Source: Bacteroidia bacterium
GTDB lineage: Bacteria > Bacteroidota > Bacteroidia > NS11-12g > UBA9320
Reading direction: 5' to 3'
NCBI GenBank assembly: GCA_018402155.1
Contig: JAGYJG010000001.1
Coordinates: 570,198 to 634,197 of the forward strand
DNA length: 64,000 bases
This document shows, in pieces, positions 1 to 64,000 of this stretch (within the stretch, counting starts at the first letter, position 1; every line of letters begins with the position of its first letter). Made by a program: the position numbers and the translations under genes. The notes under the pieces were generated by a model. It was not told where the DNA came from. It saw only the letters and a program-made list of their open reading frames with translations, and did no database searches.

Positions 1-1273
1 TGGAGTAGATGTACATTCCTGCTGAAAGATCAGAAATACTTACATCTATTTTGTGCTCACCACTGGTATAAAATCCGTTAGCTACATCTTTTACTTTATT
101 TCCCAGTAAATCAAATATTTCAATCGAAACATCTGTACTATTAACGAGATTGAAATCGGCTTTCAGGATATCTAAAGATGAAATAGGATTTGGGTACACG
201 CCAAAAGTGATATTATTATTCAAATCTTCTGTACCTAAAGTATTCGTAGAAATATGGAATGCATAATTCACATATCTATCATCAAAATAAGCATTTCCAG
301 GTATGGAGTTTGACCAACCATTAACTGTATTACCAGTAGCTAGCACTTTGTCAACCCACCAAGAATTGTTGATGTGCTCTTTTTGCTTAACTTCGACTGA
401 TGCATTTAAGAACATAGAGTGACCAAAATAATTTAATTTGTTTGTAATATTGGCACCATTTCTTGCTTCTATTGTGTCTCCAAAGTTGTATGGGAGCATC
501 GTTTTGAATGACACACTGAAGCCTACTGCATTGGTAAACTGGAGTTCTACTGTAGCTGCATCAGAAGCGATGTTAAAACCAGAAGGTAAACCTATAATTT
601 GAGATGATGACACCCAGCCATCAGCTGATGGTCTAGTAGTAGAGTCAGCACCTTTTAGAGGAATTTTAACCTCGTATGAAACATTGTTAGAACCTTGTAT
701 GGAGGGAGTCCAGTTATCAGGTTTCATAAATAATTCAGTGTCTTCATTAGGTGGTGTGAAAGATCTGTTGTCCAAATTATCAGATTTATAAAATTGAACA
801 ATCAGAGTATCCACGACTTCTGCCATGGTTCCTTCTACTTCTAAAGAGTCTACGTATCTAACATACAAGTACGGAAAGAACAATGAGTCTAAGGTATATT
901 CATTGTACCTTGATAGTCTGATATTATCATCAGACAAATCGAGTATTGGATCGTTTGGAGTAAATGCAGCTCCTACAGACACCCATGTATTGAAGTTTTC
1001 AGATCCATCATTTGAAACGAATTTCACAGTTGAATCTTGGAATAAAAAGTTTACATATCTGTCAAGTGTAGTTAGTTGAGACACAGCATCCACAGGAGAT
1101 TTCCAATTACTATAGTTTGCTTTCATTTTTTGATTTACAAGTACTTGCTCTCCACTAATAATTTCTGTACCTAAAATACCTTCTGCTTTCATCTCACCTT
1201 GTGCCTTTGCTTGTGCGATAGATCCCACTATTAAGAGACCAACAAGGGTAATACGTTGTAATTTTTGTTTCAT
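1..1273 (-). CDS. Secreted T9SS type A sorting-domain protein, C-terminal end outside the window
   Basis: The reverse strand is open from ATG at 1273 to the window edge (about 424 codons), with no stop. The N-terminus is a clear signal peptide (basic MKQK, then a hydrophobic stretch, ending QAKAQ). The middle is a beta-rich secreted region without a domain I recognise. The last visible part is a Por-type sorting tail: FGVYPNP at about codon 355, an IEIFDLLGNKV block, then SAGMYIY at the edge. Such tails direct proteins through the type IX secretion system to the cell surface or medium. By family pattern only a few residues should be missing. A TACTTTTG promoter box lies 28 bases upstream. The function of the passenger domain is unknown. 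Confidence 0.85.
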   Translation of the reverse strand, partial: MKQKLQRITLVGLLIVGSIAQAKAQGEMKAEGILGTEIISGEQVLVNQKMKANYSNWKSPVDAVSQLTTLDRYVNFLFQDSTVKFVSNDGSENFNTWVSVGAAFTPNDPILDLSDDNIRLSRYNEYTLDSLFFPYLYVRYVDSLEVEGTMAEVVDTLIVQFYKSDNLDNRSFTPPNEDTELFMKPDNWTPSIQGSNNVSYEVKIPLKGADSTTRPSADGWVSSSQIIGLPSGFNIASDAATVELQFTNAVGFSVSFKTMLPYNFGDTIEARNGANITNKLNYFGHSMFLNASVEVKQKEHINNSWWVDKVLATGNTVNGWSNSIPGNAYFDDRYVNYAFHISTNTLGTEDLNNNITFGVYPNPISSLDILKADFNLVNSTDVSIEIFDLLGNKVKDVANGFYTSGEHKIDVSISDLSAGMYIYS

Positions 1274-1301
1274 TTCTGTGTTTATTATTTTAAAATTTTG
1301 C

Positions 1302-1309
1302 CAAAAGTA
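1302..1309 (-). promoter_or_regulatory. -7 promoter box TACTTTTG
   Basis: Exact match to the Bacteroidota TAnnTTTG -7 box on the minus strand, 28 bases before the ATG of the T9SS protein. No well-spaced TTTG -33 element was found. Confidence 0.5.
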
Positions 1310-1371
1310 AATTATATTTCAAAATTACATAACATAAAGTTTAGATAATGTCACTAAACCGTAACATTGTT

Positions 1372-2049
1372 CTATGTAATATCACCTTCCATGGGTCTCA
1401 TCAAGATTTCCTCTATCACTGTGCCGTCAGGCAATTGATAAGCAGCCCAAATCATTTGAGCAATGGAGAGTGGTGCGCTAAATCGCTCGCTGGGCAGATC
1501 TGTGTTGGCCCAAGAATTGGTCAATGTAGCACCTGGCATCACCGCACTCACTTTTATCCTATCGGCTTTTAGTTCTTCACGGAGCACTTTAGTAAATCCC
1601 AGTTGAGCATATTTGCTTATGCAATAAGAACCCCCATTCATATATGGTGTAATACTCGCAGTAGAGCAAATATTAAAAATATAGGGTTTAGCAGACTTTC
1701 GGATATGTGAAATAGTAGCTCTAGTCAAATGATAAGTGCTTGCCAAATTGGTGTTTATTTGAGTTTCAAAACTTCCATCTTCTTCTTCCAGCAGACTGCC
1801 GGGCATAAACACACCCACATTATTGACTAAAATATCAATGTGGTCTTCTTTTGCTTTAATTTCTTGAGCAAAGTCAAAAACACCATCTTTGGTGCTAAGA
1901 TCCGCTTTGCATTGTACAAGATTTTTGTGTACAAAAGCTAAATTGATATTTCTGGCAGATATATATACTTTGAACCCTTGCTCTAAGAGCAACTCTGCGA
2001 TTGCTCTGCCTATACCTTTGGTGCCACCGCTTATAACTGCTACATTCAT
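1372..2049 (-). CDS. Short-chain dehydrogenase/reductase (SDR) family oxidoreductase
   Basis: A classical SDR of 225 residues that reduces or oxidises an unknown carbonyl/alcohol substrate with NAD(P). Visible motifs are the Rossmann GGTKGIG (residues 8-14), the NNVG structural motif (76-79) and the catalytic triad Ser129, Tyr142 and Lys146 (YCISK). Length is typical for the family. I start at ATG 2049 (MNVAVISGG), because the frame's earlier ATG at 2076 adds nine residues that no SDR fold needs. An AAAAGGAGG run touches this ATG with no spacing, so it is unlikely to be a working Shine-Dalgarno. No operon partner is close. The substrate cannot be inferred. Confidence 0.88.
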   Translation of the reverse strand: MNVAVISGGTKGIGRAIAELLLEQGFKVYISARNINLAFVHKNLVQCKADLSTKDGVFDFAQEIKAKEDHIDILVNNVGVFMPGSLLEEEDGSFETQINTNLASTYHLTRATISHIRKSAKPYIFNICSTASITPYMNGGSYCISKYAQLGFTKVLREELKADRIKVSAVMPGATLTNSWANTDLPSERFSAPLSIAQMIWAAYQLPDGTVIEEILMRPMEGDIT

Positions 2050-2321
2050 CCTCCTTTTAGTTTTAAAACACAGCAAATGTACATTATGCTGGCTTCATTA
2101 TGCTTTAAAATGAGTAGATTTTCTTGGAGTTCTATGAAGATATTGTGCAGTTTTTAAACGTGAGATCTGATTATTCTTTGAGGGATTATGCTTTCAATTA
2201 GTGCACTAGAATGTGTTGTATCCAAAAATTTTCTCTACCAGAATAGAATTTCAAATTATAGTGAAGATCACGTTTTAAACAATCTGTGGACTTTTTATTT
2301 AGTGTAGAATACAGATGGTAT

Positions 2322-2329
2322 TACCTTTA
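2322..2329 (+). promoter_or_regulatory. Putative -7 box TACCTTTA upstream of mlaE
   Basis: One mismatch to TAnnTTTG, with TTTA at 2298-2301 as a possible -33 element (20-base spacer). It ends 8 bases before the mlaE ATG. Confidence 0.3.
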
Positions 2330-2337
2330 CCCCCGTT

Positions 2338-3075
2338 ATGACGTTTTTCCACCAATTTGGCAAATACTTATTGTTTCTTAAAGGAATGTTTAGTAAGCCT
2401 GAGAAGCGCTGGGTATATATAGACCGTACTGTTACAGAAATGAATAATATAGGTGTAGGATCATTGGCTATAGTTGTCATTATTGCTATCTTTCAGGGAG
2501 CAGTAACTACGCTTCAAATTGCCTATCAGCTTATTTCTCCACTCATAGCCAAGCCAGTAATAGGCAGTATAGTTAGCGATAGTAGTATGCTAGAACTGGC
2601 ACCTACCATTACGTGTTTGGTATTGGCCGGTAAAGTAGGGTCTCACATAGCCTCAGAAATTGGTACTATGCGGGTGAGCGAGCAAATAGATGCGCTCGAA
2701 GTTATGGGAATAAACTCTAGTGGTTACTTGGCCTTGCCTAAGATAATAGGTGGTCTCATAATGATACCATTACTTGTTGTGATATCTATATTTTTAAGTA
2801 ATTTGGGAGGCATCATTGCCGGAGAGGCATCAGGGATATTGACTTCCGAGGAATATTTGCAGGGAGCACGCGAGTCATTTTTGCCTTACAATTTATTTTT
2901 TTCATTGGTTAAAGCATTTACCTACGCGTTTATTATCACCTCTGTTTCAGCTTTCCACGGATATACCACTAGCGGAGGTGCATTAGAAGTAGGAGCTAGC
3001 AGTACTAAAGCCGTAGTCTATAGTGCTGTCGCTATATTGTTTTCAGATTATATTTTAGCCCAGATACTACTATGA
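2338..3075 (+). CDS. mlaE: MlaE/YrbE-type ABC transporter permease
   Basis: A 245-residue integral membrane permease of the MlaE family, the inner-membrane core of phospholipid-trafficking ABC systems that keep the outer membrane asymmetric. It has an amphipathic N-terminus, then about five hydrophobic segments. The conserved loop SHIASEIGTMRVSEQIDALEVMGI (near residues 102-125) holds the EQIDAL signature that contacts the ATPase. The stop overlaps the ATPase start by four bases (ATGA), so the two are translated as a pair. The usual third partner, an MCE-domain MlaD, is not adjacent, because the next gene is a peptidase. Family assignment is strong, but the cargo is inferred. Confidence 0.92.
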   Translation: MTFFHQFGKYLLFLKGMFSKPEKRWVYIDRTVTEMNNIGVGSLAIVVIIAIFQGAVTTLQIAYQLISPLIAKPVIGSIVSDSSMLELAPTITCLVLAGKVGSHIASEIGTMRVSEQIDALEVMGINSSGYLALPKIIGGLIMIPLLVVISIFLSNLGGIIAGEASGILTSEEYLQGARESFLPYNLFFSLVKAFTYAFIITSVSAFHGYTTSGGALEVGASSTKAVVYSAVAILFSDYILAQILL

Positions 3076-3803
3076 TAGAATTAAAAGATGTCAGAAAATC
3101 ATTTGATGGGGTAGAAGTTCTGCGAGGTATATCGACCAGATTTGAAACAGGAAAAGTGAATCTAGTTATAGGAAGTAGTGGTCACGGTAAAAGTGTTATG
3201 ATGAAATGTATGGTTGGTTTGCTGAATCCTACCAGCGGTAATGTGTTTTATGATGATCGCGATTTTACTAATTTAGAATATAGCCAACTACGTCAAGTAA
3301 GGCAGGAGATAGGGATGCTTTTTCAAGGTACTGCCTTGTTTGATTCTCTCTCTGTGGAAGAAAATGTAGAATTTGCCCTAAAAATGTTTACCAATATGAC
3401 CAAAGCAGAACGTAGAGATCGCGTGAATTTTTGCTTGGAACAAGTAGATATGGCGGGTGTAAATGCCAAATTTCCTGCTGAAATAAGCGGTGGAATGAAA
3501 AAAAGAGTAGGTATTGCTCGAGCCATTGCTCTAGATATAAAGTACTTATTTTGCGATGAGCCAAATTCTGGTCTAGATCCTGTAACAAGCCGCTTAATAG
3601 ATGAACTGCTAAAGCAGATAACTGAAGAGTTCAATATTACAACTATCATCAATACCCATGACATGAAAACAGTATTTGACATTGGAGACGATGTAGTATT
3701 CATTTACAAAGGGACAAATGAGTGGGATGGGAAAGTGAAAGATATAAAAAATAGCGGCAACGAGATGCTTACAAATTTTATTAAAGCCTCTTTTTTTGAC
3801 TAA
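3072..3803 (+). CDS. mlaF: MlaF-type ABC transporter ATP-binding protein
   Basis: A 243-residue ATPase paired with the permease that starts 734 bases upstream. It has Walker A GSSGHGKS (34-41), the Q-loop in GMLFQG (about 81-86), an ABC signature ISGGMKKRVG (138-147, the SGGM form typical of Mla ATPases) and Walker B LFCDEP (159-164) followed by NSGLDP. The His switch is in NTHD near residue 198. It powers lipid movement through MlaE. The start is fixed by the ATGA overlap. No MlaD, MlaC or MlaB gene follows, so the remaining components must be elsewhere or differ. Confidence 0.92.
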   Translation: MIELKDVRKSFDGVEVLRGISTRFETGKVNLVIGSSGHGKSVMMKCMVGLLNPTSGNVFYDDRDFTNLEYSQLRQVRQEIGMLFQGTALFDSLSVEENVEFALKMFTNMTKAERRDRVNFCLEQVDMAGVNAKFPAEISGGMKKRVGIARAIALDIKYLFCDEPNSGLDPVTSRLIDELLKQITEEFNITTIINTHDMKTVFDIGDDVVFIYKGTNEWDGKVKDIKNSGNEMLTNFIKASFFD

Positions 3804-3861
3804 CCGAGTGCACTACTTTCAAACGCTAACTTAACCGATAGATACATTACATTTAGATACA

Positions 3862-5982
3862 ATGAAAAATATAGCCATTACACTAATACTTTTTTCTACT
3901 ATGCTCTTCTCTTTCAAGTATACTGTGGACGAGGAAGGCATGTTTCCTATGAGTGATCTAAATAAGCTTGATTTAAAAAAAGCTGGTTTAGAGATTCCTG
4001 TTGATGAAATATATAATGAGAGTAAACCTGCCTTAGTAAATGCCCTCGTACGCTTAGGAGGTTGTACGGGATCATTTATCTCGGAAACTGGACTTATTAT
4101 TACCAATCATCACTGTGTTTTTAGTCAGGTGGCAGCTGCTAGTAGCTCGCAAAATAATTACTTGGAAAATGGGTTTTATGCCAAAGAAAGTAATGATGAA
4201 ATAAAAACTACCTTACCGTGTAAGATCACTCAGTCCTACATAGATGTGTCACACGAAGTACTGCAAAATATTGAAGCAGGAATGGACGCCTTGTTACGCC
4301 AAAAGACTATTAAAGAAAATAGCGATAGAATACAGCAAGTAGAGCAGAAAAAGTATCCTAACCTCTCAATTGAAATATCAGAAATGCTGGTAGGTAAAAA
4401 GTATACTTTATTCCGATACAAGACTTTGGATGACGTTAGACTAGTATATGTGCCACCAAAAAATATTGGAAAATTTGGTGGCGAAACAGATAACTGGGAG
4501 TGGCCCAGACACAATGCTGATTTTTCAATAGTTCGGGCCTATGAAAACGGCATACCCTACAAGCCAGAAAGTCATTTAGAGATAAATCCTAAAGGCACTA
4601 AAGAAGGTGATTTTACTTTTATTTTGGGATATCCCGGTAAAACGTACCGCAATCAAACAGCAGAATTTTTGGACTATCAAAACAATTTTGTTTTACCAAT
4701 TATATCCGATTGGTTTGATTACCGAATAGCTGCTACACAAAAGTTTACAGAAAATAATATAGACCTACAATTGGCATACAGTGGCAGTCTCGCAAGTTTG
4801 AACAATACGGCCAAAAACTTTAAAGGTAAACTACAAGGCCTGCAACGCACAGATGTAATAGCACAAACCTATAAAGACCAAAGCTACTTAGAGCAATATG
4901 CCTTAAGCAATGGAGATTTAGCTACGTATGTGCCTCTTTTCGAAAAAAATAGACAACTCTACAAGCGGAAGTTTCAATTGAGCCGAGATTATTTATACCT
5001 AAATCAGTTGTATGGCAATGGAATTTTTGCTGGCGCAGCTTATACTGCGCTTTTTGCAAAGAATGCTGCGACCGCAGCAGACAAAAAAGCCTACATAATA
5101 GAAAATAATGAAACCATACTGAAAGCCCTCAGTAGCTACAGAAGTGTAGCAAATAAGGAGTCATTGGAAATAGATTTGTTTGCAGAACTTTACTATCGCT
5201 TATCTCAAAGTACATTGCCAGAAATTAGCCATGTCTTTTTGCCAAGTGTATTGGGTTTGAATAAGGCCAATATAAAAGAACAAGCTAAAAAGCTTTGGGA
5301 AGATTCTAAGCTTTTTGAGGTGAAGAAAAATACAGAACTAATGAATGCAAATCTTGCTAAGTATTTGAAAACAAAAGGAGATTTGATAAGTCTAGGAGGT
5401 AAGTTAAATGACATTTTTGGAGCGATGCAAACGGAAATGAATCAATTAAATGCAGAAATAGATGAAATCATACCTAGATTTAATGACTTGGAAATGGAGC
5501 TCAATGGAGGAAAATTCATACCCGATGCCAATGGGACTTTGCGTTTTACCTTTGGCTACATCAAAGGTTATGAACCTGAAGATGCGGTAAGACTTAGCCC
5601 TTTTACTACTATACAAGGAATAATAGAAAAAGCAGAAGGTACAGATAACATAGATTACTACCTGCAGAAGGAATACCTTGATAAAATGAGAGAAATAGAA
5701 CCTGCAGATGTACTAAAACACCCTGAAAATGGGAAAGTAGTTGTAGGTTTATTATACAACATGGATACTACAGGAGGCAATAGTGGTAGCCCTATAATGG
5801 ACAGTAAGGGAAGATTGATAGGTGTAAACTTTGACAGAGCATACACGGCTACTATAAATGATTACGCTTGGAATGAGAGCTATAGCCGTTCTATAGGAGT
5901 AGATATTCGATACGTATTGTACGTGATGAAGTATTTTGGTGAGGCAGATGATGTGCTAGCCGAGATGGGCGTAGAGTTATAA
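3862..5982 (+). CDS. S46 family dipeptidyl-peptidase, DPP11-like (Asp/Glu-specific)
   Basis: An exported serine exopeptidase of 706 residues that removes dipeptides from the N-terminus of peptides. It has a signal peptide over residues 1-17. The chymotrypsin-like double beta-barrel catalytic residues are His84 (TNHHC), Asp220 (HNAD) and Ser641 (GNSGSP). The residue 18 after the Ser is Arg659 (NFDRAY). In Porphyromonas enzymes the equivalent position is Arg673 in DPP11 (acidic P1) and Gly in DPP7 (hydrophobic P1), so I infer DPP11-type specificity. The C-terminal IGVDIRYVLYVM block is conserved in the family. It is a single gene, and it probably helps feed on proteins in the periplasm. Confidence 0.93.
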   Translation: MKNIAITLILFSTMLFSFKYTVDEEGMFPMSDLNKLDLKKAGLEIPVDEIYNESKPALVNALVRLGGCTGSFISETGLIITNHHCVFSQVAAASSSQNNYLENGFYAKESNDEIKTTLPCKITQSYIDVSHEVLQNIEAGMDALLRQKTIKENSDRIQQVEQKKYPNLSIEISEMLVGKKYTLFRYKTLDDVRLVYVPPKNIGKFGGETDNWEWPRHNADFSIVRAYENGIPYKPESHLEINPKGTKEGDFTFILGYPGKTYRNQTAEFLDYQNNFVLPIISDWFDYRIAATQKFTENNIDLQLAYSGSLASLNNTAKNFKGKLQGLQRTDVIAQTYKDQSYLEQYALSNGDLATYVPLFEKNRQLYKRKFQLSRDYLYLNQLYGNGIFAGAAYTALFAKNAATAADKKAYIIENNETILKALSSYRSVANKESLEIDLFAELYYRLSQSTLPEISHVFLPSVLGLNKANIKEQAKKLWEDSKLFEVKKNTELMNANLAKYLKTKGDLISLGGKLNDIFGAMQTEMNQLNAEIDEIIPRFNDLEMELNGGKFIPDANGTLRFTFGYIKGYEPEDAVRLSPFTTIQGIIEKAEGTDNIDYYLQKEYLDKMREIEPADVLKHPENGKVVVGLLYNMDTTGGNSGSPIMDSKGRLIGVNFDRAYTATINDYAWNESYSRSIGVDIRYVLYVMKYFGEADDVLAEMGVEL

Positions 5983-6221
5983 GCGAAAAAAAACTAGTAG
6001 GTGTGGTGAAAATTTGCATTTTAATAGTGAGTGCATAAATTTTAGTAAAGAGTGAGATCAAACTCAGTGTAAGAAGGAGCACCGAGCAGCGTAAAGTTTC
6101 TAATTGCTTTACAATGTCTTCTACAAAATATGTTACCTCAAAATTGGTAAAAAAAACGCAGTGTTTTGGCGCGACAAGAAATTGCTGGAATCGTATTTAG
6201 ACGAGGTTTGTGGCCGTTCAC

Positions 6222-7202
6222 TCACAGAGTTTGCACTTCTTCGCTTATATGAAATAGGGCATCTCCTTGATTTACGACAGGAGCGTGGTTTTGACATATG
6301 ATATAACCAGCATTCGGTGCTTTTACAGATTTTTCTTTACCACCAAATGGGTCGGACACACTCCCAAGAATTTGTTTTTTTTCTACAAAAGTACCTAGTT
6401 TAGTAAAACTACGATACATACCTGATTTAGGTGAGCGTACCCAAGTGCTTTGTGTGATATAGTGCTGAGGGATACGTGCTATAGATTTTAGTTCTTCTTT
6501 TTGTGTACGACAGCCAAGGTGATGTAGCACACTGAGTGTTCCTTCGATGGCACGGTGTGTCACAATACGATCTAAATCAAGAGTTTTACCGCCTTCAAAA
6601 AGTATAATAGGTTTACCAAGTAGTGATACAGATTTTCTAAATGATTTTTCGAGTATGGGAGAATTTACTATAAACTTACTTCCAAATACTTTGGCTAATT
6701 CCAGGGTTTTTGGGTAGGTACTGTCTATCCGTACCTGCGAGTAGTTGAATCGTTGGCCGCCTCCGGTATGGTAGTCTATGCAATAGTCAATATGCGGAAT
6801 GATTTGAGTCATAATAGCATGTGCAAATCGAGCGGCTAAAGAGCCTTTTTTCCCACCGGGGAACACACGGTTGAGGTCTCTACCATCGGGAAATTTTCTT
6901 TCTTGGTTAATAAATCCAAATACATTGACTACCGGCATACAAATGATAGTACCTTGTTGTGGTACGTTATATTTTTTTTGTATTATCTGACGTACTATTT
7001 CTATGCCGTTGATTTCATTTCCGTGAATACCCGCGGTGAGTAGAATTGTGGGCCCCGGTTTTTTTGCTCGTTCTATTATAACTGGCACATCTAGGGGTGT
7101 ACCAGTATGCAGTTTAGCTATATCAAGGTTGAGTATTGTTTTACCGTACTTTATATCTTGGCCAAGTATGGTCATTTGTTTTTTAATCGGCGTTTCGCTC
7201 AA
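6222..7202 (-). CDS. Succinylglutamate desuccinylase/aspartoacylase (AstE/AspA) family zinc deacylase
   Basis: A 326-residue M14-like zinc hydrolase. The zinc ligands are seen as His60 and Glu63 (AGIHGNE) and His145 (DYHTGGG), with the substrate-binding [10 protein letters not shown] at 107-116. It has no signal peptide, so it is cytoplasmic. It is the last gene of a minus-strand fabI-rimK-deacylase set and overlaps rimK by 20 bases. A deacylase or carboxypeptidase next to a glutamate ligase is a recurring pairing in marine bacteria, which suggests it trims or recycles an acylated or glutamylated product. That link is inferred, and true succinylglutamate activity is not shown by the sequence. 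Confidence 0.85.
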
Positions 7203-8058
7203 TGTATCGAATAATTGATTTAGCTATATCTTTTCCCGTTGCGGCTTCTATGCCTTGCAAACCAGGAGAAGAGTTGACTTCCATTATTTTTGGACCATCA
7301 TTAGATTGTAGCATATCTACACCTGCTATTCCCAAACCCAAAACTTTGGCTGCTTTTAATGCCATATTTTCTTCAGCTTCGCTTAGTTCTATATAAGTAG
7401 CGGAGCCTCCCCGGTGAAGATTGCTTCTAAATTCACCCTCTTTTCCTTGTCGTTTCATGGCACCCACCACCACACCATCTATTACAAATGCTCTAATGTC
7501 TGCTCCACCTGCTTCTTTAATAAACTCTTGCACCATAACCCGTGCATTTAGACCTTGAAAGGCCTCTAACACAGAATGTGCAGCACTTTTAGTTTCTGCC
7601 AAAAGTACCCCAACACCTTGTGTTCCCTCCAATAGTTTTATGATACAAGGTGGGCCACCTACTTTTTTTATCATGCTATCTGAGTCTTTTGAGTAATCTG
7701 TAAAGGCTGTTTTGGGTAGGTTTATATTGGCTCTAGATAGTATTTGCAGAGAGCGAAGTTTATCCCTAGAGCGCACTAATGCTTGAGATTCGGTGGTTGT
7801 AAATACTTTCATCATCTCAAACTGACGCACCACTGCTGTACCATAAAAAGTAACTGAGGCACCAATACGTGGGATGATTGCGTCTACACCTTCTATCAAT
7901 TCTCCATAATAATACAATTGTGGATTTCTCTTTTCAATAAGAATATCGCATTTTAGGTGATCAAGTACAAGCATTTCGTGACCTCGTTTCTGACCAGCTT
8001 CCACTATTCTCTTTGTAGAGTAAAGTTTAGAATTGCGCGATAGAATTACAATTTTCAT
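7183..8058 (-). CDS. rimK: RimK family ATP-grasp glutamate ligase
   Basis: A 291-residue ATP-grasp enzyme, matching RimK in length and layout. RimK adds glutamates to the C-terminus of ribosomal protein S6 and can make poly-glutamate. Visible elements are the N-terminal PreATP-grasp domain, the [13 protein letters not shown] nucleotide loop (near 142-154), the VQEFI segment, the RAFVIDG strand and the metal-binding [13 protein letters not shown] near the C-terminus. It sits 27 bases after fabI and overlaps the downstream deacylase, which points to co-transcription. Whether S6 is the substrate here depends on an acceptor C-terminus outside this window. Confidence 0.93.
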
Positions 8059-8085
8059 ACGTTCACTATTTTTTGAGATGTACTG

Positions 8086-8886
8086 CTAGCGAAGAACATC
8101 ATTGCTCACTCCAGTGAAACTAAATCCGCCGTCGTGAAAGAGATTTTGCATAGTCACCATTTTTGTATAGTCTGAAAACAATGAAATACAGTAATCGGCA
8201 CAAGCGTTTGCATCGGCATTTCCAAGCGGACTCATTTTTTCTGCATAATTTATAAAATCATCAAAACCTTTTACCCCGCTGCCAGCTGTAGTCACCGTTG
8301 GAGATTGAGATATTGTATTTACGCGGACTTTAGATTTTTTTCCGTAATGATAGCCAAAGTTTCGTGCTATACTTTCCAGCAGTGCTTTACTTTCAGCCAT
8401 TTCGCTGTAGTCTGGGAATACACGTTGGGCAGCTATATAGGTTAGACCCAATACGCTTCCCCAATCGTTTAAAGCATCAGCTTGGTAGCATGCTTGCAGC
8501 ATTTTGTGAAATGAAAGTGCCGAAATATCGTATGTTTTGTGTGTCCAATCATATTTTAAATCGGTGTATTCTCTACCCTTGCGCACGTTTAGGCTCATGC
8601 CAATGCTGTGAAGCATAAAGTCAAATTTGCCACCGAAGTGGTCCATGGACCGGTTCACTAGGTCTATTACTTGGTCGTTTTCTGTAACGTCGCAAGGAAT
8701 AATAGGGGCATTTAGTTTTTCAGATAGTTCAGTTATAGCTCCCATACGCATAGCTATAGGTGCATTGGTTAGTACTATTTCTGCACCTTGTTCTACACAT
8801 TTTTCCGCTACTTTCCACGCTATAGATTGGCTATCTAAAGCGCCAGATATAATCCCTTTTTTTCCTTTTAAAAGATTGTTTGACAT
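8086..8886 (-). CDS. fabI: Enoyl-[acyl-carrier-protein] reductase
   Basis: Catalyses the last step of each fatty-acid elongation cycle, the NAD(P)H reduction of trans-2-enoyl-ACP. It has 266 residues, the usual size. The FabI-type divergent Rossmann start is ISGALDSQSIAW (13-24), rather than the GxxxGxG of ordinary SDRs. The active site is Tyr150 and Tyr160 with Lys167 in the Y-x6-K arrangement that defines FabI. The VRVNTISQSP strand follows. It is divergent from a lipoprotein hydrolase across 54 bases and probably leads the rimK operon. A TAACATTG box (8907-8914) is a possible promoter. Confidence 0.93.
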   Translation of the reverse strand: MSNNLLKGKKGIISGALDSQSIAWKVAEKCVEQGAEIVLTNAPIAMRMGAITELSEKLNAPIIPCDVTENDQVIDLVNRSMDHFGGKFDFMLHSIGMSLNVRKGREYTDLKYDWTHKTYDISALSFHKMLQACYQADALNDWGSVLGLTYIAAQRVFPDYSEMAESKALLESIARNFGYHYGKKSKVRVNTISQSPTVTTAGSGVKGFDDFINYAEKMSPLGNADANACADYCISLFSDYTKMVTMQNLFHDGGFSFTGVSNDVLR

Positions 8887-8940
8887 AAATATTCTTTTTG
8901 GTTTTGCAATGTTAGAAAAATAAAAGACTTTTGACTGCTA
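8887..8940. promoter_or_regulatory. Compact divergent promoter region between fabI and hydrolase
   Basis: 54 bases separate two divergent start codons. TAACATTG on the minus strand (8907-8914) and GACTTTTG on the plus strand (8926-8933) each differ from TAnnTTTG at one base. The second ends 7 bases before the hydrolase ATG. Confidence 0.35.
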
Positions 8941-9717
8941 ATGAAAAAGGTTTTTTATCTAATAATTACAGTAGCTGCATTTTTTGTTGCCTGTACGCAC
9001 AAAAACAACAAAGGAGCTATGGAGACCCTAGCCAAAAGTTTGGAAAAAGGAGAGTCGGGGATCTTAACATTTGAGGCTGCTGACGGCGTATTGGTTACCG
9101 CAGATTATTACCCAAATAAGGATGCTACTCAGCTAATTGTGCTGCTGCATCAAGCCGATTTTAGTAGAGGAGCTTATAGGATTATTGCTCCTCGTTTAGT
9201 AGACAGTGGTTTTGCTTGCTTGGCTGTAGATCTTAGAGGTGGCAAAATAGCCAATGAGGTGTATAATGAAACTCAAAAAAGTGCCGAATCATTAGGATTA
9301 TCTACTGAATACATAGAAGCTCTAAAAGATATTGCTGCAACTACCGCCTATCTTTTAGATAATAATACAAAGGAGATTATTCTATGGGGGAGTTCTTATT
9401 CTGCATCTTTAGCTCTTATGCATGCAGCTAAAGAGTCTAGTGTATCTAAAGTGGTTGCTTTTAGTCCGGGCGAGTATCTGAGCAATCAAAATACGGTGCG
9501 CAATACCATTGCTAATTTGGATAAGCCTGTATTTTTGACTGGCGGTAGTGCAGAGTTTGATTTGGTTGTACAGCCTATTATCAATGGGCTACCAAAGGCG
9601 CAAATAACTCAATGGAAACCTACAGGAAGGTCAGATCACGGATCTAAAACTCTTTGGCAGGCTGGCGAGGCAACAGATCGGTTGTATACACAGATCTGTA
9701 CTTTTTTGAAACGCTAG
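8941..9717 (+). CDS. Lipoprotein alpha/beta hydrolase
   Basis: A 258-residue hydrolase anchored as a lipoprotein: the signal peptide ends FFVAC with lipid-acceptor Cys18. It has an alpha/beta-hydrolase fold with an oxyanion strand LLHQAD (68-73), the DLRG turn (97-100), nucleophile elbow GSSYS (Ser152) and the catalytic His233 in SDHGSK. The layout resembles dienelactone-hydrolase-like esterases. It acts in the periplasm on an unknown ester or acyl substrate. It stands alone and is transcribed away from fabI. Confidence 0.82.
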   Translation: MKKVFYLIITVAAFFVACTHKNNKGAMETLAKSLEKGESGILTFEAADGVLVTADYYPNKDATQLIVLLHQADFSRGAYRIIAPRLVDSGFACLAVDLRGGKIANEVYNETQKSAESLGLSTEYIEALKDIAATTAYLLDNNTKEIILWGSSYSASLALMHAAKESSVSKVVAFSPGEYLSNQNTVRNTIANLDKPVFLTGGSAEFDLVVQPIINGLPKAQITQWKPTGRSDHGSKTLWQAGEATDRLYTQICTFLKR

Positions 9718-9839
9718 CGCCAAAGTAGCGAATCTCTTTGTAGGGTTATTTTTTGAAAAAGAGTCACGTAAGCATTACAACGAATTTGCCAAGAGCGAAT
9801 AAGCAAATTTTACATAAGTTTAGAAAATGAAGCACAAGA

Positions 9840-11648
9840 CTACATGATGTCCATTGCTTTGATTATGAGCTTGTTTTGATCATAAATATCATAAGTGAAA
9901 TGTGGGTTCCAATATTGGTCATAGTATAGTGTGCGGTAGTCCAAGTAAAGTGGCATAGGGGTGTCTAGGTGTATCTTCGTAGTTTTTTCAAGTTTTTGTA
10001 TGACTGCCGTACTATCGGTTGGGTCATACTCCTCTAGACGGTTCTTATCATGTGGGGCAAATCCCATTAGTATTCTAAAATCATCGGCATCATAATCGCT
10101 ATTATTCTGCATTAAAAACTCTCCAAACAATATGGGTTGTTCTAGTCGAACGCAACCGTGGCTTACTGCTCGCTGTGTTCTTTTAAATGCGTTTTTGTTA
10201 GGAGTATCATGTAGGTATATGCTAAATGGATTATTGAACATAAACTTGACAGTTCCAAGTGCATTTTGAGGGCCAGGTACTTGAACTATGGTATATGGAA
10301 TTTGATTTTTATTTATCTCATTCCACTTTATGGTGTCTCCGTTTATCTCTATATCACCTTTAAATACCTTATACCCATTCCGACTCAAGTAGGTAGGATC
10401 TTTCAACAGTTTCCACCACATTTCACGCCGTATGATACTATATGGAATTGTCCAAGTCGGGTTTATTTCCAAATAGGTTATTTGGCTGGCTATTTGCGGT
10501 GTTTCCATATTTTGAGGTAGTTTGTACAACCATCCGCTGTCTGTGTATTCTTTCACCATCGCATCATAGTTATCTGGCAGGTTCTTACCTATACAAACTT
10601 TCATAGCTTTTATACTATCTTCCCAGTGCAAGTAGGCATTATACTCCGGTAGGTTAAGATATACAAATTGTCCTTTTTTTGGTTTATGAAACCAGCGTTC
10701 ACGCTCCAAGTTTGCCTTTACTTGGTCTATCTTATCTTGCGGAGTGGCATTTATGATAATAAATGTTTTGTAGCCTAATATACCGTCAGGTGTTAGGTTA
10801 TACTTTTCCTGAAGTTTTTTTATTTGGTTTTGTAGGTCAGCTGTAAAACTCGTTGTGTCTGCCAAATGCTGTATGCTCGAATCAGGGAGGTTTCTAGATT
10901 TTAGTTTTAAAATGATTTGAGATATAATAGCACCACTATCTCCCAATTGTAATTTGGGATATTGTGAGAAGTCAATGGATGTGTTACGTGCTAATCTTTT
11001 CTTTTCAAGGTAGTAATACAGTACTTTCAGTATTTCGTTGTAGGCTGTATCTCCGCTATGTATAGCATCTATTTCGGCAAGTTTATTGTCATTTTGCAAA
11101 TATGCCGTATAGTTCCAATTTTTTTTATTGTTTCGGGGCAGCATGTAGGTGTACCCGTACACTGTTTTTGGGTTGGTACGTCCATTGGTGATGTCTTCTC
11201 TCATACGCAATAATCCGTTGCTAATAATGAGTTCACATTCGGCTATGAGTTGGTATGCACTGTCTGCAGTGCTGAATGTTTCTATTTTTTTGCGATGATA
11301 TTCTACTACGGGCAGATGGTAGTATCGAGCATCCATTCCGTGTAGTTCGCTATGCGCAAAGGTTTGTTGTAGTTCAATCCAGTTGGTACTGTCTTTAAGT
11401 ATGGCATTCCACCAAAAGGGTTGGAAATCTCGATTGGCATAGATACTTCGCAGGGTGTCTAAAAATGGTAGATTATCTTGGCAAACTAAAGTGGTTTGTC
11501 TATCAAACTGTGCTTCCAAAGCAGAAGAAAGACCCTTGGGAGTGAGTATCAAATCATTTTCTGTAGTAACGGTTTTTACTTCGTTTTTGCAACTAATAAA
11601 AGACAGTGTATAAAAAATGACTAGTATAAGGAAATCTTTGAAGCCCAT
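9840..11648 (-). CDS. L,D-transpeptidase, YcbB/LdtD-like, lipoprotein
   Basis: A peptidoglycan cross-linking enzyme of 602 residues. The N-terminal signal ends SFISC, making it a lipoprotein at Cys20. An N-terminal scaffold domain is followed by a peptidoglycan-binding helical repeat (LQEKYNLTPDGILGYKT, near 281-297) and a YkuD catalytic domain with His480 and the SHGCVR motif containing nucleophile Cys499. This order matches the large YcbB family that forms 3-3 cross-links or attaches lipoproteins. It is third in the minus-strand order hppA, small transpeptidase, this gene, 27 bases after its neighbour, so likely co-transcribed. Confidence 0.9.
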   Translation of the reverse strand: MGFKDFLILVIFYTLSFISCKNEVKTVTTENDLILTPKGLSSALEAQFDRQTTLVCQDNLPFLDTLRSIYANRDFQPFWWNAILKDSTNWIELQQTFAHSELHGMDARYYHLPVVEYHRKKIETFSTADSAYQLIAECELIISNGLLRMREDITNGRTNPKTVYGYTYMLPRNNKKNWNYTAYLQNDNKLAEIDAIHSGDTAYNEILKVLYYYLEKKRLARNTSIDFSQYPKLQLGDSGAIISQIILKLKSRNLPDSSIQHLADTTSFTADLQNQIKKLQEKYNLTPDGILGYKTFIIINATPQDKIDQVKANLERERWFHKPKKGQFVYLNLPEYNAYLHWEDSIKAMKVCIGKNLPDNYDAMVKEYTDSGWLYKLPQNMETPQIASQITYLEINPTWTIPYSIIRREMWWKLLKDPTYLSRNGYKVFKGDIEINGDTIKWNEINKNQIPYTIVQVPGPQNALGTVKFMFNNPFSIYLHDTPNKNAFKRTQRAVSHGCVRLEQPILFGEFLMQNNSDYDADDFRILMGFAPHDKNRLEEYDPTDSTAVIQKLEKTTKIHLDTPMPLYLDYRTLYYDQYWNPHFTYDIYDQNKLIIKAMDIM

Positions 11649-11675
11649 AATACAAGGTGTTACAAAAATATTCCA

Positions 11676-12497
11676 TTAATAGTTTAATTCATCCACCGTC
11701 AGGTACAAATTATCATTAAGAAGTTTGGAGGATTTTAAATACGCCGGTGTGGGATGCCATATAAATAAGCAAGAGCCACCTTTTATTATGTTTATCAGTT
11801 TTTGATTTATTGATTGACGCACTGCAGGACAGCCGAAGCTTCTCCCTATTCTTTCAGTACTTTTTATTATGTTTTCACTCACATAGTTGGCACCGTGTAT
11901 CACAATACCACGTGCAAAAGCATTGGTATTGAAATCTTTTTCTAAACCATGCAGTTTTAGCGAAAGATTATTACTACCGCTATATAATCCTCCTGTAGTA
12001 TAAAAACCAAGTGAGCTTTTGTTGCTGCTGTGTTTGTTGCTAAAGTATTTGGCGTATGTATCACCACTTTTAGCCCCATGAGCTACCCATTCATTTAGTA
12101 CGACTAGCTTAGTCTCTAAATCTATAACCCACATTCTACGTTTATTGCAGTGCTGCGCAAAATCGATAACGGTGAGGTATTTGGTATTGGTAAGTTCTTT
12201 GGTATGTTTTAGGAAGGTATATCCTCGTAGTGCGTGACGCAATAACTCTTGTGGTATAGTATCAAAATTGGAACTATACTCTAGTTGGCGATAGATTCTA
12301 TCTGTATATGATTTAAAATATTCTGAGTTTAGAGTAATGAGTTCTTTGCCTTTAATCTCATGTTTATCACTCAGGTTTTGTATTTGTGTAAGTTGAAAAG
12401 AAGTCGTTAGAATAAACAAAAAAAAGCAAGTTAAACCTTTGGCTAGTATTTGTGACTTGTCACTTTTTATAGCAATTGTTTGGTTTAACCTGCTCAT
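11676..12497 (-). CDS. Murein L,D-transpeptidase catalytic domain (YkuD_2) protein
   Basis: A 273-residue protein with an N-terminal hydrophobic segment (about residues 22-40) that looks like a signal anchor. The C-terminal half matches the YkuD_2 subfamily: an AHGAKSGD strand (near 138-145), His201 in IVIHGA and Cys223 in RSFGCPAV, where ordinary YkuD proteins have SHGC. It probably modifies peptidoglycan in the periplasm. It lies between hppA (38 bases upstream) and a second, structurally different L,D-transpeptidase. The gap to hppA holds a perfect 20-base palindrome. Confidence 0.85.
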   Translation of the reverse strand: MSRLNQTIAIKSDKSQILAKGLTCFFLFILTTSFQLTQIQNLSDKHEIKGKELITLNSEYFKSYTDRIYRQLEYSSNFDTIPQELLRHALRGYTFLKHTKELTNTKYLTVIDFAQHCNKRRMWVIDLETKLVVLNEWVAHGAKSGDTYAKYFSNKHSSNKSSLGFYTTGGLYSGSNNLSLKLHGLEKDFNTNAFARGIVIHGANYVSENIIKSTERIGRSFGCPAVRQSINQKLINIIKGGSCLFIWHPTPAYLKSSKLLNDNLYLTVDELNY

Positions 12498-12515
12498 AGT
12501 GCTTTTTCAGGTTGA

Positions 12516-12535
12516 TTATAAACTGAAGTTTATAA
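12516..12535. repeat. Perfect 20-base palindrome between hppA and the transpeptidase gene
   Basis: TTATAAACTGAAGTTTATAA reads the same on both strands except for the two central bases. It begins one base after the hppA stop codon and fills half of the 38-base gap. As RNA it folds to an 8-base-pair stem with a four-base loop. No U-tract follows, so it is not a standard terminator, and it may be an operator or processing site. Confidence 0.7.
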
Positions 12536-14944
12536 CTACGACTTGTTCTGCAGTTGATTTTGTAGAACAGGTCTTGAGGGTTCTTTACTGCTAAGGTTTG
12601 GACCAGACTGTTCTAATAATATAACTGATTCTTTTTGGTTTTTATCGTCTTTGCTGCAGCAAGCTTTTTTAACACCTGATTTATAATCACATTCTTCGTG
12701 ACTTTCTTTGTTGCAAGCAGTTTCGTGTGCCACTTTCTCCTGTGGGGTGCAGCATGCTTTTTTGCCGGACTCGCCATGGCTACCTAGCATAGGAGCTATA
12801 ACCAAGCCGATGAGGCAAGTAAGTTTGATTAGTATATTCATAGATGGGCCGGAAGTGTCTTTAAATGGGTCTCCAACAGTATCTCCAGTTACGGCTGCCT
12901 TATGAGCTTCAGATCCTTTATAGGTCATTTCACCATTTATTTCCACACCTGCTTCAAAAGATTTTTTAGCGTTATCCCAAGCACCCCCAGCATTGTTTTG
13001 GAAGATAGCCCAAAGTACACCAGAAACAGTAACACCAGCCATATAACCACCTAGCATTTCTGCTATAAGCATATTGTTGTTTGGATAAACCAATTTACCT
13101 AAAAGTACAATAGCAATGGGGAATCCAATAGTAAGTAAACCCGGAAGCATCATTTCTTTAAGAGAGGCTTTGGTAGAAATAGCAACACATTTATCGTATT
13201 CAGGTTTACCTGTACCTTCCATTATCCCTGGTATTTCTCTAAATTGCCGTCTTACCTCTTCTACCATTTCCATTGCGGCTTTTCCAACTGCATTCATTGC
13301 CAAAGCAGAGAATACGACAGGTATCATACCTCCAATGAAAAGCATTGCCAAAACAGGAGCTTTAAATATGTTTATACCATCTATACCAGTGAAAGTTACA
13401 TAAGCTGCAAATAGTGCCAGAGATGTAAGTGCAGCAGAAGCAATGGCAAAACCTTTGCCAGTGGCTGCTGTAGTATTTCCTACAGAGTCTAATATATCTG
13501 TACGTTCACGTACAATAGGATCTTGCTCACTCATTTCTGCAATACCTCCTGCATTGTCAGCAATAGGACCAAATGCATCAATAGCCAATTGCATAGCAGT
13601 AGTAGCCATCATAGCTGATGCAGCCATAGCTACCCCATAAAATCCTGCAAAACCATAAGAAGTCCAAATGGCGCCTGCAAATAATAAGACAGTTGGAAAT
13701 GTAGATATCATACCAGTAGCTAGTCCGGCAATAATATTGGTTCCAGCACCAGTACTAGATTGCTGAACTATTTTTAGAATTGGTTTTTTACCAAGACCGG
13801 TATAATATTCAGTTACAGAAGAAATTACTGCTCCTACTATTAAGCCAACAATTGTTGCAGCAAAAACACGCAAAGACGAAATTTCCTTATCGGCTTCGCC
13901 AAAAAAAGTCATTGTCATTGATTCTGGTAGCATCCAAGTTACTAGCCCATAGCATGATACTGCAACAAGTGCAATAGAAACCCAGTTTCCAATATTTAAG
14001 GCTCCCATTACCTGTTTTTCTTTCGCATCGTTACTCTTTATACCAACTAGCATAGTGCCAATAATTGATATAATGATACCCACACCAGCTATTGCCATTG
14101 GCAATAGAATAGGGCCAATACCGTCAAAAGCCTCTACTGCTCCATTGTCTCTTATTACATAATTACCTAAAACCATAGCTGCAAGGACAGTAGCAACATA
14201 AGAACCAAATAAATCTGCTCCCATTCCTGCTACGTCGCCTACGTTATCGCCTACGTTATCTGCTATAGTTGCAGGGTTACGAGGATCATCTTCAGGTATA
14301 CCTGCTTCTACTTTTCCCACGAGGTCAGCACCTACGTCAGCAGCTTTTGTATATATACCGCCACCCACTCTAGCAAAGAGTGCTATAGACTCTGCTCCCA
14401 ACGAGAAGCCTGCAAGTGTTTCCAAAACTAGTGTCATTTGTTCTGAAGAAAATGCTTCTCCAGGATTCATAAACAAATTATAAAACAAGATAAAGAATGC
14501 AGTTAGCCCTAAAACAGCAAGGCCTGCAACACCAAGACCCATCACTGTACCACCACCAAAAGACACTTTCAATGCTTGAGGAAGGCTAGTACGTGCTGCT
14601 TGTGTGGTTCTTACATTGGTTTTTGTAGCAATTTTCATTCCCATATTTCCAGCAAAAGCCGAAAATAAAGCTCCAAAAATAAATGCGATTACGATTAAGT
14701 AACTGGTTGTTTCTACAAAGTATGCAACCCCGGCAAGCGCAATACTCACGCCAATGACAAAATAGGTAAGTAACTTATATTCAGCGTTTAAAAAAGCTAA
14801 AGCTCCTTCGTAAATATAGTCGGCAATTTCTTTCATTTTGCCATCTCCTGCATCTTGTTTCATTACCCAACTTCTTTTTACGACCATATATAATAGGCCT
14901 AAAAGTGCCATTAGTATTGGCATGTAAATCATCATTTTTTCCAT
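12536..14944 (-). CDS. hppA: Membrane-bound ion-translocating pyrophosphatase, K+-dependent type
   Basis: An integral membrane pump that hydrolyses pyrophosphate to move H+ or Na+ across the inner membrane. It has 802 residues and about 16 hydrophobic segments. The catalytic block at 200-250 is diagnostic (KAADVGADLVGKVEAG, then DNVGDNVGDVAGMGADLFGS). In GNTTAATGKG the residue after GNTT is Ala, the mark of K+-dependent enzymes (Lys in K+-independent ones). The ion pumped cannot be settled by eye. Unusually, about 79 hydrophilic residues follow the last membrane span (from 724), with six Cys and two KKACC repeats. It leads a likely operon with two L,D-transpeptidases. Confidence 0.95.
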   Translation of the reverse strand: MEKMMIYMPILMALLGLLYMVVKRSWVMKQDAGDGKMKEIADYIYEGALAFLNAEYKLLTYFVIGVSIALAGVAYFVETTSYLIVIAFIFGALFSAFAGNMGMKIATKTNVRTTQAARTSLPQALKVSFGGGTVMGLGVAGLAVLGLTAFFILFYNLFMNPGEAFSSEQMTLVLETLAGFSLGAESIALFARVGGGIYTKAADVGADLVGKVEAGIPEDDPRNPATIADNVGDNVGDVAGMGADLFGSYVATVLAAMVLGNYVIRDNGAVEAFDGIGPILLPMAIAGVGIIISIIGTMLVGIKSNDAKEKQVMGALNIGNWVSIALVAVSCYGLVTWMLPESMTMTFFGEADKEISSLRVFAATIVGLIVGAVISSVTEYYTGLGKKPILKIVQQSSTGAGTNIIAGLATGMISTFPTVLLFAGAIWTSYGFAGFYGVAMAASAMMATTAMQLAIDAFGPIADNAGGIAEMSEQDPIVRERTDILDSVGNTTAATGKGFAIASAALTSLALFAAYVTFTGIDGINIFKAPVLAMLFIGGMIPVVFSALAMNAVGKAAMEMVEEVRRQFREIPGIMEGTGKPEYDKCVAISTKASLKEMMLPGLLTIGFPIAIVLLGKLVYPNNNMLIAEMLGGYMAGVTVSGVLWAIFQNNAGGAWDNAKKSFEAGVEINGEMTYKGSEAHKAAVTGDTVGDPFKDTSGPSMNILIKLTCLIGLVIAPMLGSHGESGKKACCTPQEKVAHETACNKESHEECDYKSGVKKACCSKDDKNQKESVILLEQSGPNLSSKEPSRPVLQNQLQNKS

Positions 14945-14987
14945 GAGTTTTAAGGTTTAAATTTCTAATTATTTGTTTTAAAGCCTG

Positions 14988-14995
14988 CAAAAGTA
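14988..14995 (-). promoter_or_regulatory. hppA -7 promoter box TACTTTTG
   Basis: Exact TAnnTTTG match on the minus strand, followed by CA as at lepA. It would give a leader of about 40 bases before the hppA ATG. Confidence 0.5.
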
Positions 14996-15391
14996 AAATT
15001 ATTATACTAAAACAGTAATTTAGATAAGACTATTTATCTAATGATACTTATAGCGAGGTTAGAAGGCATAGTATTTAACGTTATATATTCATATTTCAAG
15101 CCACTACATTTTATGATTTCTTGGAATGCCTTGAATTCCACATTTTGGCAAACTAAGTAGTTTGAAAACTCATCGAAAACGATAATAGTCCCAAGTTTTA
15201 TTCTAGCTTTACCTTGTCAAACATCGTTTTGGTACTCAGATACATATCAAAAACTATGTAAATGCAGCGTCTAGTGCTAGCTGTTTTTTTTAATTTTAGA
15301 TAATACGTTGTTATTAAATAATCAAGGGTAACATAATGGGTATTGAAGAATAGATTGACAGTTAGTTTAAAATTGTGTAGCAGACAAAAAC

Positions 15392-15426
15392 ATTGTAATT
15401 TTTACAGTGTTTAAAATGTACTTTTG
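15392..15426 (+). promoter_or_regulatory. lepA promoter, leaderless or nearly so
   Basis: ATTG at 15392-15395, a 23-base spacer and an exact TACTTTTG box at 15419-15426. The ATG at 15434 lies 7 bases after the box, where transcription should begin. This also argues against an in-frame upstream ATG at 15407, which would lie in the promoter. Confidence 0.55.
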
Positions 15427-15433
15427 CACGAAC

Positions 15434-17227
15434 ATGGAGAACATCCGAAACTTTTGTATTATAGCCCATATAGATCACGGTAAGAGCACCTTGGCAGATC
15501 GTTTGTTGCAAATCACAGGTACGGTGAGTGACCGAGATATGAAGGAACAAACGCTGGATGACATGGATATAGAGCGTGAACGAGGTATTACCATAAAGTC
15601 TCACGCTATACAAATGAAATATAAACGTGACGGTATAGAATATATTTTGAATCTCATTGATACTCCGGGGCACGTAGATTTTAGCTACGAGGTAAGTAGG
15701 AGTATAGCTGCGTGTGAAGGTGCATTGCTCATTGTAGATGCCGCACAAGGCATACAAGCACAAACTATCTCTAATCTTTACCTTGCCTTAGATCACGAGT
15801 TAGAAATCATTCCGATATTAAATAAAATGGACTTACCAGGTGCAGAACCAGAGGAGGTGAAAGACCAAATAGAGGAACTTATTTTGTGCAATAGAGAAGA
15901 TATTATACCTGCTAGTGGAAAAACAGGAATGGGGGTTTTAGATATCTTGAATGCTGTAATAGACCGAGTACCACCTCCAAAAGGTGATCCTAAGGGTGCT
16001 TTAAAAGCGCTTATTTTTGACTCTGTTTTCAATCCATTCAGAGGCATTATTGCCTATTTTCGAATTATAGATGGTGAACTTAGTAAGCGAGACCACATCA
16101 AGTTTATGAATACTGGAAAATCTTATTACGCAGAGGAAATCGGGGTACTAAAACTAAAACCTGAAATGCGCCAAACTGTATCCACAGGTGATGTAGGCTA
16201 TATTATTTGCAGTATAAAAGAGGCTAAAGAGGTAAAAGTAGGAGATACAATCACCCTTACAGGTAGGCCTACAGAAATAGCTATTGATGGATTTGAAGAT
16301 GTTAAACCAATGGTTTTTGCAGGTATTTTCCCGGTAGATACCGAAGATTTTGAGGAGCTAAGAGACTCTATGGGCAAGCTACAACTCAATGATGCAAGTT
16401 TGGTTTTTGAACCAGAAAGTTCAGCAGCTCTTGGTTTTGGCTTCCGTTGTGGCTTTTTGGGTATGCTGCATATGGAAATTATACAAGAACGTCTAGAAAG
16501 AGAGTTTGGGATGACCGTGATTACTACGGTGCCAAACGTAAGTTACCACGCATATCTGAAAAAAGAACCTGATAATGTAGTGGTGGTAAATAACCCATCA
16601 GACTTACCAGAGCCAAACTACTACGATAGGCTAGAGGAACCGTACATCAACGCACAAATAATAACCGCCGGAGATTACGTAGGAGCTATTATGTCACTTT
16701 GTATCGAAAAACGTGGACTAATAAAAAATCAAGTGTATCTCACGAGCAATAGGGTAGAACTTACCTTTGAGATGCCAATGGCGGAGGTTGTTTTTGATTT
16801 TTATGACAAGCTTAAAAGTGTGAGCAGAGGCTACGCTAGTTTTGATTACCATCCTATAGGTTATCGTTCTTCGGAGTTGGTGAAACTAGATATACTGCTC
16901 AATGGCAAGGTCGTAGACGCACTCAGTGCGGTTATACACAGAGAAAAAGCTTATTCTTTTGGGAAAAAGATATGTGAAAAACTTAGAGAACTCATACCGC
17001 GTCACCAATTCGAAATACCCATACAAGCAGCTATAGGAGCAAAGGTAATTTCTAGGGAAAACATACGTGCTATGCGCAAAGATGTGACTGCCAAGTGCTA
17101 TGGGGGAGACATATCGCGAAAACGTAAACTGTTAGAAAAACAAAAGAAAGGGAAGAAACGCATGCGTCAAGTGGGCAATGTTGAAATACCTCAAAGTGCA
17201 TTTATGGCGGTGTTGAAACTGGAATAA
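15434..17227 (+). CDS. lepA: Elongation factor 4 (LepA), translational GTPase
   Basis: A 597-residue ribosome-associated GTPase that affects initiation and back-translocation. G1 is AHIDHGKS (11-18), the switch II region contains [12 protein letters not shown], and NKMD is the base-specificity loop. The LepA-specific C-terminal domain is complete, with the basic block [17 protein letters not shown] and ending [11 protein letters not shown] chose ATG 15434 because [17 protein letters not shown] is the standard LepA start and a promoter box overlaps the possible nine-residue extension. It is a single gene. Confidence 0.96.
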
Positions 17228-17589
17228 AGAAGCCATAAAAGGTAGATACAATAAATCATATTAAATCCTTATTATAGCATAAAAAGAATGGAAAACTAGA
17301 CTTTTTTACTCATGACAAAAGCTAGAAACAAAATTATTTTCTTTGGAGATTCTGAAATATCCAACAAGCGATGTACATTTTTGACTATGTACTTGCAAAT
17401 AAATAAGGTATAATTAAAATTTTCTCACGACCCATTGTTATAGCATTACGCTACGTTTTATAAATTCCTTACTCTAATCCCGAGATCGTATTCTGGATAT
17501 TACACTTTAAGCTAATTTTATGAAAACTACTCAATCTACTTTAACTTACTACGTACAAAAAGTTGATTGAAATGCTCAGGATCAATGTC
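17228..17589. other. Intergenic region downstream of lepA
   Basis: About 360 bases between convergent genes. It is AT-rich with short T runs. I see no convincing hairpin terminator, gene or repeat. Confidence 0.5.
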
Positions 17590-18849
17590 TTACAAGCCAT
17601 TTTCTTTGACAATGCCTATAGTGAGCCAGTTAGCTATAGCTTGTCGATTGTTCACTATTAGTAGTCTTCGTTGGTCAAATTCATTGGTGATATTCCCAAG
17701 CTCTATATACACCACAGGTGGTTTGCACTCTCTTAGTGTATGAAGATCGCGACTTTTTACCTCGCCTCTGTATCCTCTGTTTGCTTGGTGTTCATCATAC
17801 TTGTCTTTTATGGTAGAATACAGCGTATTAGCAAGATTTTTGCCTGTATTACTGCCAGGGTAGTAGTAGAAAAAAATATCTACTTTTTGTGTTTCATACC
17901 TGCTATCTATGTGAGTTTCTATAACACGTTGTGTGGTAGCTCCTTCGTTCTTGTGCTTTTCATACAACTCATTAATTTTTGAGGTCCGCTGCCTCAATCT
18001 GCTTGCTTGGTTTAGGGGTATGCTTTGGTTGAACCAAACTGTTTCATCCTTGTCGCAATCTAGGTATTCTACATCGCGAATACCATCATCGTCACGCACT
18101 ATTATATATACTGTAGCACTGTGTTGCAAAAGGTTACGGGCAAATCTCAGTGTTATATCATACGCATATTCGTCTTCGCATAGAGTGTGGCCATCCTTTT
18201 TTCCAATAGCACCAGGATCTGGCCCACCGTGTCCGCTAATAAGGTAGTAAACTTGTCCTTCTAAGTGTTTTGTGAAAATAGGGGTTTTTTCGTGTTCCTT
18301 GCCAAAAATAGGGAATGTTTCCCACGAAAGTGCTTTAGAATCTTCTTGTTCTTCCCCTTCGGTATCCTTAGTGAGATCTGCATCCCCGTCATCTATTTTT
18401 TGTTTTATTACATTTATTTTTTTTATGTCAGACACTGCTGTACAATACAGAGCGTGCACTGGTACCCAAAGTACTTTGTCTACCCTATAGTCATACTCAC
18501 GAAGCCCGGCTTGCAAAAGACCTTCATTGTATTCTTGAATAAAAACAGCCAAGTCATAATCATTTCTGCCAATGGTAGAGCGGATACTAACGCCATCATA
18601 GTCATAAACATAAATGGGCATTTTATATGCCTGAGAAAGATTGAGCTTATCAGAGCGATTTAGGTTATTTTGCATTAAAAAAGTGTCTATACTACACTTA
18701 TATGCAGCTAGATTGTACCTGTTTAGTACTATTGATATCCCATCTCCTTGTTTTGCTCTTATTTTCAAATATTCTTGTGCGTACGCAGAGTACGAAAGAG
18801 ATAGAACTAAAAGCAAAAAGTAATATTTTTTATGTAGTAGACCAACCAT
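17590..18849 (-). CDS. N-acetylmuramoyl-L-alanine amidase (Amidase_3 family)
   Basis: A periplasmic zinc amidase of 419 residues that cuts the bond between muramic acid and the stem peptide. It starts MVGLLHKK with a signal peptide ending AYAQ. An N-terminal region of about 180 residues, possibly LysM-like (IRAKQGDGISIVLNRYNL), precedes the catalytic domain. The zinc and catalytic residues are visible: SGHGGPDPGA, Glu in CEDEY, His in ETHIDSR and the late Glu in YIELGNITN. The ATG at 18849 lies inside the 3' end of pcm (20-base overlap), so the two are translated together. An ATG 66 bases earlier would bury the signal peptide and is rejected. Confidence 0.88.
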   Translation of the reverse strand: MVGLLHKKYYFLLLVLSLSYSAYAQEYLKIRAKQGDGISIVLNRYNLAAYKCSIDTFLMQNNLNRSDKLNLSQAYKMPIYVYDYDGVSIRSTIGRNDYDLAVFIQEYNEGLLQAGLREYDYRVDKVLWVPVHALYCTAVSDIKKINVIKQKIDDGDADLTKDTEGEEQEDSKALSWETFPIFGKEHEKTPIFTKHLEGQVYYLISGHGGPDPGAIGKKDGHTLCEDEYAYDITLRFARNLLQHSATVYIIVRDDDGIRDVEYLDCDKDETVWFNQSIPLNQASRLRQRTSKINELYEKHKNEGATTQRVIETHIDSRYETQKVDIFFYYYPGSNTGKNLANTLYSTIKDKYDEHQANRGYRGEVKSRDLHTLRECKPPVVYIELGNITNEFDQRRLLIVNNRQAIANWLTIGIVKENGL

Positions 18850-19534
18850 GAATTCCTGTAAGTGGCACAAAATTAAAATTTCCGTGATCAGTTTCGGTGT
18901 AGTCATTATCATCATTGCGGGTTACTAGTATCATTTTTTGGACAGCAAGGTCTCCAACGGGGGCTACTAGTTTACCATTTATTGCGAGTTGTTGTGTGAG
19001 TGATTTCCTGAGTTGCGGTGCTGCTGCTGTCAGTATTATTTTGTTAAAAGGTGCTAGCTCTTGTAGGCCTAATGATCCATCGCCTTTTATTGCAACGATG
19101 TCTAAGCCTAGTTTTGCAAAAAGTACTTTGGCTTGCACGTGCAATTTTTCTACAGTTTCTATACTATAGACATGTGCACCAAGTATTTTGAGAATAGCAC
19201 TTTGATAACCAGAACCTGTACCTATTTCTAAAATTTTGTCACCTTTTTTCACATCGAGCAGCTCAGTTTGTTTAGCTACTGTGTAGGGTTGACTTATAGT
19301 TTGCCCACCGTCTATAGGGAAAGCAATATTCTCATACGCCTTGTCTATAAAGTCGATGGGAAAGAAAAAATGACGCGGTACTGCTTGCATAGCCTTTAGC
19401 ACTTTGGAAGAGGAAATACCAAGGTTTTTTAATTCTTTTATCAACTGAGCGCGCTGACCTTGTAGTTTATAGGTGTCTTTTAACAAGTGTTTAGTATTTG
19501 ATACGCTGCAAATATCATTGTTTTTAGCAGACAA
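18830..19534 (-). CDS. pcm: Protein-L-isoaspartate O-methyltransferase
   Basis: Repairs age-damaged proteins by methylating L-isoaspartyl residues with S-adenosylmethionine. It has 234 residues, slightly long for the family because of about 20 extra N-terminal residues before the typical DTYKLQGQRAQL start. Diagnostic motifs are PRHFFFP (about 54-60), the substrate loop GQTISQPYTVA and the SAM-binding EIGTGSGYQSA. The 3' end overlaps the amidase gene by 20 bases. It is divergent from the Gfo/Idh gene across 46 bases. Confidence 0.93.
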   Translation of the reverse strand: MSAKNNDICSVSNTKHLLKDTYKLQGQRAQLIKELKNLGISSSKVLKAMQAVPRHFFFPIDFIDKAYENIAFPIDGGQTISQPYTVAKQTELLDVKKGDKILEIGTGSGYQSAILKILGAHVYSIETVEKLHVQAKVLFAKLGLDIVAIKGDGSLGLQELAPFNKIILTAAAPQLRKSLTQQLAINGKLVAPVGDLAVQKMILVTRNDDNDYTETDHGNFNFVPLTGIHGWSTT

Positions 19535-19580
19535 AAAATTACGCCTTACTTCGTGCCAACATTAACCGAAAAAATACATA

Positions 19581-20516
19581 GTGAAAATTGGAATTATAGG
19601 AACAGGAAATTTTTCGGAACGAGTATTACACGCTCTTCGGACGAATAGTGCACTCACTATAGTTGGTGGATATGATTGTCATCCATACCCCGGTTTTCAG
19701 GTTTTCCCTACTTTAGATGATCTTTTTTCGGCAGTAGACAGTGTTCTTGTATTAGATATCTTATCCAGCAACTTCGAAACCTTGAGTCTTGCTGTGAAAT
19801 ACGGCAAACATATGTATATAGAAACTCCAGCATTGTGCGGTTCTAGAGATTTGCGAAAGCTCGAAATGCTGGCTTATGAGTCTAATACGTTTATTCAAAT
19901 AGGACTAAAACAAAGGTTTTACTCCTTTTTTGATGATTTAGATAAGTATGAGGTAACTCCTCGTATTATTGAAAGTAGCCGATTTGTTAAATTTAACAAA
20001 AAATCTACACAATTAAGTGTCATTGACGATTTAATGCTGCACGATATTGACATTGCTTTGAAGCTATGCTCTGCGGAAGTAAAATCAGTATACAGTACTG
20101 CTGTAGGTGTACTATATAAAGATCCAGATGTTGTAAATACTCGTATTGAGTTTTATAATGGTTGTGTGGCAAATTTGTCGGCAAGTAAAATTTCAAATAA
20201 AGAGGTGCACGAAACCAAGTTTTTCCAAAACAATACTTACTGCTCTATAGACTTTGTAAACCAGCTACTCAAGGTGCAAAAAAATACCGGCGAAGAAACT
20301 GAAATGGGAGAGGAGTGGGGTGTGCGCACAATCTACCGCCAAGCAAAAGATAGCGATGGATATATTACAATGCTCGGAAAAGAGATAAATTCGTTTTACC
20401 ATTGCATTACAAATAGTGTAGAACCCAATGCAGGAATTTTACAATATTTGCAACTCCAGTCAGTGACGGATAAAATAAAAGAGCAATTAGAACGCAATTT
20501 CACAACCAACGTTTAG
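19581..20516 (+). CDS. Gfo/Idh/MocA family oxidoreductase
   Basis: A 311-residue NAD(P)-dependent sugar-type oxidoreductase. It has the Rossmann loop GIIGTGNFSERVL at the very N-terminus and the EKP-like position occupied by ETPAL (near residue 81), a common variant. The start codon is GTG (MKIGIIG), since no ATG precedes the Rossmann strand. It is the first gene of a tightly packed operon with a lipoprotein and a polyprenyl glycosylphosphotransferase, so a role in making a nucleotide-sugar for surface polysaccharide is likely. The actual substrate is unknown. Confidence 0.85.
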   Translation: MKIGIIGTGNFSERVLHALRTNSALTIVGGYDCHPYPGFQVFPTLDDLFSAVDSVLVLDILSSNFETLSLAVKYGKHMYIETPALCGSRDLRKLEMLAYESNTFIQIGLKQRFYSFFDDLDKYEVTPRIIESSRFVKFNKKSTQLSVIDDLMLHDIDIALKLCSAEVKSVYSTAVGVLYKDPDVVNTRIEFYNGCVANLSASKISNKEVHETKFFQNNTYCSIDFVNQLLKVQKNTGEETEMGEEWGVRTIYRQAKDSDGYITMLGKEINSFYHCITNSVEPNAGILQYLQLQSVTDKIKEQLERNFTTNV

Positions 20517-20533
20517 TCCTTTTTACACTACCT

Positions 20534-21409
20534 TTGGTGGCGTTGCTTTTTGCAATGCCCGGTTGTAATGACAAAGAAGAGCCTATCCCATCGTATCTAT
20601 ACATCCCAAATATAGAGCTAGAAGTGAGTGCAGACGGCAGTCAAGGGAGCAATGCTCACGATATAGTAGATGCCTGGGTCTATGTCAATGGTAAGTTAAT
20701 TGGTGTTTTTGAAATGCCTTCTACCATCCCCATACTTGCATCCGGAAATAGTAAAATAAATGTCTTTGCAGGGATAAAAAAGAATGCAATAACAAGTCAG
20801 CGCATTCGGTATCCCTTATATCGCTCTTTTGATATAGACTTGGATTTGACTCCCGGAAAAGTAGATACCTTGATACCTCGAGTAGTATACAATCAAAATG
20901 CCAAATTTTCGTGGATAGAGGATTTCGAAGATGGAAATATTTCACTAGAAAAATCGGGAAACCTAACCACACATGATCTTCTTTTTATTACCACAGATTC
21001 TGCTGATGTTTTTGATTTTAATGGGACTACTAATACACGAAGCGGCAGGGTAAATATTCCTACCGGTTTTCAGATTTTCGAAAACAGAACCACAAAAGAA
21101 TATGAGCTACCACGTTTTGGACAAGATATTTACTTAGAACTCAATTTTAAGTGCAATACCGAATTAGTAGTGGGTATGTATGCACTTTTGGGTACCTCTG
21201 TACAGGGCTATTATCCTGTGGTCAATTTATTTTCTACCGTAGACGACATGGGAGAAATGCAATGGAAAAAGGTGTACATAAGTCTATCTGAAGATGTAAA
21301 TAACCCAGCATATAACGGTGCAGTTTTTAAACCCTTTTTGAAAGCTCAAAGTAATAGTACAGGAAATCCTCAATTGTTTTTTGATAATATAAAACTAGTG
21401 CACTTTTGA
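20534..21409 (+). CDS. Lipoprotein of unknown function in a polysaccharide operon
   Basis: I do not recognise the family. The mature part (about 280 residues) begins at a lipobox FAMPGC, followed by NDKEEPIP. It is beta-rich with no catalytic motif and ends in a galactose-binding-like sandwich pattern (FFDNIKLVHF). The start is a problem. The only standard codons are TTG 20534 or GTG 20537, giving a signal of about ten residues without a basic residue. The frame is open upstream to 20474 and an ATT at 20486 would give a full signal (RTQFHNQRLVLF...). It ends in a TTGA overlap with the next gene, which places it in the same operon. It may act in polysaccharide export or anchoring. Confidence 0.75.
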   Translation: MVALLFAMPGCNDKEEPIPSYLYIPNIELEVSADGSQGSNAHDIVDAWVYVNGKLIGVFEMPSTIPILASGNSKINVFAGIKKNAITSQRIRYPLYRSFDIDLDLTPGKVDTLIPRVVYNQNAKFSWIEDFEDGNISLEKSGNLTTHDLLFITTDSADVFDFNGTTNTRSGRVNIPTGFQIFENRTTKEYELPRFGQDIYLELNFKCNTELVVGMYALLGTSVQGYYPVVNLFSTVDDMGEMQWKKVYISLSEDVNNPAYNGAVFKPFLKAQSNSTGNPQLFFDNIKLVHF

Positions 21410-22818
21410 ACAAAAATCGGCTCATACTAAAATACATTGTCCTAGATTTTTTGGCAGCTATGCTGGCCTGGGGACTGTTTTTTATCTACCGAAAATGCTA
21501 TGTAGACGGAGGGTTTAATCCCTACTATTTGCGCTATGTTTGGATCGATAGCAAACTGTATCTGGGTTTGCTAGTTATACCATCTTTTTGGATTTGTTTG
21601 CACGCTTTGGTAGGCTTGTATAGGAGTGTGTATCGCAAAAGTAGACTCAAAGAGTTTTTACAAGTGCTCACTACGAGTGTATTAGGTGTCTTAGTACTCT
21701 TTTTTGTGGTACTGCTAGACGACGAGGTTTCGGTATACCAAAGTTATTATGAGTCTATCTTGGTTTTATTTGTTCTTCATTTTACGCCAACTTCGCTCTT
21801 CAGAATTATTCTCTCTTCGCGGATAGCATACAGAATAAAAAGTAGAAAAATTGGATTTCAAACCTTGCTCGTGGGTTCAGGACCGCGTGCTCAAAACATA
21901 TATTCAGAACTTAGTACGGCGAAAAAATCTGAAGGGCATTTTTTTAGAGGATACGTCAACATCAACGGAGAAAATACTGCCGTTACTAACCTTTCCAAAC
22001 TTGGTAGCAAAAATGAAATACCTGCTCTTATTGCACACTATGGTATAGACGAAGTTTTAATAGCCACAGAAGAACACCAAAAAGCGGAGATAGCCTCCAT
22101 CATAAGTATGCTCGACGGACTAAATGTAGTCATTAAAATAATTCCAGATTTGTATCAACACTTGGCAGGTATGGTGAAAATGGGCAATGTCTTTGGTGCA
22201 ATACTCATAGAAATAGAAACCAACGTGCTGCCTCCGTGGCAAAAATTTGTAAAACGTAGCTTTGATATATTGGCTGCTGTATTAGTGCTAGTTTTGGGTT
22301 TACCGTTTTATGTTGTAATAGCTGTTCTCGTAAAAATAGGATCCACAGGACCAATTTTTTATACCCAAAAGCGTATAGGTCTTGGAGGAAGATCATTTGA
22401 TATTATAAAATTTAGAAGTATGAAGGTAGATGCTGAGGCTGCAGGGCCACAGTTGAGCAAGGAAAACGACCCACGCATTACCCGTATTGGAAAAATTTTG
22501 CGCAAAACACGTGTAGACGAATTTCCGCAGTTTTGGAATGTGCTCGTAGGTGAAATGAGCTTGGTAGGGCCTAGGCCAGAACGTCAGTTTTTTATAGACC
22601 AAATACTGCAAAAAGCACCACATTATAAGCGGTTGCATAAGGTGAAACCTGGAATTACCTCCTGGGGACAAGTTAAATACGGTTATGCCGAAAATGTAGA
22701 AGAAATGATAGCTAGACTTCAGTATGATTTACTCTATCTAGAAAATATTTCCTTGATCTTGGACCTTAAAATTCTGATATACACTGTACTCATAATGATA
22801 CAGCGAAGAGGCAAATAA
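21406..22818 (+). CDS. Polyprenyl glycosylphosphotransferase (WcaJ/WbaP-type sugar transferase)
   Basis: A 470-residue membrane enzyme that starts surface polysaccharide synthesis by placing a sugar-1-phosphate on undecaprenyl phosphate. There are about four N-terminal membrane spans, a CoA-binding-like Rossmann domain (LLVGSGPRAQNIYSEL), a fifth membrane helix and the C-terminal catalytic domain. The catalytic domain shows KRSFDI, FYTQKRIGLGG, KFRSMK, the RTRVDE-like RKTRVDEFPQFWNVL and MSLVGPRPE. The start is TTG, overlapping the lipoprotein stop by four bases. It is the last gene of the operon. Polymerase, flippase and export genes are not in the window. Confidence 0.93.
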   Translation: MNKNRLILKYIVLDFLAAMLAWGLFFIYRKCYVDGGFNPYYLRYVWIDSKLYLGLLVIPSFWICLHALVGLYRSVYRKSRLKEFLQVLTTSVLGVLVLFFVVLLDDEVSVYQSYYESILVLFVLHFTPTSLFRIILSSRIAYRIKSRKIGFQTLLVGSGPRAQNIYSELSTAKKSEGHFFRGYVNINGENTAVTNLSKLGSKNEIPALIAHYGIDEVLIATEEHQKAEIASIISMLDGLNVVIKIIPDLYQHLAGMVKMGNVFGAILIEIETNVLPPWQKFVKRSFDILAAVLVLVLGLPFYVVIAVLVKIGSTGPIFYTQKRIGLGGRSFDIIKFRSMKVDAEAAGPQLSKENDPRITRIGKILRKTRVDEFPQFWNVLVGEMSLVGPRPERQFFIDQILQKAPHYKRLHKVKPGITSWGQVKYGYAENVEEMIARLQYDLLYLENISLILDLKILIYTVLIMIQRRGK

Positions 22819-22850
22819 AATCGTAATACAAGACTAAAAATAGGGAAGGA

Positions 22851-23600
22851 TTACTGTGTGTTGCTCAATGCGTCTAGCACAGCCATAGGCTCAGCTCTAT
22901 TGCGGTAGTCAGCATCCAAGTAGGCATAGGTTATTTTTTTGTCTGTACCGATTACATAGGTGGCTGCTAGGGGTAGTTCTCCCTTGTTATTCCCATTGTA
23001 GTCACTTAGCCCAAAGCCTTTTTCATAGTATTTTTTTACTTCAGGTGTCAGTTGGTATACTACACCATATTTTTTGGCGATAGCATTGTCATGGTCTGTC
23101 AGAAGTCCAAATTCTAATTCATTTTTACCTGCTGTAGCTAGGCTACTATCTGGTGCTTCGGGTGCTATGGCAAAAAGCTGTGCTCCACCTGCTTTGTAGA
23201 GTGGCAGCATATCTTGCATAGCTTTTAGCGTGAGATTGCAATACGGACACCAGCCGCCTCTGTACCATACCAATATGACTGGGCCTTTTTTTAGCTCGCT
23301 ATAGAGCGATATTTTTTCTCCTTTGGCATTGTTTAGCACAAAGTTTGGAGCGGTATTGCCTACTTGCAATGCTTTTTCGGTTATTTTAGCGTCTACTATG
23401 GCTTGTATCCCCGCTGCGTATACTTGTTTTTTGGTAGAATCTGCTGAGGCGTTAAACCCAGCTTTTTTCTCATCTAGCACGTCTTGCAGTATCCTGCTGT
23501 CTTTAGCCATATTTTCAAGCTGCGAGTTTTTTACCTCTTTAGGTTCGCTGGTGCATGCAGCCAAAAATATGGGAAATATAAATAGATAGGATTTTTTCAT
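22851..23600 (-). CDS. Peroxiredoxin-like (AhpC/TSA) lipoprotein
   Basis: A 249-residue thioredoxin-fold lipoprotein. The signal ends LAAC with Cys16. The AhpC/TSA domain runs from about residue 78 (VGNTAPNFVL). The active site is WYRGGWCPYC (Cys118, Cys121), the CxxC form of the peroxiredoxin-like group. It likely detoxifies peroxide or transfers reducing power in the periplasm. It stands alone, convergent with the sugar transferase. Confidence 0.85.
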   Translation of the reverse strand: MKKSYLFIFPIFLAACTSEPKEVKNSQLENMAKDSRILQDVLDEKKAGFNASADSTKKQVYAAGIQAIVDAKITEKALQVGNTAPNFVLNNAKGEKISLYSELKKGPVILVWYRGGWCPYCNLTLKAMQDMLPLYKAGGAQLFAIAPEAPDSSLATAGKNELEFGLLTDHDNAIAKKYGVVYQLTPEVKKYYEKGFGLSDYNGNNKGELPLAATYVIGTDKKITYAYLDADYRNRAEPMAVLDALSNTQ

Positions 23601-23703
23601 AACGATACAAAGATAACCGGAGTATGCAGACTTGTGGTCAAAACTGAATAAGGATTTGGTTTTTATAAATCGGCTACTTTATCAATGAGATTAGGCAGAA
23701 GTT

Positions 23704-24711
23704 TTAGACCACATTTACTTCCATTTCCAAATGGATAGCATACGTATTTTGTACACTCTTTTGTATTTCTTTGGCCAAGTTGTAAACTTCTTGCCCTTTG
23801 GCATTGCCATAGTTTACCAATACTAGAGCTTGTTTGGCGTGGCTACCGGTGTTTCCTATTTGTTTACCCTTCCACCCTAGGCTTTCTATGAGCCATCCTG
23901 CGGGTACTTTAGCTTGGTGCTCGTTTAAGGGGTAGCTCTTTATCTCTGGAAAATCTATTTTTAGCTTAGCTAGATGCGTAGTAGCTATAATTGGGTTTTT
24001 AAAAAAACTGCCGCTATTTCCAAGTATTGCCGGGTCTGGAAGTTTACTTTGGCGTATCGCTATCACAGCATTGCTCACATCTGCTAGGGTAGGAGCTGTT
24101 ATGTTTTGTTCTTTGAGGTGGTTTTCTATATCACCATAGCTCGTGTTTAGCTGATGGTTGCGCTTGGTAAGTTTTATTCCTATAGAGCTTATAAAGTATT
24201 TTCCTTTCGCCTGTTTTTTGAAAATACTCTCGCGGTATCCAAACTTGCATTCCTCATTGGTAAAGCGTACCTCGTTCATAGATACTAGGTCTATGGCTTC
24301 TACATACGTGAGCACGTCTTTTATTTCGGCACCATACGCACCAATGTTTTGCATAGGTGCTGCGCCTACAGATCCGGGAATAAGGCTCATATTTTCTAAG
24401 CCACCATACCCACGATGGATGCACCACAGCACGAGTTGGTGCCAGTTTTCGCCGCTAGCAATTGCTAGTTCTACGTGGTCTTGGTCTTCGGCCACAGTGT
24501 ATATTCCTTTGGTTTGGTTTATGATGACAGTTTGTTCTAGGTCTTGGGTAAACAAAACATTGCTACCACCGCCTAAGATAAGGCAATTATCACGATTTTC
24601 TATATCGGCTAATTCTTGCCATTGGGATAGAAAAACTACGTTTTGGGCATATACCTCTAGCCCGAAGGTATTGTACTTTTTGAGCGATAGATTGGTTTTG
24701 TGCTGACTCAC
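23704..24711 (-). CDS. murB: UDP-N-acetylenolpyruvoylglucosamine reductase
   Basis: Makes UDP-N-acetylmuramate, an early cytoplasmic step of peptidoglycan synthesis, using FAD and NADPH. It has 335 residues and follows the type I (E. coli-like) layout. Visible motifs are LGGGSNVLF (FAD), PGSVGAAPMQNIGAYG, FGYRESIFK, GNSGSFFKNP with the proton-donor Ser, and GWLIESLGWKGKQIG. The start codon is GTG (MSQHKTN), and an exact promoter box ends four bases before it, so the transcript is probably leaderless. Confidence 0.95.
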   Translation of the reverse strand: MSQHKTNLSLKKYNTFGLEVYAQNVVFLSQWQELADIENRDNCLILGGGSNVLFTQDLEQTVIINQTKGIYTVAEDQDHVELAIASGENWHQLVLWCIHRGYGGLENMSLIPGSVGAAPMQNIGAYGAEIKDVLTYVEAIDLVSMNEVRFTNEECKFGYRESIFKKQAKGKYFISSIGIKLTKRNHQLNTSYGDIENHLKEQNITAPTLADVSNAVIAIRQSKLPDPAILGNSGSFFKNPIIATTHLAKLKIDFPEIKSYPLNEHQAKVPAGWLIESLGWKGKQIGNTGSHAKQALVLVNYGNAKGQEVYNLAKEIQKSVQNTYAIHLEMEVNVV

Positions 24712-24715
24712 TGGG

Positions 24716-24723
24716 CAAAAATA
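24716..24723 (-). promoter_or_regulatory. murB -7 promoter box TATTTTTG
   Basis: Exact TAnnTTTG match on the minus strand. The box ends four bases before the GTG start, which implies a leaderless message. Confidence 0.5.
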
Positions 24724-24952
24724 GAACGGTATTTTGATATTAGCTCTTATTGAGTCAAAAGTTATGCGTGAGATGAGCAGCGGGAGTAATCATGAATTGC
24801 AGGCATACTATAACAAAAAATGCGTACAAGTAGGGATTTTGAAAAAAAGTACGGTATTATTGCGGGTACATGCTACTTGCAGGTTATTGGAGTAAAACCG
24901 CAGATCTAAAATAAACAATGAATTTTTTTTAGAACAAGTGACGTTTAAAAGT

Positions 24953-25141
24953 ATGACAGAGAATACGAAAAGAAATGTTGGAAATGGAATTGGTATTGGT
25001 GCAGCACTGGGAGTTTCTTTCGGAGCAGCTTACGGTTATCAATCTGGCAACTTAAAGCAAAGTATGGCAGTCGGACTTTCGATTGGCGTTGCCCTCGGAG
25101 CAATTTTTGACTTTACAATTAGAAAGAAAAATAGCGAATGA
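24953..25141 (+). CDS. Small glycine-zipper membrane protein
   Basis: A 62-residue protein beginning MTENTKRN. Two hydrophobic stretches, rich in Gly and Ala at helix-packing spacing (GNGIGIGAALGVSFGAAYGY and MAVGLSIGVALGAIF), form a glycine-zipper hairpin, with a basic tail RKKNSE. I start at ATG 24953 rather than an upstream GTG. The function is unknown. It opens the accessory stretch that runs to about 30.1 kb. Confidence 0.65.
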   Translation: MTENTKRNVGNGIGIGAALGVSFGAAYGYQSGNLKQSMAVGLSIGVALGAIFDFTIRKKNSE

Positions 25142-25597
25142 AACAACAAAAAACCGATAACATCTGGTATGGAAAATAACAATTTGATTTTTAAAGCAAA
25201 GGTTAGAATTCGCCGTCGTGGATTCTGTACAATATTAAAAGTGAAGTACTTTTTAATTCGCTAACTCTCATATATGAAAAATGTTGTAAAATACCATGCT
25301 AGATTGTTAAAAAGGTTTAAGACAATTGTTTAAATCATTAAATGAGACTCATTATATTTAAAAAAAGTGGAGGCAAATTAATCAAAAGGTGGTTCACAGA
25401 TTACAAAAGGAAATTTGTAGGTGAACTACTTAAATCATAAATAAGTTATAAAAATTATTTTTAAGACGTGATTAAAGGTAATAGGATGGACAGAATTATA
25501 GTTAGCAAAATTGAAAGAAATGAATAAAAATCAACTAACTAGTTTGGAAAAGGCAGGAATTGATATGCCAATTCTCAACTAGTTTTAATCATTATGA
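25142..25597. other. AT-rich stretch with degraded sequence
   Basis: About 455 bases with no full-length gene. Short open fragments are visible: a 31-codon frame from 25169 and a frame around 25506-25580 containing LAKLKEMNKNQLTSLEKAG. They look like decayed coding DNA, but I cannot name a parent gene. Base composition is clearly more AT-rich than upstream. Confidence 0.4.
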
Positions 25598-25862
25598 ATG
25601 AAGGAATATAATGAAGAGTTAGTAACGCAATTAGTTTCTCGAACTTGGGAGTATTGATAAAGAAGTTTTTTTATCAATAAATCAGTTTTGGATAAGGAGG
25701 AGAGGCTTCTAATGTTTTATCCAAACATTTAGCACAAACTATCAAGAACGCATTGAATTATGTCAAAGGTGAAAAAATCAAAGTGAAACTCAAATTAAAA
25801 TTGCTAATAAAATTATTTTATTTCTTAAAGAGGAGCTTAAGAAAGAAGAATTTGAAAATGAT
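25598..25862 (+). pseudogene. Frameshifted 5' remnant of the DUF3427 helicase gene
   Basis: From ATG 25598 the sequence codes for MKEYNEELVTQLVSR and then needs four frame changes to stay helicase-like. These are at about 25643, in the T7 run 25666-25672, at an extra AG near 25700-25703, and in the A6 run 25772-25777 (seven A would restore frame). The pieces (LGSIDKEVFF, INKSVLDKEE, EASNVLSKHLAQTIKNALNYVKGE, NQSETQIKIANKIILFLKEE) join smoothly into the intact frame at 25863. All lesions fall in 135 bases, and none was seen in the next 2.9 kb. Confidence 0.7.
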
Positions 25863-28736
25863 TTGATATCAGTAGAAGGTGAAATTTTGAAGGCGGTATT
25901 TACGAAAATCGACGCCCATTTTACAGATTTAAATTTACATCTCAGGGAAATTACTCCATATACTAGATTAACTCATAGTGAATTATTTACAGGAGGGAAT
26001 GTTGGACTTTCTCTTGAAAGCGAACTAAAAAAGGAAATACTCTCATCAAATCAAATCGACTTACTTGTTTCTTTTATTAAATTTAAAGGAATTATTATTC
26101 TAGAAAGAGAATTGATTGAATTTACAAAACGCGGAGGAAAACTGAGAGTTATTACAACTACTTATATGGGTGCTTCTGACTATAAAGCCATTCAACTTCT
26201 CTCAAAACTGGATAATACTAGAATAAAAATATCTTATAATTCAGGAAATGAGCGGTTACATGCCAAAGCATATTTATTTAAGAGGAATACAGGCTTTCAT
26301 ACTGGCTATATAGGTTCTTCAAACTTTTCTCGTTCTGCATTAACGGATGGACTAGAATGGAATCTTAAAATAACAACAAAAGAGGTTAGTCATATCATTG
26401 ATAAATTTCAAAAGACATTTGATTCTTATTGGAAAAGTGATGATTTTGAATTGTTTGATGATTCTATTCATAAAGAAAAATTAATTCAGTCCTTAAATCA
26501 GGGAAAATCAGGGAAAACATTAGACTTAAACCTTTCCTTTTTTGATATTAAACCTTTTCCGTTTCAATCAGAAATTTTAGAGAAATTAGATGTTGAGCGA
26601 ACTATTCATAATAGAAATAGAAACCTTTTAGTTGCTGCTACAGGTACAGGGAAAACTGTGATTTCCGCTTTTGATTACAAAAGGTTTAAAATAGATAATC
26701 CATCTGCTAAACTTCTTTTTCTTGCTCATAGAAAAGAAATTCTATTGCAATCTATCGCTGTATTCAGAGGAATTTTAAGAGACAACAATTTTGGAGAACT
26801 TTGGGTGGATGGTTTGGTGCCTAATTCTTACGAATTTGTTTTTGCATCTGTCCAAACAATCAATAACCGTTTAGACGAGATTAAATTTTCACCAGAATAT
26901 TTTGATTTTATTGTCATTGATGAATGTCATCACATGACAGCTAATAGCTATCGTGGGATATTAAACTACTTTAAACCCAAAGTTTTACTTGGTTTAACAG
27001 CAACCCCCGAAAGAATGGATGGGGGAGATATTCAAGAGGATTTTCACAATAGGATCGCTGCTGAAATTCGGTTACCTGAAGCATTAAATAGAAAGCTTTT
27101 ATGTCCTTTTCAATATTTTGGAATTACTGATAGCGTAGACCTCTCTAAAGTTGGATGGGAAAGAGGGCGTTATATAGGAAGTGAGTTATCTTCTGTTTAT
27201 ACAGCTAATGATAGAAGAGTTAGAGAAATCATTGATGCTTTAGGAAAATACACGAAAGATATCAATGATGTTCGAGCCATCGGATTTTGTGTCACAATGG
27301 ATCACGCAAGATTTATGGCCGAAAAATTTTGTCAAGCCGGTCTTAAAGCTGATTATCTAACAAGTGACAATAATCAAAATAGAGATAATGTTAAAAACCA
27401 ATTGCTTAAAAAGGAGATAAGTTATTTGTTTGTCGTAGATATCTTCAACGAAGGTGTTGATATTCCGGAAATTGATACTGTTCTTTTTTTAAGACCTACT
27501 GAAAGTTTAACTATATTCTTACAACAACTTGGGCGAGGGTTGAGAATGGCAGAAAATAAAGATTGTCTAACCGTATTGGACTTTGTCGGAAATGCAAGGC
27601 CAGAGTACAATTTTGAGAATAAGTTTAGGGCCCTAATCGGTAAAACAGCTACCACGGTTAAAAAGGAAGTAGAAGACAATTTCCCGCATTTACCTTTGGG
27701 TTGTTCCATTATTCTAGAAAAAAAAGCCAAACAGACTATTTTAGAAAATATTGCGGCATCAACTTCTTTAAACCGAAATCAATTAATTCAAAAGATTCGA
27801 AATTTTCAGCATCAAACTACCCTTGAATTAAACTTGAAGAATTTCGTTTGCTTTAATAACATCCCTCTTCAAATGATTTATAAAAGAGGGAGTTGGAAAA
27901 AACTTTGTTTTGAAGCAGGCAAATTAGATAGTTTTGATTCTACTTATGAAATTGAAATCACAAAGGCAATTTCTAATAGGTGGTTATCAAGTAGTTCAAC
28001 AAGCTATTTTAAATTTATTTTAAACCTTGCAAAGAAGAATTTTAGAATTTCACTGAGTGATTTTAACGATTCTGAAAAATTAATGCTATTAATGCTTCAT
28101 TATGATGTTTGGCAAATAGCTGGAAGATTTGATTCCCTAGAATCAAGTATCAAAGTACTAGGGGAAAACAAATTGATGTTAAATGAAATTATTCAAGTTT
28201 TAGAATTGCTCATTGATGATATTAGCTTTAAGGAAATAGAGATAAAATTACCATACATTCAACCGCTCAAAATTCACGCTCGTTACACAAGAGATCAGAT
28301 ATTAGCTGCATTTGGTTTAAGTACTTTCGAAAGAAAATCCCCCAGTAGAGAAGGAGTTGCAGAGAATCAATCATTAAACACTGAACTACTTTTTATAAAT
28401 CTAATTAAGTCTGAAGAAAATTTTTCTCCAACTACAATGTACGATGATTATGCAATCAACGAGACTTTATTCCATTGGCAAAGTCAAAATTCAGCAGGGC
28501 CAGAAACTCCGAAAGGAATTTCTTATATAAAGCACCAAGAGAAAGAAAAAAAAATCTTACTCTTTATTCGTGAAAAAAATAAAGATGAATATGGTAATAC
28601 TATGGGTTACGTTTTTATTGGTGAAGGACTTTTAAATGAGCATTACGGAGCAAAGCCTATGAATATTAAATGGGAATTAAATGAGCCGTTACCTCATTAC
28701 TTATGGAAAGATGCGGCCAAACTTAGAGTCGGCTAG
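25863..28736 (+). CDS. DUF3427-type DEAD/DEAH helicase with phospholipase D-like nuclease domain (5' end broken)
   Basis: A 957-residue open frame, probably the bulk of a protein that was about 90 residues longer. The domains run in order. A PLD-like nuclease has one HKD-type motif (His133, Lys135, then GSSNFS). A superfamily 2 helicase has AATGTGKT (258-265), DECHH (353-357) and LTATPER (378-384). Helicase C has EGVDIPEIDTV and QQLGRGLR. A long C-terminal DUF3427 region follows. It opens with TTG, and the first in-frame ATG is at residue 102, which fits a gene that has lost its true start. It is much more AT-rich than its neighbours, suggesting transfer. Such proteins are often thought to act in DNA repair or defence. 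It may be inactive or made as a shortened form. Confidence 0.8.
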   Translation: MISVEGEILKAVFTKIDAHFTDLNLHLREITPYTRLTHSELFTGGNVGLSLESELKKEILSSNQIDLLVSFIKFKGIIILERELIEFTKRGGKLRVITTTYMGASDYKAIQLLSKLDNTRIKISYNSGNERLHAKAYLFKRNTGFHTGYIGSSNFSRSALTDGLEWNLKITTKEVSHIIDKFQKTFDSYWKSDDFELFDDSIHKEKLIQSLNQGKSGKTLDLNLSFFDIKPFPFQSEILEKLDVERTIHNRNRNLLVAATGTGKTVISAFDYKRFKIDNPSAKLLFLAHRKEILLQSIAVFRGILRDNNFGELWVDGLVPNSYEFVFASVQTINNRLDEIKFSPEYFDFIVIDECHHMTANSYRGILNYFKPKVLLGLTATPERMDGGDIQEDFHNRIAAEIRLPEALNRKLLCPFQYFGITDSVDLSKVGWERGRYIGSELSSVYTANDRRVREIIDALGKYTKDINDVRAIGFCVTMDHARFMAEKFCQAGLKADYLTSDNNQNRDNVKNQLLKKEISYLFVVDIFNEGVDIPEIDTVLFLRPTESLTIFLQQLGRGLRMAENKDCLTVLDFVGNARPEYNFENKFRALIGKTATTVKKEVEDNFPHLPLGCSIILEKKAKQTILENIAASTSLNRNQLIQKIRNFQHQTTLELNLKNFVCFNNIPLQMIYKRGSWKKLCFEAGKLDSFDSTYEIEITKAISNRWLSSSSTSYFKFILNLAKKNFRISLSDFNDSEKLMLLMLHYDVWQIAGRFDSLESSIKVLGENKLMLNEIIQVLELLIDDISFKEIEIKLPYIQPLKIHARYTRDQILAAFGLSTFERKSPSREGVAENQSLNTELLFINLIKSEENFSPTTMYDDYAINETLFHWQSQNSAGPETPKGISYIKHQEKEKKILLFIREKNKDEYGNTMGYVFIGEGLLNEHYGAKPMNIKWELNEPLPHYLWKDAAKLRVG

Positions 28737-29097
28737 TTACGTAATCGGTTAATCTTATAGATTTTTGCTGGAGTTGCATTAGTTGATTTTTGTAATCAAC
28801 AAAGTGCGAAATTATAACATTAAAATCTGTTTGTTTACTCAAGACTCAGTTGATAAAGATTTGTTCTTTGAGTAGAGTTTCTATTATATGCTACCCTTTA
28901 ATAGTTCGGTGAAGGTTGAAAGAATAAATATTTTCAAACCATACAAAAACTACCACTCAATATTACCTAAACGCAATACTAATAAAGTAGCTAACTCAAT
29001 ATTCAGTTTTCGCTGCAGTAAGTGCACCCCAAAAAATTCCTACCTTCGCCACATCCAAAATGAACCTTAGGAGTAAGCTGACAAACCCCAAAAAAAG
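28737..29097. other. Intergenic region after the helicase
   Basis: About 360 bases. It holds a perfect stem-loop at 28782-28800 (GTTGATT, five-base loop, AATCAAC) without a T-tract, a TACCTTCG box at 29041-29048 and a 13-codon reading frame at 29060-29101. An open frame at 28888-29070 has no protein-like features and is not called. Confidence 0.5.
29041..29048 (+). promoter_or_regulatory. Putative -7 box TACCTTCG
   Basis: Matches the TAnnTTCG variant seen before several genes here. It lies 12 bases before the 13-codon upstream frame and 50 before the decarboxylase-like gene. Confidence 0.35.
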
Positions 29098-29101
29098 ATG
29101 A
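29060..29101 (+). CDS. Candidate 13-codon upstream ORF
   Basis: ATG at 29060 encodes MNLRSKLTNPKKR and stops at TGA 29099-29101, which overlaps the ATG of the next gene (ATGA). It is too short for a fold. The basic composition and exact stop-start overlap suggest translational coupling or a leader peptide. Translation is not proven. Confidence 0.35.
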   Translation: MNLRSKLTNPKKR

Positions 29102-29829
29102 ACATAAAACAATTAACATTCGGACTTCTGAGCATAGTCCTCATAAGTTTTACCTCCATAACGCACTATGACAATACCAAAGAAACTGAATCATATCCCG
29201 ATATAAAAATTGTGGGAGCGATGAAAAATGTGATGTGGAAAGGACAACTTGGTAGCAGCATAGACCTGGATACTATCTCAGATAAAAATGGACTTTATGG
29301 ACTGGGTCCTGTAAGCTATTTAGCAGGCGAATTACTCATAAATAACGGTAAAAGCTACGTGTCAAAAGTAACTTCAGATTCAACTATGTCCGTTGAAAAT
29401 ACCTTTAAAACATCAGCACCCTTTTTGGTGTATGGAAATGTAACCGAATGGAACGAAATGAACCTGCCTTCTGACGTTAAGACAATTCAGGAATTGGAAA
29501 AATTCATTGATAATAATACGACCGAGTTCAAAAGACCTTTTGCCTTTAAATTAATTGGCCAAGTCTCAAGTGCCATTATTCATATTCAAAACTTACCCAA
29601 AGGAGCAAAAGTGTCTTCGCCTGAGCAAGCACATCAAGGACAAACAAATTACCGTATTGCTAACGAGAACGCTGAAATAATTGGATTTTTCTCGACTGAA
29701 CATAAAGGAGTCTTCACACACCACGACTCATTTTTGCACATGCACTTGATAACAAAAGACGAAAGTAAAATGGGACATTTAGACAAATTAGAAATCGGAG
29801 AAATGAAGTTGTTCCTTCCTACAAAATAA
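29098..29829 (+). CDS. Exported alpha-acetolactate decarboxylase-like protein
   Basis: A 243-residue protein of the acetolactate decarboxylase family (acetolactate to acetoin). It shows GLYGLGPVSYLAGEL (66-80) with the conserved Glu78, and the zinc triad His214, His216 and His227 with the family spacing (HMH, then eleven residues on to H in MGH). Unlike the cytoplasmic enzymes it has an N-terminal hydrophobic signal (residues 5-20), so it is exported. The product of the classical reaction is made in the cytosol, so the periplasmic substrate is uncertain. Translation may be coupled to a 13-codon upstream frame. No acetolactate synthase is nearby. Confidence 0.82.
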   Translation: MNIKQLTFGLLSIVLISFTSITHYDNTKETESYPDIKIVGAMKNVMWKGQLGSSIDLDTISDKNGLYGLGPVSYLAGELLINNGKSYVSKVTSDSTMSVENTFKTSAPFLVYGNVTEWNEMNLPSDVKTIQELEKFIDNNTTEFKRPFAFKLIGQVSSAIIHIQNLPKGAKVSSPEQAHQGQTNYRIANENAEIIGFFSTEHKGVFTHHDSFLHMHLITKDESKMGHLDKLEIGEMKLFLPTK

Positions 29830-30137
29830 AAAAATACCGCCAACTAATTGTCTTCACCTTCCCTCACTTTTATTCGTGCGAAAAAAAACTTGAAAGTACT
29901 TAATTGAAAGTTCTTTGGTCTCCGCACCACTGGTCTTACTCCAAAATCTTCCGTCTTTTTGCAGCTGTCAAACCTTAATTGACAATTGTATAATCACTGC
30001 AGACACGATAGTGAAAATGACTATCTCATAGCCAAAAGCTACAAAAAAAACGGTATAGCCAAGGCAACAAAAGAGGCGGAAAGCGCCTACTGCAGCGCCG
30101 TTTTTAATTTACGTTTATTATATGCAAAAACAACTGA
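29830..30137. other. Intergenic region between decarboxylase-like gene and TDO gene
   Basis: About 310 bases between convergent genes. It contains a small GC-rich hairpin, GGCG-GAAAG-CGCC, at about 30076-30088, and GTCAA/TTGAC inverted repeats near 29970. I see no clear terminator or gene. Confidence 0.4.
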
Positions 30138-31112
30138 CTATAGTATTTTATAGGAAATCAGGTTGTCTATACCCCAGTTATCTAACTCATCTTTGCTCCA
30201 CAATTCTGGGAAAAAAATTCGTTTTTGGTATTTTGGTAGCATGTATTTGCGCCAGTCGCTGCCACCGGTAGCCTCCTCTACGGTACCGTCTGGTTTTGCC
30301 AGGTACTTGCCTGCTGCGTGGTAGTGTGCCATTACCCACCGCACATTCATCGTGTGGTCGTAGTGCCTCATTGCATTCAGTAGTTTTGGGTCTTTGCGTT
30401 GTTCTTCTGGTAGCGATTTAAATTTGGTCCACATATTGGTTTCGTTATATTTTTTCATAAAACGAATAAAATCTTTGCGGTATTTTTTTTCAAAATTACT
30501 GAGCAAAGCATTTTTTTTGCCGGTTTTGTGGTCTTTGCCCGCAGCCTGCCAATACAAGTGTTCAAAAGCGTGGCTAAACGGTGTGCTTCGGTCTATGGTA
30601 GTTCTATAACGATTGTCTATAAGATTGATCAACTCGGTACTAGCAAACTCTATTTTGCGGTATTGCGCGCTCTGAAAACCACTAGCCGGTGTCAGTGTAT
30701 GTCTGAATTTTTGGTATTGTTCTAAACTCATACCATCACCCATTACCTCAAAAGAAGAAGCGAGCACATCTACATACCGACTTACACGGTAGAGCTTTTC
30801 TGCAAAAAAATCTACGGTCAATTCAGTGTTGCTTGCTACTTGCTCTATCTCCCAAAGCATCATTTTAAAGAGAAGCTCATTTACCTGATGATACACTATA
30901 AATACCATCTCATCCGGATACTGGGTGCGCTGCTGTTGTAGGCTGAGCAGTGCATCTGTTTTTATGTAGTCCCAGTAGGTTATATAGTTGGCATGTAGCA
31001 GCCCTTCTAGGTGCGTGTCCAAGTCTTGCCCTGCCGCATCAAATTTTGCTTCCAACTGTTTTAGTAGATTTTCTCTATCCCTCATCACTGCAAAGTAAGG
31101 AATTTTTGGCAT
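30138..31112 (-). CDS. kynA: Tryptophan 2,3-dioxygenase
   Basis: A heme enzyme that opens the tryptophan ring to N-formylkynurenine, the first step of the kynurenine pathway. It has 324 residues. Family motifs are ITYWDYIKTDALLSLQ, the substrate-binding FIVYHQVNELLFKMMLWEIEQ, and RHTLTPASGFQSAQYRKIEF, where the Arg and Ser/Gly loop contact tryptophan. The heme-ligand His is in the C-terminal helix containing NVRWVMAHYHAAGKYL. The other kynurenine genes are not adjacent. A promoter-like CACATTTG ends two bases before the ATG. Confidence 0.95.
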   Translation of the reverse strand: MPKIPYFAVMRDRENLLKQLEAKFDAAGQDLDTHLEGLLHANYITYWDYIKTDALLSLQQQRTQYPDEMVFIVYHQVNELLFKMMLWEIEQVASNTELTVDFFAEKLYRVSRYVDVLASSFEVMGDGMSLEQYQKFRHTLTPASGFQSAQYRKIEFASTELINLIDNRYRTTIDRSTPFSHAFEHLYWQAAGKDHKTGKKNALLSNFEKKYRKDFIRFMKKYNETNMWTKFKSLPEEQRKDPKLLNAMRHYDHTMNVRWVMAHYHAAGKYLAKPDGTVEEATGGSDWRKYMLPKYQKRIFFPELWSKDELDNWGIDNLISYKIL

Positions 31113-31114
31113 TG

Positions 31115-31122
31115 CAAATGTG
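31115..31122 (-). promoter_or_regulatory. Putative -7 box CACATTTG before the TDO gene
   Basis: One mismatch to TAnnTTTG on the minus strand. It lies two bases before the ATG, which implies a leaderless message. Confidence 0.35.
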
Positions 31123-31397
31123 CCGATTTGTGCACACAGGTAGTCTGCTTTTTCAATGAACGAGACACAACTATAAAGAGACGATACGTCAACCTAGGGG
31201 ATAGGAAAGTTGAAATATCGATCTTACATTGGCAAGAAGTTGGTGGTTGCGATCATTTTTTATAGCTACTGGCGACTATACAAAAATATCTGCTGCCAAC
31301 GTGTCAAATTGAGCCATACCATAGGTAGAATAAATACGTACACTTATGACAAGCCAAAGATGTTTATTTAGTAATAATATCAGAGCATCAAAATGGG

Positions 31398-34300
31398 TTA
31401 CTCGTCTTCCGTTAGCGTAGAATTTTCCAAGGTGTTTTCTGACTCGGTTATTTGTGTTAGTTTTATTCGGCAAATATCTAGTAGCCCGTCGTCTTCCTTA
31501 TCGTAGTTATCTAGTATACTTTGCAATGTAGCTTTAGCCTGAAAAAGATCATCTTTTTTGAGGTATACATCACTCAATAAAATAAACCCTTTCACAACCC
31601 AAAACTCATAAGCCGAGTAGTTATCTTGAAGTGTATATACATTTGATACAGCACTGTCTAGCTCTCCTTGCTCGTATTCTATTAGAGCTCTTGTGTACAG
31701 AGCTTCGGCGGTTTTTTCACTTCTACTGTTCGCTATTACATAGTCAAAATGATACTTTGCACTACGCAGGTTAGAGTCTTTCAGCTGTATTTTGCCTAAA
31801 ATCATATTGGCTTCCACCAAATTTTCGGTAGGTACAGCCTCTATAGGGAGTATTTGGATTGCTTTTTTCTTTGCTAGTTGATACTCTTTTAGCAAATAGT
31901 AGGATTTTATTTGTCCCATTATGGCACTTATAAAAGTACTTTTAGACGCTGCCATAGGTTCCAACCGGGCGTAATAATCCACTGCTTTCGTATAGTTTTC
32001 TCGGTAAAAGTAAGTTCCAGAAAGTTTGATAAGCGCTTTTTCTGTAAACTCATTTACTCCCTGATTTACTACATATTGATAATGAGTAAGTGCCTCATCT
32101 TCGTTATCTGTATAAAAATCGCATTCTGCTTTAAAGTAGTGAGCAGGTAAAATAAAAAATCCGTTGTCACCAAACTTTTGTATATATCCACCCAATTCTT
32201 TACTCGCTCTAGTGTAGTTTGCACTGGTATATGTGCGTATAGCTTGTTGGTACACCACACTATCTTGATATGATAAACTAACGCTAGCTCCTGGTATAGT
32301 TTCTGCGTAGGCAAAGTACTCATTCGGACTGCCTTGGTTAGTATAAATTATTTCAATAAACGAGAGTGCCTCTTTGGCTTCTTTAGTTTTAGGAAAACGC
32401 TGGACTACGGTTTTGTAGTAGCCAAGAGCGGCATCATCACTACTTTGGTTGTAGCTCATTAAACCCAATTTTAAGTAGCTCTCGGGCAAAAATGGGGAGT
32501 AATCATGTTGTGATATAATTACATTAAAGAGGTTTTCTGCACTGCTAAAATCACCGATATTCATATATTCACGTGCTGTTTGAAAAAGTGCATCATCTAT
32601 ATAAATACTCTGTTTGAAATCTTTTGGAATTTTTTTAAGAACATTTATTTTTTCGGAATGACGTTCTTGTAAACCGTATAACATTCCTTGTTGAAATACT
32701 GCATAATCTGCATTTTTATAATTATTTCTGATAATAAATTCATATGCTTCTATTGCCGCATTGTACTGCCCATTTAGAAAATAACAGTCTGCCAAACGCT
32801 GAGCATTGTCTAAATAGATATCTTTATTTTCGTCTGAAAAGGTTTCATTTTTCTTGTATTGAGCAAAGTAGTTTTGGGCTTTTATGAAATCGTGTTTTTT
32901 GAAGTAACTGTATGCCAATGAATAGTAACCATAGGCTTTGCTTTGGCTTTTTATCTCACCGCTGCTGCTCATAAATCTATTCATTAAATTTATGCTTTCA
33001 TCATTGTCATTGGTCTTGTAGGCTATTTCAGCTCGCCAAAAGTAAGAGAGTGCGGCTAGTTTATTATCCTTAGGGTACCTCAGAGATTTTTGAAAAAACT
33101 CATCAGCACTTTCGTACTGCTTGTTGAGGTATAGCTCCTCTGCCCGGTGAAAAGTTAACTCTTGGTAAGCTCTTTTTGAGTCCTCATTCAAATTGCCTAT
33201 TTCTTCGAGAACAGCTATGGCAGCTTTATAATTTTTGGTGCTCAAAAAAATGTCAGCCATTAAACTTTTAGCAGCATTTGTATTTTCGGAATTAGGATAT
33301 TGGTCCAAAAAATCTTTGATTGCTCCTACAGCAGTGGTATTTTTTTGAAGTTCTGCAGCTAGTTTAGCGTAATTGAATAGTGCGAGTTCCCCAAGTTTTT
33401 TGTCGAAGTTTTTTCGCTTAGCTTCTGCAAATGCATTCAATGCGCGTTCTTTTTTGCCCGTATTGACATATGATACACCAATGTAGTAGTTGGCTGCTTG
33501 CCCCATAGCATTGTCCAGACTAGCTACCATTAAAAAGTATTGAGTAGACTTTTCGTAGCGTTTTGCCTCATAATTCGCAGAGGCAAACTGATAAATCTCT
33601 TCTGAGGTTAGCTCTTTTATATCTGCAGTATATTTATCAAAGTGTGTCAATGCAATGCTCTTATTGTTAAGTTGGTACTGTATTTTTCCCAAAAGTAGTT
33701 CAGTCTCATTCTGCTTGTTTTTGAGCTGTATGTTATTGACTATTTCAAAAGCTTTCTCATATTCTTCTTGTTCATAGTACATCTGTGCTATGTACAATTT
33801 CATTGTTTTAGGTCCTTTGTCACCTATTTTATTGAAGATAGCCATAGCGCAAGCATAGTCTTTTAGTATGTAGCACTGGTAGCCGTAGTAATAATTAGAT
33901 TCTACAGCATATTTTCCTGTGCCATTCATTACTTTTTTAAATTGATTCTTGGCTTGTTCATATTCCTCATTTTTAAAATAGGCGTATCCTGTTTTAAAAG
34001 CGAGCTCCTCACGCAGTGATTTTGGTATATCGGATTCTTTTACTTCTTCAAAAAATTTGAGCGATTTCGAAAATTTTTCCTTGTTGAAGTAGTACAACCC
34101 TAATTCAAAGTTTATCTCTGTGGTAAGTTCATGCTCTGGTTCTGCACGGAGCATTTTGCTTAAATCATTACTTGCGTTTTGTTTTTCTAATTTGAGGCGA
34201 GACAAATTAATGTACGCTCTAGATTCAAAATTATAATTTGGTTCGGGACGGGTAGCTAAAAATGCCTCAAACGTTTGAATAGCTGGCACATATTGTTGTT

Positions 34301-34433
34301 TTATGTACAGTGTTTTTGCTTGCTCAAAAAGCGATATTGAGGCAGTGTATTCACGGGTTTGTTGAGCGTTTGCCTGCTGCCAAAAGCAGAGGAGAATGGC
34401 TACTAAGCCAATAAACGGTAGTATTCTTTTCAT
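31398..34433 (-). CDS. Large exported tetratricopeptide-repeat protein
   Basis: A 1011-residue protein with a signal peptide ending QANAQ, then tandem TPR helices along nearly its whole length (recurring A-x3-F/Y-x2-AL...Y-P spacing, such as LGLYYFNKEKFSKSLKFFEEV, YYGYQCYILKDYACAMAIF). About 25 units can be counted loosely. It ends in an acidic tail. The likely role is a periplasmic or outer-membrane scaffold, as in other very long Bacteroidota TPR proteins. No enzymatic domain is visible. It stands alone, with 285 bases of gene-free sequence after it. Confidence 0.85.
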   Translation of the reverse strand: MKRILPFIGLVAILLCFWQQANAQQTREYTASISLFEQAKTLYIKQQYVPAIQTFEAFLATRPEPNYNFESRAYINLSRLKLEKQNASNDLSKMLRAEPEHELTTEINFELGLYYFNKEKFSKSLKFFEEVKESDIPKSLREELAFKTGYAYFKNEEYEQAKNQFKKVMNGTGKYAVESNYYYGYQCYILKDYACAMAIFNKIGDKGPKTMKLYIAQMYYEQEEYEKAFEIVNNIQLKNKQNETELLLGKIQYQLNNKSIALTHFDKYTADIKELTSEEIYQFASANYEAKRYEKSTQYFLMVASLDNAMGQAANYYIGVSYVNTGKKERALNAFAEAKRKNFDKKLGELALFNYAKLAAELQKNTTAVGAIKDFLDQYPNSENTNAAKSLMADIFLSTKNYKAAIAVLEEIGNLNEDSKRAYQELTFHRAEELYLNKQYESADEFFQKSLRYPKDNKLAALSYFWRAEIAYKTNDNDESINLMNRFMSSSGEIKSQSKAYGYYSLAYSYFKKHDFIKAQNYFAQYKKNETFSDENKDIYLDNAQRLADCYFLNGQYNAAIEAYEFIIRNNYKNADYAVFQQGMLYGLQERHSEKINVLKKIPKDFKQSIYIDDALFQTAREYMNIGDFSSAENLFNVIISQHDYSPFLPESYLKLGLMSYNQSSDDAALGYYKTVVQRFPKTKEAKEALSFIEIIYTNQGSPNEYFAYAETIPGASVSLSYQDSVVYQQAIRTYTSANYTRASKELGGYIQKFGDNGFFILPAHYFKAECDFYTDNEDEALTHYQYVVNQGVNEFTEKALIKLSGTYFYRENYTKAVDYYARLEPMAASKSTFISAIMGQIKSYYLLKEYQLAKKKAIQILPIEAVPTENLVEANMILGKIQLKDSNLRSAKYHFDYVIANSRSEKTAEALYTRALIEYEQGELDSAVSNVYTLQDNYSAYEFWVVKGFILLSDVYLKKDDLFQAKATLQSILDNYDKEDDGLLDICRIKLTQITESENTLENSTLTEDE

Positions 34434-34555
34434 GGGTTATCTAAACAAGCGCTTCAAAGGAACTATGTTTTTTGGTGATTTAGTATGCTAATTGCCCACA
34501 ATCTATTCAGTATGCTCTACGGTGTAGTTTTTTTTAAATATTCTAATTTTTTATG

Positions 34556-34585
34556 TTTTAAATAAAAACTGTAAGATTATATTCG
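34556..34585 (+). promoter_or_regulatory. tRNA-His promoter
   Basis: TTTT at 34556-34559, an 18-base spacer and TATATTCG at 34578-34585. The box is followed by CAGCC, similar to the DUF4399 gene promoter downstream. Confidence 0.4.
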
Positions 34586-34623
34586 CAGCCGCTTTTGAGA
34601 ACTATTCTCAAAATAGTAAAATG

Positions 34624-34697
34624 GTGGTTGTAGCTCAGTTGGTTAGAGCACTGGTTTGTGGTACCAGGGGTCGCCGGTTCGAGCCCGGTCTTCCACC
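34624..34697 (+). tRNA. tRNA-His (GTG anticodon)
   Basis: A full cloverleaf. The D arm is GCTC/GAGC, and the anticodon stem CTGGT/ACCAG encloses TTGTGGT with anticodon GTG at 34658-34660. The variable loop is five bases and the T arm is GCCGG-TTCGAGC-CCGGT. A G precedes position 1 (34623) and can pair with discriminator C73, the histidine identity element. CCA is not encoded. The acceptor stem has two adjacent T-T mismatches (5:68 and 6:67). Confidence 0.95.
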
Positions 34698-34708
34698 CTC
34701 ACTTATAT

Positions 34709-34741
34709 AAAAAGGTTTTCTACTCAAAGAAAACCTTTTTT
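34709..34741 (+). terminator. Intrinsic terminator after tRNA-His
   Basis: Perfect 12-base-pair stem AAAAAGGTTTTC / GAAAACCTTTTT with an eight-base loop, running directly into T residues 12 bases after the tRNA. Confidence 0.85.
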
Positions 34742-34838
34742 CTATATACAAAAAACCAATAGTCTATTACTCCTTTACGGTTTTTGGAAATACACTTCCA
34801 ACGGGGTGAGTTTTCTTTTTTTACCCCACAAATACTTG

Positions 34839-34846
34839 TACATTCG
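34839..34846 (+). promoter_or_regulatory. Putative -7 box TACATTCG before the DUF4399 gene
   Basis: TAnnTTCG variant ending five bases before the ATG, with a T-rich -33 region about 20 bases upstream. Confidence 0.4.
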
Positions 34847-34851
34847 CAGCT

Positions 34852-35316
34852 ATGAAATATACAATAATACTACTTACTATTATAGCATTTTACTCTTGTT
34901 CGCCTTCCGCCACCAAATCAAACGATTCGGCAGAAAATATAGCTACAGAAAACACTGATGGCTCTGTTGCCTTACTCGAAGATGGGAATGGAGTATCTTT
35001 TTTAAATATACAAGATGGGGCTACGCTGACCTCTCCATTTGTTTTAGAAATGGGAGTTTCAGGAATGCAAGTAGAACCAAAAGGTGCACCGCGTGAAGGA
35101 TACGGACACCACCACCTTTTAATAAATGATACTTTTGTGCCAGCAGGTATTGTAATTGTAGCAGACGAAACACATATACATTATGGTGGAGGACAAATAA
35201 ACGACTCTGTATACTTAAATCCCGGAACATATCAGCTGACCCTCCAATTTGCTGACGGTATGCATGTTTCTTATGGCAAAGAATGGTCAAAAACTATACA
35301 GGTTAGCGTAGAATAA
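34852..35316 (+). CDS. DUF4399 domain lipoprotein
   Basis: A 154-residue lipoprotein: the signal ends AFYSC with Cys16, followed by an acidic Ser/Thr-rich linker. The rest is one DUF4399 domain: GVSFLNIQDGATLTSP, the GHHHLLIND motif, then THIHYGGGQ and the LNPGTYQLTLQFADG strand. The clustered His residues (GHHH, HIH) could bind metal. The function of the family is not established. It is a single gene behind tRNA-His and its terminator. Confidence 0.85.
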   Translation: MKYTIILLTIIAFYSCSPSATKSNDSAENIATENTDGSVALLEDGNGVSFLNIQDGATLTSPFVLEMGVSGMQVEPKGAPREGYGHHHLLINDTFVPAGIVIVADETHIHYGGGQINDSVYLNPGTYQLTLQFADGMHVSYGKEWSKTIQVSVE

Positions 35317-35630
35317 AAAAAGCAAGCATTTTTGGTGAACTATATTCCGCTTTATAAGAGGTATAGTTTGCTCAAGGCCTCCGGTAAAGCAACTCATTTC
35401 TCAAAAGATAATCACATTTCTTTGATAAGAATAGTTGGTCTTCATTTAATGTTTTTCTTCTGAAATATTTTAGAGTACCTATTCTGTGGTATTCCAGTAT
35501 TTGTGACGTTTTTTAGGGTGGTATATGTGAAAAATCACCCTATATACAACCTTTGTTTTGAGATGTTTGTCGATAGACGCTTTGGTTTTTGAATAACAAT
35601 CGTTTTTTTGCACCCACAAATCAATATATA
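35317..35630. other. Intergenic region upstream of the M16 protease gene
   Basis: About 314 bases. It contains an inverted repeat at 35514-35542 (TAGGGTG, 15-base loop, CACCCTA) and a weaker one near 35337-35375 (AACTATA/TATAGTT). No gene was recognised. Confidence 0.4.
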
Positions 35631-38465
35631 ATGAAGAAATCAATACTTTTTTTTAATTTAATTTTAGCCGGACTTTTGGCTACTGCTCAGACTAGCTGGG
35701 AATTGGTAGAAAAAATAGAACCGACAGCAGACAAAGTAGTTATACCATACGAAAAATATAAACTACCGGGCAATGAGCTTACATTGGTTATCCACGAAGA
35801 CCACTCTGACCCTATAGTGCATGTGGAAGTAGCATACCACGTAGGAAGCGCAAGGGAAAGTATCCGAAATAGTGGTTTTGCTCACTTTTTTGAGCATATG
35901 ATGTTTCAAGGTTCTAAAAACATAGCAGACGAAGAACATTTTAAAATAATAAGCGAGTCAGGAGGTACCAATAATGCGTATACTTCTTTTGATAAAACGG
36001 TGTATCATCAAACTGCACCATCCAACATGACTGAGACCCTACTTTGGCTGGAGGCTGACAGAATGGGAACGCACCTTGAAGGGTTTACACAAGAAAAATT
36101 TGAAAACCAGCGAGATGCTGTAAAAAATGAGAAGAGACAACGCTACGATAACCAACCTTATGGAATGGTCAATGAAGTTCTCTTCAAATCCTTGTTTTCT
36201 AACCATCCGTATGAGTGGACACCGATTGGCTATGTAGATGATTTAGATATAGCTACATATGAAGACCTAAAAAATTTCTTTTTGAGATGGTATGGCCCTA
36301 ATAATGCTACACTCGTAGTATCGGGTGATGTTAATCCTGAGGAGGTTAAATTATGGGCTGAAAAATACTTTGAAGGAATACAAAAATGCCCCGAGGTAAG
36401 AAATATGTATCCTAAAAAGCCTCAACTTTCTATGGACTATTATGTAAAGACATATGACAATATATCAGCACCGCTTACCTTGATGGCTTTCCCAACGGTT
36501 CCAGAGTTTCACAAAGATGAAGCTGCTCTCGATATATTGGCTGAAATACTAGGTGGCGGAAATAACTCATTGCTTTATAAAAACCTAGAAAAAGAAGAAT
36601 TAGCCTTGCAGGCTGGAGCATTTCATAGTACATTAGAACTTGCAGGTATGATGGCGTTTCAGGTGGTTACCATGCCACAGATAGCTGGAGGCTTGCCACT
36701 GAATGAGGTAGAAGAAAAGCTGAGGGAAGCTATTGCTGAGTTTGAAACCAGAGGCGTGACAGACGAAGATTTAGAAATTACCAAAACCCAAGTTCTTGCT
36801 TCTACCTATGGATCTATGACCAGTATAGATGGAAAATCAGGGGTTTTGAGCCACTATGCTATGATGAAAGGAAACGGATACAATCTGCAAGATGATATAG
36901 ACAGATACAGCTCCGTTACCAAAGAAGACATCGTAAGAGTCTACAACAAATACATTAAAAATAAAAAATCTGTTATACTCACCGTAGAAAAAGAGCAGGA
37001 AAGAGATGAGGATGATGAAACACCTAAAAGTGTAAATCCACACGCCAATACACCCAAAGTGACAGATAAGCAGTATGAAGGATTGAGCTACACAGCTCCA
37101 AAAGATGATTTTGATAGAAGTGTAAGGCCTACCAAACCTACTGCTAAAGCCTTTACAATTCCGGATTTTTACGAAGAAAAATTTTCAAATGGGCTAAAAG
37201 TTATAGGCAATGAGAGCAACGAAGCTCCTCTAACTTATTTCTATATCGAAATGGAAGGTGGCCACCTGCTGGCATCAGACAAAAAAGTAGCTACAGGTAC
37301 AGCTATGATGACGGCGAGTATGATGGGAGAGGGCACCAAAAATTTGACTACAGAGGAGTTTTCCAGAGAGCTAGACAAACTTGGGAGCAGTATCAGTTTC
37401 AATAGTGGGACTTTTAGTTCGTCTGTTTTTGTAAGCTGCCTAGCTAGTAAGGTAGACGAAACACTTGCTTTGCTAAAAGACGCACTATTTGAACCAAGAT
37501 TTGATGAGAAAGATTTTAAACGTATCAAAGGTCAAATCATAGAAAACCTAAAATCACAAAAAAGCAACCCAAGTGTAATGGCCACAAAAGCGTGGAATAG
37601 CATTATGTATGAAGGTACAATTTTAGAAGAATATTACTATGGCAATTATAAATCGTTGAGTAAAATTGATTTAGATGATGTGAAGTTATTTTATGAAACC
37701 TACTACTCACCAAATATCAGTACGCTAGTGGTTTCCGGAGACATTACAAAAGAAGATGCATTAAGTAAATTGTCATTTTTGAAAGAGTGGAAAAATACCA
37801 ACGTAGCTATTCCTTCAATACCAGAATTGAAAATGCCAGCTACTACAACCGTTTATTTGATTGACAAACCTTATGCAGCACAAAGTACTATTTGGGCAGG
37901 TCACCCAGGTCCCAAGTTCGATTACAATGGAGATTATTTCAAAGCAGGTGTTATGAACTTTTCTTTGGGCGGGGCTTTCAATAGTAGAATAAATTTGAAC
38001 CTGCGCGAAGACAAAGGATACACCTATGGTGCAAGAGCTAGTTTTGGTGGAAACAAGCAATATGGTACGTACAGATTTGCCTCCGAGATAAAAAAAGAAG
38101 CAACAGACAGCGCTATCACTGAGTTGATGAAAGAAATACGCAACTTTGTAAACACAGGCATCACAGATGAGGAACTTGCGTTTACAAAAAGTGCAATTAC
38201 CTTGAGCGAGGCTTTGAATTATGAAACACCGTTTGATAAGCTAAACTTTTTGAGCCGAATAGCCGAATACGACTTGCCAAAGGACTATACTACACAGCAG
38301 GCTAGTATAGTAAACGAAATGACTAAGGCAGACATCAATGAAATGGCAAAAAAGATGCTCAAGCCAGATAATACCGTAATCATAGTAGTGGGCCACGCTT
38401 ACAAAATACGCGAAGGACTGGCAAACTTAGGCTATGGTAAACTCAAGGAAATTACCGTAGATTAA
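35631..38465 (+). CDS. Exported M16 family zinc metallopeptidase (two-domain)
   Basis: A 944-residue pitrilysin-family protease with a signal peptide ending ATAQ. The N-terminal half carries the inverted zinc motif HFFEH (85-89) with a downstream acidic helix (ENQRDAVKNEKR) supplying the third ligand. The C-terminal half is a second M16 fold lacking the zinc motif, as usual for full-length members. The frame also opens at a TTG 42 bases earlier, but ATG 35631 begins the signal peptide and is preferred. It probably degrades peptides in the periplasm. It is followed by a strong terminator. Confidence 0.92.
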   Translation: MKKSILFFNLILAGLLATAQTSWELVEKIEPTADKVVIPYEKYKLPGNELTLVIHEDHSDPIVHVEVAYHVGSARESIRNSGFAHFFEHMMFQGSKNIADEEHFKIISESGGTNNAYTSFDKTVYHQTAPSNMTETLLWLEADRMGTHLEGFTQEKFENQRDAVKNEKRQRYDNQPYGMVNEVLFKSLFSNHPYEWTPIGYVDDLDIATYEDLKNFFLRWYGPNNATLVVSGDVNPEEVKLWAEKYFEGIQKCPEVRNMYPKKPQLSMDYYVKTYDNISAPLTLMAFPTVPEFHKDEAALDILAEILGGGNNSLLYKNLEKEELALQAGAFHSTLELAGMMAFQVVTMPQIAGGLPLNEVEEKLREAIAEFETRGVTDEDLEITKTQVLASTYGSMTSIDGKSGVLSHYAMMKGNGYNLQDDIDRYSSVTKEDIVRVYNKYIKNKKSVILTVEKEQERDEDDETPKSVNPHANTPKVTDKQYEGLSYTAPKDDFDRSVRPTKPTAKAFTIPDFYEEKFSNGLKVIGNESNEAPLTYFYIEMEGGHLLASDKKVATGTAMMTASMMGEGTKNLTTEEFSRELDKLGSSISFNSGTFSSSVFVSCLASKVDETLALLKDALFEPRFDEKDFKRIKGQIIENLKSQKSNPSVMATKAWNSIMYEGTILEEYYYGNYKSLSKIDLDDVKLFYETYYSPNISTLVVSGDITKEDALSKLSFLKEWKNTNVAIPSIPELKMPATTTVYLIDKPYAAQSTIWAGHPGPKFDYNGDYFKAGVMNFSLGGAFNSRINLNLREDKGYTYGARASFGGNKQYGTYRFASEIKKEATDSAITELMKEIRNFVNTGITDEELAFTKSAITLSEALNYETPFDKLNFLSRIAEYDLPKDYTTQQASIVNEMTKADINEMAKKMLKPDNTVIIVVGHAYKIREGLANLGYGKLKEITVD

Positions 38466-38512
38466 GCTATTTTACTGGTGATTTAGTATCAAAAATCATC
38501 TTTATTTATTGT

Positions 38513-38549
38513 AACGGCCGACACATTCTGCAAGAATGTGTCGGCCGTT
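38513..38549 (+). terminator. Strong intrinsic terminator after the M16 protease gene
   Basis: Perfect 17-base-pair stem AACGGCCGACACATTCT / AGAATGTGTCGGCCGTT with loop GCA, ending in TTTTC. It is unusually GC-rich for this region. Confidence 0.85.
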
Positions 38550-38631
38550 TTCATGCAAGTCCGTGCTAGACTTTAGTAATCATTTTTCGACGTGCAAAAA
38601 CTTTTAGTGCACTAATTTAACAGGCAGTGTT

Positions 38632-38639
38632 TATCTTCG
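38632..38639 (+). promoter_or_regulatory. Putative -7 box TATCTTCG before the HAL gene
   Basis: TAnnTTCG variant ending seven bases before the ATG. The -33 element is not clear. Confidence 0.4.
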
Positions 38640-38646
38640 TTGCTTT

Positions 38647-40122
38647 ATGCAGTTAGCCGAGTATCATAGTATAGACGATATCAGAAAAATAATAGAAAGT
38701 GGCATTGGTGTGGAGCTTTCTGAGCTTTCTAAAGCCAAAATTAATAAGTGCAATAGCTATTTGCTTCAAAAAGTGGCACAAGATGGGCCGCCTATTTATG
38801 GAGTGAATACAGGTTTTGGTTCGCTATGCAATACCGAAATTAGCAAAGAAAAACTAACAGAATTGCAAATCAATCTTTTACGGTCTCACGCCTGTGGTAC
38901 AGGAGCATATGTACCTCATTCGATAGTAAAACTGATGCTTCTGCTCAAAGCACAAAGCCTGAGCTACGGACACAGTGGAGTGCAATTAGCCACAGTAGAA
39001 AAACTACTGGAATTTTACAATAGCAATACTCTCCCCGTTATATATGAACTAGGTAGTTTAGGAGCTAGTGGAGATTTAGCTCCATTAAGTCATTTGGCCT
39101 TGCCACTGATAGGCGAAGGCCAAATCTGGGCGTACCAAAATCCTTCCAAAAGTAAAGAAGAACCGTTTGCCTATGCCAAAAAAGCACTACCTAGTGACTT
39201 GAAACTTGGGGCTAAAGAGGGATTGGCACTTATAAACGGCACCCAATTTATGCAAGCATACGGATTACACTGTTTATTCAAAGCACAAGATATATTGAAA
39301 AGAGCAGACTTGCATGCAGCGCTATGTGTCGATGCTTATGATGCACGCATAGAGCCTTTTTTATCATACAGTCACGAGATACGTCCACACCAAGGTCAGC
39401 TTCATACTGCAAAAACGGTCTTAAATCATTTACACGGAAGTGAGATTTTAGCTCAAAAAAAAGGGCATGTGCAAGATCCTTATAGCCTGCGCTGTGTGCC
39501 ACAAGTACATGGGGCAAGCAAAGATGCTGTGGCGCATGCTATGGCAGTTTTTGAAACAGAAATAAACTCAGTTACAGATAATCCCAATGTTTTTCCTGAT
39601 GAAGATTTGGTGCTGAGTGCTGGAAATTTCCATGGACAAACTCTCGCCCTGCAACTAGATTTTTTGGCCATAGCTATAGCCGAAATAGGAAGCATAGCCG
39701 AACGCAGAATATATAGATTACTAGAAGGTAAGCGTGGTTTGCCTGCATTTCTTACATCAAATCCTGGTTTAGAAAGTGGGCTAATGATAGCCCAGTATAC
39801 CGCTGCTAGCATTGTGAGCCAAAACAAGCAACTTTGCACGCCAAGTAGTGTAGATACTATAGAAAGTAGCAACGGCCAAGAAGACCACGTAAGCATGGGA
39901 GCCAACGCTGCCACTAAATGCCTGCGTGTAGTAGAAAACGTAGAGCGAATACAAGCTATAGAACTACTAACAGCCTGCAAAGCGCTGGAGTATCGAAGAC
40001 CGCTAAAATCTTCGATGGTTATAGAAGAATTGGTAGCCTCGGTAAAATCCATAGCAGACATAAGCGAGGGAGACAAAATTTGGGCAAATGAGGTTGAAAA
40101 AATAAGGCTAAGTTTTTTTTAG
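38647..40122 (+). CDS. hutH: Histidine ammonia-lyase
   Basis: Deaminates L-histidine to trans-urocanate, the first step of histidine degradation. It has 491 residues. Ala140-Ser141-Gly142 in GSLGASGDLAPLSHL self-cyclises to the MIO cofactor. The catalytic Tyr is in YGVNTGFG (51-58). His81 in LRSHACG is the substrate-selecting residue typical of histidine and tyrosine lyases, where phenylalanine lyases have Phe. The hydrophobic EDHVSMGANA segment is present near the C-terminus. No other hut genes are adjacent, so specificity rests on motifs alone, and a tyrosine lyase cannot be fully excluded. Confidence 0.9.
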   Translation: MQLAEYHSIDDIRKIIESGIGVELSELSKAKINKCNSYLLQKVAQDGPPIYGVNTGFGSLCNTEISKEKLTELQINLLRSHACGTGAYVPHSIVKLMLLLKAQSLSYGHSGVQLATVEKLLEFYNSNTLPVIYELGSLGASGDLAPLSHLALPLIGEGQIWAYQNPSKSKEEPFAYAKKALPSDLKLGAKEGLALINGTQFMQAYGLHCLFKAQDILKRADLHAALCVDAYDARIEPFLSYSHEIRPHQGQLHTAKTVLNHLHGSEILAQKKGHVQDPYSLRCVPQVHGASKDAVAHAMAVFETEINSVTDNPNVFPDEDLVLSAGNFHGQTLALQLDFLAIAIAEIGSIAERRIYRLLEGKRGLPAFLTSNPGLESGLMIAQYTAASIVSQNKQLCTPSSVDTIESSNGQEDHVSMGANAATKCLRVVENVERIQAIELLTACKALEYRRPLKSSMVIEELVASVKSIADISEGDKIWANEVEKIRLSFF

Positions 40123-40206
40123 ACCATAACTTTTTTTAAAACCTCAGAAGTTTTGGGTGCTTTTTTGTTAGGTAAACTTTTACTTATTCATTGTTCAAAC
40201 ACTTAC

Positions 40207-40240
40207 AAAAAAATCGGCTCAACGAAAACGCTGAGCCGAT
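40207..40240 (-). terminator. Intrinsic terminator of the metal-uptake operon
   Basis: On the minus strand ATCGGCTCAGCG, loop TTTT, CGTTGAGCCGAT (12 base pairs with one G-T), followed by seven T residues. It lies 31 bases after the lipoprotein stop. Confidence 0.85.
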
Positions 40241-40270
40241 AAAACAATCAAATGAAACTTCTGATTAAGC

Positions 40271-40831
40271 CTATTGAATTACTAAAGTAAAATCTACTTC
40301 TACATCTGTTTCTCCGACATCACAGCTGCCATTTTTAACACCAGGTTGGTGTTTTAAACGTATCATAAAGTTGGTTTGTTGGGTTGCTTGTGTTGCCACA
40401 GTAGCACGTAGCCCAAGTGCCTGATTATTGCCGTCTTGGTCTGTAATAGTGGTTGTAATGTTTCCTGCAGAGGTGTAGCACACAAGGTGTTCGTCTGCCT
40501 CTTCGCGCACTTCTTCTGTAATGTCCTCTACTGGCGACTTACTTTCGTCCAAAAATCGTATACCTAAGTTGTAGGTGCTATTGGCTTCCAGTTTAATGGT
40601 GTCAAATTGGGTTGGTGCATTACCGCCGTCACCGTCAGGATCTGCAAATTTGAAAATTCGTACATCATTAGAATTACTACTGTTTTCAAAAGTGAGCTCT
40701 ACAGTAGTTATAAGTTCCTCTTCGTTTTCGTTTGGTGGTGCAATTACCTCATCGTCTTTGCAGCCAGTAAAGGTGATAGTAAAGCTGGCTACTGTAGCTA
40801 GCATTAGTGGTTTTAAAAATCTGTTGTTCAT
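40271..40831 (-). CDS. Lipoprotein partner of the TonB receptor, unknown function
   Basis: A 186-residue lipoprotein: the signal ends FTGC with Cys24, then the acidic segment KDDEVIAPPNENEEE. The mature part is a predicted beta-sandwich with two Cys (VCYTSAG and GSCDVGE) that could form a disulfide. I do not recognise a named domain. It follows the TonB receptor by 34 bases and ends in a terminator, so it is the last gene of that unit. Such small lipoproteins often help a receptor capture its ligand at the surface, which is inference here. Confidence 0.75.
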   Translation of the reverse strand: MNNRFLKPLMLATVASFTITFTGCKDDEVIAPPNENEEELITTVELTFENSSNSNDVRIFKFADPDGDGGNAPTQFDTIKLEANSTYNLGIRFLDESKSPVEDITEEVREEADEHLVCYTSAGNITTTITDQDGNNQALGLRATVATQATQQTNFMIRLKHQPGVKNGSCDVGETDVEVDFTLVIQ

Positions 40832-40865
40832 ACTGTTAAATTGTTAAAATTGTTAAAATGTTAAA
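40832..40865 (-). repeat. Four GTTAAA repeats filling the receptor-lipoprotein gap
   Basis: GTTAAA occurs at 40835, 40843, 40852 and 40860 (spacings 8, 9 and 8). On the transcribed strand this is a repeated TTTAACA leader just before the lipoprotein ATG. It may be an AU-rich translation enhancer or a slipped tandem repeat. Confidence 0.6.
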
Positions 40866-43124
40866 TTAAAAAGTGTAATTAAGTGTTAAATAAAAATTTA
40901 TGCCCAAATCGTCGGCATAGTATCGATAGCGGTTCATATAGTCTCTATATGCCGTATTAAGTAGATTTTGCACACCAAAATTAAAATACAAAGGAGTGTT
41001 TTTGTACTGTCCGCCTAGCTCTGTGTTTATTAGAAGGTAGCCTGACGGTGAGTCGGAAAAATCTTCATTGAGTTCTATTCTATTTTGCTTTGCGGTATAT
41101 TCTGTGCCAATTTTCCAGTTGCCATTTTGCACACCGAGTAGCTCGGCAAAGGTGTATCGTACCATAGCGGTAGCTTGCTGTGCTGGTATACCAAAAATAT
41201 GTGTATCGTTGGTTATGTCCCTCACGTAGACCAAAGCTGCGGTTAGTTCTGCTGTCCACTGGGAAGCTATTCTATACTGCATGCCTAAGTCAGATCCTAC
41301 ATAAGTGGCATCTGTTTGCACATAGTTAAATACTGGGAATGCCCCTCTTATAGTCAGTTGTTTTTGTCCGCTGGGTTTCAAATAAATGTAGTTCTCAAAG
41401 TAGTGAAAATAGGGTTCTACCTGAAATCTCAGTCGGTTGTGGTTATAATTTAATGCGGAATTGACGGAAAATGATCGTTCTTGGGTGAGTGTTAAATCAC
41501 CAAATTCTAATGCAGCAGACCCGTGGTGTAGCCCATTGCTAAACAGCTCGTTAATGTCTGGGCTTCGAAAACGGGTAGCCGCTGAAAGGTGTAACTGTAG
41601 GTCTTGATTTAGTCTTTTCCATCCACTAATGTTTGCAGAAAATCCGTCAAAATCAAATTGTTCTTCAAGGAGTATATCTTTATTGTACCTGTACGTGGTG
41701 GTTTTTTGTAGGTCGTATCGCAATCCTGCCTCTATTAGGTAGTCCTCCTTTTCTACCGTTGCTATAGCAAAAATACCGGTTTTGTATCGCTGGTAGTTGG
41801 GTATAAAATAGCGACCCTTAAAAATATTTTGTTGAGATTCACCTGAAAGACCATACTGCCACCTGTACTGCTGCATATGCTTGTCTATAAATACATTTAT
41901 TTGTTGTGTTACTAGATTCAGATCTAGCGCAGCGGCGTTTTTTCCTGTATGGTTATCAAACTCTTGGCGGTGATTATTTTGCAAGGTGTAGCTACCATTT
42001 ATAGCACCCAATGGTTCACTTTCATAGTTCCATTTTATTTTGGTGGCGTAGTGCTGTATGCGCTGAGATGGTGCCTGTATTTCATATGAAAATGGTTTTA
42101 GAATAAGTGGTGTATCACTCGCAAGCGCTCTATTCAAATCTGTTAGATTTCCTATATGAGCTGCAGAAAGTATACCGAGCTGTTGTACAAAAGCAGATGC
42201 CGTAGCCGAGAACATATGCCTGCCAGTTTCTAACTGTGCATAGTATGCTCCACTCAGCTGTCCAAATGCAGTGTTGCTCAGGTTATAATTGGCAGCTTGG
42301 GCATCTCCGTTGCGTTTCATGTTTACTATAAAACGTTGTCCAAGGGATAACTCTTTTGCATATCTTTCTAGTTTTAGACCAAAGTGACCGCCATTTGGGT
42401 TTGTTTCTCCTTTAGCTATTAGAGATAGCCGAGTGTAGGTAGAGTCAGAAAATGTGGCTGGGAGCACTCGTATCACCCCGCCCATAGCATCGCCGCCATA
42501 TCGCAAGGTAGATGCTCCCTTTATTAGTTCAATACTTCCTGCACTTAGTGGGTCTATCTCTGGTGCGTGCTCGCTTCCCCACTGTTGACCTTCTTGTTTG
42601 CTGTCATCATTTATGACCGATATTCGGTTACTATGCATACCGTTTATGATGGGCTTGGCTATTGTATTTCCGGTTCTTAAAAAACGCACTCCGTTTGAGT
42701 TTTTCAGAGCTTCACTCAAGTTTGTGGCTGCTAGGTGCTCTAGTTTTTTAGCACTCACAGTGTGTATAAATCGAGCGTCTGGCTCTTGGTTGTGCTCATG
42801 TCCATAGGCTACAACTTCCTGAAAACTGTGCAAATGATGAGGTAAATAAACGTTAATAAACGTATCTCCGGCTATAGTTATTTGCCAAAATTTTGTGGTG
42901 CAACCTACGTGGCTCACGCTTACAGTATGCTTGCCTAAGGGCAGAGGAGGAGATATAAATTTCCCCTGCCTGTTGGTCACCAAACTATGATTGTCAATAA
43001 CCACTATAGCCTGAGCCATTGGTTCGTTTGTGACACTGTCTAGCACCGCTCCAGATAGAGTAACTTGTCCAAATACTAGTGGGCCAAAACCTAGCAGCAT
43101 ATAAAAGGCGAAAATTTTTCGCAT
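40866..43124 (-). CDS. TonB-dependent outer-membrane receptor, ZnuD-like
   Basis: A 752-residue outer-membrane transporter. It has a signal peptide ending VFGQ, a carboxypeptidase-like beta domain (about 22-95), a plug domain with INGMHSNRISVINDD and the motif KQEGQQWGSEHAPEID (176-191), then a 22-strand type beta-barrel ending in YLTLNYTF with the terminal Phe. The QQWGxEHAPEID motif and the His-rich segments HHLH (96-99) and GHEH (108-111) are typical of receptors for zinc or related metals. Neighbours are a His-rich secreted peptide and a lipoprotein. The metal is inferred. Confidence 0.88.
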   Translation of the reverse strand: MRKIFAFYMLLGFGPLVFGQVTLSGAVLDSVTNEPMAQAIVVIDNHSLVTNRQGKFISPPLPLGKHTVSVSHVGCTTKFWQITIAGDTFINVYLPHHLHSFQEVVAYGHEHNQEPDARFIHTVSAKKLEHLAATNLSEALKNSNGVRFLRTGNTIAKPIINGMHSNRISVINDDSKQEGQQWGSEHAPEIDPLSAGSIELIKGASTLRYGGDAMGGVIRVLPATFSDSTYTRLSLIAKGETNPNGGHFGLKLERYAKELSLGQRFIVNMKRNGDAQAANYNLSNTAFGQLSGAYYAQLETGRHMFSATASAFVQQLGILSAAHIGNLTDLNRALASDTPLILKPFSYEIQAPSQRIQHYATKIKWNYESEPLGAINGSYTLQNNHRQEFDNHTGKNAAALDLNLVTQQINVFIDKHMQQYRWQYGLSGESQQNIFKGRYFIPNYQRYKTGIFAIATVEKEDYLIEAGLRYDLQKTTTYRYNKDILLEEQFDFDGFSANISGWKRLNQDLQLHLSAATRFRSPDINELFSNGLHHGSAALEFGDLTLTQERSFSVNSALNYNHNRLRFQVEPYFHYFENYIYLKPSGQKQLTIRGAFPVFNYVQTDATYVGSDLGMQYRIASQWTAELTAALVYVRDITNDTHIFGIPAQQATAMVRYTFAELLGVQNGNWKIGTEYTAKQNRIELNEDFSDSPSGYLLINTELGGQYKNTPLYFNFGVQNLLNTAYRDYMNRYRYYADDLGINFYLTLNYTF

Positions 43125-43486
43125 ACTATTTTATTTTTATCTTTTTTAAAAGCTCTTGAAATGATTGAATATAATGGAAACTAAGGTATACGTCTAGCCA
43201 TTGTATAGATCTAGTAGATAGTACTCCTGAGAGTTTTTTATGAAATACATTAGAGCTTATCTTTTTGATTGTGAATCAAAGGGATATTTATGCATTCCGA
43301 GAAAAAAACTAGAAACCTATACTAAACAATTCAGCGTTACTGACAGCTAAAGTAATTCCGATTGCACTTTCAAGGTAGTTTGAAACACATCTTTAAAAAC
43401 TAAATCGACGTTATCCTAGAAGATCTTTAAAAGAGGTGCGCTTGCTTTACGGAAACCGTACGTCAGAAACCAAATTATTTTGTAAA
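43125..43486. other. Gene-free region upstream of the TonB receptor
   Basis: About 360 bases. It contains an inverted repeat at 43261-43283 (CTTTTTGATT, GTG, AATCAAAGGG, with seven perfect inner pairs) that could be an operator. No gene or clear promoter box was found. Confidence 0.4.
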
Positions 43487-43795
43487 TCAGGCTTTTGGGG
43501 CAGGTGGAGCTCTACCTTTTGCCGGTTGAGATAAGCAAGAAAAAATAGGGTGAAGAGTTTCTGAGGAGAATGTTTTGTACCAAACTTGGTTTGAGTCCTC
43601 TGAAAGTGAGGAGGGGATATCACCAAACTGCAAAACCACATCGCATAACGAGCAGTGGTGATGGTGGTCCGGTTCACATAGGTGAGTCCCTTCTTTGTGG
43701 TTATGATTTTCAGATTGCTCTAGCTGATGCACAATGCTGCTAGCCCCAACAAGGACGAGTTGCATAATGAGCAGTATTGAAACCAATCTTTTCAT
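43487..43795 (-). CDS. Small His/Cys-rich secreted protein, DUF2946-like
   Basis: A 102-residue protein with a hydrophobic signal (1-20), then a metal-ligand-rich core: His31, His33, His38, Cys40, His44-47, Cys48 and Cys51 (PDHHHHCSLCD). The C-terminus GRAPPAPKA resembles the RxPP end of DUF2946 proteins found beside metal transport genes. It lies upstream of, and in the same direction as, the ZnuD-like receptor. A role as a periplasmic zinc or copper binder is likely but unproven. I start at ATG 43795, the signal-peptide Met, not eight residues earlier. Confidence 0.75.
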   Translation of the reverse strand: MKRLVSILLIMQLVLVGASSIVHQLEQSENHNHKEGTHLCEPDHHHHCSLCDVVLQFGDIPSSLSEDSNQVWYKTFSSETLHPIFSCLSQPAKGRAPPAPKA

Positions 43796-43883
43796 GGGTA
43801 CAAAACTAGGTAATTTCATTTATTAAAGACGAATGGATTAATAAATACTATTCAGTTAACAGAGATTAGATGATTATTTAGGG

Positions 43884-45365
43884 TTAGTTTTTGTTTATTG
43901 GATAGATTTTTGAAAATGCCCAACCGCAGCATAAAGCTATGGCAAAGGAAGGAGCGAGCACGTCTAATCTCTCAATATAAACGCCGATTCCATCCATGGG
44001 TTGCAGGACAAATTTAAAAAAACTAACACTAAAAAAGCCACTAATAATACTAGCAATAGCTCCAGCTTCAGAGTAATTTTTCCAAAAAAGAGAAAGAATA
44101 ATTACAGGACAAAAGCAAGCGGCAATTCCACTCCAGCCAAATATCATTACCCAAAAAACTTGTCTATCTGGACTGAAATAGGCCATTGAAAAAGCAAGAA
44201 AAAGGGAAATAATGGCCATAGAAAGTGTTACATACCGAGATATTTTAGTGAGTTTATCATCAGATAGGGTAGGGTTAAAAATTTTTTGATAAAAATCTCG
44301 AGTAACGGCACTTGAAGCCATTACGAGTAAAGAGTCAATAGTAGACATTATCGCTGAAAGCACAATAGCTACGTATATGGCAGCAATGCTAAGTGGCAAA
44401 AACTCGGTTGTTACAAGATGAAGTACATCGGTAGCACCGGTTCCGAAAATGACTTCCGGGTCTTGACCTGTTTTGGTAAAAACCACGCGAGCTAATAGTC
44501 CAATTGTAACTGCAGCTGCATCTGTAAATAAGGTATAAAAAATAGCTACCCATTTTCCTTTCACAATTTCCTGTTCATTTTTTATAGACATAAATCGAAC
44601 ATAGACTTGAGGAGAGCCTAAAAAGCCAAGACCTATCATTGAAAACCCTAAAATAGTCGCTAAATTGAGCCAAAAACCTTCACCACCCCATACATTGGTT
44701 AACCTAGGGTCTATGGCGTGCAATGTGTTGATGATATCTAAGTTATCATCTAAATTATAATAAACCACAATAGGCAATAGTACAAGACCTAAAAACATCA
44801 AAAAGCCTTGAAATAAGTCAGACCACACTACGGCAACAAATCCACCAATAAATATATAAGCTAGTACTATAAAGAAGCCCAATAATGCGCCACTGTAGTA
44901 GTTCATTCCCATCATAGACTCAAAAGCTATTCCCGTGGCATCTATTTGGGTACTGACGTAGATTACCACAAATACCGATAATATAGATGCAGCAAGTCCT
45001 CTCAAAAATCTGGTATTTGTTTTAAAATGGGATTCTAAATAATCGGGTATTGTTAGCGATTTATATTGGTCAGACTGGCGTTTGAAACGTTTTGCCATAT
45101 AAATCCATGATACAGCCACTCCAAAAACTTCTCCAAGAACCACCCAATATGCAGAGACGCCAGCTAAAGCGCCCATACCGGTGAGACCAATGAGTAGCCA
45201 ACCTGATTCACCTGTTGCACGCGCCGAAAAAGCAACAGCCCAATATCCTATTTTTTTACCTCCAACATAATAGTCGCTGATATTTTTTACACGTTTGGAG
45301 GCTACTATTCCTATTAGAAATAGAACAAAAACATATACTGCTAGTGCTATAATTTTTGCTAGCAT
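43884..45365 (-). CDS. Sodium:solute symporter (SSF/PutP family)
   Basis: A 493-residue inner-membrane transporter with about 13 hydrophobic segments. SSF features are the N-terminal SDYYVGGKKIGYWAVAFSARATGESGWLL (near 31-60), the GWSGIAACFCPVIILSLFW region and many unpaired Gly in helices. It imports a small solute with Na+. PutP-like members carry proline, but the substrate cannot be read from sequence. It follows the decarboxylase by nine bases, so the pair is co-transcribed. With cysteine dioxygenase divergent next door, transport of taurine, hypotaurine or another osmolyte is a plausible role. Confidence 0.88.
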   Translation of the reverse strand: MLAKIIALAVYVFVLFLIGIVASKRVKNISDYYVGGKKIGYWAVAFSARATGESGWLLIGLTGMGALAGVSAYWVVLGEVFGVAVSWIYMAKRFKRQSDQYKSLTIPDYLESHFKTNTRFLRGLAASILSVFVVIYVSTQIDATGIAFESMMGMNYYSGALLGFFIVLAYIFIGGFVAVVWSDLFQGFLMFLGLVLLPIVVYYNLDDNLDIINTLHAIDPRLTNVWGGEGFWLNLATILGFSMIGLGFLGSPQVYVRFMSIKNEQEIVKGKWVAIFYTLFTDAAAVTIGLLARVVFTKTGQDPEVIFGTGATDVLHLVTTEFLPLSIAAIYVAIVLSAIMSTIDSLLVMASSAVTRDFYQKIFNPTLSDDKLTKISRYVTLSMAIISLFLAFSMAYFSPDRQVFWVMIFGWSGIAACFCPVIILSLFWKNYSEAGAIASIISGFFSVSFFKFVLQPMDGIGVYIERLDVLAPSFAIALCCGWAFSKIYPINKN

Positions 45366-45374
45366 AATTGATGA

Positions 45375-46736
45375 TTAAGTGTTAGAAACCGTGACAGCTC
45401 CAAGCTCCAAAACGGCAAAAAATCGCAAAATATCTTCCTTCGTATTGGTTGCATTAATGGTGACTAGCCTTACGAACTCTCGGCCAGCAAATTCACCATA
45501 GCCAACCATGAGATTACCCTTTTCGTAAAGCGAAGTGCACAGGTCTTTTGGATTTACGCTGTGGTAGTTGAAACATACAGAAATAGAATCAGAAAAACTG
45601 TAAAGCGTGTATTTAGGGTTTGATTTACAATATTCTCTAGCTATATCCGCCAAGTAAAATTGATGGTCTATAATTTTTTCTAAACCCTTGTTGCCTTTAG
45701 ATTTCCAAAGGGTCCAAAGTTTTAATGCGTCGTTTCTTCGGCCGCACTGTATACTGGTACGTCCCAAGTCAAAGTCTTCGTCTCCAGTTTGGTATAGGTA
45801 GTCTGCCTCATTCGAAAATGAGTTTGCCAACTGCTCCTTGTGTTTGGTCACTACTACAGAGCTGCTCAGTGGCGTACCTAGCATTTTGTGAGCATTGAAA
45901 CTGAAACTATCGCTGCGATGTAATCCGGCTACAAGGTGCTTATATTTTTGGCTAAAAATAACAGCACCGCAATATGCTCCGTCTACGTGCAGCCAAAGAT
46001 TGAAATTTTGAGCTACGTCTGCTAAGGCATTTATGTCATCAAAAGCACCCAATACCGTTGTGCCTGCTGTAGCATTTATCAAAAATGGTGTGTATCCTGC
46101 AGCGGTATCTTCTTCTATGCATTGTTGCAAGTGCTTAGCATCCATTTTCCCATGTTCATCGTTGAGTATGTAGCGTATATTGTTTCTCCCTATACCTGCA
46201 AAAGCTGCATTTTTAGGAATAGAATAGTGCGAAGTTTCTGAGGTGTAAAGGGTCATTTGTTTAGTCATACCTATACGCTTTGCTGCGTGGTCTTTAGCAT
46301 CTCTAGCCATTACTAGCCCCATATAGTTGCTCATAGATCCTCCAGGAGGCATAGTGCCATCGCCATTGGTGTAGCCTGCAAGCTTACACACTTCTTTTAT
46401 TATGGTTTTTTCTATGCCTGCTTGCGGTCCTGCTACTTTGTAAGTATACATACTATTGTTGAGCATCACTGCCAGAAGATCGCCTACTATAGCCTTGGGC
46501 TGTCTACCCCCAAAAAGTTGATTAAAAAAAAGTTTAGAGGCTGTGCGTGGTGTTTTCATTACTACATTTTCTACAGCTTTTTGCCAATCTTCTTCGCTCA
46601 TAGGATTATCTCTAAAACGTAAGTCTAAATCTGAAGTTATTGATGCCGCAGGAAGGTGTTCCACAACGGGTTCAGTTTTCTCTTTTTGGAGTAATTTTTC
46701 TACTAATTTTTGAAAGAATTTCAATTCATTTTGCAT
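45375..46736 (-). CDS. Group II pyridoxal-phosphate decarboxylase, candidate cysteine sulfinate decarboxylase
   Basis: A 453-residue PLP enzyme of the glutamate/cysteine-sulfinate/aspartate decarboxylase group. His170 (SETSHYS) stacks on the cofactor, Asp252 (HVDGAY) binds the pyridine nitrogen and Lys284 (NAHKMLG) forms the Schiff base. The family includes glutamate, aspartate and cysteine-sulfinate enzymes, which are hard to separate by eye. The divergent gene 128 bases away is cysteine dioxygenase, which makes cysteine sulfinate, so that substrate is favoured (giving hypotaurine). It is co-transcribed with a sodium symporter. Confidence 0.85.
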   Translation of the reverse strand: MQNELKFFQKLVEKLLQKEKTEPVVEHLPAASITSDLDLRFRDNPMSEEDWQKAVENVVMKTPRTASKLFFNQLFGGRQPKAIVGDLLAVMLNNSMYTYKVAGPQAGIEKTIIKEVCKLAGYTNGDGTMPPGGSMSNYMGLVMARDAKDHAAKRIGMTKQMTLYTSETSHYSIPKNAAFAGIGRNNIRYILNDEHGKMDAKHLQQCIEEDTAAGYTPFLINATAGTTVLGAFDDINALADVAQNFNLWLHVDGAYCGAVIFSQKYKHLVAGLHRSDSFSFNAHKMLGTPLSSSVVVTKHKEQLANSFSNEADYLYQTGDEDFDLGRTSIQCGRRNDALKLWTLWKSKGNKGLEKIIDHQFYLADIAREYCKSNPKYTLYSFSDSISVCFNYHSVNPKDLCTSLYEKGNLMVGYGEFAGREFVRLVTINATNTKEDILRFFAVLELGAVTVSNT

Positions 46737-46846
46737 AAATAATTTTCAAGTCTCAGGCTATTTTTTGGATAATGCAAGGTTTTATTGATTTAATTAAAAA
46801 ATACAGTAAAAATGTCGTTTTTTATCCATTTTCTAAAGAAAATACG

Positions 46847-46854
46847 TATTTTTG
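46847..46854 (+). promoter_or_regulatory. Cysteine dioxygenase -7 promoter box TATTTTTG
   Basis: Exact TAnnTTTG match ending ten bases before the ATG, in a 128-base divergent region shared with the decarboxylase gene. Confidence 0.5.
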
Positions 46855-46864
46855 ACTCAAATTT

Positions 46865-47413
46865 ATGGTTTTTTCTAAAAAAAGTAATTTGAAAATTACC
46901 GACTTAAATCAGCTTGTAAACGCACTTCTTAACCAAGAGTATGACCTTGCCATAAATGAAGCAGCTTATTGTCATTTTGCACCAGAAGATTTTGTCCCTT
47001 ATATGCACTGGAATGCAAATCATTATACCCGAAATTGCATTGCTCGAAACAAGGATTTTGAGCTAATTTTACTCTGTTGGGAGCCAGGTCAAAAAACCGC
47101 GATCCATTGCCACAATGAGCAGGAGTGCTGGGTGAAGGTGATAGCTGGTCAGTTTGAAGAAGAAGTATATACGTACAATCAAGCTTCTGGAGAGCTAAAG
47201 GTTAAAGATATAAGTATGCTGGGCAAACACGAAGTAACATCTATTAAAGACGCCTCCATCTTTCATACTTTAAAAAATACGCACACCGGCAGATCTATGA
47301 GTTTACATTTATATATGAACCCGATTACACAATGCCGGTATTATAGTACACAAGATAAATGCCTGCAAACAGTTTCGCTAAGTTATCACTCGTTTCGTGG
47401 GGAGCTTGTTTGA
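46865..47413 (+). CDS. cdo: Cysteine dioxygenase type I (cupin)
   Basis: A non-heme iron enzyme of 182 residues that oxidises cysteine to cysteine sulfinate. The iron ligands are His81, His83 (AIHCHNE) and His134 (SIFHTL). Arg56 (HYTRN) binds the substrate carboxylate. Cys88 and Tyr150 (SLHLY) line up with the Cys93-Tyr157 pair that forms the thioether cofactor in mammalian enzymes, and Ser146-x-His148 matches the supporting Ser153/His155. Many characterised bacterial enzymes have Gly at the Cys position. It is divergent from a likely cysteine-sulfinate decarboxylase. The call is firm on motifs. Confidence 0.92.
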   Translation: MVFSKKSNLKITDLNQLVNALLNQEYDLAINEAAYCHFAPEDFVPYMHWNANHYTRNCIARNKDFELILLCWEPGQKTAIHCHNEQECWVKVIAGQFEEEVYTYNQASGELKVKDISMLGKHEVTSIKDASIFHTLKNTHTGRSMSLHLYMNPITQCRYYSTQDKCLQTVSLSYHSFRGELV

Positions 47414-47442
47414 AATTTAGAAAATACGTTAAGATAAACCGC

Positions 47443-47464
47443 ACAGAGCGTATCTTTGCTCTGT
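47443..47464 (+). promoter_or_regulatory. Promoter with inverted-repeat operator before the receptor-like gene
   Basis: An exact -7 box TATCTTTG (47451-47458) lies within a perfect inverted repeat, ACAGAGC (47443-47449), 8-base spacer, GCTCTGT (47458-47464). A repressor bound here would cover the box. The start codon is at 47469. Confidence 0.55.
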
Positions 47465-47468
47465 CGTT

Positions 47469-50279
47469 ATGATTAGAAATACAATTCTACTATTTACCAC
47501 TGTTTTGAGCTTCAGTGCCGTATTTGCACAAACTTTTCCGATAGGTGGAAAACTCAAAAATGCTGAAACTAAAGAAAGTATTGCCGGTGCTACCATATTT
47601 GTGCTAACGCTAGATAGTAATATTGCCGCAGGTGCAGTATCTGATGATAACGGTGCTTTTACTGTAGATCTCAAAAGAGGTGAGTATACCCTAAAAATAA
47701 GCTACCTTGGCTTGCAGCCCTATAGTGAGCCCCTGCGAGTGTGGCGAGATGACTACTTGGGTACTATTTTTTTGAGTGAAAAAGCAACAGAATTAAAAGC
47801 AGTAAGCATAAAAGAGCAAACTTTGCAAGCTACTACACAAGGAGACACAACCTCATTTAACGCTAAAGCATACAAAACCAACCAAAATGCAAGTGCAAAA
47901 GATTTACTCGAAAAAATGCCAGGTGTACAAAATGACAATGGAGAAATAAAAGCACAAGGAGAAAGAGTGCAACAAGTACTGGTAGACGGCAAACAGTTTT
48001 TTGGTCAAGATCCCAAAACTGCGCTCACTACATTGCCTGCTGAGGTAGTAGATAAAATTCAGATTTTTGACGATAAAAGTGAACAAAGCAAGGCCAGCGG
48101 CATAGACGATGGAACGCGTGTGAAAACCATCAATATAGTGACCAAGATAAATATGAGAAACGGAGAGTTTGGTAAATTGTATGGCGGAGCAGGTACAGAC
48201 AATCGCTACAGTGCAGGGGGAAGTCTCAATATGTTTAGAGGAGAAAGAAGGCTCTCTGTTTTGGGTCAGGTAAATAATATAAACCAACAGAATTTCAGTG
48301 CAGAAGATCTGCTTGGCGTAGTAGGTGACAATAGCGGGGGAGGTGGAAATAGAGGTGGCAGAGGACCTAGTGGTGGAGGTAGACCCTCATTTCTTAGTGG
48401 TTTTAGTGCAGGAGGTAGTGCATCAGATTTTCAGGTGAGTAGCGCCGGCGGTATTACCGAAACCATGGCAGGTGGGCTAAATTATCAAGACCAATGGGGT
48501 AAAAAAATAGAAGTTAGTAGTAGTTATTTTTATAATCAAGGTGAAAATATTGCTATAAATGAAACCTATCAATCGTACTATTTAGAGAATGCAAACGGAC
48601 AGCAATATATGGAAACAGATTCGAGCAGTAGTGTCAATACCAATCATAAGCTCAATGCTAAGTTAGTGTATAAAGTGAATCCCAAGATGTCGTTTTTTTA
48701 TATTCCTAGTGTTATTGTGCAGCAAAACCATGGAGCGAGTGCAATACTTGGTAAAACCAGCCGAGAAACTAACCCTATAAATGAACTTCGTCAAACCTTT
48801 AGTAGTGACTTGTTTGCCTTAAAAATGAGCAATGATTTGATGTTTAGGTACAACGGAGAAAAACGAGGTAGAAGCCTGTTTGTACAAGTGAAAAGTGATG
48901 TAGACCGGACCAACGGAGATAATCAGCTAAACTCTGAAAACAAGACGAATGACGTGATTAACAACATAGACCAACTTGGAAATTTGGATGAAAATACTGA
49001 TGGAATAACTACCAGCGTGATGTACAGTGAGCCAATAGGAGATAAGGGGCTTGGGTCTTTTATGAGTTACGATTTTAGCAACAGTATAAATATAAATAAC
49101 CAGCAGATACTTAGTGGTGTTATTTCTCCAGGTTCAGGCACCATAGACTCTTCGCTTTCGTCCCGTTTTAATAACGATTGGAACACCCACCAAGCCGGAA
49201 TTGGATTTAGAAAATTTAATAGAAAAGGCGGGTTTGTTGTACGATTGAAGTATGAAATAGCAACTCTAGAAAATGCACAATCGATACCCTCCCGTGAAAA
49301 TGTAAATCAAACATTCGGAAACATACTGCCCTTTGCCATCTACCGCGCCAAACTTAAAAATGAGGCGTCTTGGTTTAGTATGTATAGAACCTACACCACC
49401 AAACCACAAGCAAGTCAGCTTACTACTACTGTTAATAATACAAATACACTGCAATTGTCTACTGGTAATCCTGCCTTAAATCAGACTTATGGCCATTGGT
49501 TTATGAGTAAATACAATGTTACTAATGTGAAAAAAAACAGTGTTTTTTATGCGATGATAAATGGGGGTTTTGCCAAAAATTTTATAGGTCAAAGCACATT
49601 TACAGCGCTGCAAGATACGATGTACAACGGTGTTAGTATACCGCGAGGTGGACAACTGAGCAACCCAACTAATTTAAATGGGCAGTACACAGCAAACGCA
49701 TTTATAACCTATGGTTTTCCATTAGCTAAACTGAAAAGTAACCTCAATATTAATTTGAATACAGGAGTTACCAATATTCCGTCGCTGATTAATGACCAAA
49801 TAGCCAATACTTTTAACCAAAACTATGGATTAGGTATGGTGCTTAGTAGCAACATTAGCGAGAATATAGATTTTACAATTTCTACAGAAAGTAGCTACGT
49901 TTTGAGCGATAACTCACTAAACATCGGATTGAGCAATAGCTACTTGGTGCAAACAAGTAAAATAAAGTATGATTGGGTAATGCCACTCGGATTTACTTTT
50001 CGTACCCAGTTGCAGCATCAAGAGTTTTTTGGTCTAAATGCGTCATTGACAAACAGAGTACTTCTTTGGACTACAGGAGTAGGTAAACAGGTTTTTAAAA
50101 ATAAGCGTGGAGAAATACAGCTATCGATGTACGATATTTTAGGGCAAAACAACAATGTTGCTCAAAATTTTTATGACAGTTATTATGAAGAGACTAACAG
50201 CAACGTGCTTACTCGCTATGTTATGTTTTCGTTTTCGTACAATATTAGAAAATTTAGAGATAGTGAGGTGCAGGAATAA
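47469..50279 (+). CDS. Outer-membrane beta-barrel receptor-like protein with carboxypeptidase-like N-terminus
   Basis: A 936-residue protein with a signal peptide ending VFAQ, a CarboxypepD_reg-like beta-sandwich (22-105), a plug-like domain (about 110-235; LLEKMPGVQ, VLVDGKQFFGQDP, VDKIQIFDD) and a long beta-barrel of the outer-membrane beta-barrel family. An unusual Gly/Arg-rich loop, GGGGNRGGRGPSGGGR (290-305), falls early in the barrel, probably outside the cell. No SusD-like partner follows, so it is not a standard glycan-uptake pair. The substrate is unknown. Confidence 0.85.
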   Translation: MIRNTILLFTTVLSFSAVFAQTFPIGGKLKNAETKESIAGATIFVLTLDSNIAAGAVSDDNGAFTVDLKRGEYTLKISYLGLQPYSEPLRVWRDDYLGTIFLSEKATELKAVSIKEQTLQATTQGDTTSFNAKAYKTNQNASAKDLLEKMPGVQNDNGEIKAQGERVQQVLVDGKQFFGQDPKTALTTLPAEVVDKIQIFDDKSEQSKASGIDDGTRVKTINIVTKINMRNGEFGKLYGGAGTDNRYSAGGSLNMFRGERRLSVLGQVNNINQQNFSAEDLLGVVGDNSGGGGNRGGRGPSGGGRPSFLSGFSAGGSASDFQVSSAGGITETMAGGLNYQDQWGKKIEVSSSYFYNQGENIAINETYQSYYLENANGQQYMETDSSSSVNTNHKLNAKLVYKVNPKMSFFYIPSVIVQQNHGASAILGKTSRETNPINELRQTFSSDLFALKMSNDLMFRYNGEKRGRSLFVQVKSDVDRTNGDNQLNSENKTNDVINNIDQLGNLDENTDGITTSVMYSEPIGDKGLGSFMSYDFSNSININNQQILSGVISPGSGTIDSSLSSRFNNDWNTHQAGIGFRKFNRKGGFVVRLKYEIATLENAQSIPSRENVNQTFGNILPFAIYRAKLKNEASWFSMYRTYTTKPQASQLTTTVNNTNTLQLSTGNPALNQTYGHWFMSKYNVTNVKKNSVFYAMINGGFAKNFIGQSTFTALQDTMYNGVSIPRGGQLSNPTNLNGQYTANAFITYGFPLAKLKSNLNINLNTGVTNIPSLINDQIANTFNQNYGLGMVLSSNISENIDFTISTESSYVLSDNSLNIGLSNSYLVQTSKIKYDWVMPLGFTFRTQLQHQEFFGLNASLTNRVLLWTTGVGKQVFKNKRGEIQLSMYDILGQNNNVAQNFYDSYYEETNSNVLTRYVMFSFSYNIRKFRDSEVQE

Positions 50280-50635
50280 ACAGTAGTGCTTATCAATTTT
50301 CCAGATTTAATACTAAATCCTTAGGCTAGTATTTTAACCTTGGCTTATTCTGGTAATATTTTTTGGTACGCTACAGATTTATTCTTGAAAAAAGTTTAAA
50401 ATGGAGCAGAATTAATCTAGGATAGGCAGTTAATAAAATGCAGGCCTTGTTCTCAGATATAGAAACATAGTAATAGCCAGTAATTAATAAGTTTCTAAAA
50501 TAGAATGTAGAAATATCATTTATTAGTAGAGGTTTAAAAAATCAGTAGGTTCAATAGTTTATTTGATAGGTTCATTAAGTCCACAGATTTTCTTATTAAA
50601 CCAAAAAAATCTTCAAAAATGTTTCTGATTGGGTG
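50280..50635. other. Intergenic region with no recognised feature
   Basis: About 355 AT-rich bases between convergent genes. I see no terminator, repeat or gene. Confidence 0.5.
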
Positions 50636-50857
50636 TTATAAAAATTTCGTAACAATGACCATAACGGTTATTAATACTATCAAATTTAGAACAATAAAAA
50701 TCAATCGCTCTTTTATTTCTTTGCTACTATCTGTACTTCCAAGGTTTGGATAGTTTTCTTTTTTGGATTGCTTAGCTGAGTATTTGATGTTCCAAAGCAT
50801 AAGGTTTACATAAACCATAAAAATGATTCCTCCGATTATAAAAAATTCTAAACTCAT
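50636..50857 (-). CDS. Small membrane protein, paralogue of the gene upstream
   Basis: A 73-residue protein starting MSLEFFIIGGIIF. A membrane helix (5-22) is followed by WNIKYSAK...KENYPNLG, then a second membrane helix at the C-terminus (about 53-72). The first 40 residues closely match the 51-residue protein encoded just upstream, so the two arose by duplication. I take ATG 50857, because the extra residues from an earlier frame start are not shared by the paralogue. It is third of three small genes. The function is unknown. Confidence 0.65.
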   Translation of the reverse strand: MSLEFFIIGGIIFMVYVNLMLWNIKYSAKQSKKENYPNLGSTDSSKEIKERLIFIVLNLIVLITVMVIVTKFL

Positions 50858-50894
50858 TATTCTTTCGCTCTGATTTGTTTTTTTTTGAATTGAC

Positions 50895-51050
50895 TTACAA
50901 TTTATCTGATGGTACATCGCAACCTTCTCCGCCTAAGTTGGGGTAGTTTTTTTTACCCAGTGGTTTGGCAGGATAACGTATATTCCAAACTACTAAGAAG
51001 ACGTAAATAAAAAAGATTACACCACCTATGATAAAAAAAGGCAAACTCAT
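50895..51050 (-). CDS. Small single-span membrane protein
   Basis: A 51-residue protein: MSLPFFIIGGVIFFIYVFLV membrane helix, then WNIRYPAKPLGKKNYPNLGGEG and one Cys. Its ATG shares one base with the stop of the gene upstream (TAATG), a strong sign of translational coupling. It is paralogous to the next gene downstream. I do not recognise the family. Confidence 0.65.
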   Translation of the reverse strand: MSLPFFIIGGVIFFIYVFLVVWNIRYPAKPLGKKNYPNLGGEGCDVPSDKL

Positions 51051-51226
51051 TATTTTCTTCTTTGACGTATTGCGATAGCAAATAAAAGTATTGTTCCTGG
51101 CCAATGTGCTGAGTATTGTGCCTCATCGAATCTACCCAAAAGACCCAAAGTTATAGAGTATAGCATGCAAATGAATGCCAAAATAATAGGATACCAGACT
51201 GAAATAAAGTTTGTAAATTTTTCCAT
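51050..51226 (-). CDS. Small membrane protein, first of a three-gene cluster
   Basis: A 58-residue protein starting MEKFTNFIS, with a membrane helix (about 12-31) and a weaker second hydrophobic stretch (TILLFAIAI) before a basic end RQRRK. It is not related to the other two small proteins. Its stop overlaps the next ATG by one base. It could be a subunit of a membrane complex with its neighbours. The function is unknown. Confidence 0.6.
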   Translation of the reverse strand: MEKFTNFISVWYPIILAFICMLYSITLGLLGRFDEAQYSAHWPGTILLFAIAIRQRRK

Positions 51227-51489
51227 TTCTATATAGGACAAAAGTAAGTAAAAATAGTGTAGTTGCCCATCAAGAGTAGTGTATTTTTAATTTTTCTTTA
51301 GTAAGGAGTGGTTTTGCCCTTTCTGAATTAATTCGTTGAAGTAATGGGATTTTTAGCATGATTCATAAATGGTAGGCAACAGAAATCTAAAGCCGTTTCT
51401 TTGAGTTAATTCATTACTTCAAATAGTAATATAAGGGTAAATAGGATAAAGGTGAGGTGTAGTTTTGGTAGTCTAATTATCTTATTTTG

Positions 51490-52197
51490 ATGGATGTAAA
51501 AAGTATGAATAGCCAGGTATTATCTTCTTTTTTCTTTCCATCTCAGACTGTTACCTTTGCAAAAGTGAATCTTGCTGAAACAGAAATACAACTAAAAAAA
51601 CGCCGGTCTTCGGCCTACGAGTGGGGACGAAAACAAGCAGATATTTGGGATATCCAAACAAATTTTGTCTATGATATTTCAGAGTTTGATGAAGTTTTAG
51701 ATAGAGTTTATGATACATTTTCTGTTCATGCCAAGTACACTGATGTACGTAACTATGCTCTCAATAGATGGTATAATTTTCAGAGTGCAATGGCTGTAGA
51801 ACATATTTTCAATACACATCCTAAAGTGCGGAAGGTGAGCAATATAAAGGATAGAGAGAAGGACTTTTATATTAATGGATTGGCTTTTGATCACGAAATG
51901 ATTGTATATCCTAAGGGATTTGGTCAAAATATTGATTTTGCGCTAAATAATCCAAAGGAACTTGCCAAGTGGCTCTATGTAAATAAAAGTGGAGAGCAGC
52001 ATTTTCAAACCCAAAATAGACTTTTTTTGGTGTTGTATAGAAAAGATGGTGAACACTGGCGACTAAAGGCTGAGATAGAGTGGATAAAACTACTGATATA
52101 CAAGTACATGGAAGGCTATAAAGAGAGCAGCTTGATAGATTTGAAACACAGTGCTGGAGTAGTGAAAACAGACGTAATTTTTGGAGTACATGAGTAA
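51490..52197 (+). CDS. Conserved-looking protein of unknown function
   Basis: A soluble 235-residue protein without signal peptide or membrane span. Charged and aromatic motifs stand out: DVRNYALNRWYNFQSAMAVEH, KDREKDFYING, FDHEMIVYPKGFGQ and GEHWRLKAEIEW. The spacing of an acidic residue before DFYINGLAFDHEM recalls a PD-(D/E)xK nuclease core, but the usual Lys is not in place, so I do not call it a nuclease. ATG 51490 is chosen over the TTG just before it. It lies upstream of rpsP, separated by about 146 bases. Confidence 0.65.
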   Translation: MDVKSMNSQVLSSFFFPSQTVTFAKVNLAETEIQLKKRRSSAYEWGRKQADIWDIQTNFVYDISEFDEVLDRVYDTFSVHAKYTDVRNYALNRWYNFQSAMAVEHIFNTHPKVRKVSNIKDREKDFYINGLAFDHEMIVYPKGFGQNIDFALNNPKELAKWLYVNKSGEQHFQTQNRLFLVLYRKDGEHWRLKAEIEWIKLLIYKYMEGYKESSLIDLKHSAGVVKTDVIFGVHE

Positions 52198-52264
52198 AAT
52201 CAAATTTTTGCACACCAATTTGTATACCGCTATAAACAAACTATAGTATTCTCTTCAAAATATA

Positions 52265-52295
52265 TTTGTAATTTAAGGAAGAAAGACGATTTTTG
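52265..52295 (+). promoter_or_regulatory. rpsP operon promoter
   Basis: TTTG at 52265-52268, a 19-base spacer and GATTTTTG at 52288-52295 (one mismatch to TAnnTTTG), followed by CAGCC. Transcription should start near 52300, giving a leader of about 44 bases. Confidence 0.45.
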
Positions 52296-52300
52296 CAGCC

Positions 52301-52339
52301 CTGCTAGAAAAAGGAGAACTAGCAGTATTTAAAAAATAC
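52301..52339 (+). promoter_or_regulatory. Structured 5' leader of rpsP
   Basis: Two adjacent hairpins. The first is CTGCTAG (52301-52307), an 11-base loop containing AAGGAG, then CTAGCAG (52319-52325). The second is GTATTT, loop AAA, AAATAC (52325-52339), ending four bases before the ATG. The first would sit at the very 5' end of the message. Confidence 0.5.
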
Positions 52340-52343
52340 AAAA

Positions 52344-52946
52344 ATGGTAAAATTAAGACTTCGTAGAAAAGGAAGAAAAGGAAAACCTTTCTACTACATT
52401 GTGGCGGCGGATGCAAGAGCTCCTAGAGATGGTCGATTTATTGAGAGAATTGGTTCGTACAATCCGAACACAAATCCAGCAACAATTGATTTGAACTTGG
52501 ACGATGCGGTTCGTTGGTTAGGTAATGGTGCAGTTCCGACTGACACTTGTAGAGCAATACTTTCTTACAAAGGTGTTTTGTACAAACACCACCTCAATAA
52601 GGGTGTAACAAAAGGTGCATTAACTCAAGAACAAGCAGATGCAAAATTTGCAGCTTGGATGGATGAGAAAAATGCTAAGGTAGCAGCTAAGGCCGATGGT
52701 CTTTCTAATACCGCAGCAGAAAAAGCAGCCGAACAACACAAGAGGGAAGAAGAAATGCGTATAGCTCGAGAAAAGGCAATTGCTGAAAAAAATGCACCTA
52801 CCGAAATAGTGGCTGATGCAGAAGCGGCAGTAGAAACAGCAGAAGGAGAGGTTCAAGCAATTGACGCAGAAACTCCAGTAGCTGAGGAAACTCCAGTAGC
52901 TGAGGAAACTCCAGCAGCAGAGGAAACTCCAACAGCTGAAGCATAA
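52344..52946 (+). CDS. rpsP: 30S ribosomal protein S16 with long acidic tail
   Basis: A 200-residue protein. Residues 1-80 are standard S16 ([48 protein letters not shown]). The rest is a C-terminal extension, as seen in many Bacteroidota: a charged Ala-rich helix with [17 protein letters not shown], then an acidic tail ending in four ETP(V/A/T)AE repeats. It is first in the rpsP-rimM-trmD operon. The leader carries two hairpins that could be autoregulatory. The ribosomal core assignment is certain, but the tail's function is unknown. Confidence 0.96.
52869..52940 (+). repeat. Four tandem 18-base repeats in the rpsP tail
   Basis: Units start at 52869, 52887, 52905 and 52923. The first two are identical (GAAACTCCAGTAGCTGAG), and the last two differ at a few bases. 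They encode ETP(V/V/A/T)AE, so copy number can change without a frameshift. Confidence 0.85.
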
Positions 52947-52958
52947 TATTACTGAGCT

Positions 52959-53459
52959 ATGATAAACAAGGATAGTCTGATATCTATAGGATACATCAGT
53001 CGTCCGCATAGCTATAAAGGAGAACTTCAACTTAGGTTGGAGCGAAAAATCGTCTCGCTAAAGCGAGACGATTTTGTTTTTATACAACTTGATGGACAGT
53101 TTATTCCTTTCAAGGTCGAAAATATCAAGGGTAAATCTGATGAACCCGTGCTGAAACTGTTGTTCGTAGACACTTACGACTATGCCCAAAAACTTTCTGG
53201 TAATTTAGTATTTACAGACCAAGATGTTTTACCTGAAGAATCCGAACTAAATTTTATTGGTTTTGAAATTATTGATAAGAAATTGGGAACGATAGGAATT
53301 GTGCTCGATGTACAAGAAATGCCTCAGCAGCTCATGCTAACAGTATTATTTAGAGGGGAGGAAAAATATATTCCACTTGTAGATCCATTTATTGATTATA
53401 TTTCTGAAGAAAATAAAGAAATTTGGTTGCACTTACCTGACGGATTACTAGACTTATGA
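52959..53459 (+). CDS. rimM: 16S rRNA processing protein RimM
   Basis: A 166-residue assembly factor that binds S19 and helps mature the 30S head. The N-terminal RimM domain opens with [19 protein letters not shown], and the C-terminal PRC-barrel contains [15 protein letters not shown] and [15 protein letters not shown]. It starts 12 bases after rpsP and overlaps trmD by four bases. A perfect terminator-like hairpin (53046-53075) lies inside codons for [11 protein letters not shown], a position where other RimM proteins vary. It is otherwise intact. Confidence 0.93.
53046..53081 (+). terminator. Terminator-like hairpin inside rimM
   Basis: AAAATCGTCTCGCT / AGCGAGACGATTTT are perfectly complementary. 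In practice this gives 13 pairs with a TAAA loop, followed by GTTTTT. It has every mark of an intrinsic terminator, yet it lies within the rimM reading frame, about 88 bases after its start. Confidence 0.7.
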
Positions 53460-54139
53460 TGCACCGAATAGATATCATATCAGTTCAACCTAAGCTTATG
53501 GAAAGTCCACTAAGCCATAGTATTGTGCAACGAGCTAAGGATAAAGGAATTGTAGACATAGTACTGCATGATCTCAAACAATTTGGCTTGGGTAAATACA
53601 AGCAAGTAGATGACACCGTATACGGAGGTGGAGCAGGCATGGTTATTCGTTGTGAACCTGTTTTTGACTGCATCAATGCGTTAAAAGCACAACGACACTA
53701 TGATGAGATTATATATATGTGTCCGGACGGTGAGTTGTACAATCAAAGTACGGCCAATCAGCTGTCACTTAAAAAAAATATCATAATTCTATGCGGACAT
53801 TATAAGGGTATTGATCAACGCATAAGGGATGAAATTATAACCAAAGAAATAAGTATAGGGGATTATGTGCTAAGTGGCGGAGAACTGGCTGCTGTAGTGG
53901 TAGCAGATTCCATTTGTAGACTTATTCCTGGCGTAATATCAGACGAAGAAAGTGCACTTACCGACTCATTTCAAGACGGATTACTAGCACCGCCAGTTTA
54001 TACTCGACCTGCAGATTATAATGGTCTAAAAGTCCCAGAAGTGTTGCAATCAGGACATTTTGGTAAGATTGAAGAATGGCGAGAAGAGCAAGCCCTAAAA
54101 ATCACACAGGAAAGAAGACCTGATTTGCTGGATACCTGA
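53456..54139 (+). CDS. trmD: tRNA (guanine-37-N1)-methyltransferase
   Basis: Methylates G37 of tRNAs reading CNN-type codons and prevents frameshifting. It is 227 residues from the first ATG, and a second ATG three bases later gives the usual start just before RIDIIS. SPOUT-family motifs are [31 protein letters not shown] and [14 protein letters not shown] (the trefoil-knot SAM site), with Asp in DSFQDGLL and a C-terminal [10 protein letters not shown]. It is last in the operon. rplS, the usual fourth gene, does not follow. Confidence 0.95.
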
Positions 54140-54146
54140 CAGTGCT

Positions 54147-55136
54147 CTAGTACTTTTCACTAACATCCAGCTCCATAGCTTCACTAAAAAGCAAATCTCG
54201 ATCTATGGGTACCACACCCACTTGCTCGCATACAATACCGCCTGCCAAATTGGATAGGGCCGCAGTAGTTTCATCAGATACTCCACACGCCACACACAAT
54301 GCAGCTACAGATAATACGGAGTCTCCTGCACCACTCACATCCAGTATTTTGCGTGCATGGGCAGGTAGGTGTATAGTATCTTCTGCTGAAACTATCAATA
54401 CGCCATCCTCTGATAAAGTAGTCATAATGCGCTCAGCACTCAGCTTTTTACGAACGGTATTTGCCACCTTTTTTATATCGTTGAGACTTAGTTTTTCTAC
54501 AATGTTTTCCGCCTGTGTTAGTTCTTTCTTATTTGGTTTGAAGAGTGATACCCCTTGGTATTCATAAAAATTACTAAATTTAGGATCGACTACCATAGGT
54601 ACATTATGCTGCTTGCAAAGTTGTATAACCCTAGCTATGAGGGTAGTAGATAGCAATCCCTTGTTGTAGTCTTGAAAAATGAGCACATCAACCTGACCTA
54701 TGAGGCTTTTTGCGGCTTGAAATACCAATTCTTCGACAGATTCTGTTATATCGTGTGTATCTTCCTCGTCTATTCTGAGCAGCTGATGCTTATTGCCTAT
54801 GATTCTTGTTTTTACAGTTGTTCTTCTACTGTAATCATTGATTAGTGCATGGGTTACTAGACCTGCTTTTTCACATAGTTCTTTGAGTGTTTTTCCATCG
54901 GCATCATTTCCTTTTATAGCACAAATAATAGCTTCTGCGCCTAGTGATTTTAGGTTAAGCGCTACATTTGCTGCCCCACCTAAGCGCTGTTCTTTGCCTC
55001 TTAGGTTTACGATGGGTACTGGCGCTTCCGGGCTGATGCGCGATACGTCCCCTGTGAAATAGGCGTCTATCATTACATCTCCAAGTACCAGTACTTTGGT
55101 ATTTTCAAATTCTTTAAAAAGCCGGTTTATATTCAT
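54147..55136 (-). CDS. rfaE1: D-glycero-beta-D-manno-heptose-7-phosphate kinase-type PfkB sugar kinase
   Basis: A 329-residue kinase matching the N-terminal half of HldE/RfaE, which phosphorylates heptose 7-phosphate in LPS inner-core synthesis. It shows LVLGDVMIDAYFTGDVSRISPEAPVPIV at the N-terminus, GGAANVALNLKSLGA (PfkB signature 1) and DVSGAGDSVL (signature 2 with catalytic Asp). The nucleotidylyltransferase half is missing, as in organisms with split RfaE. Its start overlaps the upstream aminotransferase stop by four bases. ADP-heptose steps are not in the window. Confidence 0.9.
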   Translation of the reverse strand: MNINRLFKEFENTKVLVLGDVMIDAYFTGDVSRISPEAPVPIVNLRGKEQRLGGAANVALNLKSLGAEAIICAIKGNDADGKTLKELCEKAGLVTHALINDYSRRTTVKTRIIGNKHQLLRIDEEDTHDITESVEELVFQAAKSLIGQVDVLIFQDYNKGLLSTTLIARVIQLCKQHNVPMVVDPKFSNFYEYQGVSLFKPNKKELTQAENIVEKLSLNDIKKVANTVRKKLSAERIMTTLSEDGVLIVSAEDTIHLPAHARKILDVSGAGDSVLSVAALCVACGVSDETTAALSNLAGGIVCEQVGVVPIDRDLLFSEAMELDVSEKY

Positions 55137-56317
55137 ACAGTCAATACTTCTTTTATGCGTTTGGCTGCTTCTCTGAGCTCCGTTTCACTATTTGCATAAC
55201 TTATGCGCACATGGTCATCCATACCAAAAGCTATACCAGGTACTAAACTAACTAATGCGTGCTCCAAGATATAACTGCAAAATTCTAAACTGTTGGAAAT
55301 AACAACACCTCTAAATGTTTTGCCATAGAAAGATGATACACGTGGAAAAAGGTAGTATGCACCTTTGGGACTGTCTAGTTCCATACCTTTTATTTCTGAT
55401 AGTAGGGAGAGCATCAAATCCCTTCGCTCTTTGAAGGTGGCAACCATAGCGTATGTGGGTGTCAAATCACTATTTAGTGCCGCAACCGAGGCCCATTGTG
55501 CTATGCTGTTTGCTCCACTAGTAAATTGTCCTTGCAATATGTCACATTTTTGAATTATAGCCGCAGACGCAGCCATCCATCCTATTCGCCATCCTGTCAT
55601 TGCAAATCCCTTAGAAACACCATTAATTATAATGAGTTGATCCCTTATTTCTGTATACTGTGAAATACTTTGGTGTGCCTGCTCAAAAACTAGGTGCTCG
55701 TATATCTCGTCACTTATAACGGTGATTTGCGGATTCTTTTTTACCAAGTTGGCTATTTGCTGCAGCTGCTCACCACTCATCATGCTACCAGCAGGATTAT
55801 TTGGGCTTGAAAATATTAAAATTTTGGTTTTTGGCGTTATGCTTTGCTCCAGTGCATCTATGTCTATCGCAAATCCATCTTCAAACTTGGATGGCACATA
55901 TACACACTTGCCACCACTATACTCTACCATAGCGGAGTAACTCACCCAATAAGGAAGTGGAATGAGTACTTCGTCTCCCTGCTGCACAAGGCATTGTATT
56001 ACATTCATAATGCACTGCTTGGCTCCAGAGCTTACCATCACCTCATTTGGTCTGTATTGCAGTGAGTAGTCTCTATTCAATTTATCACAAATGGCTTGTC
56101 TTAGCTCAGGAATACCACCAACAGGAGTATACTTGGTTTTTCCCTCTTGCATGGCCTGTATAGCTGCATCTTTAATATGTTGGGGTGTGTCAAAATCCGG
56201 TTCGCCTAAGCTTAAACTTATTACATCTTTACCTTGCGATTTTAACTCACGTGCTTTTTTTGCCATTCCAATGGTAAGCGATTCCTCAACTCTATTGATT
56301 CTATGCGTAAATTTCAT
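55133..56317 (-). CDS. Class I/II pyridoxal-phosphate aminotransferase (aspartate aminotransferase type)
   Basis: A 394-residue fold-type I aminotransferase. Key residues are Asn174 (SPNNPAG), Asp203 and Tyr206 (SDEIYEHL), Lys236 (NGVSKGFAM), which binds PLP, and Arg244 (GWRIG). The C-terminal RISYANSE holds the substrate-carboxylate Arg. The pattern fits subgroup I-gamma/Ib aspartate aminotransferases. It overlaps rfaE1 by four bases, so they are co-transcribed, though no pathway link is obvious. Substrate preference is not certain. Confidence 0.9.
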   Translation of the reverse strand: MKFTHRINRVEESLTIGMAKKARELKSQGKDVISLSLGEPDFDTPQHIKDAAIQAMQEGKTKYTPVGGIPELRQAICDKLNRDYSLQYRPNEVMVSSGAKQCIMNVIQCLVQQGDEVLIPLPYWVSYSAMVEYSGGKCVYVPSKFEDGFAIDIDALEQSITPKTKILIFSSPNNPAGSMMSGEQLQQIANLVKKNPQITVISDEIYEHLVFEQAHQSISQYTEIRDQLIIINGVSKGFAMTGWRIGWMAASAAIIQKCDILQGQFTSGANSIAQWASVAALNSDLTPTYAMVATFKERRDLMLSLLSEIKGMELDSPKGAYYLFPRVSSFYGKTFRGVVISNSLEFCSYILEHALVSLVPGIAFGMDDHVRISYANSETELREAAKRIKEVLTV

Positions 56318-56348
56318 TTAGATAGCGAAGTTATTACTTTTACATTTG
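56317..56348 (+). promoter_or_regulatory. Promoter of the methyltransferase gene
   Basis: TTTA at 56317-56320, a 20-base spacer and an exact TACATTTG box at 56341-56348. The ATG at 56361 lies 12 bases beyond. An in-frame start at 56346 would fall inside the box and is rejected. Confidence 0.5.
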
Positions 56349-56360
56349 CATCATTCACGA

Positions 56361-56984
56361 ATGGAAAATATTTTTAAAAAAAAATTATTTAAGGCTCTGC
56401 AACAAGCATGGTCTTCGTGGTATCCAAAGCATATAGAAGTTGCACTGTCATTTAGCCATGTGCGTCACTGTCAGGTCCTTGCAGATAGGCTAGATTTATT
56501 AAACGAACTGCCTAAAAACGCAGTAGTAGCTGAGCTTGGCGTAGAATACGGACTCTTTTCTAAAGAAATATTGCACCGTTGTAGTCCAAAGGAACTCTTC
56601 CTTGTAGATACTTGGCCTAGCAGTCAGATGAAAGAATCGTGCATGAAAAATGTAGTAGCTCATGAAAAAACTTTTTTTAAACAAACCACCTCTGTGAATT
56701 ATCTTAACGAAGTAGAAGAAAATACCCTTGACTGGGTATACATAGATACAGATCATACCTACATGACCACCAAATTAGAGCTGCTTGCAGCGGCTAAAGC
56801 TGTAAAAAATGACGGTTTTATTTGTGGTCATGACTATACCAGTATTAGCTACTCCGGCTTAAAAAGATACGGAGTAGTTGAAGCTGTCAATGAGTTTTGT
56901 GTGAAGCAAAACTATGAGTTCATTTACCTCACCTCAGAAACTACTCGGCACATTAGCTTTGCTCTCCGCAAAATCAAAGAATAA
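56361..56984 (+). CDS. Class I SAM-dependent methyltransferase
   Basis: A 207-residue methyltransferase with the motif I loop VAELGVEYGLFS (about 55-66) and an acidic strand end FLVDTW, followed by WVYIDTDHTY and GFICGHDYTSI. The layout recalls Methyltransf_24 enzymes that modify small molecules or glycans. It has no signal or membrane segment. The substrate is unknown. It is divergent from the aminotransferase gene and followed by a MOSC gene 36 bases later. Confidence 0.8.
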   Translation: MENIFKKKLFKALQQAWSSWYPKHIEVALSFSHVRHCQVLADRLDLLNELPKNAVVAELGVEYGLFSKEILHRCSPKELFLVDTWPSSQMKESCMKNVVAHEKTFFKQTTSVNYLNEVEENTLDWVYIDTDHTYMTTKLELLAAAKAVKNDGFICGHDYTSISYSGLKRYGVVEAVNEFCVKQNYEFIYLTSETTRHISFALRKIKE

Positions 56985-57020
56985 ATGTTTATTGACTGGT
57001 AAAAAATAAAATTAAACATT

Positions 57021-57671
57021 TTGAAAGTGATAGCCACCAACATATCGAAATCTAAAACCATCACCTGGAAAGGGAGAGAAGAGCAAACGGGGATATTCAA
57101 ATATCCATCTGAAAATGGCATTTATTTGGGCCACACAGATGTACAAAATGACGTTGTGGTAGACCGTAAATACCACGGAGGCATTGATAAAGCTTGCTAT
57201 CTTTTTTCTGCAGATGTTTATGATGAGTGGAAGATAAAATTTCCAAATGCGGAATGGAGTCTGGGCATGTTTGGCGAAAATTTGACCGTTGAGCATTTAG
57301 ACGAACGCGCTATTTATATTGGTGACCATTACAAAGTGGGAGAGGCATTAATAGAAGTTTCTGAGCCGAGAGATCCATGTTATAAGTTAGGTATACGTTT
57401 TGGCACGCAGCACGTGTTGAAACCCTTTATAAACCAGCCGCATTGTGGCGTTTATGTGAGAGTGTTGCAATGCGGCAAAGTGAAGGCTGGTGACAGACTG
57501 AAGCTGATAAGCAGATTGCAAACAGAGTTTTCTGTAGCCCGTGTGTATTGGCTGAGATACCATGCAACAAAAGCCGATTTTGAAGAAATTTATCGCGCAA
57601 TTAATGAGCCTCTTTTGGCGCAGAGTGCCAAAAGAGGACTTATCAAGCGATTGAAATTTTTGGAACAGTAA
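57021..57671 (+). CDS. MOSC domain protein (YiiM-like)
   Basis: A 216-residue protein of the MOSC superfamily, which handles sulfur or molybdenum-cofactor-linked reactions. The domain covers about 30-165: VVVDRKYHGGIDKACYLFS, FGENLTVEHLDE, IGDHYKVGEALIEVSEPRDPCYKLG with the conserved Cys in RDPC. A short C-terminal helix bundle follows, as in YiiM. YiiM reduces N-hydroxylated purines with molybdenum cofactor in E. coli, so a similar role is possible. The start is TTG (MKVIATN). Confidence 0.85.
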   Translation: MKVIATNISKSKTITWKGREEQTGIFKYPSENGIYLGHTDVQNDVVVDRKYHGGIDKACYLFSADVYDEWKIKFPNAEWSLGMFGENLTVEHLDERAIYIGDHYKVGEALIEVSEPRDPCYKLGIRFGTQHVLKPFINQPHCGVYVRVLQCGKVKAGDRLKLISRLQTEFSVARVYWLRYHATKADFEEIYRAINEPLLAQSAKRGLIKRLKFLEQ

Positions 57672-57767
57672 AACAGTATTTTTATTTTGTGTTGATTGAT
57701 TTTACACCAATTATATGGAATTCTGAAGCTATTTTTTGTATGAATTTGCGGGGAAGACTTTCTTCTT

Positions 57768-58235
57768 TTAGCGCACAACTACTGCATCAAATAGAACATC
57801 GGTGCGTTTTTTTATCTTGGGTATCATTGCCCAGTTCATATTTAATGCAAGTGGTAAACAAACCCCAGATTCATATACTCGAACGGTGTAAGTGACTTTT
57901 TGATTTCCCTTTTGAATCACCTCTCGATTATACTCTCTAGAACAACCACTTGACTCTGTGAGGGTGCCGATTAGCGTATGCTTTTCAAAATCTATGTGAG
58001 GTGGTTGCGCTTTAGAGCAATCATTAAACGTATTTCTCCTAGCTTCGAAAAATTCTTCGTACTCGTTAGCCGAACGGATTACAACAGTAGTATCATCACG
58101 AGATATTTGCATGCAATTTCCCCAAAATGAATGCTCTAAAAATGTAACATTGGGCGTGATGTTTTCCGGTGAGCAGGCGGTCATAAAATTAATAACACAT
58201 GCTAATATTGTAGAAAGGAAGAACGAATATTTCAT
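57768..58235 (-). CDS. Lipoprotein of unknown function
   Basis: A 155-residue lipoprotein whose signal ends FMTAC (Cys21). The mature part shows RSANEYEEFFEARRN, IDFEKHTLIGTLTESSGCS and KVTYTVRVYESGVC, a pattern like the PrcB C-terminal domain family of small beta-rich lipoproteins. Four Cys could form disulfides. An exact TACTTTTG box ends four bases before its ATG. No partner gene is obvious. Confidence 0.75.
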   Translation of the reverse strand: MKYSFFLSTILACVINFMTACSPENITPNVTFLEHSFWGNCMQISRDDTTVVIRSANEYEEFFEARRNTFNDCSKAQPPHIDFEKHTLIGTLTESSGCSREYNREVIQKGNQKVTYTVRVYESGVCLPLALNMNWAMIPKIKKRTDVLFDAVVVR

Positions 58236-58239
58236 ATTT

Positions 58240-58247
58240 CAAAAGTA
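58240..58247 (-). promoter_or_regulatory. -7 promoter box TACTTTTG, leaderless
   Basis: Exact TAnnTTTG match on the minus strand, ending four bases before the lipoprotein ATG. Confidence 0.5.
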
Positions 58248-58362
58248 CACGAGTTGTGCCGATTTTTTTTTATTGTCATATTTTACTAAGTTTTTTTTAG
58301 ATAGTCTCTAAAATAATGAAGATTAAGTATCATACTTTACGAATTCGTAGAGCACATCTGCA

Positions 58363-60399
58363 TTATATTAATCCTGCTCTTTTTAACAATGCGTCTACCT
58401 TTGCTTCTCTACCTCTGAAACGTTTATATAATATAGATGGATGCTCTGTACCACCAGCAGAAAGTATATTTTCTTTAAAGCTATTGGCCGTTTTACTATC
58501 AAAAATTCCGTGTTCTAAAAATGCTTCAAATGCATCTGCATCTAATACTTCGGCCCATTTATAGCTGTAGTATCCGCTACTATATCCTCCCTGAAAAATG
58601 TGAGAAAAGCTGGTGCTTACACAACTTTCAGATACGGTTGGAAAGAAATCTAGTCCCAAAATACTTGTGGTCTCTTTTTCCTTGATTTTTTGTTTATCCA
58701 AGATCAGAGTTTTATACTTTTCTTGATGCCAGCCCATGTCTATTTTTGCAAGGCTAATTTGGCGTATGGTTGCCATACCGGTCATAAAGTTATACGAGTC
58801 TTTTATTTTTTGAACGTATTCTTCTGGTATCGACTCTCCAGTTTTATAATGCTTTGCAAAAAGGTCAAGACATGGTTTTTCATAGCACCAGTTTTCTAAT
58901 AACTGGCTCGGTAGTTCTACAAAGTCCCAGTACACACTTGTGCCGCTCAAACTTGCATAAGTGCCTGCTGCCAACATGCCGTGTAGTGCATGGCCAAATT
59001 CGTGAAAAAGAGTAGTTACCTCATTGAAAGTTAAAAGAGAAGGAGTAGTGTCCGTGGGTTTTGTAAAATTACAAACAATACTTACATGTGGACGTTGGTC
59101 TTCGTTGTTGTGTAATTTTTGATTTCTAAAACTTGTCATCCATGCACCTTGACGCTTGCCAGGTCTTGGAAAAAAATCAGCATAAAACAATGCGACGTGT
59201 TTATCGTTGTTGTCTTTTACTTCATAGACTGTTACATCGGGATGGTACACTGCTATGTCGTCCCGCTTTTGAAAATGGATACCAAATAATAGTTTGGCAG
59301 TTTGAAAGACACCTTCAACTACTTTTTCCAATTGAAAATAAGGGCGTAAAAGTTCGTCATCAATGCTAAACCTCTCTTTTTTCATTTTTTCTTGATAGTA
59401 TGCCGCATCCCATTTTTGCAGTTGATCTATATTATCCAAGGAGCGCGCATATGCCGAAAGTTCCTCAAACTCTTTTTGTGCAAAAGGCAGAGCTTTGTGT
59501 TGTAAATTGTTTAAAAAGGAAAGGACATTTTCTGGATTTTTTGCCATACGTTCGGCTAGCACGTAGTGAGCATGAGTGTCATACCCCAATAGGTTGGCAC
59601 GCTCTGCACGCAGCTTTACTATACCGCGAATAATGCTCTCATTGTTGAACTCATTATTATGAAATGCTTTAGAACTGAATGCTTTATATATTTTTTCACG
59701 CAAATCTCTACGAGTACTGTAAGTTATAAACGGTATGTAGCTTGGGTAGTCTAGCGTAAAAAGCCATCCGTCTTTATTTCTTGCCTTTGCCAGCAGTCTA
59801 GCAGCATCTTTGACACCAACAGGTAGGCCGTCCAGGTCTTTATTTTCTGTCAGTAACAGCTCAAATGCATTGCTTTCTTTTAAAACGTTTTCGCCAAAAG
59901 TGAGAGATAATTTTGCTTTTTTAGCATCAATATCCCTCAGTTTAGCTTTTTCAGCTTCGTTGAGATTGGCACCGTTTCGTGCAAAACTTTTGTATGCATT
60001 TTCTAGCAGTGTTTTTTGCTCAGCAGTTAGTCCATCAAAACCTTTGTTATAAACTGTTTTCACCTTGGCAAACAAAGCTTCATTCATACTTACATAATTA
60101 CTATGAGCCGAAAGTAGTGGGCTTATTTCTTGTGCTATAGCTTGCATTTCATCATTGGTCTCGGCGCTATTAAGATTAAAAAATGCTGAAGTCACTCGGT
60201 TGAGCATTTCGCCGCTGTTTTCTAAAGCTACCAATACATTATCAAATGTAGGCTGATCCGGGTTTTTAACTATTTCATTAATTTCGTTTTTAGCTTCTTC
60301 TATACCTTTTTTAATAGCAGGTATATAGTGAGCATTTTTTATTTTATCGAACGGAATATTTGCAAACGGTGTGGTGTATGGATTGACAAAAGGATTCAT
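58363..60399 (-). CDS. dcp: M3 family metallopeptidase (peptidyl-dipeptidase Dcp type)
   Basis: A cytoplasmic zinc oligopeptidase of 678 residues. The zinc motif is HEFGH (466-470) in TLFHEFGHALHGML, with the third ligand Glu in DFVELPSQ about 25-30 residues later, and the C-terminal substrate loop HIFQGGYSSGYYSYKWAEVLDADAF is complete. It has no signal peptide and standard length for the Dcp/oligopeptidase A group. It trims short peptides. A TACCTTCG box ends four bases before the ATG. It is a single gene. Confidence 0.93.
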   Translation of the reverse strand: MNPFVNPYTTPFANIPFDKIKNAHYIPAIKKGIEEAKNEINEIVKNPDQPTFDNVLVALENSGEMLNRVTSAFFNLNSAETNDEMQAIAQEISPLLSAHSNYVSMNEALFAKVKTVYNKGFDGLTAEQKTLLENAYKSFARNGANLNEAEKAKLRDIDAKKAKLSLTFGENVLKESNAFELLLTENKDLDGLPVGVKDAARLLAKARNKDGWLFTLDYPSYIPFITYSTRRDLREKIYKAFSSKAFHNNEFNNESIIRGIVKLRAERANLLGYDTHAHYVLAERMAKNPENVLSFLNNLQHKALPFAQKEFEELSAYARSLDNIDQLQKWDAAYYQEKMKKERFSIDDELLRPYFQLEKVVEGVFQTAKLLFGIHFQKRDDIAVYHPDVTVYEVKDNNDKHVALFYADFFPRPGKRQGAWMTSFRNQKLHNNEDQRPHVSIVCNFTKPTDTTPSLLTFNEVTTLFHEFGHALHGMLAAGTYASLSGTSVYWDFVELPSQLLENWCYEKPCLDLFAKHYKTGESIPEEYVQKIKDSYNFMTGMATIRQISLAKIDMGWHQEKYKTLILDKQKIKEKETTSILGLDFFPTVSESCVSTSFSHIFQGGYSSGYYSYKWAEVLDADAFEAFLEHGIFDSKTANSFKENILSAGGTEHPSILYKRFRGREAKVDALLKRAGLI

Positions 60400-60403
60400 A
60401 GTG

Positions 60404-60411
60404 CGAAGGTA
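60404..60411 (-). promoter_or_regulatory. -7 promoter box TACCTTCG of the M3 peptidase gene
   Basis: TAnnTTCG variant on the minus strand, ending four bases before the ATG, which implies a leaderless message. Confidence 0.45.
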
Positions 60412-60517
60412 GGCATATTTAGTTTTTTGAAAGGCTTCAGGTGCAACTGCGATCTATAAAAACATAAACCTCTAAAAGTTCTATAGTCGAACAGTTTTGT
60501 TTTTGAATGGGTTATTT

Positions 60518-62026
60518 TTATTGTACCAAAACCTTTGTATTATTTACAGTTCCATCTTTCTCTACACGCAATAGACAGCTACCTTTTATGATATCTTGAA
60601 CATTTATGAAGTTTAGCCAATTAGAAAGTGTCCCTTGTTTTATTACTTTGCCTTGGGAGTCTACAAGAGAATAATTACTGCCTGGTGTGGTACGCACGTG
60701 TAGTTCATTTGTTACTGGATTTGGGTAAATGGATACTTCCAAAGTTTTGAGTTGAGGAGTACTCAACATTGGCATTGTTTTCAAAATACTATCGGCACGT
60801 AATACATCGGGAAGGCCATATCCATATTCGGGATTTGGAGTATTGTATTTGTCGCAGCTTTGTTTTACTGCCTGCAAAATTTGGCTATTATTTTTAGTAG
60901 GGTGTGCGCCTTTTAGGCAGGCTACTAATCCGGCCACGAGTGGTCCTGAAAATGAAGTTCCACTTCCACGGCGTAAAATTCCATTTGCATTTGGTATGGT
61001 ATTGCGGCTGCCCATTGCTACTACATCAGGTTTTACACGTCCATCTGCAGATGGTCCCCGGCTACTAAAAGCCGTTATTTTTTCAAAACTATCTACAGCA
61101 CCTACGCACAGGACATTTATTCCGTCACATGGAGCAGTGATATAGTACCAAGGGTCATTGCCGGAGTTTCCAGCACTATTGGTCACAAATATTCCTCGTT
61201 TCACAGCTTCTTCTGCGGCTAAAGTGATGATTGTACTTTTTCCGTCCATGTCTTGGTAGGAGTAATCTCCCTGAAGTGTATCAAACAGTGAATAACCCAA
61301 GCTACTGTGTATAATATCTACGCCCACGCTATCTGCCCATTCCATGGCTCGCAGCCAGTTGAGTTCTTCCAAGTGAGTTTCGCTATAGGTGTCTTCTGTA
61401 CGTGCAAGCACAAAATTCGCATTTGGAGCAGCCCCAACCATGCTATCCGGATAGTTGATTCCTGCTAAGGCGAGCACTTGCATACCGTGAGTACTTTGGT
61501 TGTAGGTAAGCCCCGTATTCTCAACAAAGTCATAGGCTGCTTTTATTTGATTGTGCTTCCAAAGTGAGTCAAAAATGGGTAAGCTATCTACCTTCCAAAA
61601 CCCGCCATCAAATAGAGCAATAGTTATATCCCTACCCGTATTTCCACGCTCATGATACCGGTGTAAATTGAGCATTTCTATCTGCCAATCTCCTTTGCCA
61701 TAGCCAAAGACTTCGTCGGTACGATTTTCTAGAGCGTTGTAATTTCCCATGGGTTCGATGTGTACCACACATGCTAGCCCTTGAAGTTTTTCTATATCGT
61801 GGTTGTCTATGCAAGCGGCATTGAGCCATTTGCTAGTGCCCACCACAGAGGTTCCAGTTTGTTTTATAGTGTTCAGGTATTCTTCGCAAACGTTTGTATT
61901 GAAGTAATCCGTGGTAGTTTCGCATTTGTCTATGAGGTATACCCAAGAGTGTTGGGCGCATACGGCGCTATAAATAAAAGCCGTAAATACAAGTAGTTTA
62001 GTCCTCCAAAAGTTGTTTAATTTCAT
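60518..62026 (-). CDS. Secreted S8 subtilisin-like protease with T9SS sorting tail
   Basis: A 502-residue serine protease with a signal peptide ending VCAQ. The catalytic triad is Asp140 (ALFDGG), His180 (STHGMQ) and Ser358 (GSGTSFSGP), with oxyanion Asn287 (SAGNSG). The C-terminal tail from about residue 430 (SIYPNPVTNELHV) is a type A T9SS sorting domain, so the enzyme is exported to the cell surface or medium. Its ATG lies 29 bases inside the end of mutS, in another frame. The first residues are well shaped for a signal peptide, so the overlap appears genuine. Confidence 0.92.
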   Translation of the reverse strand: MKLNNFWRTKLLVFTAFIYSAVCAQHSWVYLIDKCETTTDYFNTNVCEEYLNTIKQTGTSVVGTSKWLNAACIDNHDIEKLQGLACVVHIEPMGNYNALENRTDEVFGYGKGDWQIEMLNLHRYHERGNTGRDITIALFDGGFWKVDSLPIFDSLWKHNQIKAAYDFVENTGLTYNQSTHGMQVLALAGINYPDSMVGAAPNANFVLARTEDTYSETHLEELNWLRAMEWADSVGVDIIHSSLGYSLFDTLQGDYSYQDMDGKSTIITLAAEEAVKRGIFVTNSAGNSGNDPWYYITAPCDGINVLCVGAVDSFEKITAFSSRGPSADGRVKPDVVAMGSRNTIPNANGILRRGSGTSFSGPLVAGLVACLKGAHPTKNNSQILQAVKQSCDKYNTPNPEYGYGLPDVLRADSILKTMPMLSTPQLKTLEVSIYPNPVTNELHVRTTPGSNYSLVDSQGKVIKQGTLSNWLNFINVQDIIKGSCLLRVEKDGTVNNTKVLVQ

Positions 62027-64000
62027 TTAATTTCATCAAAGCCTCTATGGGTGTGAGACTGTCCACGTGCAAAGTGCTAATAGTTTGCATAACTTCTGCT
62101 GTTTTTGGGTCATTTATTTGAAATAAATTCAATTGGTAGTTTTGTTCTTGCACTTTTTTGATTGAATCTTTAGTGCTTATACTAGCTCTGTCACTTTCCA
62201 ATTGTTTTAAAATTTGATCAGCACGTTTTAGGACTTTTTTGGGTATACCAGCCATACGAGCCACGTGAATACCAAAGCTGTGTTCACTGCCACCTCTCTT
62301 CATTTTTCGCAAAAATATTACCTTATTTCGTTTTTCTTCAGTGCTCACGTAGTAATTTACGACTCCTTCGCTGGTGCTCTCTAGTTCATTTAGCTCGTGG
62401 TAATGCGTTGCAAAAAGTGTTTTGGGTTTTTCTTCACTTTGGCTCAAAAATTCAGCAATACTCCAAGCCAAGCTAACTCCATCAAAAGTACTCGTACCTC
62501 GTCCTATTTCGTCTAATATAACCAGGCTACGATCGCTAAGATTATTTAAAATACTAGCGGTTTCTACCATTTCTACCATAAATGTTGATTCCCCTTGAGA
62601 AATATTATCTGATGCACCTACTCTGGTATAAATTTTATCAACTACTCCTATTTCTGCATGTCTTGCAGGCACAAAGCATCCTACTTGTGCTAGAAGCACA
62701 GTTAAGGCTGTTTGTCTGAGAATAGCTGATTTTCCACTCATATTTGGACCAGTCAGAATAATTATTTGTTGGTTTTCTTGATTTAGGAAGATATCATTTG
62801 GTATATAGGAATCTCCTATGGCTAGTTGGCGTTCTATCACCGGGTGTCTTCCATCTTTTATGGCTAAGTTTTTAGAGTGGTTTACCTCTGGTTTGGTATA
62901 GTTATTTTCGCTCGAAACTCTAGCAAAAGAGCACAGGCAGTCAAGTTTTGCTATTTCGCGTGCATTTTGTTGCACGTACATTATGTATACACTTATAGTA
63001 TCTATGAGAGTAGTGTAAAGCTTAGATTCTATGTCACTAATTTTCTCTTCGGCTGCTAGTATTTTTTCTTCAAATTCTTTAAGTTCTGGAGTTATGTACC
63101 GCTCTGCGCTAACCAATGTTTGTTTTCTAATCCAATCATCGGGTACTTTATCTTTGTGGGTATGTGTGACCTCAAGATAGTATCCAAACACATTATTAAA
63201 TGCTAATTTTAGACTAGATATACCCGTGCGAATCACTTCTCGTTCTTTGATGCCTAGAAGGTAGTCTTTTCCATTTTTAGAAATATTGAGGTATTCGTCT
63301 AATTCTTCATTAATGCCAAGTTTAAAAATACCACCTTTACTTGCTACCACTGGAGCATCTTCGGCTATATTAGAGTCAATGATTGAAACTAATTCTGCGC
63401 ACGTTTGTAACCTGTTGGCACTGTTTTCTAATGGTCTACATTCTACCTCCTCACAAGCTTTTTTGATGGCGGCAGTAGACTTTAGAGATGCTGAAAGCTG
63501 CAGTAGTTCTTTTGGATTTATTCGTTTTAGTGCTACCTTACTTATTAGTCGTTCTAAATCCCCAATTCGAGAAATTTCTTTGGCTAGCTTTTCAAAAAGA
63601 GAAGTATCAGCCATGAGGTATTCTACGGTATCTTGGCGTTGTTTTATTTCATCTATATCTAATAAGGGCAGCACCAGCCAGTTTTTCATCAACCTACTGC
63701 CCATGGGAGAAATAGATTTGTCTACCACATCTAACAAACTGATTCCCGTATGGTGATTACTATGTATTATTTCGAGGTTACGTATGGTAAAAGAGTCTAT
63801 CCATACGTGGTTTTGTTCATCTATTCGTTTTATACTGTTAATATGCTCAAGGTCAGTATGGTGCGTTTGGTTGAGATAATGAATTATGGCACCAGCAGCA
63901 ATTGTTGCCTCCTCCATATGTTCTATCCCAAAACCACGAAGAGATTCTATGTTAAAGTGTTTATTGAGTTGTTCTTTGCAGTAGTCTGCTTCAAAAAACC
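61998..64000 (-). CDS. mutS: DNA mismatch repair protein MutS, N-terminus outside the window
   Basis: Recognises base mismatches and starts repair with MutL. The frame is open to the window edge (about 667 codons visible), starting FFEADYCKEQL, so only the N-terminal mismatch-reading part of domain I is missing. The lever and clamp domains are followed by the ATPase: GPNMSGKS (Walker A), the STFMVEM region, DEIGRGTSTFDG (Walker B) and ATHYHEL. The C-terminal helix-turn-helix dimer region is present. An internal ATG at 63917 is not the true start. It overlaps the protease gene by 29 bases. Confidence 0.96.
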   Translation of the reverse strand, partial: FFEADYCKEQLNKHFNIESLRGFGIEHMEEATIAAGAIIHYLNQTHHTDLEHINSIKRIDEQNHVWIDSFTIRNLEIIHSNHHTGISLLDVVDKSISPMGSRLMKNWLVLPLLDIDEIKQRQDTVEYLMADTSLFEKLAKEISRIGDLERLISKVALKRINPKELLQLSASLKSTAAIKKACEEVECRPLENSANRLQTCAELVSIIDSNIAEDAPVVASKGGIFKLGINEELDEYLNISKNGKDYLLGIKEREVIRTGISSLKLAFNNVFGYYLEVTHTHKDKVPDDWIRKQTLVSAERYITPELKEFEEKILAAEEKISDIESKLYTTLIDTISVYIMYVQQNAREIAKLDCLCSFARVSSENNYTKPEVNHSKNLAIKDGRHPVIERQLAIGDSYIPNDIFLNQENQQIIILTGPNMSGKSAILRQTALTVLLAQVGCFVPARHAEIGVVDKIYTRVGASDNISQGESTFMVEMVETASILNNLSDRSLVILDEIGRGTSTFDGVSLAWSIAEFLSQSEEKPKTLFATHYHELNELESTSEGVVNYYVSTEEKRNKVIFLRKMKRGGSEHSFGIHVARMAGIPKKVLKRADQILKQLESDRASISTKDSIKKVQEQNYQLNLFQINDPKTAEVMQTISTLHVDSLTPIEALMKLNEIKQLLED

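Follow-up and report, generated by a model that had tools for sequence, protein, structure and literature searches.

The locus described here lies in the window, by which we mean the whole 64,000-nucleotide stretch of DNA analysed. It quite likely makes hypotaurine by way of a cysteine dioxygenase (CDO) and a cysteine sulfinate decarboxylase (CSAD), and its symporter would most likely import a small β-amino acid of the same shape. Judging by its family and active-site residues, the dioxygenase would oxidise cysteine to cysteine sulfinate, and the adjacent decarboxylase, by its CSAD motif and closest relatives, would remove the carboxylate to give hypotaurine. The features of the locus are as follows.

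43884-45365, minus strand: sodium:solute symporter, PutP-like, not PutP (ORF; Pfam SSF 239.8 bits, above the gathering score)
45375-46736, minus strand: group II PLP decarboxylase, predicted CSAD (ORF; Pfam Pyridoxal_deC 246.5 bits, above the gathering score)
46737-46864, no strand: divergent intergenic region of 128 bases between the dioxygenase and decarboxylase genes
46865-47413, plus strand: cysteine dioxygenase gene (ORF; Pfam CDO_I 79.5 bits, above the gathering score)

Only 9 bases (45366-45374) separate the decarboxylase and symporter genes and, given this gap, the two probably form one transcription unit. The ORF coordinates agree with the gene order claimed in the preliminary description, including both the 128-base divergent gap and the 9-base gap. 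On the plus strand, TATTTTTG begins at 46847, 18 bases 5′ of the dioxygenase ATG, and fits TAnnTTTG, the Bacteroidota -7 promoter consensus. No match to TAnnTTTG was observed on the minus strand of 46737-46864.

Residues equivalent to mammalian R60, H86, H88, C93, H140, S153, H155 and Y157 are all present in the dioxygenase. Alignment of 54 CDO sequences, the window's own included, showed that R60, H86, H88, C93, H140, H155 and Y157 are invariant, while position 153 is occupied by Ser in 37 and by Thr in 17. The three-His iron site together with Arg60 (54/54) makes this an Arg-type enzyme, without the Gln of the Gln-type thiol dioxygenases; two Streptomycetaceae homologs have Gln at position 60. 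The best PDB matches were mammalian CDO1 structures at about 70 bits, vs. 37.7 for 3eqe, described as a 'putative cystein dioxygenase', and no NCBIfam match was obtained at E 0.001. Cys93 and Tyr157, the residues that would form the Cys-Tyr cross-link, occur in 54/54 sequences; an excerpt of PMC8050391 states that bacterial CDO forms use unmodified Tyr. Cys93 does not appear peculiar to this dioxygenase group: a Vibrio homolog has it, and a Cys aligns at this position in two Streptomycetaceae homologs. A plasmid search with the dioxygenase returned 9 records with identity of at most 31.5%.

For the decarboxylase, the best PDB matches were CSAD (273 and 268 bits), followed by GADL1 (253) and GAD1 (231). 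The aligned protein carries F75, S95 and Y97 with a spacing of 19, that is, F-x19-S-x-Y, the CSAD selectivity motif. Its PLP lysine is K284, in NAHKML. When the window's own decarboxylase and those from 80 fetched loci were compared, a lysine was found at the PLP position in 81/81, and the motif residues read FSY in 79 sequences and YSY in the other 2. In the control set of distant Bacteroidota decarboxylases (27-35% identity), 21/23 had other residues at the three motif positions; FSY occurred once at 33% identity (L093), in a genome (G216) where no CDO was detected. No NCBIfam equivalog reached its cut-off, and the best model was 2,4-diaminobutyrate decarboxylase (165.3 vs. a cut-off of 900), which counts against the CSAD reading. 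As another identity we considered the PLP aspartate 1-decarboxylase PanP and rejected it, since TIGR03799 gave 130.4 bits vs. a cut-off of 606.1 and the genome also has PanD. The plasmid search yielded 101 records, all below 60% identity, the best 30 of the 101 all being below 33%.

To place these genes in context, we surveyed 108 genomes of the order, counting decarboxylases at an identity of at least 54% and symporter orthologs at E 1e-80 or better. Both enzymes were present in 21 genomes, the decarboxylase alone in none, the dioxygenase alone in 2 and neither in 85 (Fisher p ~2e-20). The dioxygenase-only genomes include G037, whose CDO-like match is a protein of 457 aa with Gly at position 93; a methyltransferase model matches it as well. 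The symporter ortholog was found in 15/108 genomes, all 15 with the dioxygenase (p ~6e-13). As the genomes are related, these p values are optimistic; the association of the genes exceeds chance. In 10 of the 15 the symporter lies beside the CDO or decarboxylase gene, and in three (G031, G033, G035) it adjoins the CDO gene, with the decarboxylase gene about 70 kb off.

In a sample of 395 genomes from the phylum (CDO at E 1e-6, close symporter at E 1e-100), CDO was detected in 6 of the 8 genomes bearing a decarboxylase at an identity of at least 54%; for the other two, G225 and G333, neither CDO nor a close symporter was found at these thresholds. Five genomes of the sample hold all three genes, and in 3 of them the symporter lies beside the enzyme genes; another 7 have the symporter but neither enzyme. 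Of the 80 fetched loci, 54 have CDO no more than 1.5 kb from the decarboxylase (34 divergent, 20 co-directional), and the symporter stands beside the pair in two layouts (15/80 loci each) plus one other arrangement. Cultured relatives in which the three genes stand together include Polaribacter glomeratus (L075) and P. filamentus (L057). In 21 loci where 1.5 kb or more lies upstream, no CDO was seen in that sequence; together with G225 and G333, these loci indicate that the decarboxylase may persist where CDO is absent. Winogradskyella provides a case without CDO. The preliminary description had called for a check on whether the three-gene arrangement is conserved and named lack of a conserved neighbourhood as evidence against its reading. 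The neighbourhood proved to be conserved, the enzymes being neighbours in 54/80 loci; a close symporter ortholog is absent from 7/21 order genomes having both enzymes. Combined with the CSAD motif, the CDO active-site residues and the co-occurrence, the conserved neighbourhood supports well the claimed sequence of cysteine to cysteine sulfinate to hypotaurine.

The symporter belongs to the SSS family. Its best NCBIfam model, TIGR02121 (PutP), scored 322.7 bits vs. a cut-off of 515.5, and no equivalog cut-off was reached. The window protein keeps A53, A337, S340 and T341 of PutP, but D55 is replaced by G, M56 by E, W244 by I and Y248 by F. W244 and Y248, functional TM6 residues of PutP, are I and F in 46/46 orthologs covering these positions (49 were aligned, 3 of them with gaps there). 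Identity as the PutP proline symporter was rejected on the score and on these two residues. The plasmid search returned 14 records, none above 33.6% identity; three of them carry a gene annotation, in each case putP.

Symporter-bearing genomes of another family gave a hint of the substrate: in 3 of the 5, the symporter gene lies close to those for a carbon-nitrogen hydrolase, a nucleobase permease and a whole or partial class III aminotransferase. In G463, the only stretch reaching further, there follow dihydropyrimidinase, malonate/methylmalonate-semialdehyde dehydrogenase and PreA, each above cut-off, which suggests a route through β-alanine. The hydrolase in these clusters has N-carbamoylputrescine amidase as its best model (241.3 vs. 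a cut-off of 410.25), and no aminotransferase model reached its cut-off among the 25 matches listed. The interval between symporter and hydrolase holds a 624-aa gene in G510 and a 1006-aa opposite-strand gene in G513. Symporters of this probable catabolic cluster for reductive pyrimidine breakdown via β-alanine (G463; parts in G510 and G513) are 53-56% identical to that of the window, but no close symporter-linked CDO or CSAD was found in the fetched stretches. The G463 cluster excepted, no recurrent theme was seen in 20 proteins scanned near symporters away from CDO or the decarboxylase. As its relatives adjoin genes of a probable β-alanine route, a β-amino acid substrate is hinted for the symporter, and the neighbourhoods point to hypotaurine, taurine or β-alanine as its most likely import. 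Given such import, the organism would both make and scavenge the solute. The earlier proposal of a recovery system is thereby plausible, yet is weakened by the order genomes with both enzymes that lack a close ortholog.

The locus might instead serve cysteine detoxification or sulfur disposal, the enzyme pair consuming surplus cysteine and the symporter importing cysteine or another thiol precursor, with hypotaurine wasted or exported. CDO commits cysteine to this catabolic route, and in three genomes the symporter gene adjoins that of CDO, the decarboxylase gene lying elsewhere. Disposal, however, would call for no dedicated CSAD, no cysteine gene was identified among the symporter neighbours (20 proteins scanned), and relatives elsewhere lie near the probable β-alanine route; we regard this explanation as improbable. 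Still less likely is that the decarboxylase is an aspartate 1-decarboxylase giving β-alanine for pantothenate, its closeness to CDO being incidental. CSAD-type enzymes can take aspartate, and an excerpt of PMC8153620 describes human CSAD as weakly (slowly) active on aspartate and glutamate too. G225 and G333 keep the decarboxylase without detected CDO, and the symporter relatives near a probable β-alanine route would also fit. On the other hand, the motif is of the CSAD type, the CDO linkage is conserved, and the pyruvoyl aspartate decarboxylase PanD, which disfavours a β-alanine role, is present in the window's genome and in 27/29 decarboxylase-bearing genomes tested, G225 and G333 among them (a count that takes in G040, whose decarboxylase reads in pieces, and a partial match in G024). 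A glutamate decarboxylase (GABA) system with a glutamate or proline symporter shares the Pfam family of the decarboxylase and the PutP-like character of the symporter, but is highly implausible given F/S/Y in place of the S/N/F that Agnello et al. in 2013 reportedly gave for GAD, the ranking of CSAD above GAD among PDB matches, the CDO linkage and the loss of PutP W244 and Y248.

Returning to hypotaurine synthesis by CDO and CSAD, we examined how the route might end. The window's genome (G000) gave no match to flavin-monooxygenase PF00743 at E 0.001, and of 22 genomes tested in the order, one had PF00743 above cut-off. Xsc was above cut-off in 0/36 genomes. Taurine dissimilation via Xsc was considered and rejected, as the weaker matches in 31/36 genomes also occur in all 14 control genomes; these are presumably other thiamine enzymes. 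With no FMO match and no Xsc above cut-off in the window's genome, hypotaurine may be the end product; taurine as an enzymatic end product, which the preliminary description had allowed, is weakly disfavoured by the lack of an FMO match. Hypotaurine would thus probably be where the enzymes stop, any taurine arising by non-enzymatic oxidation or from an unrecognised enzyme. We propose only tentatively that the symporter is a sodium-coupled SSS-family carrier of hypotaurine, taurine or β-alanine, within a Bacteroidota make-or-scavenge module ending at hypotaurine and not taurine.

The locus was earlier likened to the animal taurine route (CDO1, CSAD or GADL1). The same two reactions are predicted, the closest solved structures are those of the animal enzymes and CDO has Cys93 and Tyr157, but the FMO-type last step was not found in the window's genome, the dioxygenase similarity is modest (~70 bits) and the route has already been reported in bacteria. 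Agnello et al. reportedly described in 2013 prokaryotic taurine biosynthesis by CDO and CSAD, in Synechococcus sp. PCC 7335. That work is cited in excerpts of PMC8153620 and PMC10356861. The likeness lies in CDO beside a group II decarboxylase with the motif F-x19-S-x-Y; the window's locus differs in belonging to Bacteroidota, where loci are divergent as well as co-directional and a sodium symporter is a frequent third gene, and in a genome without an FMO-family match. A literature search, most subscription papers being outside it, found nothing specific on the pathway in Bacteroidota, CDO in bacteria or PutP/taurine symporters. The CDO-CSAD route is already published for prokaryotes and the window's locus adds a Bacteroidota case; the less expected part is the frequent company of the symporter with the enzyme pair.

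Among organic sulfur compounds, taurine and its relatives are important; according to an excerpt of PMC10356861, their synthesis is typically metazoan and sporadic in bacteria. In the organism the product may serve as a compatible solute, as an antioxidant or in disposal of excess cysteine. The CDO-less lineage raises the question of the substrate source for the decarboxylase. A pathway spread across many Bacteroidota, cultured genera included, would add a bacterial source of these compounds, and for the uptake of hypotaurine or taurine by bacteria the symporter offers a candidate that can be tested.

The preliminary description had proposed a symporter, a decarboxylase and a dioxygenase gene side by side, and ORF and Pfam analyses recovered all three in exactly that arrangement:

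43884-45365, minus strand, sodium symporter
45375-46736, minus strand, group II PLP decarboxylase, 9 bases upstream of the symporter
46865-47413, plus strand, cysteine dioxygenase (CDO), divergent from the decarboxylase and 128 bases from it

The genome (2.49 Mb, 10 contigs, completeness 99.63%) contains one decarboxylase match (at E 0.001) and a single close symporter, further symporter matches lying at 26-29%. The closest decarboxylase homologs, with 78% to 72% identity, belong to uncultured Bacteroidota/Bacteroidia genomes. A gene for a 936-aa outer-membrane beta-barrel protein (47469-50279) lies 55 bases past the dioxygenase, and such a gene also adjoins the dioxygenase in loci L002 and L003. 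Genes next to the symporter (40271-43819) encode a 752-aa TonB-dependent receptor, a 110-aa protein rich in His and Cys with no Pfam match and a lipoprotein-like 186-aa protein; a 100-135-aa gene and a TonB-dependent receptor likewise follow the symporter in L002-L005. This group, perhaps for metal uptake, is outside the hypotaurine locus. In L006, from a close relative, the small gene that usually follows the symporter immediately follows the decarboxylase instead, which suggests that this site lacks the symporter.

Compared with solved proteins, the decarboxylase scored highest against human and mouse cysteine sulfinate decarboxylase (CSAD; 273 and 268 bits), followed by GADL1 (253) and GAD1 (231). 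It reached the cut-off of no NCBIfam model, the top one being 2,4-diaminobutyrate decarboxylase (165.3 bits vs. 900). Its catalytic lysine is K284, and F75, S95 and Y97 show the spacing F-x19-S-x-Y, reportedly the CSAD substrate motif of Agnello et al. in 2013. FSY was found in 79 of 81 decarboxylases (80 fetched loci and the window's own), while the other two carry YSY, the form of GADL1 in the alignment with solved proteins. A passage in PMC8153620 attributes the choice between CSAD and GAD to three positions. As a control we aligned 31 further loci, comprising 29 new ones among the best matches in a phylum sample of 395 Bacteroidota genomes, L132 and L144; counting weaker matches, 177 of the 395 genomes have one, and the best were aligned. 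All six control loci at 58-61% identity showed FSY and the one at 54% (L092, genome G225) showed YSY, while among the 23 at 27-35% other residues were present in 21, FSY in one (L093, genome G216), and the remaining one (L144, genome G012), truncated by the end of its contig, shows S and Y only. The decarboxylase of L132 (genome G040) is in pieces, leaving the motif unreadable.

The best match of the dioxygenase was mammalian CDO1 (about 70 bits), and no NCBIfam model matched at E 0.001. Residues R60, H86, H88, C93, H140, H155 and Y157 are invariant in all 54 CDO sequences, the window's included; at position 153, 37 of these have S and 17 have T. Both cross-link residues, C93 and Y157, are thus present as read from the sequence alone, and likewise in a Vibrio homolog; the tyrosine of bacterial CDOs is described as unmodified in a passage of PMC8050391. 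One further locus (L145, 3758-5131) encodes a 457-aa protein whose CDO-like part, with Gly as residue 93, is joined to a UbiE-type methyltransferase match.

To follow the neighbourhood we used the best 80 of 407 loci encoding a decarboxylase relative, many of them contig ends. Decarboxylase and dioxygenase are no more than 1.5 kb apart in 54 of 80 loci (34 divergent, 20 co-directional). The symporter (59-87% identical) occupies one of two layouts in 30: in 15 it follows the decarboxylase in the same orientation, and in another 15 it is upstream and divergent. A single additional locus shows a third arrangement. For 5 of the 26 loci without a nearby dioxygenase, the upstream sequence available is shorter than 1.5 kb. 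In a decarboxylase tree (81 sequences) the CDO layouts were clustered, and loci with the symporter downstream fell into two separated parts, so the association arose more than once or underwent rearrangement.

Within the order (108 genomes), the decarboxylase (54% identity or more) occurs in 21 genomes, all with a dioxygenase. Two genomes have a dioxygenase match only: that of G037 is fused to a methyltransferase domain, and in G040 a decarboxylase reading in pieces adjoins the dioxygenase. One more decarboxylase match, in G012 (E 1e-60, 36%), was left out of the 21 as not clearly of this kind; that genome is without a dioxygenase match. Symporter orthologs were found in 15 genomes, all with a dioxygenase, namely 14 of the 21 two-enzyme genomes (absent from 7) and G040; by coordinates, 10 of the 15 lie beside the decarboxylase or dioxygenase, and in G031, G033 and G035 the symporter adjoins the dioxygenase, some 70 kb from the decarboxylase. 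Across the phylum sample, the decarboxylase occurs in 8 genomes; 6 of these also carry the dioxygenase, and no genome carries the dioxygenase by itself. The symporter (E 1e-100) occurs in 12 genomes, 5 with both enzymes and 7 with neither; all three genes are adjacent in the window's genome, G195 and G419, and G160 lacks the symporter at this threshold despite both enzymes. Fisher tests of these co-occurrences are optimistic because the genomes are kin.

In one lineage, to which many Winogradskyella and Ulvibacter relatives belong, the decarboxylase is retained without an adjoining dioxygenase. Since relatives with matching neighbour genes (L024, L060, L071) have the dioxygenase, it was probably lost in this lineage. 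Whole-genome searches of G225 and G333, whose neighbourhoods look alike in gene size and order, found neither a dioxygenase (E 1e-6) nor a close symporter. In L015, L018, L022, L023, L027, L037 and others, and in G225 (as YSY) and G333, a CSAD-motif decarboxylase without an adjoining dioxygenase stands at one conserved site, where neighbour genes by eye resemble Nqr subunits. Such enzymes need another substrate source, e.g., cysteate or imported cysteine sulfinate, or act on a different substrate.

The symporter scored 322.7 bits against the PutP model (cut-off 515.5). PutP positions 55, 56, 244 and 248 (D, M, W, Y) are G, E, I and F here and in every aligned ortholog covering the site (n = 49, of which 35 adjoin the enzyme pair or CDO and 14 lie elsewhere); from this uniformity, the orthologs likely share one substrate class other than proline. 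In another Bacteroidota family, that of G463, an ortholog (52-56%) is present in 5 of 27 genomes. In three (G463, G510, G513) its neighbourhood includes a carbon-nitrogen hydrolase, a nucleobase permease and a class III aminotransferase, the G510 and G513 neighbours being assigned through 76-83% identity to G463 proteins (the aminotransferase in part only); in both these genomes a single large gene separates the symporter from the hydrolase. In G290 and G509, the remaining two, the symporter adjoins a fatty-acid-desaturase-like gene instead. G463 continues with dihydropyrimidinase, malonate/methylmalonate-semialdehyde dehydrogenase and PreA, all above cut-off. The hydrolase matched N-carbamoylputrescine amidase best, below cut-off, and the aminotransferase reached the cut-off of none of the aminotransferase models shown; the assignment of the two as beta-ureidopropionase and beta-alanine aminotransferase is therefore inferred. 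The route encoded in G463 would pass through beta-alanine; G463 and G290 show no PanD match. Loci L121, L140 and L142 of this family place a symporter of 53-56% identity close to genes of this probable pyrimidine/beta-alanine catabolic pathway. Hypotaurine is beta-alanine with a sulfinate replacing the carboxylate, so one carrier for this shape would, judged by neighbourhood, fit both settings. As dihydropyrimidinase was seen in G463 alone (the G510 and G513 stretches stop short of that point), we regard as less probable, and put forward only tentatively, the joint reading of a Na-coupled hypotaurine/taurine/beta-alanine carrier within a make-or-scavenge module ending at hypotaurine.

Pantothenate synthesis does not depend on the decarboxylase: PanD, whose product is beta-alanine, is present in 32 of 36 genomes tested, the window's included, and in 27 of 29 decarboxylase holders. 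The flavin-monooxygenase family PF00743, that of the FMO1-like last step in animals, is without a match in the window's genome, and of 22 genomes of the order tested for it, 1 exceeds the cut-off; Xsc is above cut-off in none of 36. These results suggest that hypotaurine is made and kept, with neither FMO1-like conversion to taurine nor breakdown via sulfoacetaldehyde; oxidation to taurine by some other oxidase is possible.

The reading of the locus as a hypotaurine route is thus probably right, yet the bacterial CDO-CSAD pathway itself is not new, having reportedly been described by Agnello et al. in 2013. That study is cited in passages of PMC8153620 and PMC10356861, the latter calling taurine synthesis in bacteria sporadic. 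Our analysis adds the spread and layouts of CDO-CSAD in Bacteroidota, a symporter that often accompanies the pair and for which a substrate class can be proposed, and a decarboxylase lineage without the dioxygenase.
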